Source of the DNA: Xestospongia bergquistia
Lineage: Eukaryota; Porifera; Demospongiae; Haplosclerida; Petrosiidae
Assembly (NCBI GenBank): GCA_963965975.1
Contig: OZ014412.1
Coordinates: forward strand, 10,335,849-10,399,848
DNA: 64,000 bases
Direction of reading: 5' to 3'
A program made the position numbers and the translations under genes. Position 1 is the stretch's first letter. Every line of letters starts with the position of its first letter. The notes beneath the pieces were generated by a model. It made no database searches and was not told where the DNA came from. It saw nothing but the letters and a program-made list of their open reading frames with translations. Positions 1-64,000 of this stretch are shown here, in pieces.

Positions 1-50
1 ACATGTTATGTATTGGCATTTATTTTGGAGGTGAAGACAAATACTTACAG

Positions 51-3000
51 AGATATTATGCTCTTGATGTCGTAAAATATTTTGCATATCTGTGACCTGA
101 CCATCAGATATTGTAATAATTAGTTTCAAGACAACAGTGACATGTTGAACAGCTTCCTTTTCAGTTATTTCCTGTCAATGTACAACGAGATTGTACTATA
201 TGACCTGTTTATCACTCACAAGTTGACCAGCAGATTCAATACAATATATTATTGAGTCACCTGGTTCTTCTTCTTCCTCTTCCTCCAGATCCTCCTGTTA
301 ATAAAATACAATTAAATCAGAGCAAACAGATGATTTTATTCAAATTTACTAACAACTAACTGATTGACTTCTAATTTTAACCTATAAAGGAAAATATATT
401 ACCCAAAACAAATCATATTAGTTTATAAATTGTTGTGCTTACATGTGTTCCAGCAACTTCTTGAACTGAACTAGATGAGAATAAATCAATGACTTAATTA
501 CTTAACTACATAAACATATTTACACAAACTGATTTTAATTTTTTTAGATAGTATAGAAATACATATTGACAGTAAATAAAATTTCTAAATTTTCCCAGAC
601 ATATACAAATTATATTATATATACCTGTCATCACTAAACCAGGAAATAGCAGTAGACAAGAGTTTATAAAGCCTTAGGAAAATATTCTCATCACTAGCAG
701 TAACTAATTTTGCAGTTTTATCTTTATTACATTTGCAGAGGTCAAGTATGACATATAATGCTAGTACAGCAACATCATCAGAAGGATGAACAAGAAGAGA
801 AGCAGTCTTGATAAAGAAATAAAGTTTAATGTAAACAAATACAATTTTTTTTCATTTTTCTAAAAATTTTTAATAACTTGCATTCATGCAGGTACTTTGT
901 GAACAATTATGTCATGATAAATGATGGCTACATTTTAAGTTAAAAGTTTATACCTTTTCTTTATATGTATAATAAATTTAGAAATAATAGACCATAGCAT
1001 ATTTACCTTTTGATATATTTCCTCTAAATCTTCTATCTTCTCTTTTAACCTAAATTTAAATTCAGAATGCAATTGATGAGAGTATACATAATTCTTAATG
1101 TTCACATTAACTTTTATTGAATATAGCAATTTTTGTTTTTGTTTATGAGTCTATATAAACATGCAATATCTGTGCTTGCTTGTGAATAGTTAAATTGTTT
1201 TTTGGCAAAAAAAATCATGACAGTTAGCAACTACCGAAGCATACTATCATGACCATTGAATTTAATTTACTTGTAGTCCAGTGGGCTTAACTATATCTAA
1301 GGTGCTAATTATACTCCAACTGCAAATATGTTTAAAAAACCAGATATTGTTGACATATTTACCTCATTTCTGAGCATGTGAATTGACTTAGAACTCCATG
1401 AAGTAACTGCAATGTAGTACATAGGTCAGCATTAAGTTGATCTTTCTTTATACTATCATATGTGTGACATAACTGATTATATAAAACTCTAAAGGAAATA
1501 TGTATAGTCAATATCTCCATAAATACTTATATATTGCAATATTATATTACTTATTTACATCTGGTTATACTAAACATTGCTCTCTCGGTTAAGTATTCTA
1601 CTATTTAACAGACAAAATGACAGGTAGTAAAAGCTATAGCCATACATACAAATTTAACTTTTTATTTACCCAAGCATATCAGATGCTTTCTTGATATTTC
1701 TATTAAAGCAAAAAAAAACATAATAACAATGAAATTAAACATAATAAACATTAAATACATATAGATAGATAGATATAAATATAGATATTTATAGATATAA
1801 ATATAGATATTAATATATATTTATAGCATAATATTGTCAAGGCATAAAATTGATTTCTTGATATTACACAAATTTATGAAATAATTTTGGCTGACAAAAT
1901 AGAGAGTGATGTGTCATGTGTAGAAAAATGAATTCATGAACATTCTTAAAGACTGTTCTTAATACCAGAACTATACACATTGCTACTTTATGGTTTATAT
2001 AAGTGTCATCCAATAATCAGGAAGTATTTAAATGAAAATGTTTTTAAAAGGAATCATGAAACCTTGTAATTTTTTCAATATACAGTATACAACATACAAT
2101 ATTGTTACCTTTTAAATTTTGTAGAGTCAACATCAGTAAATAAATCAACTAAACATTTGAAACTCCTCCCACCAGGTAACAGCTGTGTTGAAGATTCTAC
2201 AAAAAAGACTCTTCTTATCTTTTCACATCAATAATGTATCTCTTTTATAGTATGGTTCTTTCCATTCAGAGTAATACTATGCTTAAGTTGTAAATGTAAC
2301 AACATTTACTTAATGTGTCGCAAGCCCCAATATCAGCTACAAATAGGTATGCAAGACTATGCCAATCACAGTCACAATTTATAAACGTGTGTTACAGCAG
2401 TCACTCTATCACTATAATTTCATATGGGTCATTAATTGCTAAAGCAGTTTTGGTCCATCTCGATTCCTTAAATCTACAAACTGAAGTACTAACAACAAAG
2501 CCTTACTTTCCTATAGTAAGAGATCATTGACTTAGTCATCTTATAATTGTTTTGACAATGACAATTTACTATAAAACATTAGAATTTTGGAAAACAGAAA
2601 GCTAAATTAAATACAAGAATGCAGTGAAGCTAACTAAAGAAGCTTGGAAGCTCAAGTAATCACACTCATTATTGTAGTATTTGCAGTGAATGTCAATGAA
2701 AATTCATTAGTTGCCATGAAAATAGAAAATTAATGTGTACATATTAATTTTATTTTGTGATTTAATTAAGGCATACAACAATAGAATAACTTGAAGTGAA
2801 CATAACCACACGCACACACACATCATGTGGTTTAAAACATTTATAGGACTGCCTGGCAGTAAAAATTACTTTTCAACACTACTATCACACACACAGATCT
2901 CATACAAACTCTATTTAATTACGAGCTTTCACATTCTAAATGTCAAAGCAATTCGTACTTTGATTGGTGCCATCATCATTAGTTGCTGCAGCTTATATAT

Positions 3001-6000
3001 AGTAGATAGTTCAATAATACACATACATACATGTATGTATGTGTATTATCACATGTGCAAACATTATCACCTGATTTATCATCACTATCCTGTGTCTCCT
3101 GTCCATTAACTTCATAGGCTTCCTGGTAGTTTATAATAAACTGTTGAAAATGCTCATTCATTTGCTTATCAGTTATTTCAGTTTCAGCTTTTTCATATTC
3201 ATATTTTGTTTGTTCAATTTTACTAGCAGCATTCTGTGTACATATACAAATAAGATACGCATGAAATTGGTACTAAATCATTTATGTACCACACTACAAA
3301 AAAACATGTTCAAACTAAATTTACATGGATCAAACTCATGGCTATTTACTAACTATGAGTCCTACAATGTACATTAGACCACTTGTTCACAATGAATGTG
3401 CTTTAAACTGAGTTATTTTGAGTGATCTTTGCAATTACAATTCTAAACATGATGTGAATTGCAACCATATCTGCACATTATATGACTGCTGTTTATATAA
3501 CACCTTTTCAAAATGAAGCTATTCTTTGACTAACGATATTCAATCTAATTTTATTTAAATCACACTTAGAAGTCTGACTAATGTCTTTTAAGCCTCATGT
3601 ATACGCACTTAACTATCAACTTTAAACAAAAAAAGTTAATGACTCCAATATTGGTTATTCGTACATAAAGTTTGTGTGTTGCAAACATGTTAACAAAGAA
3701 AGCAACAAAATGTTTAGGAAAGATTATTAACATATCAATGACAATTTCATAGCATTTCAGTTAATGCGTTACATTACCTTATGTTTAAACTCATTTGGAA
3801 ATAGGTTAGATATGCTATTGAAACAGGAATCCCAAAAGAGTACATGAGCTTCACAAGTCAAAAATATTGGAGCAAGGTTCCTATCAACTAACTTCTATTA
3901 ACAACAAAATAAAAAAAAACAGTCAATTAATAAAGTGGACTGGAAATGTATATACTAACAGGAAAATAATTATTAAAATTGTTCTATGATTATTTGATGA
4001 AACTGCTGTTGTTGTAAGGGAGTGGATTGTAAGATTGAAGACTGAAGAGTTGACATAAGTTGTGGCTCTACTCAAAGATGTTTCTCAAGTAACAGAGCTC
4101 AGAAATTTAGATCAGTCATGCCCAATTCAAAGGGCTTGTGGTAAAAGTAATTACATATCTATGTGCATTGGCAGTTACTGTATGCAGGTTAATTTTATTG
4201 TTCACTTTAGAAAGTTGCATACAACAATAAAATTATGGGAGAAACATACTCAGATAGTTAACATGTGATCCAAATCAATCTTAAGACTGCCTAGAACACT
4301 GCATGTGTCAGGCAGAAAATCTAATTTTTAAGGCTAATTCATATTTAACAAAGCTAATAAACAACAACAATAAGTCATTGACTTACCAATACTGTATTGC
4401 CAAATTTTTTTATTGTATCTTGTTGCCACTCATTAAGTTCATCAGAATTTAGCTCATTACAAAATGCAGTAACTAATGGAATTACTCCATCAACAAAATA
4501 AAATAGACTAAAACTGATTTCTTTAGTACTTGAGTCATCATCAAGTTCCCAAACGTTTGTCCAACTCTGACAAAATGGCAGTAAACTTATATTAAAAAAT
4601 GTTAGACAAAAATATTTAACTTACAATATGTTCAGAGAACAACCTCTTAAAGAGAAACATAAACTTCTCAGTGTATCTTTCATCACGTAATGTGACAATA
4701 TCATTATTGACAAAGGAAGTGCAGTCATCAATATGTTTCCAGAAATCACTATTCCTATCACAATCAATATAAAAGTTATAGCAATTCCTACAGTTAATAG
4801 GGTCTTACTTAAGCTCATGCATTGATGAATGACAATACTTCTCACTATGGATGCAAGCCTCATTAAGAAGGTGAGCAAAAGGTACTTTACGTTCCCTTGG
4901 TACATCATCATTACCAAGAATACTATAAAAGAGTGGCTAATTAGTAAACTTTGATATCATACAATTTCTTTGATTATTGCTTAACAGAATTCATTGGAAA
5001 GTCAGAAAATTAGTCATTTTGTACAACCTGGCATGCTGCATGTGCCAGGCAGTCCTATATTTTTTATAGCCTTGTAGTAGCTATCTATTTATATATGTCC
5101 ATTTGTGTCCTTTTATTCTATTGCTGCATCCAACAAAGAAACAAGGTTACAATTTCAAATAATTGTGACAGGAATATTTTAATGGTGCAGTCATTGTTGT
5201 AAGGGAATGGGCCTACAGTGGCACACAAGGTGTGACACAATTTTTTCATCTAAATAATTATTCATAAAATCATAGTCAATTGTAATTGGATAATTACAGC
5301 CTCTCTATTTGTGTGATCTTAGTGTTGAAATTGGGACATTTGCATGATAAGACATTTTAAATATCGAATGAAGGCAACATTAAAAACTTTCACTTAAAAT
5401 AGCTGACTACAGAAGCTTAAAGAGATTAACCAGTGGAAACTTAAATGAACATTGACAATTGAATTATGATACTCAAGCCAAGCTTGGGATATGCAACCAA
5501 CCAGTTACTTTATGTGGATTCATTTCATTCATCAGCTTCAAAAGTCAAATACAATATTAATAAAAGAAGTAACTGAATTTTCAAGTATATATACACAAAT
5601 GTATGGCGCACTGTTAGAAACATGTGTAAAACATGTGTATACTAACCTCAAAAGCTCTTTTACTGTGAAGATCTTATGAAAAAGAATCTCAGCAAACTTG
5701 CCTTTACCCTCAGCACATGTAGCTAATAAACTAGATACATTCAACAGTGTCAATAACTTATCATCATCATTAGGGTTCTGAATAAAATTTAAACAAAAAG
5801 ATAATTTCTTCTAACATAAGACTAATAAAGTAGTCTTTGTAGTGAAAACTTTGATTTAACATTCTTGCTATTTTTTCTTGATAGTTCTTCAGGAGAGGAC
5901 CAGGTTTACTTTTTGAGGGCTAACAAAATTTTTAGATAAATATTTATGGATCTATCCGTATACCTTCATCACAGCTTTTAAAGTAGTAAAAAAGTCTAAA

Positions 6001-9000
6001 TATTCTTTAGTCTCACCAGTACAAGCCAGTACATACAACTGTCTAATCTCTCCTTCAGAAAAGTCACAACATAATGTAACATTATCTGTAATAATCTATG
6101 GAAAATACCAAGAACAATGAAGCTAACATTGTCTGATAGATGAGTCAAACTCTTACTTCAGTCAACAAATAGGCAACAGAAGATACACCAGTCTTAACAT
6201 CATAAAAGTCAGTACAATGTAGAAACATTTTTTGTTGCACCTTGAATGTGAATTAAGTAGCTTTACAGTAATACAACTATCATATTAATTCCTACCAGTT
6301 TATTTCCTCTGCAAAGTTTTTAAAGCACATCACAAACTTCTACTAATAATTCTTTGATTTGATCTTTTTCAGGATGATTTTTGTAGTCTTTTGAAAAATG
6401 TTTGAACACAAAAATTAGAAGAGCTGAATAAACACCTTTTGAAAAGGAAAAGTGATAACAATGGATAAAAATTAAATATTGTGGAGAGACTAGAGACAAT
6501 CTCTACAATGATAAACAGTCATGTTAAGTTAGATTTACCAGTAGTATAAACAATATTTTGATAGCTTGGCCTTGGACAGACTTCATTTTGAACAAAAAGA
6601 AAAAGGTTCTTCACTTTCTTTATAAACTTTGGCAATTCTATAGTGAAGAAAAAAGAATTAATCACTTCTATTTATAATCTACATAATAATTCTCTTTCTA
6701 TGTTTTAATCCAAACTGTACTAATAGCAGTACATACTTAATGTTTATTAAAACAGAATGGTCATAAAACATTACCAGTGGGATGGGTGGCATCTACAAAA
6801 GTTTTCAATTCTGATTCCTTTGTAAGAGCACCTTCTCCCAATGACCAATTGTATATACTATGATGTTCAGTTGGATCCTTTTGATCAACAGCAGTATGAA
6901 TATAAGAGCACTTGGCATCTTCAAAAAGTTTATGTTCTTTCTACATGCGATAGAAGAAATACTGTCAATATATTATATATAGTAATGTAAAAACTTCTTT
7001 TAAAAAATGAAAGACATATAGGAATAACAATTCCAAAAACAAAAGACACAAGGTATGGGTGAAAACTTAAATCCATACTAAATCACTATATAAATAGCCA
7101 ACAAGTATCAGTCTCACAAACTATCATTCATACATACATGCCTCTGAAAGACTATACCAGTATCAGAATCAGTGATACATGCTTTTCTTCAATCCTAAAT
7201 ATTTACCACTGAAAGATTGGTATTTAATATTCAAATTGTAGCCATTTACTATAAAAATCTGGCCACTTACGTAGGGATTTTTGTATGAATTTAATATTGA
7301 CATTAAAATAGTTTTAATTTAGTTGTTATCACTCTTTTTTGGGACACATAATTTTTTGATTTGACTTAACCAATCATAAATTAATCCACTTCATCACAAT
7401 TACCTCATTTTAAATGTATTAAAAGTGATATACTAGAAACATTTTCACATGTGCATCGATAAAACCAATTTTTGTTTCAAAGGTATGTTGACATGACTAG
7501 ACATAACAATGAATAGAAAAAACAATTTAAGAACCTGAAGTAAGTTGATCATAAATAAAAAGAAAATACAAAAAAAGCAGCAGATGAGAAAAAAAGTGAC
7601 CCACAATGAGAGTGATACAAAGAAAATTAAAGATGAGAGTAGTAAAGACGAAAACCAGACAAAGATGAAATCAAAGGGTAGGTTATATAGTTTACTACCA
7701 ATTATATCTTTTATAGAGCCTGAGTACTAATAGATAATGAAGGAGACAGAGGGAAAGAGAAATCTTATCATTGCTTATAAATTGTTGATTTTAAATTAGC
7801 TAAATATATGATACAATATCATATCTTTGAGTTGTAAAAGAAAGAAAGTAAAAATTCAGTTTTCCCCTGCCAATTCCTATATACTATGCTTAATGATATA
7901 CGCACTATTACTACATGTGGCATGTTGTATTATTCTACCTTATAAATTGCATATAACAAATTTGCACTGCATATTCTCAGTATATCATCTTCATAGCTCA
8001 TCAAATCTTGTAATATTACAACAAGACCTCCAGGATCATCAACATTAAAGCATTTGTAATCACCTCTTGTTTCAAAAAATCTTGCCAATGCTTGACGTTG
8101 TCTGTCAAGGACACTAAATAAAAAACAAATATAGGTATAAAAATATCATAAACAGCTGGATAGGCAGTAGAATGAGAGATTGATGCCTATTTAGACTAAA
8201 ATGGAAGACAGAAGTTTACTAATAAAAATCATAAGATGCCAGCAAAAAGACAGCAAACTTAACATAGTGCAGTCTAACAGTGAAAGTGTGTGAAAATGAA
8301 ATTTTATTATAAAAATGGGATGATGTTTTTATTAGAACATTGTTCTTACTCAATCTCCAGACTTGAAACATTAAAAGACTCCTTCAACAAAGGATCAAGT
8401 CCAGGATTAGTACTGTCTTTACGACATTTAAACTCAATCAATAGTTTCTACATTAATTTCAAAGAAAATGTAATGACTGTCATAGTTTTATAACTTACTG
8501 CACAAGCCATGTATGAAAGTTGTTTGAAGAAAACATGTAACAATTTTACAGCTCTACAAAACAAGACAATGAGATACAATAATTGCACATACAGTATATT
8601 GGACTAGTAATGCAGAAGTGTAATGATGTTTGCCTTACATTCTTTTGACTTTAAAAATGTGTTCATTGTTATCCTTTTTATATCGCTGGTTATCTACAGT
8701 GATAGTAATTAATATAATATAGTCAAGTGGTTGCATAAAGTAGTATTTGATGTGTACTAGTGGGTATGGCAGATACATATCATTATATTGTACAAGGTCT
8801 TTGAAAGAGAAACTACTAAATATGTACATTGCATAGTGTACCTCAGGTTCCAATTCACTATTTTAGCAACATTTTATTCATTTCTCCAATATAACTTACT
8901 GTTTGGATAATTATCTGTCCTTGTGTCCAATATCCTAACAAGACTTGAAAAATCAAATTCTATTTCACTGACATCCCAAAAATAGGCATAAGCCGCAAGA

Positions 9001-9413
9001 CGCTCCATGACTTCTAACATTTGAGCTAACAATTCATTATCAGCTGAATGTGTTTTATTAGGTTCTAGCACCTTAGATAACAAAGAGAAAACAAGGTTTC
9101 TATAAACTACTTGAAGTAATAATTTATATTTATCATAGTACATGTGCAAAATTAAACAAGACCATCATAAACTATTTTAAGATTGCTTTGATGGGATGCT
9201 GTATTGTAAAGAAGTAAAGTATATTAAAATTTTACTAATATTGCTATTAATTATCAAATACAACTAATATTAACAATATAGATGAAACAATTAAACAATA
9301 TAGATGAAAAAACCAAATCTATACTTGACAATGTCCTAGGACTGACTGGTATGATGATCATCCCAGGCAATATTATTTACTAACAAATGTATCAAAATAG
9401 TATAATAGTAATC

Positions 9414-9450
<37 letters not shown>

Positions 9451-12400
9451 CTATGCAAATGCTTTAATATTACCTTTGTGTTCTTCACTTTTTTTCCAAT
9501 GTGAGAAATCAATGTACGGATGTTAGCAGCATCTTCCAAAGTATCTACACTATATCTACTAACATTACTGGCTTTTAATGAATCAGGATATACAAGGTTT
9601 TCCCATAACTAAAATAAAAATATTGAAACAATGTTATGCATTTCATTATATATCATACAATTGTACATCTTATTAAATCACTATCATTTTATATGACCAC
9701 AAATGATATTAATTCTCGGGTTTGAGACCTTCCATAAATCATTTTACAATAACACCTCTTAAAAACACTGTAGTCTTTTGAAAGGTTTAATTTAAAGATG
9801 TAAAGTCGGCTACCAATATTTTGCAAAATTAGCATTTACTGCAATGTCATCATAATGTTTCTTAATACAATTAAACCAATCTGAAGTTTTATAAAAAACT
9901 CAAAGTCTTTTCAGTTCTAAAAATAATCTTAATAATCACAACAATTATATATAAAACAATATTAAAGGTAGTCACTTACATAACAATACCATAAGTGGTC
10001 AATATGCCTTCCATTTTTATTAATACTGGGCTCAATATAAAGTGACTCCACAAGGTTCAAATAAGCTGATTTTATTTCTAATGGAATCTTCTTGTCTCTA
10101 AGAGCAATTAAAGCTTCATCAAACCAGCTCTCTGTTTTAAGTTTCTTTAATTCATCAATAGAAGTCTCATTAACGCCCTATAAAAATAAAACATACAAAG
10201 AACTTAAGGCAAACTTATGATAGTTACATTTAAGATCATTGAAGTATTGCCACTCGTGTTTAACATCAATTACAATAAATTTCTGTGTAATGGTAATTTC
10301 ATTGTTTCAAAATTCACAAACCAAAAAAATAATTTAAATAAATTAAGTTTAAAATCAAACCTCTTCCAAATAAGTATCAGAAACATTAATAACATGAAAA
10401 TCTAAACATACAAATTAATCACTTTATAAACAATATAATTATTTTAAAGTTATTATTTTAAAGTTAAAAACTGCATTCATTAAAAAGATAAATATTACAT
10501 AAAATCTTAATAAAAGTGAAACATTTATTAATATTCTAACTATTACACTAACACATACCTTGCAAACTTTACTGAATAGCCTTAATTGAGCAATAAGCCT
10601 TAGTTGAACAATACAAAGATCCTTTTTCTCCTACAAAAATAACCATTAGCTGTAGTAAAATACTTAGTACTTACAGATGTGCAAGCTAATGAAGAAACTA
10701 ATACTGGTTTCTTAACTGGAATTGAATGTTCTTCTAGTGACATCTGGTTTTGTCCGGGTGCTTCAAATTCATTGGGTATAAAAATGTATACCTCCCCACT
10801 TATGACTTTGGTTTCATAAAATATGTCCTATATATTAAAGGAATTTTAAGTCAATGATTAAGAATATTACTTATATTAATAATGGTTAGAGCTAAAGAAA
10901 TTTATATACATCAGCAGTTAAAGGATGCGGTTTATTTTTATTATTCCTTTTAATAGTCACATACAACAATCAAACAAAACAATGCAAATGGATGTACAAG
11001 TATAATATATGTACATATTTCATGCTTCAAAACAATTATAGCACTACCCAGGATGCAAAGCATGCCAGCCAATAAGAATGTGAGTCCATTGCAAAGAATA
11101 CAACAAGATATATAGTAAGGATGGCAGTTCTATATAACAAGACTGGTAACTAACCTGTCCTTTCTTAATGATGGTTGTAAAAACTTTATCTGTAAGAGTT
11201 AAGGAATTAATAAATAATAACATTAATTAGACACTGACACACATGCAGTTCAAAAAGAGAGAACACAACTTTACACTACGTATCTACCTTGCAATTGTCT
11301 ATTGGGTAAACCTTCAGTGAAGCAAAGTGAACTGTATAAATGAAGAACTGCTGCATCCTACAAACAGTTATTACTACTATAATTATTATGGTAATATGAT
11401 AACTAACATGAACAACAAATTTGTGCTTCTTAGGTTTAATTGCTGACACTAACAAATCTGCAATTTTGCTATAGAATAAAAAGACAACTTCATTTTAATT
11501 TGATGTGTTGTATGTGATGTTATTCCCTTATATTTCTGAGCATGTTCTGTATTATAGGCATCTACCAAGAGTTATACTACACACACACATATCAAATCCC
11601 TACATACTAAGCACTACAGTGCTTATAATACAATTTGTGTTATTCTCCTTTCTTTTGTGTATTATATAATCTGAAACTTATATGGCAAGCTTTGTTGGAA
11701 ACATTTTCATACCCATTGGAGTTGGAGTTGAGGGTTTAGGGTGAATTGTAGCTAAATACAGAATATGTTGAGAAGTAAATACATAACATCTTGCGGCTTG
11801 AAGATTAATAATCTTTAATTTATCAGAAAGCAAAGCCAAGAAGCAAAGCTGCAACCACAAACACACCATCTGTAACTTAGTATTACAGATCTAAATTTCA
11901 TGGTAAGCATTGGCACATAATCATCTGATGTGTAGGAACTGATCAACTGCAAGTCATAACATTGCATTGGAAGACTTATTGTTAGAGTAGAACTGATAGG
12001 TTTATTCAGAACACAAGATTCACTACTTTTATTATCAGTGCATAATTTTAAAGCAATAAAAACCAGTAGATTTGACAGTTTCCATAAGACTTTAGATTTA
12101 TTAATATTTCATACCTGTCATGATAAACTAATGTACTCAGCACATTTTCAACACCAAGACCTCTGCCCAACTACATAAAAAATCATATGAGCAGTTTACC
12201 AAAAGGATACTTACCTTTTTAACAAACAGTTCCCTAAAGTTAAGATCAGGGCCTTTTTTAATTAGGTACAGCCTTAAATTATGACTTGTTGTTTTAGCAT
12301 AGCACTCAAGGACCAAACACACTTTTTTCTGTATGTCAACAGATCTGTATTGATACATTACTATGTCATTTGACTTACATAATATCAGACAATTTAATAT

Positions 12401-15400
12401 ATATTATAACCACAGCAAAGAATAATAAGTTCCTGTTTATACTGACAGGTAGGGAGATTCCTCAAAATAATACAGTTATGTATACTTTTAGACTATTTTT
12501 ATATACTTAGGTTACTAACAGCTATCCACCAAACTGTACCTATCATTCCTGCACACAAATGTACTACTTCAATGATAGGCTGTTCTATTAGAAACCAATT
12601 TTCATCTTAGACATATAACTGTAATGTAGGACGCTTCCCTTCCCTCTTCCAATACTACTAACCAAAGTGTTAATAATACTTTATGGCACAATACATTCCA
12701 TCAGTAGCATATTATTTATTATGGCACAGTTGTAGCAAAAGTGTATGTTAGCATAATTTATTACACAAATGAACCTGTATAGTGTAAGTATTTTATTTTA
12801 AATTATTAATTATGCATATTGTAATTAGTGGTAAGGTTTTGAATGACTTTTGACACAACAGAGTCAATTAATTGACCATACAGAACTTACTGAGACTTTG
12901 CCAAAATATGTACCAGCATATCAACGATCTATGTAAGACATATCATACATATAAGCACAAACAAAATTTCAAAAGAATGTATAATCAGGTACATGATAGT
13001 AACGCCTATCCAAGGATTGTATATCCATTGAAATGCATGGGTAGAAAACAATGAGTATCTCACTCAAATTGATCAACATATTTTAAATCTTTGTACTATT
13101 TCTTTATAAGATAATCCCTTATTTATGACTTAGTTATGGGATTAAAATAGGTTTTTAAGCATTACAGATACAATTAGTCAAATGTTGGATTTCATCATCA
13201 CCTCTGCTTTGCTTTTTAGATCACAATAACTCAATAACCATAAATAGTTTGGACACCAAATTCTAAGAAGTAACATACTTATCTATGATATGTGGCCTTT
13301 TTATGAGCTAAGTCTCATTTGAGCACTTATGAAGCAACAATTAGTATTTTAGTAGTAAAACTTCAAATGCCTATTGGATCAGTACCACTTCATTAAATCA
13401 AATTTGATCTTCCTTTTTAACAATTAATTTAAATATAAATTTAATATGGTATTGTGTTGGATAGAAAACTCAAGACAGTGTATACTGAAAGAAATTACAC
13501 AATCAAATAATACTGATTCCCCCTATTTTTGCTGTGAATAAATGCTGAAATAATCTTACAGTTTCCTCCTACTTAAGTCTCAGGGTTTTCTGTCATACTC
13601 AATGTACATTGCCTACTACCAATGTTGACTACATCTTGACATTTAGAAAATCATTGTCTTGGATTTGATATACATGTATGTAAAAACTTTTAAAAATTGA
13701 ACTAACAAGTAAATATAAAATGTTTTCTTAAAAAGGAATAAAATTAATGTAGAGAAGGCTAGTGTCAATCCAATACAAAGAATGCATATAAAGTAATAGT
13801 GATGGCAACAGCACAGGCATGTAAGTATAGATAAAAATATTATATTAAAAGATGTGAATAATATATACATGCAGAGTTTGATGGTCGTATAACATTCTAT
13901 GATTAAGTCATTTGTAGCAATACTGTCCCAACTATCTTGTATGCATTCTTTGTATTAGAGCAACATTAGACATAACTACATTTACTTCACTTTTAGAGAA
14001 TTCTTTTCATTTACTTGTGTTATATATAGTAGCAACTTACATGGTATACTCTTAACATTTTGGCACCAATTTTGATGTTCTTATTAATATACTTTACTAG
14101 CACATCCAAGATTGCTTTAAGATCATCAGATTCATAGGTTGGATCACACAGTACTAGCTACATATACAGTCATCAACATAATCGTCATCTTGTAATTAAC
14201 ACATTATGATACTAACTTCAGAATACTCTGCTAATACATGATGAATACTAGTCACAAAGTACAGGCTATGAACATGATCTGGAGTAACCTATAGGAGTAC
14301 ATGTACTGACAAGATTATATAATTATAAATAATGTCTTAAGATTATTTGATGGGATTATTTGTAAACATTAAAGACTGGATAATAGAAATATATCCTACT
14401 GTGCTGCTCAAACTTAAAGGCACTTTCCTTGTATAGTTAGAAGCTACAATCAGTCAAATATTATTAGCAGTTATAATATGGGTAGGTTAGTCCCTTTCAA
14501 AAGTCATGTACAACATTAGTGTATACGTAAAATGACAAGATAATGTAAAATGGACAAGCTTGATCCAAAGTAATCCTAGGACAGCTGAAACACAAACCTT
14601 GTCATGTCAAAAGTATCCACAATTTATATTAGATTTCATTTCTATGCACAATATACTTACTTCTTCAATTCTAAAGTTGGCAGTGTCACATTCTTTATTT
14701 AGACAAACCTACATGAATCAATCCTTCCATCTTATACAAATATATTTTCAGGAGTACAAATAATATTGACAAGGGCATGCACTCACATTTAAAAACTTTG
14801 TACCAATATGATTTTTCTTGTCTACATGTTTTGGCAAAGTATTATCCCCTAAATAAATATATATAACTTAAATTATGACAAAACAATATATTGAATATTT
14901 CCTTATCAAATCATTAATACAAACATACTTTGAACTGTCAAGAAAGTCTTGGCAACTTTACTATCATCAATGCCCCATGGCAAATATTGCAGTCTAACGA
15001 TTTTTTCATTTACAACTTCAGCTGCATCATTTTTCTAATAATAAGTCAATCCATATTAAAGTGTTATCTAGTGATTTTAGTTACCTCTTTACTTGACAAA
15101 ATAAATTGAGAACCATGGTCACTGTCTAATTTTAACTAAGCCAGATTTCAAAAGTAATTTGAGATTGTAATCATTGCATTAGACTATTAAGGGCATACCT
15201 TATATTCTTGTTGCCATTTATAAACTAGCAAGTATTTTTTAGAAGGCACATGTTTGATGTAACATTTATCTTCAAAGTGTACAGGATTACCTAATTAATT
15301 AAAAAATTTCATATCAGTACTAATTTCAAATTCATACCATTAAATTGCAGTGAGTCTACTTTCTCTAATTGCCACAAACAATTTCCAGAGGTAGGTGGAT

Positions 15401-18400
15401 GTCTTTTCATTCCATTGATATTCCACTTCCTTCGTATCGCAACTAGCAATATAATAATAAAATACTTACATAATATTCTCTGTATCTACTAGTATCTTTC
15501 CCAGTATGACAAGCAGTTCCAACCAAAAATCCATCTACTGTAATATCTCGAAGTCGAATTACACTTCCTTCCTAAACAAAGACGACATTAATAATTAACA
15601 TAATATTATTGTTGGGCACTTACTCAAATTGCCTTATGACATTTAGTATTGCAAAGGATCTCAATTACAAATGTGGACTTAGTAACAGCAATTTTCAAAT
15701 TATTCCTATAGTAAGCATATTGATCCTATAAGTCAGTTCAACATTGAAGTTTAATATAATGTAACTAAATTACTTTATAATTAATAATTCTGTTCATTGG
15801 CTACATAATTATAGCTTTCCTATTATCAAGAATTGTACTGTTAAAAATGGCTTCTAGAATGTCGTTAGTCATGCCTATTATAATACAATGTTTACAATAA
15901 ATGCAGATTAAATGTATTGGTCATAGTATGCATATGTTTGATGACCCAGACTCATTTCAGCATCTATTCTCACATACAACAATAAATGTAACATAGATAC
16001 ACCAAATATATACTTCATATTATTCAAAGATTGATTTGCACACTTTCCACAGATGTTAGTCATAATTCTTAAGCAAGACAATACATGTTACCTTTTAGAC
16101 TCAGTTTTCTGACAGCTAAGAATATGATAACCTTTTTTCTTCACAGACTCCACAATAACTCTATCACCAGAACTTATCTGAAGTGTAATACAAATATAGA
16201 CTGAACTTTAATATCACTTTGTAATGTGATAGATGGGAATAAAAGACTCCTCTTTATCACATGTGCTATAAACTACTTAAGTTAACAATATAAAATTTAT
16301 GTGACTTCCATAAGAGCTTCTTCCACTAAATTTATCAAACAGACACTATATAAACCATAGTACCTATTAGATCAAACTATGTGTGATGTATAGATGAGAG
16401 AAAGGGAAACACAATGTCTCATGAAAATTATATTTATACAAATTGTCCTGTTGTAAAACATTAAAGTTTTCAAAAATTGAGAGTCTGCAAACAGACTACC
16501 AACCTCTAAGTGCAAGAAGTCATTTACTGTTATATGTAGTATTTGCACTAGAGGCTGATTAATTGCCATGTACTGGATGTGAAGTTTTTGAGGTACCAGT
16601 GGCACCTTTCATGCAATGATGATGCAACTCACACTATCTCCTCTCCTCTTTTCATTAGAAGTCTCCATTTGTGCTGGTAAAATCTTGAACAAACAGGAAT
16701 CATCATCTTTTTTAACAATTTTCTTTGAAGAACATCACATATAATACAATTATACATATGTACTAATATAAGTACATACCAGACTATCACTGGAGGAATC
16801 TACAGATAAATACATGTTTGTTGCTACTTGACGAAGCTGTAATATGAAAACAAGAGCTCATGAAATTAATCACCACACATGTACATTTTATCAGGGAAAA
16901 TGTACATTTTGTATGAAATCTTGATCTTAAGGTTAATACATATAATGAAAAAATTCTATACAAGATTATAAAACGATAAAGAATAATAATAACTATATAT
17001 ACAAGTACTATATATAATCATCTTGAAATGTTAATGTCAATGTTAAGTACTGGAGTTATGAAGATTAGAAAGCTAAAAGCAATGAGCAGAGCATGTAAAG
17101 TGGCTCTGAAAAAAATGCAATGCAGAGAAGTAAACTATTGACAAAGAAGCAAACTAGGCAAAGAGGCAAGCTAAGTACAAAAGCAAACTACCCAGAAGCT
17201 TCAAGTATTCAAAGCAAGATTAGTCACACCTATGAATACTATACAAACTAATAAATATATTAACTTCTGTTAAAATATAAATTCTGATTTTAATTGTATA
17301 CTTTTTGTTGAGCTACATTGCCTCCTACTATGAATTCTAAAGACCTGACTATTAGGTGACTGAGCGAGTCTTAAAAAAGCTTTATCATGCTCTTGCCTGA
17401 GGTTTGGACATCAGCTTCTTTGTTTTACTGACTAAACATGAACACACTCCAAGCATAAAATATGAATGATATGATTTAGACAAAACCTATACAAATGGTG
17501 TACATACCTTGATCTTTCAGCCATATATTGTAGAAGTAAAAATGGCATCCATACTGACATCGTCTGGTTCGTGCTAAAACAAGGAACATATAAACTCTCC
17601 TATGAAAGATTGTTAACATCTACAATACCTTTGGAATAATAAGTGGTGATTTAAGACTAAAAGAAAATAACTTTTAAATTCTTAAGTTTCATACACATAA
17701 TTACCTGCTAATAAAAGGGTCCCATGGCTCAGAAAGAATTTGAAATGCAGCAACTACAAAGTATATAATTAATATTTACAATAGTTAGCGTATGGACTTA
17801 CAGTGATCATCATGATATATTTTGTCACCCTCAGATCTTTGATGTAATTCTAATCTACCTTCTGATTGACTAAATATAAAAAATGACACTCATAATTACA
17901 AATTTGGAATCTATTTAAAAGGAAGAAAATCTGCTTCCAATCAAGCATAATCATCGATAGTATATTATTAACCCTCACTGTTTTAGGTGTGAGGGTTATA
18001 CAGCTACTTGCTCTGTGTGTCAGTTACTGAGAATGCATTTTAATTGAAGGGCTCTACTTGATGACAAGTATGTCTACAACTATAAAAATCATCAAAATAC
18101 GACAGACGTTCAACACTATGAATTTGTTATAGCTAAACGACTACCAACTAAAGAACAAGCATGAAAAGTTAGAAAAACCTTTCAAAAAAGCACAGCCAAG
18201 ACGACATAGTTGATAGCTCTGAAAAACCTACAAAATATACAGTTTTCCAGCAGCAACAACTATGACGATATATATATTAAATATCTATACACAAACCCAC
18301 ACCTTAATCAGCATTATCCTGCAACATTCACATTTTGAAAGAGTACTATCTTACCTGGTAGCTACTGAGAATACATAATCACCAGTCTCATGACATCTTA

Positions 18401-18446
18401 AAAGTATAGTATTGCCTTCATGGATTGTGGAGGTAGTGTACGCCAT
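51..18446 (-). CDS. IP3-receptor-like channel gene, copy B (5' part; 3' end outside window)
   Basis: Inositol trisphosphate receptor family gene of many short GT-AG exons. The start is the ATG at 18446 (MAYTTSTIHEGNTILLRC), with a donor after ATR; the equivalent ATG opens copy A. Readable exons in order encode an N-terminal beta-trefoil (FQILSEPWDPF), MIR-type repeats (EGSVIRLRDITVDGFL; CLWQLEKVDSLQFN), a RIH-type helical region (QKKVCLVLECYAKT), then a long alpha-solenoid with segments such as GVNETSIDELKKLKT, LEVMERLAAYAYFWD, KSKPGPLLKNYQEKIA and LYVILDLCKC. The leftmost exon (about 51-172, ITEKEAVQHVT) matches copy A near 25.2 kb, so the transmembrane pore and C-terminus lie beyond position 1. 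No stop or frameshift was seen in the exons read, so it looks intact as far as visible. Acting as an ER calcium-release channel is family knowledge; ligand residues differ from canonical receptors (see findings). A divergent ryanodine-type receptor is less likely. Confidence 0.8.
2740..2870. repeat. Intronic copy of a dispersed short repeat with a TGCCAGGCAG-type end
   Basis: This stretch carries a GCATACAACAATAGAAT block followed about 90 bp later by AGGACTGCCTGGCAG. The same two blocks recur in many introns of copies A and B and in the kinase gene (for example near 4140-4330, 5030-5110, 10940-11075, 28780-28950, 29090-29205, 29870-29900, 35130-35240, 37200-37330 and 50396-50520), so I treat it as one non-autonomous element family. 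Confidence 0.5.
9418..9450. repeat. (TA)n microsatellite
   Basis: A run of alternating T and A in an intron of copy B. A longer (TA)n sits at the equivalent site in copy A (35303-35345), so the microsatellite predates the duplication and has changed length since. Confidence 0.9.
12115..14290 (-). other. Copy B RIH-type helical region (IP3-core alpha domain equivalent)
   Basis: Exons in order encode VTPDHVHSLYFVTSIHHVLAE, a segment ending AKMLRVYH, a tiny exon near 12890-12930 reading IVDMLVHILAKS, then QKKVCLVLECYAKT and LGRGLGVENVLSTLVYHD. This order follows the armadillo/RIH portion of IP3 receptors by eye. The intron from about 13240 to 13780 holds about 540 bp absent from copy A. Confidence 0.65.
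14788..18446 (-). other. Copy B N-terminal beta-trefoil and MIR region
   Basis: These exons correspond to the suppressor and IP3-binding-core beta domains of IP3 receptors. Exon 1 (about 18355-18446) is followed by the exon carrying SEGRLELHQRSEGDKIYH, then by exons ending near 14788 (DNTLPKHVDKK). The exon at about 15350-15455 reads KWNINGMKRHPPTSGN before CLWQLE, where canonical receptors have an RTTGR-type IP3-contact motif. Copy B keeps a short segment (DDSKVAKT) after LPWGI near 14960 that copy A has lost in frame. Confidence 0.7.
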
Positions 18447-18718
18447 CTTCTATAGATAGAAGCTGAGTTAGAGGCCCACAGGGACGAGCTCGAGGATCCG
18501 TGTTACAAAGCAATAGCGACTGTTAGATACGCCCCTTCCCTCCAAAAACTGCTATAGCATCGACAGTGTTCTATAGTATTACCACCTCCATTTAATTGTC
18601 TATATTCACAGGAAGTGTTTGTAACCATCAACAATCAGAATAACACAAAGTTTAGTAATAAAAATTAATTTATCTATCAAAAATTAACAACCCATCATGA
18701 GTTGTGTCAATAACTAGA
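18447..18718 (-). promoter_or_regulatory. 5' flank of IP3R-like copy B
   Basis: This is the gap between the copy B start codon and the kinase remnant. It holds the only GC-richer patch of the area (about 18476-18540). The part next to the ATG matches the flank of copy A (46091-46320), while the distal part has diverged. It presumably carries the copy B promoter, but I see no clear TATA or initiator element and infer the role from position only. Confidence 0.4.
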
Positions 18719-19409
18719 GAAGAAAAAATAATCATCATTGGGTGAATTAGAGTACATACAACAACTTAATACTTCCAAGGTTATCATAACAAGCTTTGTA
18801 GACAACAAAAGATTTAAATTAAAAAATCAATCTGTGATAATGTACCTGCATCAGCAGACATACAAAATGGTTACACTCACCTTCATAAATTGTTCATACA
18901 TTTGAAGGATTTTGGATCATTTTCATCTGGTGTAACAGGCTATAACATGAGATGAGATTACAATTATTAATAATATATATTACATGCCAAGATAAATGAT
19001 GATCGTAAAGTAATTTACTCACAGTATCTTCAATTATAACTTAACACATGAGGATATGGGAGATCCCCTGACAAATTAGACTAAACACACTCACAAACCT
19101 GTAAATGTGGACTCAATCCAGATACTGTATATTTTGATTTGTCAGTACTGATTGGAGCAACATCAAGGACAGTTTTTGTTTCTAACCAGAGGTTTACTTG
19201 GCAAAGAAGAAGGCTTCTGATAAGCTTGTTCAATTTGTTGATATTGACATTGTACATCAAAACGAAGACGATTCTCATCAAATGAAGCATACCTACATAT
19301 ACAACAAGTAAAAATGTACATTAAACAATGATATGACAAATTCATAAACACAATATATTTATATTAGTAATATATGCGCCAAGAGAGAAGAATCATTTAT
19401 CCTTCTTAT
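18700..19409 (-). pseudogene. Duplicated 3' remnant of the TAK1-like kinase gene
   Basis: This piece is homologous to the last three exons of the kinase gene (46324-47018) plus part of the preceding intron. The first remnant exon (19099-19292) begins YASFDENRLRFDVQ like its parent but is 194 nt instead of 196. The 2-nt loss after RNKN brings a TGA into frame. The next exon (18881-18939) is 59 nt instead of 60, a second frameshift. The last exon begins near 18714. There is no kinase domain, start or promoter, and similarity stops at about 19409, inside the parental intron. It is a dead by-product of the 27.7-kb tandem duplication rather than a separate gene. Confidence 0.85.
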
Positions 19410-20348
19410 ATTTGTGAAAAATTCTTCTGGTTTCTAAAGTCAAAGACAAGTTTGATTTTACTATAAACAAATAATTAACATTTAACATAATATTCACAGA
19501 TCTTGTTACTAGTAATAAACATATGTGAACTCCTACAGTGTTTGTAAATGTAATTTTACTTTATTAGACAATATGTATATTGATTTTAAACTAAAGTTGG
19601 TGGCTGCACAACCTTTTCGCTTTTATAATCTGACGTTTTTGATTATAAAATTAATGTTTTAATTAGTGATTATTAGTATTAATTAACTATATGATAACAT
19701 CCTGTGTGTTTGCTATGAAAAGCCACTACTTTTAATGACAAGTTGATAAGAAATTATGATATTAATTTAAAATCAAATAAACGAAATTACTACTTTTTGA
19801 AGAGACAAACAGATGGTACAAATTATATAACATAAAACCTTTTTGTTTTATACCATTTTACATTGGTAAGAATGATGCTATATGTCACGTTCACATAAAG
19901 TAGGCAAACCCATGGCTTTTAGTTTAACTTACAACAGTATCTAAGCAATACAAATTTTTACCTGTCAGTATCAGGAACAAACTGAACAATTCACTGACTA
20001 ACAATCACTTTAAATTCAATATGCATTATGCATAATATTTTATTTCCTTATACATATATATAATTAAAATATTAACACTTTCTTACTCTATTATATATAT
20101 ATATATATATACTCAATGTAAATAATAAACACTTATCATACTAAGTGTACAAACTCTTAGAAAAACAATTCATCTTATAATAATACTGTATTATTGTATT
20201 ATATGTATAACTATAAAAACATACAGAGTAATCATTGTATTTTTATCATTAATCACCAAAACAACAAAAAAGCAATAACTATTTTGAGGTTTATGTTTAC
20301 ATTTAAAAAGTTTACTTTCACTATATTGTTTTTAGTTTATTGATTTTC
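19410..20348. other. Gap between kinase remnant and copy A stop codon; 3' flank of copy A
   Basis: No coding potential is recognisable. The sequence is AT-rich with a short (TA)n at about 20093-20110. The left edge is the tandem-duplication junction. On the minus strand an AATAAA hexamer lies about a dozen bases after the copy A stop codon (plus-strand TTTATT at about 20336-20341) and may be its poly(A) signal, giving a very short 3' UTR. Confidence 0.55.
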
Positions 20349-20538
20349 TCATTGAGCTTTCAAACTCCTTATTTCTTTCAATATTGTTTTCTCCATTTTA
20401 TCAAACTGTGCATTTTGATCTTTAGTAAACACCGTTCCTCCAAGCTTTTTTGCTTTACGAAGTGGAAGGAATTTAATACTACCAGGATTACCACTAATCT
20501 AAAAATTGAATTCAAAGAATATATACAATATTTATATA

Positions 20539-20637
<99 letters not shown>

Positions 20638-22041
20638 CACTGTTAAAACAAAAAAATGGTTGTTTTTATAGTCACATAGGTTGCATGCATCCCACAAAAT
20701 ACATCAAAAAGTATTATTTGCTTTATTTATTACTAATGAATATGTGTCTGTAGTATGTAAGGAAGTCTTATGCACTTACTCATATAGCAAAACTACCACA
20801 TATTACAACCCTTACACATAGGCCCAGCATCAATAAAATTATTTATTTTATTAATGAGGTAGACATTAGATAGTGTGTTTGTTACACTTAATGCACAACT
20901 ATTTATCAGTATATTTAGAAATAACATGTAGCAAGATGTTTACTACTCTACTTCTTGTCCTGTATATGTAACATATATGACTATGGATCAACCAATCCAT
21001 TTCACAGTGATATATAAACACATGCAGTTAACACTTACACAATCATAGACATATTTTTCAATAGCATTATGATTTTCTGGTTTCTTTGACTTGACATGAT
21101 GAATAAAGTACATATAGTTGTACATGTTGTGATCATCACGACAATGATCTTCAAAGCTCTTGGCAAAAGAGGAAAAACTTTGATAATATTGTGTCAATTG
21201 AAAAGCAGTATAGATTAAACAGACTTTACAATGTTACTAATCAGTTTAGATAATATCTAAATAGCAATAAACACATATTAAAAATGACCAATATGTGATT
21301 AGATAATGATATATATAAGAAGAACATGTGAGATTCTAATTCTTGATGAAGGTCACTTAGATGTTTAAATTTTTATGATGTACTTGTTTATAGCATTGTT
21401 ACTTTATGCTGATGCTAACAGAGATAACACAAATTCATATAGATTTAATTTAAGATGCATATGATGTATTATTAATAACTCAACAGATAGCTGTCTTTTG
21501 ACTAATAAATATTTGCAATCAATGACCACTGAAAACATTGAATATAATGTCTACTATTCTTAGATGCATAAAATAATGAAAACATGCTAAAATGGCAAAA
21601 ATCATTCGGCTCCTAGCTTAGGTTCTGGAATAAGTCTTATTTTGTCTCATCTTGCTTTTAGATTTAAAATTGTCAAAATTGGTTGGACAATAAATTCTAG
21701 AAAATAGGAACTTGGGACTCACCCTAGTCCTATGTTTCTTTGGAAGGATTGCCAAGACTAAACATAAAGTATATTTGGATGCTATGCCTTTAAACTACTT
21801 TTGAGGTTTATCCATCTGTTTATTTATAAGGACACAAAAACTGCTTTGGCATATGATTTAGTTGTAATTAAAGGTGACAGCAATAATAATACTCTCTAGT
21901 TCTCAGTTGAAATGTGGAGGTATAAATTAACAAGTAAATCAACACTTAGCCACTTACTATGCCACATTGTTCAAATTGATCACTATCAATGCCACAAATA
22001 AAACAAAAATGTCTCTTGTCTTTTTCAGCTGCATCCTAGAG
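20349..22041 (-). other. Copy A C-terminal zinc-binding linker and tail
   Basis: After the last transmembrane exon come an exon reading EKDKRHFCFICGIDSDQFEQ (about 21958-22036), an exon with SFEDHCRDDHNMYNYMYFIH (about 21041-21170), and the last exon (20349-20498). The C-x2-C plus H-x4-H pattern is the zinc-finger linker (LNK) that couples cytosolic domains to the pore in IP3 and ryanodine receptors, and it is intact here. The final intron contains a (TA)n tract of about 95 bp at 20543-20636. Confidence 0.85.
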
Positions 22042-25000
22042 TAACAGAGCAATTGTATACATACATTTAAACACATGGCAAAATTATAGTCTCACTCTTT
22101 TGGCTCTAAGCTCAGAGAACCTGTCTATTAAGATGGCTGCAATAACTGCTAAACCAATAATAGAAACTATTATGAAAAATGTTAAGTCAATAAATGAACG
22201 CCCTAAGTAAACTTGAAAAGATGGGTATTCTTGACCAACTCGATTTGTTGGAATCTATAGGAAAGAAGTCAATAACTGTTATAGATCATTACAAAACTCA
22301 CAGCTCCAAAACCATTTAATAAGCCTTCTCTTATTATAGTAATATAACATTCAAAAAGACTTTGACAGAATAAGTTGTCACCAGGTTCAGGATTGAAGAA
22401 ATTAGAAATGAAAGCAAATGAGATAGCAGCATAAATCAGTATAATACTCAGAATGAGAAGTATGACTAATACCAACTGGACAACTAAAGTAAATATGACT
22501 TTTATTCATTAATAACTTGTTAATAAATTGCTCACTTTTGCCTTGGACTGCTTTTACAACATGATTAACAAGTTCACTTTTAATAAAGATATAAGGCAGA
22601 CAAAAACAATAAAAATATCCTGAGAATAAGAAACCCAAAATAGAACAGGCAAGAAAGAAACAACGATAAATTGTATAAACCCCAAAAACATTAATGTCAA
22701 AACATTTATTTTCTTGAGGTTCGTTGATCCAGTTTAACCTTATATTGTCCTTGAACTGCTCAAACTGGCTTAACCAAAGTTTTGCTTCATACCTGTAATG
22801 TAGAGAACCAAAAATTGTCAAAATAGTCAATATAACAGTACAAATTATATTCTAGTCTCTCTATGATCATAATTATACATGTTAATTATATATATCTCAC
22901 AATAGATTCATAAGTAATGGGAACTTCATTGTAAAGTTTGGTCTCTTAAAAACAAAGTATTGGATGACCATAAATATGCTCAACATCAGATGTAAAATTC
23001 CCAGCAGTCGATATATAAATAGGTATGGAATACTAGTCTCCGGAAACAAGACAATAAAAAGGGACGAGTTACTGCCAATAGTAAATGACCTAAAATGTAT
23101 CATCAGTAGTATAATAGTTCAATTAAAACCTACCTGTCCGAAATTCTAAAGGCAATTAGAACAATTATGTTCAGAAGAATTGTCAGAAAGTTTAGAATTA
23201 ATCGTAGCCCACCTCTATTGATTCAAAGACAAAAAACAGTATGAAATTATTTGTTAAAGAAGACTTACGAACACTTCTCTATTCTTGAGGGTTTTTTAAT
23301 TTTCAGTTTCTCTTCCTATATAGGTAGTTTGAAAAGACTGAGCTAACTAGTACTACTTTAATCAGAAATATATATATATATATATATATTAACTCATAGC
23401 AGTATCTACACAAATTTGTGCTATAGTGAAAAGAACACTTACTCTGTACTTCAAATTTTTATGTACAGAATTAGCCCACTTTAAGAGGTCCTTTGCCTTG
23501 TCTTCCAATGAGTCACGATTGATATTATCTTGTATTTCAGTTTTCTGACCTTCTGTTAACTCTTCCTAAAATATGTATAATGGCTAACTATTTTCTACTA
23601 TAAATAACCAAAAATTTTAGATACTCTCTAAATAAACATAATTATATCAATGAAATGTTTAGCTTACTGAAACATAACGAAAATAAACACTAGTCAATAT
23701 GGCTTTGTCACTGCTTGTTTCTTCAATAGAGTCTGTATAGTTCACTTCAATGTGACATGTATGGTCCTTGACATATTTTCCAGCATCACTACTTTCATCA
23801 AAATCAGGTACTATTAAAACAAATTTCAAGGTGTTATTTTAACATGCTAATTAACATCAGAATAGAATAAAAATTGGTAATATTAAAACTCCCTCTGACA
23901 ACTAGAAGATGGCTAAGTTAATGAGACATACAAGAATTAGGAGTTAGAAGTTTGTGAAGCATTGCTAAAAGAGACTAAGAAGCCAGTAGCATGATTGAAT
24001 ATAGATTAAAGGACTACTAAAATTGTGCCAGTACTAGGCAAAACAAAACTGATGTGTTACAATAGAGGAGAATTATTAAAGTTAATTCTGTGTGAACAAC
24101 AACCACATTTACTGAATGGTAAAGCATGTAAAATAATTTCCAATTATTATGTCTTCTGCTACTCGCATCTTTCAAAGGCAATAGACAAATAAAGCAAGCT
24201 ATACACAATAGTTCACAATGCATAACCACAATTAATTTGCTATTGCTACACTTAAATGCTAAAAAATGTCAAAAAATTGTTTTTGGCCGGAAATCTCAAA
24301 AATTTTCCTTTATGTACTACTCCATAGTTGCATTCAATACATCATACTGCATTTTATTAAGGTTGTATTATGTTAAAATTTGTTATTATTGATTTTCTAA
24401 AGTAAATAGGTAATGTCATTATTACCATACTCGCTGAGAGGTTTCCTTAAGTAATCTGCACTTTTCCTAAGGATATGATAAGTTCTAATTGTTGCAATAT
24501 CAACGATCTCTTCCTTATCAAGGTCAGTTGACTATATTACAATGATATAAAAAGGATCAAAGAGTTGATATTATATTCAAAACTTGATGATCATGTCTAC
24601 TCAAAAGTGTGCATGAATATTACACCTTATAAAAACCAGCCATTTTTGTTAAAATGATTGAGACATCAATATCCTTTGCTACTGCTTGTCCAGTAAGTTG
24701 ACAAGCAGCTGGATCAGAACTTGTCTCCTCCAACAAGATCTCCAAAAGTTCTAAAGCTTTGCACTGCTTACAATGATGGTGGCATTCCTATAAATATTGA
24801 AGACATAATATTACACAAGACAGGCAATTAGAAACATTTCTGCCACATCTCAAAAAAGTAATAATATTATTATAGTATAAATTTGCAAACCAGAGCTGGC
24901 TGTTTCAATATTTGGTTTATAGAGTCCACAACTTGACCATTAATTGCAACATTTTGATTTGCATGATTACCACTACACATCTCAATAAGAGCCTATATAT

Positions 25001-26891
25001 TTTGATAACAGATATAAAATGAACGTAGAAATATTTACCTGAATTGTCAGTGTGATAACTGATAAATTAGGCCTTTTATTCTCAACAACTGCTTGCAATA
25101 ATTTTGTTACTTCACCAACAATATCAATCTGTATATGTTATGCATGGGCATTATTTGGAGGTGAAGACAAATACTTACAGAGATATTATGCTCTTGATGT
25201 CGTAAAATATTTTGCATATCTGTGATCTGACCATCACACATTGTAATAATTAGTTTCAAGACAATAGTGACATGTTGGACAGCTTCCTTTTCAGTTATTT
25301 CCTGTCAATGTACAATGAGATTGTACTATATGACATGTTTATCACTTACCAGTTGACCTGCAGATTCGATAGAAAATATTACCGAGTCACCTGGTTCTTC
25401 TTCTTCCTCTTCCTGCTGATCCTCCTGTTAATAAAATAGAATTAAATCAGAGCAAACAGATGTTTTTATTCAAATTTACTAACAACTTACTGCTTAACTT
25501 CTAATTTTAATGTATACAGGAAATTATATTACCCAAAATAAATAATACTAATTTATAAATTGTTGTGCTTACATGTGTTCCAGAAACTTCTTGAACTGAA
25601 CTAGAAAAGATTAGATTAATCACTTAATTATTTAACTACATAAACATATATTACACACACTGATTTCAGACAGTATGCAAAAATATATAGAAGTTAAATA
25701 AAATTCCTAAAATTACCCAGATATATACTAATTATATTATAATTATACCTGTCATCACTAAACCAGGAAATAGCAGTAGACAAGAGTTTATAAAGCCTTA
25801 GGAAAAAATTCTCACCACTAGCACTGATTAATTTTGTAATTTTTTCTTGATCACATTTGCAGAGGTCAAGTATGACATATAATGCTAGTACAGCAACATC
25901 ATCAGAAGGATGAACAAGAAGAGAAGCAGTCTTAATAAAGAAATAAAGGTCAATGTAAACAACTACAATTTTTTTCATTTTTCTAAAAGTTTTAATAACC
26001 TGCATTTGGGTACTTGTGAACAATTAGACCATGATACAATGGTGACTACATATTATTATGTTCAGAGTTAATACTATATTTTATGGGTATAATAGGATAT
26101 GAATCTATTCTGACAAATTTAGAAATAATAGACCACTTCATATTTACCTTTTGATATATTTCTTCTAAATCTTCTATCTTCTCTTTCAACCTATAATTAT
26201 ATCAAGAATACAATTGATGACAGCATACATTATTTGTAATGTTCACATTAACTTGTATTGCCTCTCATGATTCACAACATAACTACTTTTGTTTTGTCTG
26301 TGTAAGTCTATACAAGCATGTAGTAATCATGTTTACTTGTGTGGATAGCTAAATTGTCCTTTGGCAAAAATAACCATGTCAGTTAGCAATGACCAAAACA
26401 TAGTATTATGACCATTGAATTTAATTTACTTGTACTACAATGGACTTGACTATATTTATGGTGCTAATTATAATTCAATTGAAAATTTGTTGAGGACAAC
26501 AGATATCGTTGACATATTTACCTCCTTTCTGAGCATGTCAATCGATTTAGAACTCCATGAAGTAATTGCAATGTAGTACATAGGTCAGCATTAAGTTGAT
26601 TTCTTTTTATACTGTCATATGTGTGACATAACTGATTATATAAAACTCTAAAGGAAATATGTATAGTCAATATCTCCAAAAGACATATATATTGCAATAC
26701 TATATTACTTATTTACATCTGGTTATACTAAACATTGCTCTCTCAGTTAAGTACTGTTATTTAGCAGGCAAATGGCAGGTAGTAAAAGCTATTACCACAC
26801 AAATAAATTTAGCTTTTTATTTACCCAAGCATATCAGATGCTTTCTTGATATTTCTATTAAAGCAAAAAAAACATAGTGACAACAAAATTA

Positions 26892-26939
<48 letters not shown>

Positions 26940-29900
26940 CATACATACATACATATATACATAATATACACATACAAATTTAACTTTATTTACCCAAGTA
27001 TACTATCACTGTCATATAAACTCTATTTAATTAGATAATTTATTATAGCTCCATAGCTCCAGGTAAATAGATAAAGAATAATGTTGAGGCAAAAATTTGG
27101 CTTATATATACTTGTATGCCATTACTTCATGAAGAAAACTGAATGACATTTGTGAGCAAAGCTTGTTCATAAACATTTTAAAGACTGCTGAAAATAGCAA
27201 AACTATATAAACTGCTATTTTGTGGTGTATAGAAGTGTCATCAAATGATCAGAAATATTTAATTGAAAATGTTCTGATAAAGCATCATGAAACCTTCACT
27301 TCGTAATTTTTTTGAATATACAGCATACAACACACAACATTGTCACCTTTTAAATTTTGTAGAGTTAACATCAGTAAACAAATCAACCAAACATTTGAAA
27401 CTCCTCCCACCAGGTAATACTTGTGTTGAACATTCTATTAAAAATGAATATTCATATCTTTTCACATCCCTAATGTATCTCTTTTATAGTATTGTTCTTT
27501 CCTTTCAGAGTAATACTGTGCTTAAGTTATATAACTTAAGCACAGTATTACTGTTAATTGATATATAAATTTAACAGCATTTACTTAATGTGTTGTAAGC
27601 TCCAGTATTAGTTACAAATAGGTATGCAAGACTATGCTAGTCACAGCCACAATTTATAGATATACATTACAATAGTCACTCTGTCACTACAATGTCAGGT
27701 CATTATGTGCTAAAGTAGTTCTGATCCATCTCAATTAGTTTGTATCATAAACTTAAGTACTAATAAAATTAATATGTACATCATTAGTTACATCATTAGT
27801 TACATGATATAGAGCATGCAGTTCAATAATATACATACATACAAGTATGTAAGTGTGTTATCACATGTGAAAACATATCACCTGATTTATCATCACTATC
27901 CTGTGTTTCCTGTTCATTAACTTCATACACTTCCTGGTAGTTTATAATAAATTGTTGAAAATGCTCATTCAATTGTTTCTCAGTTATTTCAATTTCAAGT
28001 TTTGGACATTCAGATTGTCTTTGTCCAATCTTACTAGCAGCATTCTGTGTACAATAAAAAATTGGTACTAAATCAATGAAGTACATCATGTACTACACTA
28101 CAAATAAAGTATTTAAACTAAAATTACTTGGATCAAACTCAAGACTATTTACTAACTATGAGTCCTACAATGTACATTAGACAACTTGTTCACAATGAAT
28201 ATCCTTTCAACTGAGTAATTTTGAGTGATCTTTACAATTACTGTCATAAATCAATTTAAACAAAAAAATTAATGACTTCAACACAATTATTTGTTATTTA
28301 TAAAATAGCGTTTGTGCACTACAATCATGTTAACAAAGAAAGCAACAAGATGTTTAGGCAAGACCACTATCACATCACCGACCACTTCATAGCAGTACAT
28401 TTCATCCATTACATTACCTTATGTTCAAACTCATTTGGAAATAGCTTAGCTATGCTATTAAAACAAGAATCCCAAAAGAGTACATGAGCTTCACAGGTCA
28501 GAAATATTGGAGCAAGGTCCTCATCAACTAACTTCTATTGACAACAACAAAAACAAACCAACAGGTGAATTAATAAAGTGTACTGGAAATGTAATTTTTA
28601 TTCTAACAAGAATATAAATTATAAAAATCATCCTAAGATTATTTACTTCTGTTGTTATAAAGGACTGGTTTATTTCTAAGTTTGAAGACTAAAGTGTTGA
28701 CAGAAGATATGGATCTGTTCAAAGATGTTTCTCAAGTAACAGAAGTCAGAAGCTTCAATCAGTCATGCCCAATTCAAAGCACTCGTGCTATGTACGTTGG
28801 CAGTTACTGTATGCTGGTTTATTTTATTATTCATTTATGAAAGTCGCATATAACAATAAAATGATGGAAAAAACATACTGGTATAGTTAACATGTGATCC
28901 AAACAATGTTAGGACAGCCTATCACACTGTATATGACAGAGAAAAAAATCTATTTTTAAAAAGCTAATTCATAATTAACAAAGCTAATAAACAACAATTA
29001 AGTCATTTATTTACCAGCACTACATCATTAAATTATTTCCAACTTTGAAGACTGAAGAGTTGGCAAAAGCTATAGATCTGCTCAGAAGTCACATGTAACA
29101 ATAAAATGATGGAAAAAACATAGCCGTATAGTTAACACATGGTCCAAAACAATCTTAGAACTCCCTAGCACACTGCATGTGCCAGGCAGAAAAATCTAAT
29201 TTTTAAAGCTAACTCATAATAAACAACAATAAATCATTGACTTACCAGTACTGCATCACCAAATTGCTTTAGCTCTTCTCGTTGTGAATCATCAAGTAAA
29301 TCATGGCCTAGTTTGTTACAAAATGCAGTAATTAATGGAATCACTCCATCAACAAAATAAAAAAGACCAAAACTGATCTCTTTAGTACTTGAGTCATCAT
29401 CAAGTTTCCAGACTTTTGTCCAACTCTGACAACAAAATGACAATAAAGACTTATAGTAAACAATGTTAAAAAATTAACTTACAATGTGTTCAGAGAACAA
29501 CCTCTTAAAGAGAAACATAAACTTGTCAGTGTGTGTTTTATTACGTAATGTGACAATATGATCATTAATAAAGGAAGTACAGTCAACAATGTGTCTCCAG
29601 AAGTCATTATTCCTACATGTATGATCAATATAAATTTTATGGTAATTCCTACAGTTAATAGGGTCTTACTTAAGCTCATGCATTGATGAATGACAATACT
29701 TCTCACTATGGATGCAAGCCTCATTAAGAAGGTGAGCAAAAGGTACTTTACGTTCCCTTGGTACATCATCATTAACAAGAATACTATAAAAGAGTTAATA
29801 ATTAGTAAACTCGATATCATATAATTTATTTGATTATTCATTGGATAGTCACAAAAGAGTCATTTTGTACAACCTGGCATGTTGTGTGTACCAGGCAGTT

Positions 29901-32900
29901 CTATATTGTTTGACACAAGTAGACATATATAAATAGTTATTATTATCATACATGGTTGTAATTTATTTGATTGCTATATGCAACAAAGAAACAAGGTTAC
30001 AATTTCAAAAAATTGTGATGAGATTATTTTAATTGTATAGTCATTACTGTAAAAGAATGTATCTTGCCAAGTAAGAAAACTGGAGAGTTGGGAAAGCTAT
30101 GGTGTACTCAAAGACATTTCCGAAACATTTATCAGTAATGCTCAATTAAAAGGACTCACAGTAGCAGTAATTAAAATCATTGGTTATATTGGTGGTCAGT
30201 GGCATAGGCAGAGTAGAAGTGATGGCAGGGCCTAAAGTGGCACACAAGTTGTGACAATTTTTTACTAAGTAATTCATAAAGAGGTGACCATTTGTTTTGT
30301 GTTAATTTACAGCCTCTCTATTTGTGTGATCTCTTAGTGTTAAAATTGGGGGATTTACATCATAAGACATTTTAAACATCAAACAAAGGCAACATTACAA
30401 ACTTTCAGTTGAAATAGCTAACTACAGAAACTTAAAGAGAGTAAGCAGTGGGGACCTAAAAGATCATTGACAATTGAATAATTGAATTATGATACTCAAG
30501 CCAAGCTTGAGATATGCAACCAACCAGTTACTTAAATTTCATTCATCAGCTTTAAAAAGTCAAATAAAATATTAATAAAAAGAGGTAACTGAATTTACAA
30601 GTATACATACACACATGTATGTATGCACACTGTTAGAAACATGTGTAAAACATGTGTATACTAACCTCAAAAGCTCTTCTACTGTGAAGATCTTATAACA
30701 AAGAATCTCAGCAAACCTGCCTCTACCTTCTGCACATGTAGCTAATAAACTAGATACATTCAACAGTGTCAATAAACTAACATCATCATTAGGGGTCTAG
30801 ATGAAATAAAAGGCAAAATATAATTTCTGGATAAGAGTTTGCATATTACTAACATGTTTTGATAGTACAGTCAGTCGATCTTCTAACATAAGACTAATAA
30901 AGTAGTCTTTGTAGTGAAAACTTTGATTTAACATTCTTGCTATTTTTTCTTGATAGTTCTTCAGGAGAGGACCAGGTTTACTTTTCGAGGGCTAACAAAA
31001 CTTTTAGATAAAATATTTATGGATCTATCTGTATACCTTCATCACAGCTTTTAAAGTAGTAAAAAAGTCTAAATAATCTTTAGTCTCACCAGTACAAGCC
31101 AGTACATACAACTGTCTAATATCTCCTTCAGAAAAGTCACAACATAATGTAACATTATCTGTAATAATCTATGGAGGAAGGAAGAACAATGAAGCTAACA
31201 TTGTCTGATAGATGAGTCAAACTCTTACTTCAGTCAACAGATAGGCAACAGAAGATACGGCAGTCTTAACATCATAAAAGTCAGTAAAATGTAGAAACAT
31301 TTTTTGTTGTAACTTGAATGAGAATTAAATAACTTTACAGTAATACAACTATTATATTAATTTCTACCAATTTATTTCCTCTGCAAATTTTTTGGAGCAC
31401 GTCACAAACATCTACTAATAATTCCTTGATTTTATCTTTTTCAGGACCATTTTCATAGTCTTTTGAAAAATGTTTAAACACAAAAATCAGAAGAGCTGAA
31501 TAAACACCTTATGGAAAAATAAAAGTGATAACAATGGATAAAAATAAATATTGTGGAGAGACTAGAGACAATCTTTACAATGATAAACAGTCATATTAAG
31601 TTATATTTACCAGTAGTATAAACAATTTTTTGATAACTTGGCCTTGGACAGACTTCATTTTGAACAAAAAGAAAAAGTTTTTTCAGTTTCTTTATAAACT
31701 TTGGCAATTCTATAGTGAAGAAAAAAGAATTAATCACTTCTATTTATAATCTACATAAAAATTCTCTTTCTTGTTTTAATCCAAACTGTACATACTTGAT
31801 GTTTATAAAAACAGAATGGTCATAAAACATTACCAGTAGGATAGCTAGCATCTACTAGGTCTTTCAAGCAAAATATTTCATCTTCACTTGTGGGATCATT
31901 TACTATATCTTTCTGTTTTGACTTTCTATCTTCAAAAGAACCTTCACTCAATGACCAGTTGTATATGCCATGGAAATCATTCTTTTGATCACCAGCAATG
32001 TGAATATAAGAGCACTTGGCATCTTCAAAAAGTTTATGTTCTTTCTACATGCGATAGAAGAAATACTGTCAATATATTATATATAGTAATGTAAAAACTT
32101 CTTTTAAAAAATGAAAGACATATAGGAATAACAATTCCAAAAACAAAAGACACAAGGTATGGGTGAGAACTTAAATCCATACTAAATCACTATATAAATA
32201 GCCAACAAGTATCAGTCTCACAAACTATCATTCATACATACATGCCTCTGAAAGACTATACCAGTATCAGAATCAGTGATACAATCATGCTTTTATTCAA
32301 TACTAAATATTTACCACTGAAAGATTTGTATTCAAATTGTAGCTAATAGTCTTAGCATTTACTATAAAGACCAGACTACTTATGTAGGGATTTTTGTATG
32401 AATTTATATTTTCATCCTTACCTTGTGTCTTTCTTGCTTAGCATTGTCATCTCTACATTTTCATTCATACTTTAAAACAGTTTTAATTTACTTTTGATCA
32501 TTCTTTTTTGAGACATAGTTTTTTGATTTGACCTAACAAATCATTAATTAATCCACTTTGTCAAAATTAAATCATTTTAAATGTATTAAAAGTGATTTAA
32601 AATGTGATATACTAGACACATTTTCACATGTGCTCCAATAAAACCAATTTTTGTTTCAAAAGTATGCTGACATGACTAGCCATAAAATTGAATAGAAAAG
32701 CAATTTAAGAAGCTGAAGTAAGTTGATCATAAATAAAAAAAAAGAATGAATAAAAGTAGCAGATGAGAAAAAAGAGTAAAACAGGCAGAGAGTATTGCAA
32801 AGAAATTCAAAGTAGTAAAGATGAAAACCAGACAAAGATAAAATCAAAGGATAAGTTACATATTTTATTTTACTGATTATCTTTTGTAGAACTTGAGTAC

Positions 32901-35300
32901 TAATAGATATTGAGGGAGACAGAGGCAAAGAGAAATCTTATTATTGCATATAACTGTTACTTTAAAATTAGCTAAATATATGATAAAGTATCATATCTTT
33001 GAGTTGTAAAAAGAAAGAAAGTAAAAATTCAGTCAAGTAGCCCTCTTCTTTTAACTTTACTTCAGTAAGAACTTGAAGGTCAGTGAAGGTCTGAGTCTTG
33101 ATTATTTCAAAGAAAAGTGAGAAGGGCATGTGGATATTGGTATGAATAATGACTGATAATAATTGTTTTATAATACATGATGAAAAATAACTGATAATGG
33201 CATCATAGTAGATGGCAGATTTTAGCATAATGAGATTTTTTGCTCAACATATTAAAGTTATCAAAAAGCTGTACTGCCAAAGACCTACTCAGGTTAAAGT
33301 GCTGCATATTAATGATAAAATCGTGTCGGCATGGATGAGCTAGAACTCACTCTAATGATAGAACCAGAATAAGTAAGAACAATTTGGCTGCCAGTTGGGT
33401 TCTACTCACTTGTTTTCTACTTTGGCAAAGCTTTTTGGCTTAACTAGAAGCCTCGGTAATCACGAAAACCCTCAAAAACAAGAAAAGTGCTTTAAAAAGT
33501 TTTTATTTGTTATAAGAGAGATTTGAAGTTTTGATGTTCAATAGATAATATGTGGCAGCTACTTTTTCCCTGCCCATTCCTACATATTATGCTTAATGAT
33601 ATACACACTATTACTACATGTGGCATGTTGTATTATTCTACCTTATAAATTGCATATAACAAATTAGCACTGCATATTCTTAGTTCATCATCTTCATAAC
33701 ACATCAAATCTTGTAATATTACAACAAGACCTCCAGGATCATCAATATTAAAGCATTTGTAGTCACCTCTTGTTTCAAAAAATCTTGCCAATGCTTGACA
33801 CTGTCTGTCAAGGACACTAAATATAAAACAAATATAGGTATAAAAATATCGTAAACAGCTGGATAGGCAGTAGAATGAGAGATTGATGCCTATTTAGACT
33901 AAAATGGAAGACAGAAGTTTACTAATAAAAATCAAGAGATGCCAGCAAAAAGACAGCAAACTTAACATAGTGCAGTCTAACAGTGAAAGTGTGTGAAAAT
34001 GAAATTTTATTATAAAAATGGGATGATGTATTTATTAAAATATTGTTCTTACTCAGTCTCCAGACTTGCAACATTAAATGACTCCTTCAACAAAGGATCA
34101 AGTCCAGGATTAGTACTGTCTTTACGACATTTGAAATCAATCAATAGTTTCTACATTAATTTCAAAGAAAATGTAAGTAATGACTGTCATAGTTTTATAA
34201 AAAATACACTTACTGCACAAGCCATGTATGAAAGTTGTTTGAAGAAAACATGTAACAATTTTACAGCTCTACAAAACAAGACAATGAGATATAGTAATTG
34301 GACATACAGTATATTGGACTAGTAATGCAGAAGTGTAATGATATTTGCCTTACATTCTTTTGACTTTAAAAATGTGTTCATTCTTATCCTTTTTATATCG
34401 CTGGTTATCTACAGTGATAGTAATTAATATAATATAGTTAAGTGGTTGCATAAGTAGTATTTGATGTGTACTAGTGGGTATGGCAGATACATATCATTAT
34501 ATTGTACAAGGTCTTGAAAGAGAAGTTACTGAATATGTACATTGCATAGTGTACCTAAGGTTCCAATTCATTATTTCAGCAACAATATAACTTACTGTTT
34601 GGATAATTATCTGTCCTTGAGTCCAATATCCTAACAAGACTAGAAAAATCAAATTCTATTTCACTGACATCCCAAAAATAGGCATAAGCAGCAAGACGCT
34701 CCATGACTTCTAACATTTGAGCTAAAAGTTCACTATCAGCTGAATGTGTTTTATTAGGTTCTAGCACCTTAGATTAAAAAGAGAAAACATGGTTTCTATA
34801 AACTACTTGAAGTAATAATTAATATTTATTAGCAAATTCATAGTACATGTGTAAAATTAAACAAGACCATAATATTGCATAAACCATTTTAAGATTGCTT
34901 TGATGGAAATGCTGGTATAGTAAAGAAGTAAGGTATAGTAAAGTCTTGCTAATATTAAATATTGGAAGATTTATGGAAACTATGGTGCTGATAAGAACTT
35001 AGATGCATAATTTAATTAGTTTGAACAATCAACATAGCACTTGAGGTGAAAGCAAGTTAATTAATTGGTTGTGATATGCATTAGTAGTCAGTGGGCCAAT
35101 AGTAATATTATACACACATATATCCTTATCAATTACCAAACACAACAATAGAATTAAACAATATAGATGGACATACCAGATACACTCAACAATGTCCTAG
35201 GACTGTCTGGCATGAGGACCATGCTAGGCAGTCCTATTCACTAACAAATGTATCAACAAGTACCAAAAATTCTTACAAGTATAGTGTGAATAAAACAATA

Positions 35301-35347
<47 letters not shown>

Positions 35348-38300
35348 CAAGTTATGTAAATACTATAATATTAACATTACCTGTGTTTTCTTCAATTTTT
35401 TACCAATGTGAGAAATCAATATACGGATGTTAGTAGCATCTTCCAAAGTATCTACACTATATCTACTGATATTACTGGCTTTTAATGGATCAGGATATAC
35501 AAGGTTTTCCCATAACTGAAATAAAAATACTGAAATAATGTGATGCAATTAGTTATACATCATACAAATGTACATCTTAATTCAATCACTATCACTTTAT
35601 ATGACCACAAATGAAATTAAATTCTCTTCTAAGAATGATGCAGCTCATTTTGTATTGAGACATTCCATAAATCATAATATATTAACACCTCTTAAAAATA
35701 CTGTAGTCTTTTCACAGGTTTAATTTACAGATATAAGGTAGGCTACCACATTTAGCAAAAATAGCATTTACTGCAATGTTATTGTAATGTTTCTTAAAAT
35801 AATTAAACCAATCAGAAATTTTATGAACATCTCAAAGCTTAATTTTTCTGCCCTAAAAATCTTAATAATCACAACAATTATATATAAAACAGTATTAAAG
35901 ATAGTCACTTACATAACAATGCCATAAGTGGTCAACATCCCTTCCATTTTTATTAATACTAGGCTCAATATAAAGTGACTCCACAAGGTCCAAATAAGCT
36001 GATTTTATTTCTAATGGAATTTTCTTGTCTCTGAGAACAATTAAAGCTTCGTCAAACCAGCTCTTTGTTTTAAGTTTCTTTAATTCATCAATAGAAGTCT
36101 CATTAACACCCTATAAAAATAAAACATACAAAGAACTTAAGGCAAAAATATGATAGTTGCATTTAAGATCATTGAAGTATTGCCACTTGTGTTTAACATA
36201 AATTACAATAAATTTCTGTGTAATGGTAATTTCATTGTTTCAAAATTCACAAACAACAAAATAATTTTATAATGTAAATTAAATTTAAAATCAAACCTCT
36301 CACAAATAAGTATCAGAAACATTAATAACATGAAAATCTACGCATACAAATTAATCACTTCATAAACAATATATTTTAAAGTTACACATTAAAAATGCAT
36401 TCATTAAAAATATAAATATTATATAAAATCTAACTACCTTCAAAGTGACTCATTTATCAATATACTAACTATTACACTAACATGTACCTTGCAAACATTA
36501 CTGAATAGCCTTAGTTGAGCAATAAAAAATATCTTTTCTTGCTACAAAAATAACCATTAGCTCTGGTAAAATACTTGGTACTTACAAATGCGCAAGCTAA
36601 TGAAGAAACTAATATCTGGTTTTGTCCAGGTGCTTCAAGTCCATTTTGTAGAAAAATGTATACCTCCCCACTTATGACTTTGGTTTCATAAAATATGTCC
36701 TATATATTAAAAGGAATTTTAAGTCAATGATTAAGAATATTCCTTATATTAATAATGAGGCATGTACTGGACCTAAAAATATAATATAACATTTTGAAAC
36801 ATACAAGTGTTGTTATTTTTATAAGAAAAGTCAACAAACAAATCATTTTCAGAAAAAAACTGCCCATGTTGGTTATTTTATATATTGGTCATTGTGAATT
36901 TGTTGTATTAGAAATTAAACAAAGTTTTGCTAAGAACTTCTAAAAATTTTAAGATATAACTGAATATTGTCCTTAATTGTTTTGGAAGATACTGATTTTA
37001 CACTGAAACACTAACTAGATTTACAAAGATAAGAAAAATCAGCAAAGGTATTTGTAGACAACCATGGAATGCTAGAAAATATAACTTGAAGCTAGAAGTT
37101 GAACCTTTGAATCATGATCAGTCACACCAATCACCACAGTGCTCACAGTTAGAGCTAAAGAAATTCATATACATCAGCAGTTAAAGGATGCGGTTTAATT
37201 TTTCATTGCTTTCAATAGTCACATACAACAATCAAAAAAACTATGAAAATAGATGTACAAGTATATGTACATACTTCATGTTTCAAAATAGTTATAGCAC
37301 TACCCAGCATGCAAAGCATGCCAGGCAATAAAAATATAAGTTCATTGTAAAGAATACAACAGGATATACACTAAGGAGGCAGTTCTACATATTAATACAG
37401 GTAACTAACCTGTCTTTTCTTAATGACAGTTGTAAAAACTTTATCTATAAGAGTTAAGAAATTATAGATACTTGAATTAGTCAATAATAACACAGACTAG
37501 ACACTGACATAGAGAACATAACTTTACACTACGTATCTACCTTGCAATTGCCTATTGGGTAAACCTTCAGTAAAGCAGAGTGAGCTATATAAATGAAGAA
37601 CTGCTGCATCCTATAAACAGTTATTATTACTATAATTATTAAGGTAATATGATAACTCAACAAATTTATGCTTCTCAGGTTCAATTGCTGACACTAACAA
37701 ATCTGCAATTTTGCTATATAATAAAAAGACAACTTCATTTTAATTTGATGTGTTGTATATGATGTTATTCCCTTATAATTCTGAGCATGTTCTGTGTCAT
37801 AGGCATCCACCAAGAGTTATACCATATATATATACACACACACATAACAAATTCCTACATACTAAGAACTACTGTGCTTATAATACAATTTGTGTTATTC
37901 TCTTTTCTTTTGTGTATATATAATCTGAAACTTGTATCGCAAGCTTTGTTGTAACACTTTTTGTACCCATTGGAGTTGGAGTTGAGGGCTTATGGTTTAT
38001 AGGGTTTAGGGTGAATTGTAGCTAAATACAGAATATGTTGAGAAGTAAATACATAACATGTTGCAGCTTGAAGCCTAATAGGTTAGTCTTTAACTTATCA
38101 AGAAGCAAAGCTGCAACCACAAACACACCATCTGTAACTTAGTATTATAGATCCAAACTTCATGGTAAGCATGGCTGGCACATAATCATCTGATGTGTAG
38201 GAAGTGATCAGCTCTAATTAATTCATAACATTGCATTGGAAGACTTATTGTTAGGTTACTTGGAATAGAACTGATAGGTTTATTCAGAACATACGATTCA

Positions 38301-40519
38301 CTACCTTTATTACCAATGCATAATTTTAAAGCAATAAAAACCAGTAGATTTGACAATTTCCACAATAATTTAGTTTTATTAATATTTAATACCTGTCATG
38401 ATAAACTAAAGTACTCAGCACATGTTCAACACCAAGACGTCTGCCCAACTATGCAAAAATTCATATAAGCAGTTCATCAGAAGGATACTCACCTTCTTAA
38501 CAAACAGTTCTCTAAAATTAAGATCAGGGCCTTCTTTGATTAGGTACAGCCTCAAATTATGACCTGGTGTTTTAGCATAGCACTCAAGGACCAAACACAC
38601 CTTTTTCTGTATGTCATCAGATCTGTATTGATACATTACTATGTCATTTGACTTACATAATATTCGACAACTTAATATATATTATAACCACAGCAAAGAA
38701 TAATAAGTTCCTGTTTCATATTGACAGGTAGGGGGGAGGTTCCTCAAAATAATACATTTAAGCATTTTTTTAGAATTTTTTATATACTTATAACTTATGG
38801 CAAACAGCTATCCACCAAACTGTACCTATCATTCCTGCACATTAATATTCAATGATAGGCTGTTCTATTGGAAACCTATATTCATCTTTGTTATAGTTAT
38901 AATGTAGAAGACTTCTTTCCCTCTCTTCCAGTACTACTAACCAAAGTGGTAATAGATTAAAAAATACTTTATGGCACAATGCATTTGATCTGCAGAATAT
39001 CATTTATTGCGACACAATTGTAGCAAAAGTGTATGTTAGCATAATTTATTACACAAATGAACCTGTATAGTGTAAAAGCACAAAGTATTTTTACACGGCT
39101 TAAAATATTAATTATGCATTTTGTAATTAGTGGCAAGGTTTAGAATAACTTTTGACACAACAGAGTCAATTAATTGACCATGCAGAACTTACTGAGACTT
39201 TGCCAAAATATGTACCAGCATATCAACGATCTATGTAAGACATATCATACATGTAAGCACTCAAATGAATGAATAATCAGGTACATGATAGTAATGCCTA
39301 TCCAGGGACTGCCCAGATAGCATGTCTATTGAAATCATTGGCAGAAAACAATGAGTATGTCACTCAAATTGATCAACATATTTTAAATCTTTGTATTATT
39401 TCTTTATAAGATAATCCTTTATTTATGACTTAGTTGTAGGATTAAAATAGGCTCACAGCACAATTAGTCAAATGTTGGATTTCATCATCTTTCCTCTGCC
39501 TGTGCTTTTGCTTTTACCTCACAATAACACAATAACCAATAAATAAATGCATATAAAGTAGTAGTAATTGGAATAGCACAGGCATGCAATTACAGAAAAA
39601 AAGATGTTGAATAATATGCATGAATAATTTGATAGTCTTATGACATTCTATGATTAAGCTGTTATGTAGTGATACCATACCCTACTATCTTGTTCCATTC
39701 TTTGTACCGGAGCAACATTAAACATACTACATTTACTTCATTTTTAAAGAATGTTTTTAATTTAGTTGTGTTATATAATAGTAACAACTTACATGGTATA
39801 CTCTTAACATTTTGGCACTAATTTTGACATTCTTATTGGTATACTTTACTAGCTCATTCAAGATTGCTTTAAGTTCATCAGATTCATAGTTTGGATTTTC
39901 CAGTATTAGCTACACATACCATCATCAACATAATTGTCATGTTGCAATTAATACAATATGACACTAACTTCATAATACTCTGCTAATACATGATGAATAC
40001 TAGTCACAAAGTACAGGCTATGAACATGATCTGGAGTAACCTATTAAGAGTACATATACAGACAAGATTATATAATTATAAAAATGTCTTAAGATTATCT
40101 GATGGGATTATTTGTAAACATTAAAGACTGGATAATAGAAATATACGCTACTGTGCTGCTCAAACTCAAAGGCACTTTCTCTATATACTAGTTAGAAGCT
40201 AGAATCAGTCAAATATTATTAGTAGTTACAATGTGCAGGTTAATTTTATTTGTCACTTTCAAAAGTCGTGTACAATATTAGTGTATACGTAAAATGACTA
40301 AGATAATGCAAAATGGACATAATGTAACCAAAGTAATCTTAGGACAAGTGACACACAAAGCTTGCCATGTCAAAAAATATCCACAAGTTATACCAGATTT
40401 TATTTCTATACACAATATACTTACTTCTTCAATTCTAAAGTTGGCAGTATCACATTCTTCATTTAGGCAAACCTACATGCATTAACAGAAGTCTATTTAT
40501 GAATCAATCCTTCCATCTT

Positions 40520-40554
<35 letters not shown>

Positions 40555-43500
40555 AATCAAGGATTAAAAATAACATTGACAAGGGCATGCACTCACATTA
40601 AAAAACTTTGTACCAATATGATCTTTCTTGTCTACATGTTTTGGCAAAGTATTATCCCCTAAATAAATATATATAACTTAAATTATTACATAACAATATA
40701 TTGAATATTTCATTATCAAATCATTGATACAAACATACCTTGAACTGTCAAGAAAATGCCCCATGACAAATATTGCAGTCTCACAATTTTTTCATTCAAA
40801 ACTTCGACTGGATCATTTTTCTAATAAGTCAATCCATATTAAAGTGTTATCTAGTGATTTTAGTTACCTCTTTACTTGACAAAATAAATTGAGAACCATG
40901 GACACTGTCCAATTTTAACTAAGCCAGATTTAAAAAGCAATTTGAGATTGTAATCATTACATTAGATTAATAAGGGCATACCTTATATTTTTGCTGCCAT
41001 TTATAAACTAGCAAGTATTTTTGAGAAGGCACATGTTTGATGTAACATTTATCTTCAAAGTATACAGGATTACCTAATTAATTAAAAAATTTCATATCAG
41101 CACTAACTTCAAATTCATACCATTAAATTGTTGTGAGTGCATTTTCTCTAGTTGCCACAAGCAATCTCCAGAAGCAGGTGGAAGTCTTTTCATTCCATTG
41201 ACATTCCACATCTTTCGTATCACAACTAGTAATAAAATAAAATACTTACATAATATTGTCGTATCTACTAGCATCTATTCCAGCATGATCAGTTCTAGCC
41301 AAAAATCCATCTACTGTAATATTTCGAAGTCGAACTATACTTCCTTCCTAAGCAAAGAAGGCATTAATAATTAACATGACATTATTATTGGACACTCACT
41401 CGAATTGCCTTATGACATTTAGTATTGCAAAAGATCTCAATTACAAATGTGGACTTGGCAACAGCAATTTTCAAATTATTCCTATAGTAATTACATTGAT
41501 CCTATAAGTCAGTTCAACATTGAAGCTTAATGTAATGCATCTAAATTGTTTAAAATTGATGACTCTGCTCATCAGTTACATAACAATGGCTTTCCTGGGT
41601 TTTATTTACTGGTGGGGGGGGAGGCTTCCCCCCCAAACTCAGTAACTTTCCCCAAAAAAATTTACAGTAGCATGAAATTAATAAAAACAAGATTGAGAAG
41701 CAGGATGGGAGAAGAACATTAGAGCACGCAATGAGAATTATGTATTGAAGGACCTGAATGTTTAACAGATGAAACACTGGAAGAAATTATTGAAAATTAC
41801 AAAAAAGTCAAGAAAAAAATAGCACTGTAATTAATAATTATTATCTAGTTATTCGCAACATGTTATTCATTGTCTATAGGAAGCGTGCCAGACAATCCAA
41901 ACAATACATGATATATCTATGTTGCATTTATTGCTATATATTAGAATGGATACTTAAATGATATATACATTTAATCTGCATTTACCATAAACACTGTGAC
42001 ATAATGAACACATATACAAAGCTACCTTTTAGGCTGAGTTCTCTGGCAGCTGAGAATATGATAACCTTTTTTCTTCACAGACTCCACAATAACTCTATCA
42101 CCAGAACTTATCTGAAGGGTAATAGAAACAGAGATTGAACTTTAATATCACTCCGTACTGTGGGGATGAAAATACAAGAGGGTCCTCTCTATCACATGCA
42201 CTATGAAATAATTAAGTTAATAACATAAATTTCGTGTGATTGCCATAGAACTCCTTTCATTGAATTGATAAAAAAGACACTGTATAAACCATACTACCTA
42301 TTACATCAACTATGTGTAATGTATAGACAAGAGAAAGGGAAAACATATTGTCTCGTGATAACTATATTTATAGAAATTCTCCAGTTGTAAAACATTAAAG
42401 TATTGAAAATTGAGAGTCAGCAAACAGACTACTGATAACTAAGTGCTAGAAGTCACAAAGCAAGTTAACTACCCAAAATGTTCTATTGTTTGATCAGTAT
42501 CAATTATTGCTACATACAGTATTTAAAGTAGACATAATTAATTGCTATGTACTGGATGTAAAGTACTTTCATTTTATGTTTTATGTACTTTTCATGCAAT
42601 GATGATATAACTTACACTATCTCCTCTTCTCTTTTCATTTGAAGTCTCCATTTGTGCTGGTAAAATCTTGAATACACAGGAATCATCATCTTTTTTAACA
42701 ATTTTCTTTGAAGAATATTACATTCAATACAATTATACAAATGTACTATTATAAGTACATACCAGCCTATCACTGGAGGAATCTACTGATAAATACATGT
42801 TTGTTGCTACTTGACGAAGCTGTAATATGAAAACAAAAGCTCATGAAATTCATGAAAACAATTATATATAGTACATCCTTAATCATTATATAATCTTGTG
42901 CAGAATTTTTTAAATTATGAGTAGTAACCTAAAAATCCAGATTTCACTAATACCAAAGTACAAAATGTAAATTTCCCTGATAAACTGTACATATGTGGTC
43001 AAATGTTAAAGTCAATGTTATGCACTGGAGTTTTGAAAATTGGAGAGTTAGCAGCAATGAGCAATGCATGCAATATGGCTATGAAAGAAAATGCAATCAA
43101 GAGAAGTATATTATTGGCAAAGAGGCAAACTAGGCAAAGAGGCAAGCTAAGTACAAAAGCAAACTAGCCAGAAGCTTCAAGTCCTCAAAGCAAGATTAGT
43201 CACACCTATCATTGTAGCATTTATGAATACAATACAAACTAATAAACGTATTTACTTCTGTTAAAAAATAAATTCTGATTTTAATTGCATACATTTTTAT
43301 TGAGTTACATTGCCAATTACTATGAATTCCAGAGACCTGACTATAAGGTGACTGAGTGAGTCTTACAAAAGCTTTATCACATTCTTGCCTGAGGTTTGGA
43401 CATCATATATATTAGCATCTTTTTGTTCACTAACTATCAACAAATAATATTAATTAAAGTGGATCCTTTAACTGTTGATTCCTATATCAGCAATGAATTT

Positions 43501-46090
43501 GGTTAACCCTAACTGAGATTGCTACAATATTGGGTATCACTAATAATGCTTGAATCTTCTTGCTAAGTTGTTTCTCTACCTATATTTTAAGCATTTTATA
43601 CCTATAGTCTCGTAAGATTAGAGAGCTAAAAGCAGTGAGCAGTGTATGCAAAGTGGCTATGAAAGAAATTGCAACACAGAGAAGTATACTATTGGCAAAG
43701 AGGCAAGCTAGGTACAAAAGCAAACTAGCCAGAAGCTTCAACCCTTTACAGCAAGACTAATCAAGCCTATCATTGTAACATTATGAATTATGAATATGAT
43801 ACAAACTAATGAATGTATTTTCTTCTGTTAAAATATAAATTCTGAATTAATTGTGTACTTTTTTATTGAACTACATTGCCAACTACTATGAATTCTAGAG
43901 ACCTGACTATCAGGTGACTGAGTGAGTCTTAAAAAAGCTTTATCACATTCTTGCCTGAGGTTTGGACATCAGCTTCTTTGTTTCACTTACTAAATATGAC
44001 AAGATCTAACTAACTAAATATGAACAAACCCCAAGTATATGGAACGAATGATATGATTTAGACAAATCCTATACAAATGGTGTACATACCTTGATCTTTC
44101 GGCCATATATTGTAGAAGTAAAAATGGCATCCATACAAACATTGTCTGGTTCATGCTAAAACAAGGAATATATAAACCATCCTATGAAAGATTGTTAACA
44201 TCTACAATACCTTTGGAATAATAAGTGGTGATTTAAGTCTACAAGAAAATAATTTTTAAATTCATAAGTTTTATACACATAATTACCTGCTAATAAAAGG
44301 GTCCCATGGCTCAGAAAGAATTTGAAATGCAGCAACTACAAAGTGTATAATTAATACTTACTATAGTTAGTGCATGGACTTACAATGATCATCATGATAT
44401 ATTGCGTCACCATCAGATCTTGGATGTAATTCCAATCTACCTTCTGATAAACTAATTATAAACAATAATACTTAATATTACAAATTTTAAGACTATCTAA
44501 GGTAAAAATATCTGAATTTTTTTTCAGCTTTTTTTTGATGCAATCATGTGAAGAAACTTGTTCTAATAATTGATCATGCTTTTAAAAAATTTTTTAAACC
44601 CTAGTACTTTGCAGAAATGTAGTTTGATTCCTTAATATCTGCAATGTTTTGGAGACGTCAAATAATAATATTAAAAAACCTAGAGGGTTGAAACTTTTGA
44701 AAATTAAAGATGAAGTCAATTATTACAATTATACAGATGGATTTATTTGTACAAAATATTTGACATTTTTACAAAGCTATAAACTTGCTTACTTTAATCA
44801 CTATTATTATTATATACAAATCGTACAAAGAAATGCATCCGTAAAAGTACTAACTATTGATCGTCTTCATTTTTGAACCTGTCAGCAGGTTGTTACATTA
44901 TCCATAGAATCAAAAATCACAACAACAGTATCTAAAAGTGCAAAACTCGCCATCTTGATAATGAATAATCAATTTTCATTAATTAAAGGCAATGAATACA
45001 CTTAATATCAGGTTATTGATAAGTGACTTTCGCGGGGTTAGAATAGAATAAAATGTATTAATTATTATTACTATTACTATTATTATTATTATTATTGTTC
45101 GTAGTCTTATGTGCCTTCATCTCAAAGCAGACCACGCCTTTAATAACAATAATAACAATAATAATAATAGAATTAATAGTAATAATATATTTAACTATTC
45201 TAACATTTCTTTGTACGATTTGTATAACATATAATAATAATAGTGATTAAAGTAAGCAAGGTTTATAGCTTTGTAAAAATTGTCAAATATTATTGTAGAA
45301 ATAAATCCATCTGTATAATTGTTGTAATTGACTTTATCTTTAATTTTCAAAGTTTCAGCTCTCTAGGTTCTTTAATATTATTATTTGACGTCTCCAAAGC
45401 ATTCCAGATATTAAGGAATCAAACTACATTTCTGCAAAGTACTAGGGTTTAAATTTTTTTTAAAAGCATGATCAATTATTATCTTCACAAGATTGCATCA
45501 AAAAAAGCTGAAAAAAATTCAGATATTTTTACCTTAAAAGGAAGCAAATCTGCTTTCCAACGTAAACATAATTATTAATAGTATATATTATTAACTCTCA
45601 CTGCTTTCAGGGTAAGTGAGGGTTATAAAGTTACTCACACTGTGTGTCAGTTACTGGGAATGCACTTTAGTACTTTAAGCATCTACAACTACAAATATCA
45701 TCGAAATAATTATGAAGAAAGTTCAGCACTATGAAATTGTTATAGCTGAAAACTATCAACGAATGAATAAACATGAAAAGCCAGAAAGAGCTTTCAAAAA
45801 ACACAGCCAAGACGAAATAGTTGATAGCTCTGAAAAACCTACAATACATGCACTTTTCTAGCAGCAACAAATAAGATTATATTATATATATATATATATA
45901 TATAATATTATATATATACAAACACACATCTTGATCAGCATTATCGTACAACAGTTTCAGTTATCTTTCATTGCACACTTATATACTATGTGTGTTACCT
46001 GGTAGCCATTGAGAATATATAATCACCAGTCTCATGACATCTTAAAAGTACAGTATCACCTTCATGGATTGTGAATATAGTGCACGCCAT
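20349..46090 (-). CDS. IP3-receptor-like calcium-release channel, copy A (full length)
   Basis: Complete IP3-receptor-family gene with dozens of short GT-AG exons. Exon 1 is 45999-46090 (MACTIFTIHEGDTVLLRC). Exon 2 is 44384-44451 and joins it in frame. The last exon is 20349-20498 and ends RSLKAQ-stop. Order: beta-trefoil and MIR repeats, RIH helical region, long alpha-solenoid, six-helix channel, then a zinc-binding linker (CFICG...HCRDDH) and tail. The family releases calcium from the ER and works as a tetramer. The filter region (LLNGFGA) is not the usual GGGxGD and IP3-contact residues are mostly replaced, so gating or conductance may differ. The protein seems shorter than the usual ~2,700 aa because the luminal loop and several linkers are reduced. 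It starts 233 bp downstream of the kinase stop, and its tandem paralogue is copy B. One donor near 37656 is altered. I infer a real gene because frames stay open in nearly all exons. Confidence 0.85.
20543..20636. repeat. Long (TA)n microsatellite in the last intron of copy A
   Basis: A nearly pure TA tract. The apparent open frames across it on both strands are a by-product of the repeat. Confidence 0.95.
22096..23310 (-). other. Copy A channel domain: transmembrane helices and pore
   Basis: Exons encode a first hydrophobic helix (LRLILNFLTILLNIIVLIAF, about 23150-23215), a second block around 22925-23090 (LFIVLFPETS... LHLMLSIFMVIQYF), a third around 22535-22795 (FFLACSILGFLFSGYF) ending SELVNHVVKAVQGK, the S5 plus pore-helix exon 22302-22483 (VLVILLILSIILIYA; CQSLFECYITIIREG), and the S6 exon 22096-22254 (IDLTFFIIVSIIGLAVIAAI then RFSELRAKR). 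The layout matches the S1-S6 channel of IP3 receptors. The luminal loop between S5 and the pore helix is short. The filter spans the exon junction as GLLNGFGA-IPTN. Confidence 0.85.
26897..26955. repeat. (TA)n followed by (CATA)n microsatellite
   Basis: A pure AT tract runs into repeats of CATA in an intron of copy A. The same intron of copy B (about 1755-1815) carries degenerate ATAGATAGAT/ATAAATATAG repeats, so the site is unstable in both copies. Confidence 0.9.
27509..27552. repeat. 44-bp perfect palindrome in a copy A intron
   Basis: The two 22-nt halves (AGTAATACTGTGCTTAAGTT + AT, then its exact reverse complement) abut without a spacer. Copy B has only one half at about 2270-2290, so the palindrome arose in copy A after duplication. 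Confidence 0.9.
33033..33560. other. About 525-bp intronic segment present in copy A only
   Basis: Flanks (AGTAAAAATTCAG on the left; CCCTGCC.ATTCCTA on the right) match copy B at about 7858-7880, where they are contiguous. The segment has no recognisable coding content or obvious terminal repeats. It could be an insertion in A or a deletion in B. Confidence 0.6.
35303..35345. repeat. (TA)n microsatellite
   Basis: TA repeats in a copy A intron, orthologous in position to the shorter tract at 9418-9450 in copy B. Confidence 0.9.
36759..37146. other. About 390-bp intronic segment present in copy A only
   Basis: Copy B reads directly from TATTAATAATGG into TTAGAGCTAAAG (about 10877-10893), whereas copy A has about 390 bp in between. 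No coding potential or clear terminal repeat was recognised. Confidence 0.55.
38390..40035 (-). other. Copy A RIH-type helical region (IP3-core alpha domain equivalent)
   Basis: Exons read VTPDHVHSLYFVTSIHHVLAE (about 39969-40035), a segment ending ISAKMLRVYH (about 39793-39910), the 38-nt exon 39193-39230 (IVDMLVHILAKS), then QKKVCLVLECYAKTPGHN (about 38493-38620) and LGRRLGVEHVLSTLVYHD (about 38394-38449). AKMLR appears to keep the Lys and Arg of the canonical helical IP3 contacts. The Tyr-Arg-Lys contact trio farther on is not visible, with PGHNLRLYLIKEG at that place. Confidence 0.65.
40523..40552. repeat. (TA)n microsatellite
   Basis: TA repeat in a copy A intron; absent at the matching place in copy B (near 14730-14770). 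Confidence 0.85.
43010..43975. repeat. Local direct duplication within a copy A intron
   Basis: Two direct copies of a block about 370 bp long (about 43010-43400 and 43610-43975) share AGAGGCAAGCTA..GTACAAAAGC, CTAGCCAGAAGCTTCAA and CTTGCCTGAGGTTTGGACAT. They are separated by about 200 bp. Copy B has the block once (about 17040-17415). Confidence 0.75.
44501..45533. mobile_element. 1033-bp foldback (MITE-like) element at a TTAA site in copy A
   Basis: The ends GGTAAAAATATCTGAA and TTCAGATATTTTTACC are inverted, and the similarity continues for long arms (44501-44836 and 45204-45533) around a spacer of about 367 bp. The element is flanked by CTAA on the left and TTAA on the right. Copy B has an uninterrupted TTAA at 17915-17918 in otherwise matching intron sequence, so the empty site is visible in the same window. 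Apparent open frames in the two arms (about 44649-44876 + and 45243-45452 +) come from the same sequence read in opposite senses. No transposase was recognised, so the element is non-autonomous. A TTAA target fits piggyBac-type transposition, but that class call is inference. Confidence 0.85.
45880..45912. repeat. (TA)n microsatellite
   Basis: TA repeat in intron 1 of copy A; the matching copy B intron (18255-18300) lacks an extended tract. Confidence 0.85.
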
Positions 46091-46323
46091 CTTCTATAGA
46101 TAGAAACCGAATTAGAAGCATACAAGGACGACGACCCGCAGTTTCTAAAGGTTATAAAACAACCGTTTCTTTCGACTGCTAGATACCCTCCCTCCAATAA
46201 CTGCTAATTAAATAGCATTGACAGTTTTTCTTATTACTCACAGTAAGTGCTTGTAACAATCAACAATCAGTTTAATAAGTTTAATAATAAAAATTAATTT
46301 ATCTATCAAAAATTAACAATCCA
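46091..46323 (-). promoter_or_regulatory. 233-bp gap: kinase 3' end and 5' flank of IP3R-like copy A
   Basis: The gap lies between the kinase stop codon (46324-46326) and the copy A start codon. It must contain the kinase 3' UTR and the copy A promoter, unless the two are co-transcribed. Part of it is conserved in the copy B flank, consistent with duplication of both. No specific element is recognisable. Confidence 0.45.
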
Positions 46324-48870
46324 TCATGAGTTTTGGAGTTGTGCCGATAACTAGAAAAGAAAAATAATCATCATTGGATGTATCAGACTACACACAAAAT
46401 GTATGTGTGTGTAGTTACGGAACTAACAACTTACTACATTCAAGGTTATTATAATAAGAATTATCAACAACAAAACATTTAAAATTAAGAAAATCAATCT
46501 GTGATATTGTACATGTACAGTCTACATACATGAGGGAGTGGTCTACTTGTGAATTAATAATTCAACAAATTAGCAGACATTCAAAGTGGTCATACTCACC
46601 TTCATAAATTGTTCATACATTTGAAGTGATTCTGGATCGTTTTCATCTGGTGTGACAGGCTATAAAATGAGATGAGATTGCAATTATTAATTATATATAT
46701 ATATTACAGGTCAAGATATATTAATTTTGGCAAAGTAATTTACTCACAATATCTTCCATTATAACTTAACACATGGAGATATGGAAGGGCCCCTGAAAAT
46801 TAGACTAAAAATACTTACAAACCTGTAAATGTGGACTCAATCCAGGTACTGTATATTTTGATTTGTCGGTACTCATTGGAGCAACATCATGGACAGGTTT
46901 TTTGTTTCTAACCAGAGGTTTACTTGGCAAAGAGGAAGGTTTCTGATAAGCTTGTTCAATTTGTAGATATTGACATTGTACATCAAAACGAAGACGATTC
47001 TCATCTAATGAAGCATACCTATATATACAACAAGTAAAAATGTACATTAAACAATGATATGACAAATTCATAAATACAATATATTTATATTAGTAATGTA
47101 TGACCAAGAGATAAGAATCATTTATCCTTCTTATGAACTACTCTAGACTTCTTTTATTACTTCAAGTATGATCAAATTTTGCCCACTAATTTTTTGTTTT
47201 CTATTTAGCTTATCAATACCATGTACTATTATTTTGGAGCGACTTCACATTAATAATCAATGCTTAATAGTAACAGTACATAGATTTAATTTACTTCATG
47301 TCTTCACTGTGTGGATCTACCACTTCGTGAACTTCATGATCAACTACAGCAACTGTTCCCTCTGTTGTAAATGAAGAGAAACCTTCATGATGTGAGTTCC
47401 GTTTTGGAGGAGTGTATGAATCACGTGGTGGATAACCATGTTGAAAATGTTCCTTACTCTCAAAAGGCACTTCAACAGAAGGTGTCTATATAATATATAT
47501 ATATACATATGCAATGATATTAAAATAATATTTGCATGTATGCTCACTTGAGAATATACTGTACCAGGTGGTAGTGAGACTTCAGATGGAACTTTGTTTC
47601 TATCAGATGCTTGATGCATAAATGACATGTCAGACTGAGTTCTGAATAATACTGAGCTACCTATAACATGAAAACGTACTTGTAATAAATGCATGTCATA
47701 TAACTATTTTAATTGAACATTGTTGTATCAATAAATATACAAGTATTATAACACATTAAGGTAAATGTACATGTTACACCATTGTACTATAGTGTATATA
47801 GTACACTGTGTATAACACACCTATACATGTACATGTAACATGTTACATCATATATTTAGATAATCACAAATATTTAATATACATTGTATATTACTATAGT
47901 ATATGTAAGTATTTACAATACAATATACACATTTCTGAACATTGAAGGATTTACCAGAAGTTTCTACAACAGAAGTAGCTGTCTCTATGACTTCAGAGGT
48001 TGCCATACTTTCACTTAATGTACTACCAGTAGTTGTCAATTCATACTGATCATCTTCTCCAAGTGGATCTGACATGTAATAACATTAGATAATAATAATT
48101 TATAAACAAGCAAGTAAAAAGAACAGATATAAGACTGATAACTTAAGGTAAGTCATGTTCAATGACTGGAGAGTTTGTATTAGGCATGACAAGACTTAAA
48201 TTAATTCATCAGATGTACACACTATACTGTTGTTATACTAGTGGTATACTGTTGTTATACTATGTGGTATACTGTTGTTATACTATGTGGTATACTGTTG
48301 TTATACTATGTGGTATACTATTGTTATACTATGTGGTATACTGTTGTTATACTACGTAGTATACTGTTGTTATACTATGTGGTATACTGTTGTTATACTA
48401 TGTGGTATACTGTTGTTATACTATGTGGTATACTGTTGTTATACTATGTGGTATACTGTTGTTATACGACGTAGTATACTGTTGTTATACTATGTGGTAT
48501 ACTGTTGTTATACTACGTAGTATACTGTTGTTATATTATGTGGTATACTGTTGTTATACTATGTGGTATACTGTTGTTATACTATGTGGTATACCGTTAT
48601 TATACTACGTAGTATACTGTGGTTACACTCATAAACTTAATTGTTTCACAACATAAGTTTCCAGAATTTCAAAAACATGTCAATATAATTAATAATGTAT
48701 CCATAAACATTTATACATGTACATTGTACCTGTTTCTTCATAGTAAAGGGGATGACCATATTCAAAATACTAAAGAGGAAACAAAGAGGAAAGAAAACTA
48801 ATCAGACTACTAAAAAAACTGTTTAATACAACTACCTGTATAACATAATTGAGTAATGAGATAACTTTAC

Positions 48871-48927
<57 letters not shown>

Positions 48928-49421
48928 TGTATGTATATGTCCAATAGTCTCTAATTTTAATAAACACCTCTAACTTTTACAACACAGACAAGAAAAGTAT
49001 ATAATACAATAATAATGTACTATATTAACAAATTATAGTTGTGTCCTTTAGTTTGAAGTCAGTATTGTATATACTTACCTCACAAGCTCTAGTAAGTTTA
49101 CCAACAAGTTCAGCTGATGATAATCTTGCTGTTGGATCTTGATGCCAACATCTACAAAATAATATAATATATGTACATACTAGTATATTAAGTAATGGAA
49201 ACATTTATTTCATTAAGTTTGTTTAAGTTATGTATATAATTTTGTTTAATTTGATCATTTTAAAGTATAAAGAGTTATCATGATTATTTTTTCCTAATAT
49301 ATAAGAAAATTGGTGAAAAAAGGATATATAAATTAATGGAAAATTGTAACCTTTATTGTCTGAATAACAGGCAGTCTTATAATTGTTATGAACAGGATAA
49401 TGTACATAAATGTTTGTGCGG

Positions 49422-49455
<34 letters not shown>

Positions 49456-52400
49456 TAATTGAATAGATATTAGTATTGTTTAAAATTCCAGTGAATATGA
49501 CAACTCTTTAGCCTCTATTACATTAAAAGCATTGAATGAGAGAGTATGCAACACTTCCTTAGTCATTAAATAGATGCACTTCATTGACCAAATGTATGGG
49601 ATTATTTTCTGAGGTTGTTAATAACATTTCATATGCTAAACAAATTTTGTGACCAATACAGGAAATATGTACTAGCTATATAGTGTATTAACATGAAACA
49701 ATTTAACTACTTAATGTAACAAACACAGAAAACACACTTTCTATCCACTAAAATCTAGACAAAATTTGTCCTTTGCTATGGCAATGTGTTTAAACTGATC
49801 AAGTCTTGACAGGAATATACTGGATGGAGTGTCAGTTTTAAAAGGGAAGCTCCACCTTAATTGGAAGGGACTTTCAAATGGAAATGACCACACCTTTTAA
49901 TAATGCTATGTCTATAATTGAACAAGATGGCTACTAATAGAACGTGTTAAATAGGTTCAGAATAATTGTGCAGAAATAAAATCTTCAACAATACCACAAT
50001 CCTCTAAAAATTGTTTCTTTAATTAATAAAACTAATAGTTAGTTTTGAATTTAAATAGCAGTTGTTTACATAGCAGTTGTATTTATTTTTTTTAATTAAT
50101 AAATGTATTTAGCTCATTAAGAGTTCATTAATAAAGATATTTACCTCATTAAGAGTTCATTAATAAATGAACTTACCTCATTAAGAGTTCATTAATAAAT
50201 GAACTTACCTCATTAAGAGTTCATTAATAAATATATTTACCTCATTAAGAGTTCATTAATAAAAACAGGTACATCAGACAAAAGTGGTGGACGTTTACCT
50301 GTACAACAAAACAAGAAGAGATATTTTAAAGACTACATCAGATTACCAATCACATTAATATCATATTTCTATTCATCCTAAAAGAACATTTTTTTGCCTG
50401 GCAGTCCTATGATCGTTTTAGAACACATGTTAATTATATGTAATTAACATGTAATTATTGTATGTTTATTTTCATTGTTTTATTGTATTGTTGTATGTAA
50501 CTTTTAAGATTGATGAATGAATTTAAACCATATCCTTTAACTAATGGCATATATAGCAATCCATTAACTTTAGTAAGACAATGAGTATGATTGACAATGT
50601 TTCAAGTTTTCTCTTCTATATTTCTAGCATTAATTATAGCTATTAGTCATTCACTAACATTGTTGCTAATTATATAATCTTTGTACATCTAGTTAGCATT
50701 TTACTGTAAAGTCAGTATCTTCTAAAAAAATTATATGATTTTTTTCAATTATAGTCTTTGATAACACTCCATACATGTACCATATATTGAAAATGTAGTA
50801 AAAAATTGAATGTCAAGGTTACTTCATCACAATATAGTTTGCTACCTCAAATTAATATACTTTCATGTATCTTTATATGTATAATATAATAACATCAGTT
50901 AATTCTTTACTAACAACCTACTACTCAACTTTATTACATATTTTTTTTGTTAAAATAATAACAACACATCAAATATATTTCTATCCAATATATATAATAG
51001 CTAATCAATTTCTTTATTTTTATTATTTACCTTGTACCATTTGAAATAAGATAGCATAGCTATTAAGTTGAGCTGCACTCACATCAATAGTAGGCACCTT
51101 TCTAGCTAACATCTCCCACAAAGTAATAGCAAAACTAAAGATATCACACTTTGTTGTATATGATTCACCTACAATAAAAGACAACAGCAACTAATAACAA
51201 TCTATCACTAATAACAATCTATTACTAATAACAATCTATTATTAATAACAATCTATTATTAATAACAATCTATTATTAATAACAATCTATTATTAATAAC
51301 AATCTATTACTAGTAACAATCTATTATTAATAACAATCTATTACTAATAACAATCTATTACTGTACATAAATGTTTCTTTCTGTCAGACAAGACAAGTGT
51401 TTCTTATTTAAGCAATTACTACTTTAGGTTTACAAATTTAAAACATATTGAAATATACCAATAACTTTTTTTATGGAAGTCTGCATTTACTGCTCTTCTT
51501 GGTCATGTATATATACATTAGACAATTTGAACAGTATATGTACATAATACTTGTATCATGTTATTGTACCATTTGACCAAATCAGATTGTTTAATTTCAG
51601 GTCAATCGATAACTTGTACACCTCCAGACAACTCAAGACTGTTTGTACAATGAAAGCATGAAGGAAGCAAAGACTGAGATGTAAAGAATGAACTTGATGA
51701 ATGCTGGATGGGCTGATGATGAATTTTAGTAGTAGTCTCATGAGGTCTTCCTCTCTAAGCAAAGGGACTGGCTTTGCAAGGCTATTTAAGTGGTTCAATT
51801 TTCCATTGATAGAGTCTACTACTAAGTAAAACTTTTTCAATAAGCTTACACACAATTGTTGATTTTGCAGTATAATCCTTTGTTTAGAAGTAACAGTTAT
51901 TGTTATCAAGTCAGTTGGAATCTCTAGTTAATTGGTACAATGTTTGGCTGAAGACCAAATTAGAATGTAGGGCTAATAAAGGCATAGCACTCTAGAAGAA
52001 TAGCTTTATCATGTATTGTAAACAAAATGTAAATAATAGAGTCTATTTCTTCTACTTCAAGTAAATGGTAAGTCTTTCTTTGTTAGCTAAAGCTAATAAG
52101 CAGATCATAATACTCATGTATCTATAGCAGCAGATGTAGTGAATCTAATGTAGTTAATGAAATGAAGCAATCTGATTGGTCAACACAGTATGAGTCAATC
52201 ATACACCTAGGTCTTAGTAATTAAGTGTTTATATACTTATGGTCTGTGGTTATCAGTATAAAAATCACAGAGCTACCTGACCTAACTTAAACTACTGTAC
52301 TTGTGATAATCAAAAACTAATACAATACAATATTATTTATTATATTTGCACTTCACAACAAAATTGTCCTAAAATCATTATAACATTAAAAGGTAATAAA

Positions 52401-55400
52401 TAATAACATAACAACACACAATTTAGTTAATAGTGTGTGTTCAAAGGTCTATCAGTAACACTTATTACTGTAATGTAATGGAGTAGAGAGATAAACAATA
52501 ATTACTGGTACATCTTTGATAAGTGATGTAATTGTAAAGTTTGCAACTCAATAACAACGACTGTTTTTAAAACAAAATTCACCAATATATATATATATGC
52601 TAATCAAAATTATGAATATTATAATTCAAGTCCAAAGTGCAAAGTCCAAGGGATACTACAGTAATATGTGTCAAGGTAAAGGCCATTAGATAAATGTACT
52701 CGATTATTCTATAGTACAGTAAAACCATGAAAAGAATAGGTGTATCTTGAAAATATGAATTATGATATAATAATCAATTTATAATTTAAATAGCATTGTT
52801 AAGTATGTACAGTGTTATTCATGTGACAGTAAGTGGGTGGTGTTGTTTTCAAAAGGATGGGCTTTATTAAGAGAAAGGACACATCATAGAAGAAGCAGAA
52901 ACTTTCAAACCAGAAGTTTCAGGACAACAAGAAAGCTGTTTTTACAGAAGGTTCTTACTAAGATACATATAATGTACTCTTGAAGATATTGTGATTAATT
53001 GGAACCAAACTACATTATAAATCATTAAATTACAAATATTAAAATACGGTCCTTTAAATCACAATAATATTTCTCTCATCGATAAATTTGTGATTTTGCA
53101 ATCTTAAATTTACAAATTCTTTTTATAATTTATGGCAACAGTTTGTCACCGAACAATGTGCGATGAGGTACATGATATAGTGACAAGTGTACCTTGTATA
53201 ACTTCAGGTGACATATATCTTACAGTACCAATACTGGCAGTATAAAGGAGATTAGTCTCCAAATTACGACAAGTACCAAAGTCACATAATTTGAGATGAG
53301 ATCCATTACCAAATAAAAGTAAACTAAATTATATATAAGAGAGAAAAAAGAATGTTTTAATAACTACATTTATTAAAGTTATTGTACTCATTCTAAACTT
53401 TAATATCATGTTATTTTATCTGTAAAAACATCATTTCAAAAGAAATAATTATTATTTTTACATACTGTACATGTAGGTCTTCAGTTATAACATCATGTCT
53501 GAGCTATTTGAGAGCATAAACAAGCTATAAAAAGTACAATAGCTATACTGTACTATAACTCATTCATTATAGTCTTCAAGTGAATGGCAATAGAACAAAC
53601 AATTGTTTTTACAAATAATGTACATATACAAAGTGCTTCACATATTGTCTGAACTAGTGTTATTCTGTTCTCTTACTTTGATGCCTTGATATCACGATGT
53701 AATATTCGTTTACTATGAATATAGTTCAATCCAACAGCTGTTTGTCGAGACCAATGCATCACATGATCAGCACCATATCCATAACGTGGGTAAGACCCAT
53801 GTAATACTAATTAATATTTAGATATAATGAATAGATGACTGTTTTAATAATGAACTCACCTCTTTCAAGAGAGTAAGGAGCAAATTCCATTACAATATAA
53901 GGCTAAATGAAAGAGAAACAATATTAACTATTTTTATAATAGCTGTGTTTGTTTATATTATAATAATTATGTTTTGGTATACAATTGTTATTAATAACAA
54001 ATTTAAGATATCGTTATTGGTAATGTCTGCTAATAGAACTTATAATGAACTTAATATTCTAGAATATTAAATAAATACTACATTACTGTATTAGATATGT
54101 ATGAGCTAAAGGTTTGTTAGAGAACACAGTTCACAAATGTCAATTAGATTATACAAAATCAATAAATCAATCAATAAATAAATAAATCAATGATCAATCA
54201 CTGAATCAATCAACAAATCAATCACTGAATCAATCAACAAATCAATCACTGAATCAATCAACAAATCAATCACTGAATCAATCAACAAATCAATCAATGA
54301 ATCAATCAACAAATCAACCAATGAATCAATCAACAAATCAATCAATGAATCAATCAACAAATCAATCAATGAATCAATCAACAAATCAACCAATGAATCA
54401 ATCAACAAATCAATCAATGAATCAATCAACAAATCAATCAATGAATCAATCAACAAATCAACCAATGAATCAATCAACAAATCAATCAATGAATCAATCA
54501 ACAAATCAACCAATGAATCAATCAATGAATAAATGAAAGCCAACTATAATCTTAAATGAAAGAAAAAACTCATTCAAGATATGGTTCCATTTCTAATAAA
54601 GTGATAAAACACTCTTGTGCTTTAATTTTAGTAATGTATTCATATTTACTTTTTACCTATTACTTATTACTGACCAATCAAATCATTTTAAATTGCATTG
54701 AACGCTAATAGAAAAATGCTGAGTTATTGACATTAAAATTATAGAACACTTATTATATAAATTAAATGTGTTAGTAACTCACTTCTTTGCTAGCTTTTGC
54801 TGCTCCAGTTCCAAATAATATGACAATATTATCATGTTTCTGAAGACAACTAAGAAATACTAACTAAATAAAATAGAAAAAAGTTTTGAACAGGGTTAAT
54901 TTTGTCAACCATTTCTCTGCTCCATCCATCCATTAATCCATTCATCTGTCCATCTATCCATTAATCCATTCATCTATCCATCCATCCATTAATCCATTCA
55001 TCTGTCCATCCATCCATTAGTCCATTCATCTGCCCATCCATCCATTAATCCATTCATCTGTCCATCCATCCATTAATCCATTCATCTGTCCATCCATCCA
55101 TTAATCCATTCATCAGTCCATCCATCCATTAATCCATTCATCAGTCCATCCATCCATTAATCCATTCATCTGTCCATCCATCCATTAATCCATTCATCTG
55201 TCCATCCATCCATTAATCCATTCATCAGTCCATCCATCCATTAATCCATTCATCAGTCCATCCATCCATTAATCCATTCATCAGTCCATCCATCCATTAA
55301 TCCATTCATCTGTCCATCCATCCATTAATCCATTCATCCATTAATCCATTCATCAGTCCATCCATCCATTAATCCATTCATCAGTCCATCCATCCATTAA

Positions 55401-56340
55401 TCCATTCATCAGTCCATCTATCCATATAAACCTCTTGTTTATAGCCTCTTTTTTCTTCAGCTGATCTAAAATATTTTACTGCTACTTTTTTCTCATCATA
55501 TACAGCTCTCATTACCTTACCATATGCACCAGTCTCTATTAACTACATTAAACATATTATAATAATGACAATATCAAATAATAGTATCATATACATGTAC
55601 AATAACAAATATACACTCTATATGGCCAGTCTATATGATAGGTATATAACAACACTGACTATATATAAAGTCTATAATGTATGAGCTAGTCACATATCTA
55701 AGCAGATATGGCCAGATCATAGGTCAAAGGTGAGGTCATACATGACAAAAAACACAACCTAATATCAATAGCTGTCACTGACCCACTCCTTCAGTACAAC
55801 AGCTTTGTTCTCTCATAAAATCACATTGGTATAGAAATTTTTACAAAAGTCTAGTTCCTAATTCATTTGAATAACTTGCCTCTACTGTTTTTGAGGCAAT
55901 CACACAATGAGGGCTAATATAATTGTACATATGGTATTGTACACCTGCTTTAGTAATGGATGTAGCTTTTATATACGACCTCTCCTCTCTCAATTGTCCG
56001 TCTGAGGTGGAATGAGAGTGTTTATTCCTTTAATAGTAACATATACAAAGCATAGCTACACTATAAGTGAATAAACGTCAGTCTTTATTCCAGAACATAC
56101 GAGCACTCTAGATACCAGACTATCATACATTGTAAATCATAGAGATATGATAGTCACAGAGATAATAGACTCAGTCTTGTCGTGATAGTAACATACCGTG
56201 TTAGTAGATTTATTAAACTGAAGGCTAGTCTCCTCAATTAGCGGGCATTCTACCTTCAGTCGTATCTTCCTGACAGCATCAGCTGTACTTGTCGACATTT
56301 TCGATTCAGAGTAGGCAGGTAATAGGTGTGGCGTATTCAT
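46324..56340 (-). CDS. MAP3K7: TAK1 (MAP3K7)-like protein kinase, 16 exons, 549 aa
   Basis: Exons (high to low): 56197-56340, 55432-55542, 54783-54863, 53860-53902, 53677-53806, 53193-53323, 51031-51168, 50241-50298, 49079-49151, 48730-48769, 47955-48068, 47548-47660, 47295-47485, 46823-47018, 46600-46659, 46324-46350. They join in frame to 549 aa, near the ~580-600 aa of TAK1. Kinase motifs: GAYGKV, VAVK, ILHRDIKASN, LCDFGT, YMSPEV, CDIFSFAITLWEM and CWHQDPTARLS. The kinase domain ends near residue 310. A Ser/Thr-rich linker follows, then GLSPHLQPVTPDENDPES and MYEQFMK, matching the start of the TAK1 C-terminal TAB2/3-binding segment. TAK1 activates NF-kB and JNK/p38 cascades. Oddities: the first Gly of the GxGxxG loop is Glu (IETGAYG), and the C-terminal coiled coil is cut short (LSAQLQNS-stop). 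An alternative start is the Met at 56298. It could instead be a related MLK/RAF-like kinase, but the tail favours TAK1. Confidence 0.8.
48222..48626. repeat. 23-bp minisatellite, about 17 units, in a kinase intron
   Basis: The unit is TGTTGTTATACTATGTGGTATAC, with a variant carrying TACGTAG. The period of 23 is not a multiple of three, so three overlapping frames stay open and repeat the same peptides; these are not genes. The intron separates the exons ending YYEET and beginning DPLGEDD. Confidence 0.95.
48877..48925. repeat. (TA)n microsatellite in a kinase intron
   Basis: Alternating TA tract between kinase exons 9 and 10. A (TG)n tract of about 30 bp lies in the preceding intron at 49424-49454. 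Confidence 0.9.
50112..50272 (-). repeat. Five 32-bp tandem units copying the exon 8 splice donor
   Basis: On the minus strand each unit contains TTATTAATGAACTCTTAATGAG followed by GTAA in four units and by CTAA in the last. The first unit is the true end of exon 8 (50241-50298, FINELLM) with its donor; the following units lie in the intron. Repeat starts are at 50113, 50145, 50177, 50209 and 50241. Confidence 0.9.
51187..51362. repeat. 17-bp minisatellite in a kinase intron
   Basis: About ten copies of AACAATCTATTATTAAT with A/C and T/C variants, just upstream (in gene sense) of exon 7. Confidence 0.9.
51369..53192. other. Large kinase intron with no recognised feature
   Basis: This is most of the 2-kb intron between exons 6 and 7. 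An open frame of 117 codons on the minus strand (51556-51909) has no recognisable domain or splice context, and I regard it as chance. Confidence 0.5.
54160..54535. repeat. 24-bp minisatellite in a kinase intron
   Basis: Tandem units of CAATCAACAAATCAATCAATGAAT with CACTGAAT and ACCAATGAAT variants. Because 24 is divisible by three, both strands show long repetitive open frames (about 80-120 codons), which are artefacts. It lies between kinase exons 3 and 4. Confidence 0.95.
54918..55425. repeat. 28-bp minisatellite in a kinase intron
   Basis: About 17 units of CCATCCATCCATTAATCCAT plus TCATCTGT or TCATCAGT, ending only a few bases before the donor of exon 2 (55432). Confidence 0.95.
55543..56196. 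other. Kinase intron 1, no recognised feature
   Basis: About 650 bp of AT-rich intron. No repeat family, RNA gene or coding segment was recognised. Confidence 0.5.
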
Positions 56341-56400
56341 GAATAATTAATAAAATGATATTGTGAATAGAGCAATGAATATTAAATATGAATGGACTTG
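56341..56400 (-). other. 60-bp gap between pseudo-caspase stop and kinase start
   Basis: This is the whole interval between the TAA at 56401-56403 and the upstream kinase ATG at 56340. It is AT-rich and I see no AATAAA on the minus strand. If the second Met (56298) is the start, the gap is 102 bp. Confidence 0.7.
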
Positions 56401-58552
56401 TTAGGTCAACGTTTGCAAGTTGTCCAAAATTTTACATGCAAGATTAAATTCCTGCTCAATTTTATCAGTGAATTCTTGTAGCCAGTCTGATGCTGAAAAC
56501 TCTTTCTTGTTTAAATGTTGGTAAGCATTAGTGACAACATCAGGTAGATCAATGGACGTCACAATAACAGGTTGACTCTCTCTCTCTTGATTAATCGACA
56601 CATCTACCTTCACTCCAATTTCCGTTAGTACAGTTTCCAAAAGATCTTTCTCAGTTGGCGCTAGTGATGATAGCCGTTGTCTTAAATTAGCGACAATTTG
56701 ACAGAGCTGACTTTCAAATACTACAATATGTTGTAAATCTTTTAAATCACTTTTAGAAACTGTTTCAGCAGCAGTTGACATTAAAGCTGTTACCCCACCC
56801 ACTGTACCAATACCGGCACCAACTCCAGTTAAGACCAGTGATAACCCCAGTGTAACAGGAATCAGTCCTAGACCACCAATACTCAAAACAGTTCCAGCCA
56901 CACCTCCTGTTCGACCTATTAATTTAGCAGCATATAGATCATTACATGTTTTAATGATGAGTCTTTTGTTTGTTTTCAGAGAATTGATGACCATTTTTCG
57001 TACAGGTAACAGGATACGTAATGTCATTATTAACTCCCATAATAGAAACTGTACTGACAATCTATATAATAAAGTAAAATCATTACAACACCAAATGACA
57101 TAAGTGTCAATGACTTATATTTTTTAAGTCAGAGATGAAAGTTTTGAGAAAGCATGCAAATATCCCATTATAAACTAATATGACTACAAAATACATCTAT
57201 TCATCATGTGTTCAGCATGTTTTTATCATGTGAATAGACTCAAAAAAGTCACATTCATATTATATACACTATACATGTACTAGCAATAATGCGTAATGAT
57301 GCATTCAATACAAGAAAAACATACATTTCTGTTCAATAGCATTACTTTTAAGTACACAGGTGTTTTTTTCACACTTTAGTTTTAACAGTTGGTTTACTTA
57401 CATTTTTGGAGGTTTTGTTGGTGAAGGAAGGACAAACGCTTGACCAAGTTGAGTGTTAGAAGTTATAGAGTCACTTTGATGTGTGTGTAAGAACACACTA
57501 CCTGTGGTGATATTATCAGCATAATTATATAGAACATCTAATAAAGAGGACAGTTGAGGATATTGAGGACATTGTGATGAGTATGGTATAGTACAGGTGA
57601 TCTTTATAGCATCTGATGACTCCTTTGTTTGATCTGGAGCTGAAGGGTTAGGAATCATTTGGAAGAGAAATATTTTAGGTTTATTAATTAACGAGGGACA
57701 CTTGTCATCAGAAAACACATCAATGATCTCTTTAGGGAGGATGCCCCTTTCGTCAATTCCATTAATAGCTCCTTGATCACCTATTCCAATGATGACCACT
57801 AGCAAACATGATAGTGGGGTGTGGTCTATTTGGCTAACAGTTTTTAGCAACAAACGAATAGCATCACATGAAAGTTGTGATAAGACATGAGTATGAAGAC
57901 TGTATTGATCTTGAAGTATATGACATAATCTTTTAATAGGACGATGTTTAGATTGTTTGTTGGTGCTACTGGTACTATTGTCAATGATAATACAATAGCC
58001 ATTGGGTAGTAATAGAGATGATGAGTGGGTGTGGCTGAGAGAGGTCTCTATAGAAACAAAGAGTTCGTACATAATTAAAATGTATAATAGTTTTTTTCTA
58101 TTACTCATTATACAATAACGTGTATAGAGGAAGGATAGGGTGTTTAAAAGAACTTAAAGAAGGTGAACTAAGCTCCTTTAATTTTTACCAGGTATTACTG
58201 ACATAATAACTTTAATGACAATAAAGTAATCAGCTGCATTCTTTGCTTTAAGTAAGGTTTTGGCCACCAGAGGAACAAAATGGAGGCACATCAGTCAATA
58301 TAATGAAATACATCAACCTGTATCTGGCTCCTCCCCCTTACCACGCGGGGAAGACTTGGCCATGCAATTATGTTACTATCCCTGTGATCATTGTGATTAT
58401 CTACATAGTCTTCTTATAACAATATTGACATATGTGATTAATATGATCACTTGATGACATACTACAATTGTAGACAACTTACTCCACTTAGTAATGGATG
58501 GGCTTTGTTCAGACATTGCAACTTCAAACAATTGTTCTTCTACTGTAGACAT
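56401..58552 (-). CDS. Inactive caspase-fold protein with C-terminal ApoL-like hydrophobic region, 458 aa
   Basis: Exons 58483-58552, 57402-58047 and 56401-57061 join in frame (70+646+661 nt). The start ATG at 58552 gives MSTVEEQLFEVAMSEQ, with no CARD or death-effector domain. Residues ~40-160 follow the caspase large subunit: GYCIIIDN near 40, PLSCLLVVIIGIGDQGAING near 101, and CPSLINKPKIFLFQMIP near 140. Active caspases have SHG and QACxG; here these are GIG (Ile112) and QMIPN (Ile155), so the catalytic His and Cys are absent. A weak small-subunit-like stretch follows. Residues ~288-338 form a Gly-rich hydrophobic segment (GGVAGTVLSIGGLGLIPVTL, LTGVGAGIGTVGG) whose pattern resembles the membrane-inserting part of apolipoprotein L proteins, followed by helical sequence. 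Inference: a regulatory pseudo-caspase with a membrane-active module. The kinase gene begins 60 bp downstream on the same strand. The caspase call is firm; the ApoL call is moderate. Confidence 0.8.
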
Positions 58553-58870
58553 AGGGCTTTATTAAGATTGTTCAGTTGATATAACACTATTATCCTACAA
58601 GAGACAGTCGTCTAGTAATATACTACATTAATATCTTCTATCTAAGACAGAACATAGAGTCAAATAATTTCTTAAGGAAAGGTCTAACCATACTAAAATT
58701 GTAAATATACTATCTCAAAATAGAGAGGTTAGAAAAACTCCTTTATGTTGGCGTCACTTACCAGACTTCTATCTTTCCTTTGTATTTTTGGTGTAATTGT
58801 AGTAGGCGGGGTAATTATTATGACACAGGATAATTAATTATTATTAATTTAATTATTTTTAAGAAATGCA
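58553..58870. other. Intergenic gap between TSSC4 stop and pseudo-caspase start
   Basis: About 320 bp holding the TSSC4 3' end and the presumed promoter of the pseudo-caspase gene. No clear core-promoter motif or poly(A) signal was recognised beyond general AT-richness. Confidence 0.4.
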
Positions 58871-59749
58871 TTAGTCTTCGACATCTTCATCATCTAAATG
58901 AGTTAGATGAATCCTGGGTTTATCTGTCTTTAAGTTTATTGGTTTAGGAGGTTTATTAATTGTAGTTCTTTTACTCCCAACAAAATATTCAGGCATTTTT
59001 AGCACACCACCCTGAAAATGTCCCGGTCTTTTGGAAGACTTGTCATTTTGATCAGTTGTTGAGTCCTCTTTTTCGACTGCTATATCATGAGATAAGTCCC
59101 TTAACTGAACATCATATGATTGGTGTTCATGTTGTTCAGTTGATCTTTCTGGTAAATCATCATTTTGTAAAATGTGGTCATGTACAACTGGATTAATTGA
59201 TGGTATTAGTTTGTCTATGCAAACTGCTTGACCTTTTTTGGTTGTTTTACTACCACTAATGACTCTTTGTGATGAAGTAGGCTTTTTAAACGTTATCTTG
59301 TGATTTAAATCAGTAGGTTGTTCATCAGCAGCTGGTTGTGTATTACGACGACTAAGTTCATTTAAAAAATCAAATGCAGCTTTACGATTTACTTGATCAT
59401 CATTCATTCCTTCATAACCATGTTTATTTGTACCATCTTCTGTTAAATCATATCTGGTCCATTTCTTAGGAGCAGTAACATAGTTTGGTACTTTAGGCAC
59501 ATGACGAGAACGCATATGATTTCTACTAGAAGTAGGGGAACGATCACGTGATCTAAATTCTCTGCTGGGCTCATCGGAGATTCTTTTACAGTCATTACGT
59601 GATCTTGAACTTGGTTTAATATGTGATGGTCCCTCTACTGCACTATGTATATCATCACCAGGATCATCTTTTAATGGAGGATCAGTAACAGATTTGAGTG
59701 TGGCGTTTAAAGACCCAAATGTGTTCGAAATTCGCTCATTAAAGTCCAT
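58871..59749 (-). CDS. TSSC4: TSSC4 homologue (U5 snRNP assembly factor), single exon, 292 aa
   Basis: Uninterrupted 292-codon reading frame beginning MDFNERISNTFGSLNA and ending HLDDEDVED. The protein is hydrophilic and probably largely disordered, with an Arg/Ser/Asp-rich stretch at about 45-85. The conserved core, at about residues 84-155, reads VPKVPNYVTAPKKWTRYDL, then RKAAFDFLNEL and HKITFKKPT. This is the order seen in TSSC4 (VPDYxxxPxxWTxY, a short helix, then a [VI]xFxxP motif). TSSC4 is known as a nuclear chaperone that helps assemble the U5 and tri-snRNP particles of the spliceosome. It is the only intron-free gene in the window. It is divergent from and head-to-head with NPRL2, with only 47 bp between the start codons. 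Confidence 0.8.
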   Translation of the reverse strand: MDFNERISNTFGSLNATLKSVTDPPLKDDPGDDIHSAVEGPSHIKPSSRSRNDCKRISDEPSREFRSRDRSPTSSRNHMRSRHVPKVPNYVTAPKKWTRYDLTEDGTNKHGYEGMNDDQVNRKAAFDFLNELSRRNTQPAADEQPTDLNHKITFKKPTSSQRVISGSKTTKKGQAVCIDKLIPSINPVVHDHILQNDDLPERSTEQHEHQSYDVQLRDLSHDIAVEKEDSTTDQNDKSSKRPGHFQGGVLKMPEYFVGSKRTTINKPPKPINLKTDKPRIHLTHLDDEDVED

Positions 59750-59796
59750 TTTCTTGGAGTGTGAGAAAGGGCGTGGCTGCCTTGCCTCTTTTAAAC
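59750..59796. promoter_or_regulatory. 47-bp bidirectional promoter region between TSSC4 and NPRL2
   Basis: The interval separates two divergent start codons. It contains AGGGCGTGGC, a GC/CACCC-box-like sequence, in otherwise AT-rich DNA. The two 5' UTRs must be very short or overlap the opposite gene. The role is inferred from position. Confidence 0.6.
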
Positions 59797-62700
59797 ATGG
59801 CAGTGAAATGTATATTCTTTAGTGAGTTTCATCATGTTGCTGGACCAAAGATAACGTATCAGGTAAGTTTATAACAAGTATTGATTCATTGCTACACATT
59901 GGTTGTTATAGAATCCTGAAGAGTTCCCAATAAGAGAAGCATTTGATGCAGTCCATGATCTGATCATCACTAAACCACAGCTTTATAATAGACTGATCTC
60001 GGTGTAAGTAAGTAGGAGGAGTCTACTATCTGTATTGGATTAGTTTCTATGTAATTTACTTAGCAATCATTGTAGTCTTGTTAGTCTCACATTGTCAAAC
60101 CCCAGTTCTCTCAACTGAAAACAAGAGACCATATACTTGTGTTTGTATAGCCAATAAATAACTTCAGTCCCTTCACAATAAACTAAAACCCAGCATTATA
60201 GGGTAATTGGAACTGAGAACACTTTTTTAGTTATGTACTGTACATGTATGATGTTCAGCTAATCTGTTTACTTGTACTACTACATACAAAGCTAACTGGG
60301 AGGTGCTGACTTCACTAATAATAATAGTCTTTTATTTTATGATGACATGTGAACTAAGACATTAATCAATTCTGCAGTAATAGTATGTATATATCACTGT
60401 AAACACTACTCTGTTTTAATCAACTTATACACTACATGTTGCTAGAGAATGTAATAGTATAAAGATAAAAGCTACAAATGCCCTTACCCTTTCAATGTGA
60501 CTACAGTGCAAACATAAGAAGGAAATAGACTACATTGTATATACTTGGCTATTATCTGATCAGGTGTTATACAGAATCTCATAACTCTGACAATCAACTA
60601 ATGACTTTTCATTAGTATATTAGTTATGAGAACAGAGTATATTATAATTATGCAATGAATATGACCAGCATAGATTGATTAAACTAACCAATCTATTTTA
60701 TAATAATATATGATTGGTGTTTTATGTTAGATAGTTTATAATATGATTTTTTACTTTCTGTGTTATAGTGATGTTGGTGAATATAGAATAGTAGGTTGTC
60801 CAAAGAGTATAGAAGATAACAGATATGCAAGAAATGCTCTCATCTTTAATTTTGTGTTTGTATTTGAGGAAGAAACAACAACAACAACTTATGAACCTGT
60901 CATTCAAAAGTTAGGCAATGCTTTTAGAACATATGAGGTAAACACACCAGACATGGGGTCAATTACATTGTATTGTAATATATTACTATCACTATTACTT
61001 AGAAATTTTACCTATTATATTACTATTACTATTACAACTAAATTGTAATGTAATATATTACTATTACTTCAAAACATATAATCATTACTATTACTATTAA
61101 TATTACTGATTTTTTGTGATTAAATCTTTAAATCAAAGTTTCAAAAATGTCAACTAATATTGCGTAAAAGTTATGCTTATTGTGCTAATAGCTTAATGAA
61201 GTTTTCCACGTTTACTTTCATTTTTGATCTATATAACCTATTACTTAGACTATTACTTTACTATTACTATTACTATTACTTCAAAACATGTAATCATTAC
61301 TATTACGGTATTACCTATTACTATTACCACATGCATGTCTGAAACACACTATATTTGTTAAAGTACCAGGCCTGGGGTAATAGTAATATGTAATAGTAAT
61401 AGTAATAGTAATATATGTTTGAAAATAGTGGTGTAATAGTAATAGTAATAATAATAGAAGGGAAAGTAATATGTAATTTCATATTACATTTCTATTACAT
61501 TCCTGTTTAGTCCTATGTTGTGTTAGTTAGCAATTTAGCATATGTCTCTGACTCTCTGATCAGTTAGGAAGGTATAGCAAGGTATTTTCTGACCTGACAG
61601 GTGCTCCCTGAGTGACTCTGTATTTCAAAAACTAATCACCATAAAATGCAATGGACATGTTAGTGATGTTACAACTGCTTGATTTAATTTCTTAAATACA
61701 TATTACAAAATCTTAACCTAATAGTAATAGTAATATAAAATTTTGAAGTAATAGTAATAGTTATAAAGTACATGTCATTTTAAGTGTGTGTGTGGTACAT
61801 TTTATTATAGTTGAAACCAAGGTAACAATTTTCCACTTACTTTAATGTATAGCTTCAGTCTCTCTATCCTTGCCTGTTTCATTTTGTTCTTAATTAACTA
61901 TTTTTTCTTCACAGTTCATACATTAAAATTATGTACATATACATAGATACATTGTTTTTTGCTTGGCTCAAGAAATATGGCAAGCAATTCTAGGATTTTT
62001 TTCACCACATGTTTGCTTACATCGTTTGTTTTGTTATTGTGTTCAACTATTTAATGTGAAAAATAGAACACAATGACTGGATTTATACCACAAGCACTGT
62101 AATAACGGTGATCTTAATAATAGAAGTATCTAGCCTTTAAATATTCTAGAAAAAATTATGTAGCTGAGCAACAATTTTTACAAATCTCTCCAATTCTTCT
62201 TAATTTTATTCTACTAACACAGAATAACCATTAATATTAGGATGATTTTTATTATAATATTGTTTTGACTTTGTGTCTTTCTCCATTAAGCTGGAGAGCG
62301 GTTTCTTATCACAAGAGGTCACTAAATCTAAGATTCCATCAATTCTGTCTAAAATACGTACAGGTCTTAATTCACATGGTATTTGTGATATACCAATAGG
62401 TTAGTAAAAATGTGTACTGTCATATCATTATTAGTATCATCCTTTGTTTGTAGATGACAGTAACACTTTACGTCTTAAAGTCACTCCAAACCTTCACACT
62501 CCACCTCCAGTTCATAATTATCATGTCCCCGTGTTTACCTGTCCCCCTAAAGAACTAACCCAATTATTAGCATCAGACCTTACAATACAAGAGGTATAGC
62601 TAAAGAAATTACACATAATGTTTATGGATTGAGGAATCTAATAAACTATAATTATACAAAACCATTATTTATAGTGTACCATCATATACAGTGTCATTCG

Positions 62701-64000
62701 TCTGTTTGATATCAAATATTATAAAAATCAAAGCACTCAACCACACCTCTCATGTTTTTTTTGTGATGCATTCATTTGGTGCTTTAACTCAGTAATAAAG
62801 TATGGCACTCCATTAACAGCCTTAATTAATTAGTTAGTTAGCCACTCCATTAACAGCCTTAATTAATTAGTTAATTAGCCACTCCATTAACAGCCTTAAT
62901 TAATTAGTTAATTTGCCACTCCGTTAACAGCCTTAATTAATTAGTTAATTAGCCTTATAGTACTTCTTATAAACTTTTAACCTTTTGTGGTAAATTTAAC
63001 TGATTTGTTTTTCAACATGACACAAAGCTATTTGTTCTACTACTGTTAATATCAGTCTTTAGCTAGTATAATAGCTACATATGTTACATTTAACAAGGTC
63101 TTAAACTTGAAAGAAAAAATGAAGTGATGAGTACATTACTTTGAGCTACATCCACCTTGACAAATCACATTATCTCTTGGGAAATAAAACATTTTCATTT
63201 CACTTAAACACATGAAATTTGTTACCACCATGTTTGACTAGTTAAAAGAAAAAGTTTTCTCAATGCAAGCCTTTCTAACTAAATTTCTGTAAACTATAGT
63301 CAATGTATTTGACCATTTGTATTGTTTAAAATATCCTGTTTATAGATCATTCCTCATATAAATGGATTTAATCACATTGCTAAAATTGCTCATATTTCTG
63401 AAGTCAGTCCCGATATTGTTAAAGAATGTATCCAACATCTTGTGTAAGTATACCATTGTAAAAATTAATATGTCATTTTAACAATTAGTTTGTACTTTAC
63501 ATGGATGGATTCTTATGGAATGTAGAATGTATGTGAATTACTCATGCATTGTATAATTTGTTAGTATAATTATACAAGTACAACATACCAACAATTACAT
63601 AGTGAGTAATTTGAAAGAATTTTATACTCCATAGTAACCCATCCATGTAAACTACGAATTAGTTGTTAAAATGACATATTAATTTTTACAGTGTATAAGG
63701 AATATATAAATATAATTACCATAGCATTATGATGTTATTATGATTTATTATCGATTGTATGTATCACTATAAAAACTGATTAGTTGATTTAACCAATATG
63801 TGGTTTATACTAATAGCATAATACAAACTGTTAACAAGATGTTAGAACTAATAATGATTTTTTATAAGGAAATAAAAACATTTTATAAACAGTAGTAATT
63901 AGTTTACATCATGTTATCTGTATAACTATATATATTGGTTAAATCAATTAATCAGTTTTTATAATATTTTTGTTTCATCATTTAGTATTTATGGATTTGT
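59797..64000 (+). CDS. NPRL2: NPRL2 homologue (GATOR1 subunit), exons 1-7, 3' end outside window
   Basis: Exons 59797-59862, 59912-60003, 60769-60937, 62291-62399, 62454-62593, 63346-63443 and 63986 onward join in frame with GT-AG introns. The protein begins MAVKCIFFSEFHHVAGPKIT. Further segments are NPEEFPIREAFDAVHDLIIT, EYRIVGCPKSIEDNRYARNA, SKILTGLNSHG-like (seen as SKIRTGLNSHGICDIPI), YHVPVFTCPPKEL and IIPHINGFNHIAKIAHIS. These match the longin-type N-domain and following region of NPRL2 in order and spacing. NPRL2 with NPRL3 and DEPDC5 forms GATOR1, the GTPase-activating complex for Rag GTPases that restrains mTORC1 at the lysosome when amino acids are scarce. About 200 codons are visible of roughly 380 usual. 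Nothing is broken. Introns 3 and 6 carry repeats and hairpins. Confidence 0.93.
60004..60768. other. NPRL2 intron 2, no recognised feature
   Basis: About 765 bp of AT-rich sequence. I see no coding segment or repeat of note. Confidence 0.5.
60975..61760. repeat. (ATT)/(ACT) trinucleotide tracts in opposite orientation in NPRL2 intron 3
   Basis: TTACTATTACTATTAC tracts at about 60975-61105 and 61235-61330 are followed by the complementary GTAATAGTAATAGTAATA tracts at about 61378-61460 and 61718-61762. The intron can therefore fold back on itself. The small open frames here consist of Tyr/Leu or Thr/Ile runs and are repeat artefacts. Confidence 0.8.
62806..62954. repeat. 37-bp tandem repeat, four units, in NPRL2 intron 5
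   Basis: Units of CACTCCATTAACAGCCTTAA plus TTAATTAGTTAATTAGC start at 62806, 62843, 62880 and 62917, with few mismatches. Confidence 0.95.
63455..63691. repeat. Hairpin (MITE-like) element in NPRL2 intron 6
   Basis: The left arm (63455-63508: GTAAAAATTAATATGTCATT ... TTTACATGGATGG) and right arm (63639-63691: CCATCCATGTAAA ... TTTTTAC) are inverted and nearly identical over more than 50 nt, around a partly self-complementary centre. Confidence 0.85.
63766..63963. repeat. Second hairpin element in NPRL2 intron 6
   Basis: ATAAAAACTGATTAGTTGAT at 63769 and on to CCAATAT is mirrored by ATATTGGTTAAATCAATTAA ... CAGTTTTTAT ending at about 63963. It lies about 75 bp from the first hairpin and ends just before the exon 7 acceptor (63985). 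Confidence 0.8.

Follow-up and report, generated by a model that had tools for sequence, protein, structure and literature searches.

The window, a 64,000-nucleotide stretch of contig OZ014412.1 of the sponge Xestospongia bergquistia, contains on its minus strand a predicted three-exon gene in which a caspase-like domain is followed by a region of the apolipoprotein L (ApoL) type (Table 1). Joining the three exons yields an open frame of 458 aa with GT-AG ends at 58483/58047 and 57402/57061, in agreement with the exon structure and both junctions of the original prediction. The model of the first exon (23 aa) is based on one ATG and one good donor. A Pfam scan of the joined product placed Peptidase_C14 at residues 40 to 156 (E 9.3e-14) and ApoL at residues 280 to 380 (E 6.5e-9), both above the curated cut-offs, so that the proposed large-subunit scaffold of a caspase was recovered, as was the ApoL resemblance of the C-terminal half, for which the profile search had been set beforehand. 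Collectively, the sequence evidence supports well a single predicted transcript that encodes an inactive caspase fold followed by an ApoL-type region. Structure predictions of exons 2 and 3 as single sequences were of very low confidence (pLDDT, 36.5 and 40.4); when the exon 2 model was used as a Foldseek query, no caspase was among the matches listed, and 0 of 85 matches reached E ≤ 0.001. Repeats within the gene were limited to short two-copy matches, and the profile search of the genome found no second C14 match near it.

Table 1 Predicted gene and neighbouring genes in the window
Feature	Position	Strand	Basis and remarks
Predicted exon 1	58483..58552	minus	23 codons + 1 base; ATG start; phase-1 GTAAGT donor
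Exon 2, pseudo-caspase	57402..58047	minus	Pfam Peptidase_C14 3.4e-14; catalytic columns; phase-2 donor
Exon 3, ApoL-type region	56401..57061	minus	Pfam ApoL 2.3e-9; alignment A2; hydropathy
TSSC4-like gene, directly upstream of exon 1	58871-59818	minus	Pfam TSSC4 5.2e-7
Protein-kinase gene, start about 100 bp past the ApoL stop	53146-56298	minus	Start and extent by eye from open reading frames

The gap between the TSSC4-like gene and exon 1 is about 320 bp, which leaves no room for an enzyme exon within it. On the other side, the neighbouring kinase gene includes a frame at 53146-53328 matching Pkinase (Pfam, 3.4e-9) and an activation-loop frame whose best PDB match is TAK1/MAP3K7 (E 1.7e-5). 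Two tandem arrays, 54157-54525 (24-nt units) and 54909-55425 (28-nt units), also lie in this part of the window. The second runs into the frame 55381-55542, which by eye resembles a kinase N-lobe exon and has no Pfam match by itself.

A six-frame profile search of the genome (146.5-Mb assembly, 21 contigs, with the window on contig C2) identified at least 25 ApoL places and at least 99 C14 places, both being lower bounds. In 22 of the 25 ApoL places, the same strand carries a caspase-like exon upstream; the window gene is one among about 22 such genes, and its reading as a singular oddity was wrong. The exceptions are L052 and L053 on contig C4, ApoL genes with no caspase-like exon seen in the surrounding frames, and L012 on contig C8, a broken copy in which a kinase exon is directly followed by ApoL. 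L052 and L053 stand well apart from the fused rows in the ApoL tree and are possibly an unfused ApoL type. Two units on contig C1 (C1:2041091 and C1:2048060; L009 and L010), each consisting of caspase, pseudo-caspase, and ApoL exons, are nearly identical tandem duplicates.

The junction between exons 2 and 3 was scored in 18 loci (L015 left out). The phase-2 donor was the best (16 loci) or tied best (L019 and L020) in all 18, and the matching acceptor was the best (15 loci) or tied best (L002 and L019) in 17; L020, whose ApoL frame is broken, failed at the acceptor. Donor phase alone is partly built in, because a phase-2 GTAA donor itself supplies an in-frame TAA. The stronger points are the caspase-like frames that end exactly in the donor (16/18 loci versus 10/145 control frames of at least 60 aa from the window) and the acceptor control, in which 50 of the 145 had an acceptor of matching phase. 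These rows are paralogs and no independent events, and their value lies in conservation at 20 to 33% identity to the window copy. In 17 of 18 loci, the caspase-like exon starts at a phase-1 acceptor (none was found in L058). Between this acceptor and the domain, a Met is absent in eight of nine junctions (U4189 has one) and in the window copy, so an upstream exon is normally needed. Since intron phases are kept across divergent paralogs, the fusion of the caspase-like and ApoL exons is, from the gene structures, very likely real. A merely apparent fusion, with exons 2 and 3 coming from two separate genes, would be compatible with a window start and first exon that are themselves predictions; we regard this as highly improbable given the same neighbour, order, and strand throughout the 22 places, the kept intron phases, and the exact ending of 16 of the 18 frames in a donor.

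The loss of both catalytic residues proposed for the window copy was borne out by the alignment, in which GIG takes the place of SHG and QMIPN that of QACxG, with Ile at both catalytic positions. Both His and Cys are lost in all 20 aligned caspase-like exons, none of which keeps either residue, and likewise in L013, giving 21 of 21 readable caspase-like exons upstream of ApoL without the catalytic pair. The 22nd, upstream of C1:2066171, ends at the locus edge before the motifs and was left unread for catalytic loss. The His is replaced by E, K, R, or N, and by I in the window copy alone; the other 20 readable copies read S[EKRN]G, N[K]G, or CRG, from which the window GIG departs. The Cys position holds I, L, M, T, or Q. 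The caspase affinity of these exons is seen in Pfam C14 matches for all 16 submitted and in the match of the alignment A1 profile to PDB caspases (9e-30). C14 profiles reach only the large-subunit part of window exon 2, and the hhalign alignment is limited to the same part of the caspase-like exon. MAFFT placed the remainder of exon 2, with the AMRDxxxGSWY stretch missing, and this remainder may be a degenerate small subunit.

Window exon 3 matched the ApoL profile (PF05461) with 37.5 bits against a cut-off of 25.9 bits (E 2.3e-9), and all 15 ApoL exons submitted matched Pfam ApoL. Coverage extends over about profile positions 65 to 295 in several paralogs and over 84 to 186 only in the window copy. 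The window exon has one Gly-rich hydrophobic segment at about exon residues 53 to 93. In the part past residue 110, the highest mean over 19 residues is 0.69 for the window copy, whereas each of the 20 other measurable rows reaches 1.86 or more; of these 21 ApoL rows, it alone has no second hydrophobic segment (L016 was too short and left out, and the L005 maximum sits in its C-terminal tail). The ApoL frame of L005 (C2:4218566-4221931) has a very hydrophobic end, TTVIVFAILAILIFFSLW, where hydropathy past residue 110 peaks in this row and which is possibly a membrane tail anchor.

Vertebrate ApoL proteins (APOL1-6) act on membranes, and to our knowledge, little is understood of their activation. 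The sponge sequences resemble them in the profile match over the central hydrophobic part; unlike APOL1-6, the ApoL region here stands behind a caspase-like domain, and one hydrophobic segment, the second, is missing from the window copy. By analogy, the ApoL part of the window family may act on membranes. A PDB profile search with the ApoL alignment returned no ApoL structure among the matches listed. It gave borderline matches to the NheL1 lytic component and MakE hairpins (E 0.006 and 0.018), to NEMO (0.0079), and to other proteins. The weak resemblance to the hydrophobic hairpins of alpha-pore-forming toxins was dropped as support, being borderline, lying over a Gly-rich hydrophobic stretch, and hardly better than that to NEMO; composition alone could account for it.

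Several siblings of the window gene carry enzyme exons in front of the pseudo-caspase exon. In three of three loci, a kinase exon with a phase-1 donor precedes it by 76 nt (L004), 75 nt (L016), or 130 nt (L019), and a separate gene start in between is unlikely because 75 to 130 nt provide too little room. A second donor of the L016 kinase exon, in another phase, scores equally. The L004 frame is a protein kinase by Pfam (4.5e-31). The L019 kinase, joined by eye, matched an EGFR chain as the top PDB entry, then TNNI3K and BRI1, with Roco4 and IRAK4 lower, and this list of matches suggests that the L019 kinase is TKL-like. Kinase and membrane domain are splice-compatible within one chain in L004, L016, and L019, and the window copy is without a kinase head.

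On contig C1, six units have a full caspase-domain exon upstream, with SHG and QACRG present. The distance from the intact-looking caspase exon to the pseudo-caspase exon ranges from 0.34 to 1.5 kb (five units measured). The upstream caspase of U4189 is itself dead (SYG and THALV), and two more, preceding L003 and C1:2066171, are divided over different frames. In five of six units examined, a linker exon of compatible phases is present; U2057 has none. The phase match was dropped as strong evidence, as a control over all nine phase pairs yielded candidates in other phases too, the longest candidate having the needed phases in the same five of six. Positive selection on this caspase-type linker was likewise set aside: changes by codon position (13/10/8) were suggestive, and a comparison between U1182 and U1190 (pN, 0.231; pS, 0.249; ratio, about 0.93) is near neutral. 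It is plausible from the gene layout that the caspase exon and the pseudo-caspase-ApoL exons form one gene in these units, most so in U1190 and U2039, where the two are only 337 and 462 bp apart. No enzyme exon was seen in the DNA covered for ten genes (L001, L002, L005, L011, L013, L014, L015, L020, L058, and the window copy), a count that takes in a short stretch for L011 and L013 and almost none for L015, the added stretches being read at frames of at least 60 aa.

A caspase-domain tree was built from the 20 pseudo-C14 domains, the 6 upstream caspases, and 21 other caspase domains. A branch with support of 78/96, below the starred level, has all 20 pseudo-C14 rows on the same side; with three long rows omitted (pc_WIN, pc_L001, and up_U4189), the remaining 18 of 18 group at 99/96. 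Within them, a subclade of 8 holds the kinase types (100/99) and a subclade of 12 the caspase types, the window copy, and L001 (89/84). The ApoL tree recovers the kinase-type group (seven rows, L016 left out) at 100/100. These groupings suggest that the dead caspase domains probably share one origin, and they fit one original pseudo-caspase-ApoL fusion in which the heads were changed later.

Point estimates of dN/dS, taken without a significance test, were 0.25 for the dead domain and 0.48 for ApoL in the close pair L006/L008, 0.46 and 0.46 in L007/L011, and 0.54 and 0.68 in L002/L005. The dead domain of L004/L016 gave 0.93 (L016 is broken), and the upstream caspases gave 0.34 and 0.40.

The window copy is the most diverged of the family and has no close paralog. 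Its end branch is the longest in each tree (2.25 for pseudo-C14 and 2.46 for ApoL), and its letter make-up in the caspase tree is odd; the copy may be a specialised non-lytic member or regulator, or else decaying. Decay, meaning that the copy is a member of a real family with no function of its own, would account for the long branches, for a GIG unlike the motif type of the other 20 readable copies, for the missing second hydrophobic segment, and for the absence of an enzyme head. We nonetheless consider it unlikely, as both large exons are open (214 codons in exon 2 and 219 in exon 3), the splice sites have the position and phase usual in the family, and the scores of the two Pfam domains remain above their cut-offs. 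Because one hydrophobic segment is missing, the window copy would more probably modulate or partner other proteins than kill on its own.

Throughout the family, the pair of dead caspase and ApoL is constant and the trigger enzyme varies, for which the simplest reading is that the dead caspase quiets the ApoL domain and receives the signal. The pseudo-caspase would use the caspase dimer scaffold to keep the ApoL domain inactive and would be addressed by an enzyme. In the siblings, this enzyme would act in cis, through phosphorylation by the kinase or through caspase pairing and cleavage of the linker; the window copy is without an enzyme head and would depend on a caspase or kinase in trans. 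The released ApoL domain would then insert into a membrane, either killing the cell or attacking an invader inside it. The kinase type would be the analogue of RIPK and MLKL in one chain, and the caspase type that of caspase and gasdermin in one chain. Judged from the gene architectures, we give an even chance to the dead caspase being the control part of an ApoL membrane effector, with the enzyme in cis in the siblings and in trans for the window copy. Points counted against it are the low-pLDDT folds, the Foldseek matches without a caspase, the branch length of the window copy, and its missing second segment, together with the 78/96 grouping, dN/dS values of up to 0.93, the near-neutral linker, the tied donor of L016, and EGFR as the top match. 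A bolder version can be offered only tentatively, namely that the family represents a complete death switch in a single protein, in which the dead caspase locks ApoL and the trigger is swappable (caspase, kinase, or none), a third architecture next to caspase-gasdermin and RIPK-MLKL that perhaps stands in gasdermin's place in an animal lineage without it.

A different role for the same parts would be a scaffold for handling lipids or vesicles, with the dead caspase as an interaction domain and an ApoL region that binds lipid or remodels membranes, with no pores or killing. The single hydrophobic segment of the window copy is compatible with this role, as is an apol3-annotated gene among the lipoprotein-related genes raised in females, reported in the available part of a sponge study (PMC9012834). 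The enzymes linked to the family belong, however, to kinds that serve in death or signalling, namely a caspase with SHG/QACRG and a kinase with IRAK4 and TNNI3K among its PDB matches, an association that does not amount to function, and we rate the scaffold as somewhat doubtful.

The control-module reading also bears on the sponge repertoire of death effectors. A gasdermin profile search of the genome gave zero matches, and the same search matched in no control genome either. In the available part of a survey (PMC11508797), Porifera have NLR and caspase-1, and no gasdermin was found, so another pore former would fit. The ApoL domains are mostly tied to a dead caspase (22/25) and in some cases also to a kinase or an intact-looking caspase, which points to a caspase-ApoL link. 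A caspase-linked ApoL would be a concrete candidate for the membrane effector missing in Porifera according to that part of the survey (PMC11508797), and the proposed arrangement provides a model, open to testing, in which one chain forms a death effector and its triggers can be exchanged.

Caspase and gasdermin are the pair of pyroptosis, and RIPK3 and MLKL that of necroptosis, the latter with a four-helix bundle as membrane domain and a pseudo-kinase as middle module. Six siblings resemble the caspase-gasdermin system in placing an intact-looking caspase beside a membrane-acting domain; they differ in the ApoL domain, in possibly being a single chain, and in the dead caspase in between. Three siblings resemble RIPK3-MLKL in having a kinase ahead of the membrane domain, whereas here one chain is predicted, the membrane domain is ApoL instead of a four-helix bundle, and the middle is occupied by a pseudo-caspase and not a pseudo-kinase. 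The analogy with cFLIP-type pseudo-caspases that had been suggested for the window gene proved weak, as the joined product has no death-effector domain (DED) in the Pfam scan (E ≤ 1) and all 12 DED places identified genome-wide lie outside the window contig, C2. The sponge domains share with cFLIP and caspase-12 a caspase scaffold without a working active site, as far as these are covered in the available part of PMC11121540, and they are unlike them in that no DED was found, ApoL stands behind, there are about 22 copies, and His and Cys are both lost.

Expansions of caspase-3/7-like genes in bivalves, in the part of PMC7836458 available, are multi-copy and keep the conserved His in one member only. 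They are similar as multi-copy invertebrate caspases with the His mostly lost, and they differ in that the main text at hand (PMC7836458) is without the words apolipoprotein or ApoL. The same words are absent from the available portions of PMC4715348, PMC11121540, and PMC11508797. No description of a caspase-ApoL fusion was found in the literature searched, a partial coverage that includes portions of PMC9012834 and PMC12881547, and on this coverage the novelty of the fusion is provisional.

Caspase exons also occur in clusters elsewhere in the genome, at about 6.28 to 6.47 Mb on contig C11 (L042 and L044-L049) and at about 5.39 to 5.54 Mb on contig C12. In the seven members of the C11 cluster that were translated, CCISAPG and FIDCVRV-type motifs replace SHG and QACRG by eye, and the cluster appears on this inspection to be a second pseudo-caspase expansion, apart from the ApoL-linked family. 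The death-fold repertoire is very large, with at least 150 Death-domain matches in the genome (150 of 983 candidates scored). DEDs are rarer, and 8 of their 12 places lie on C11 at 6.69 to 6.71 Mb, beside the caspase exons L023 and L038.
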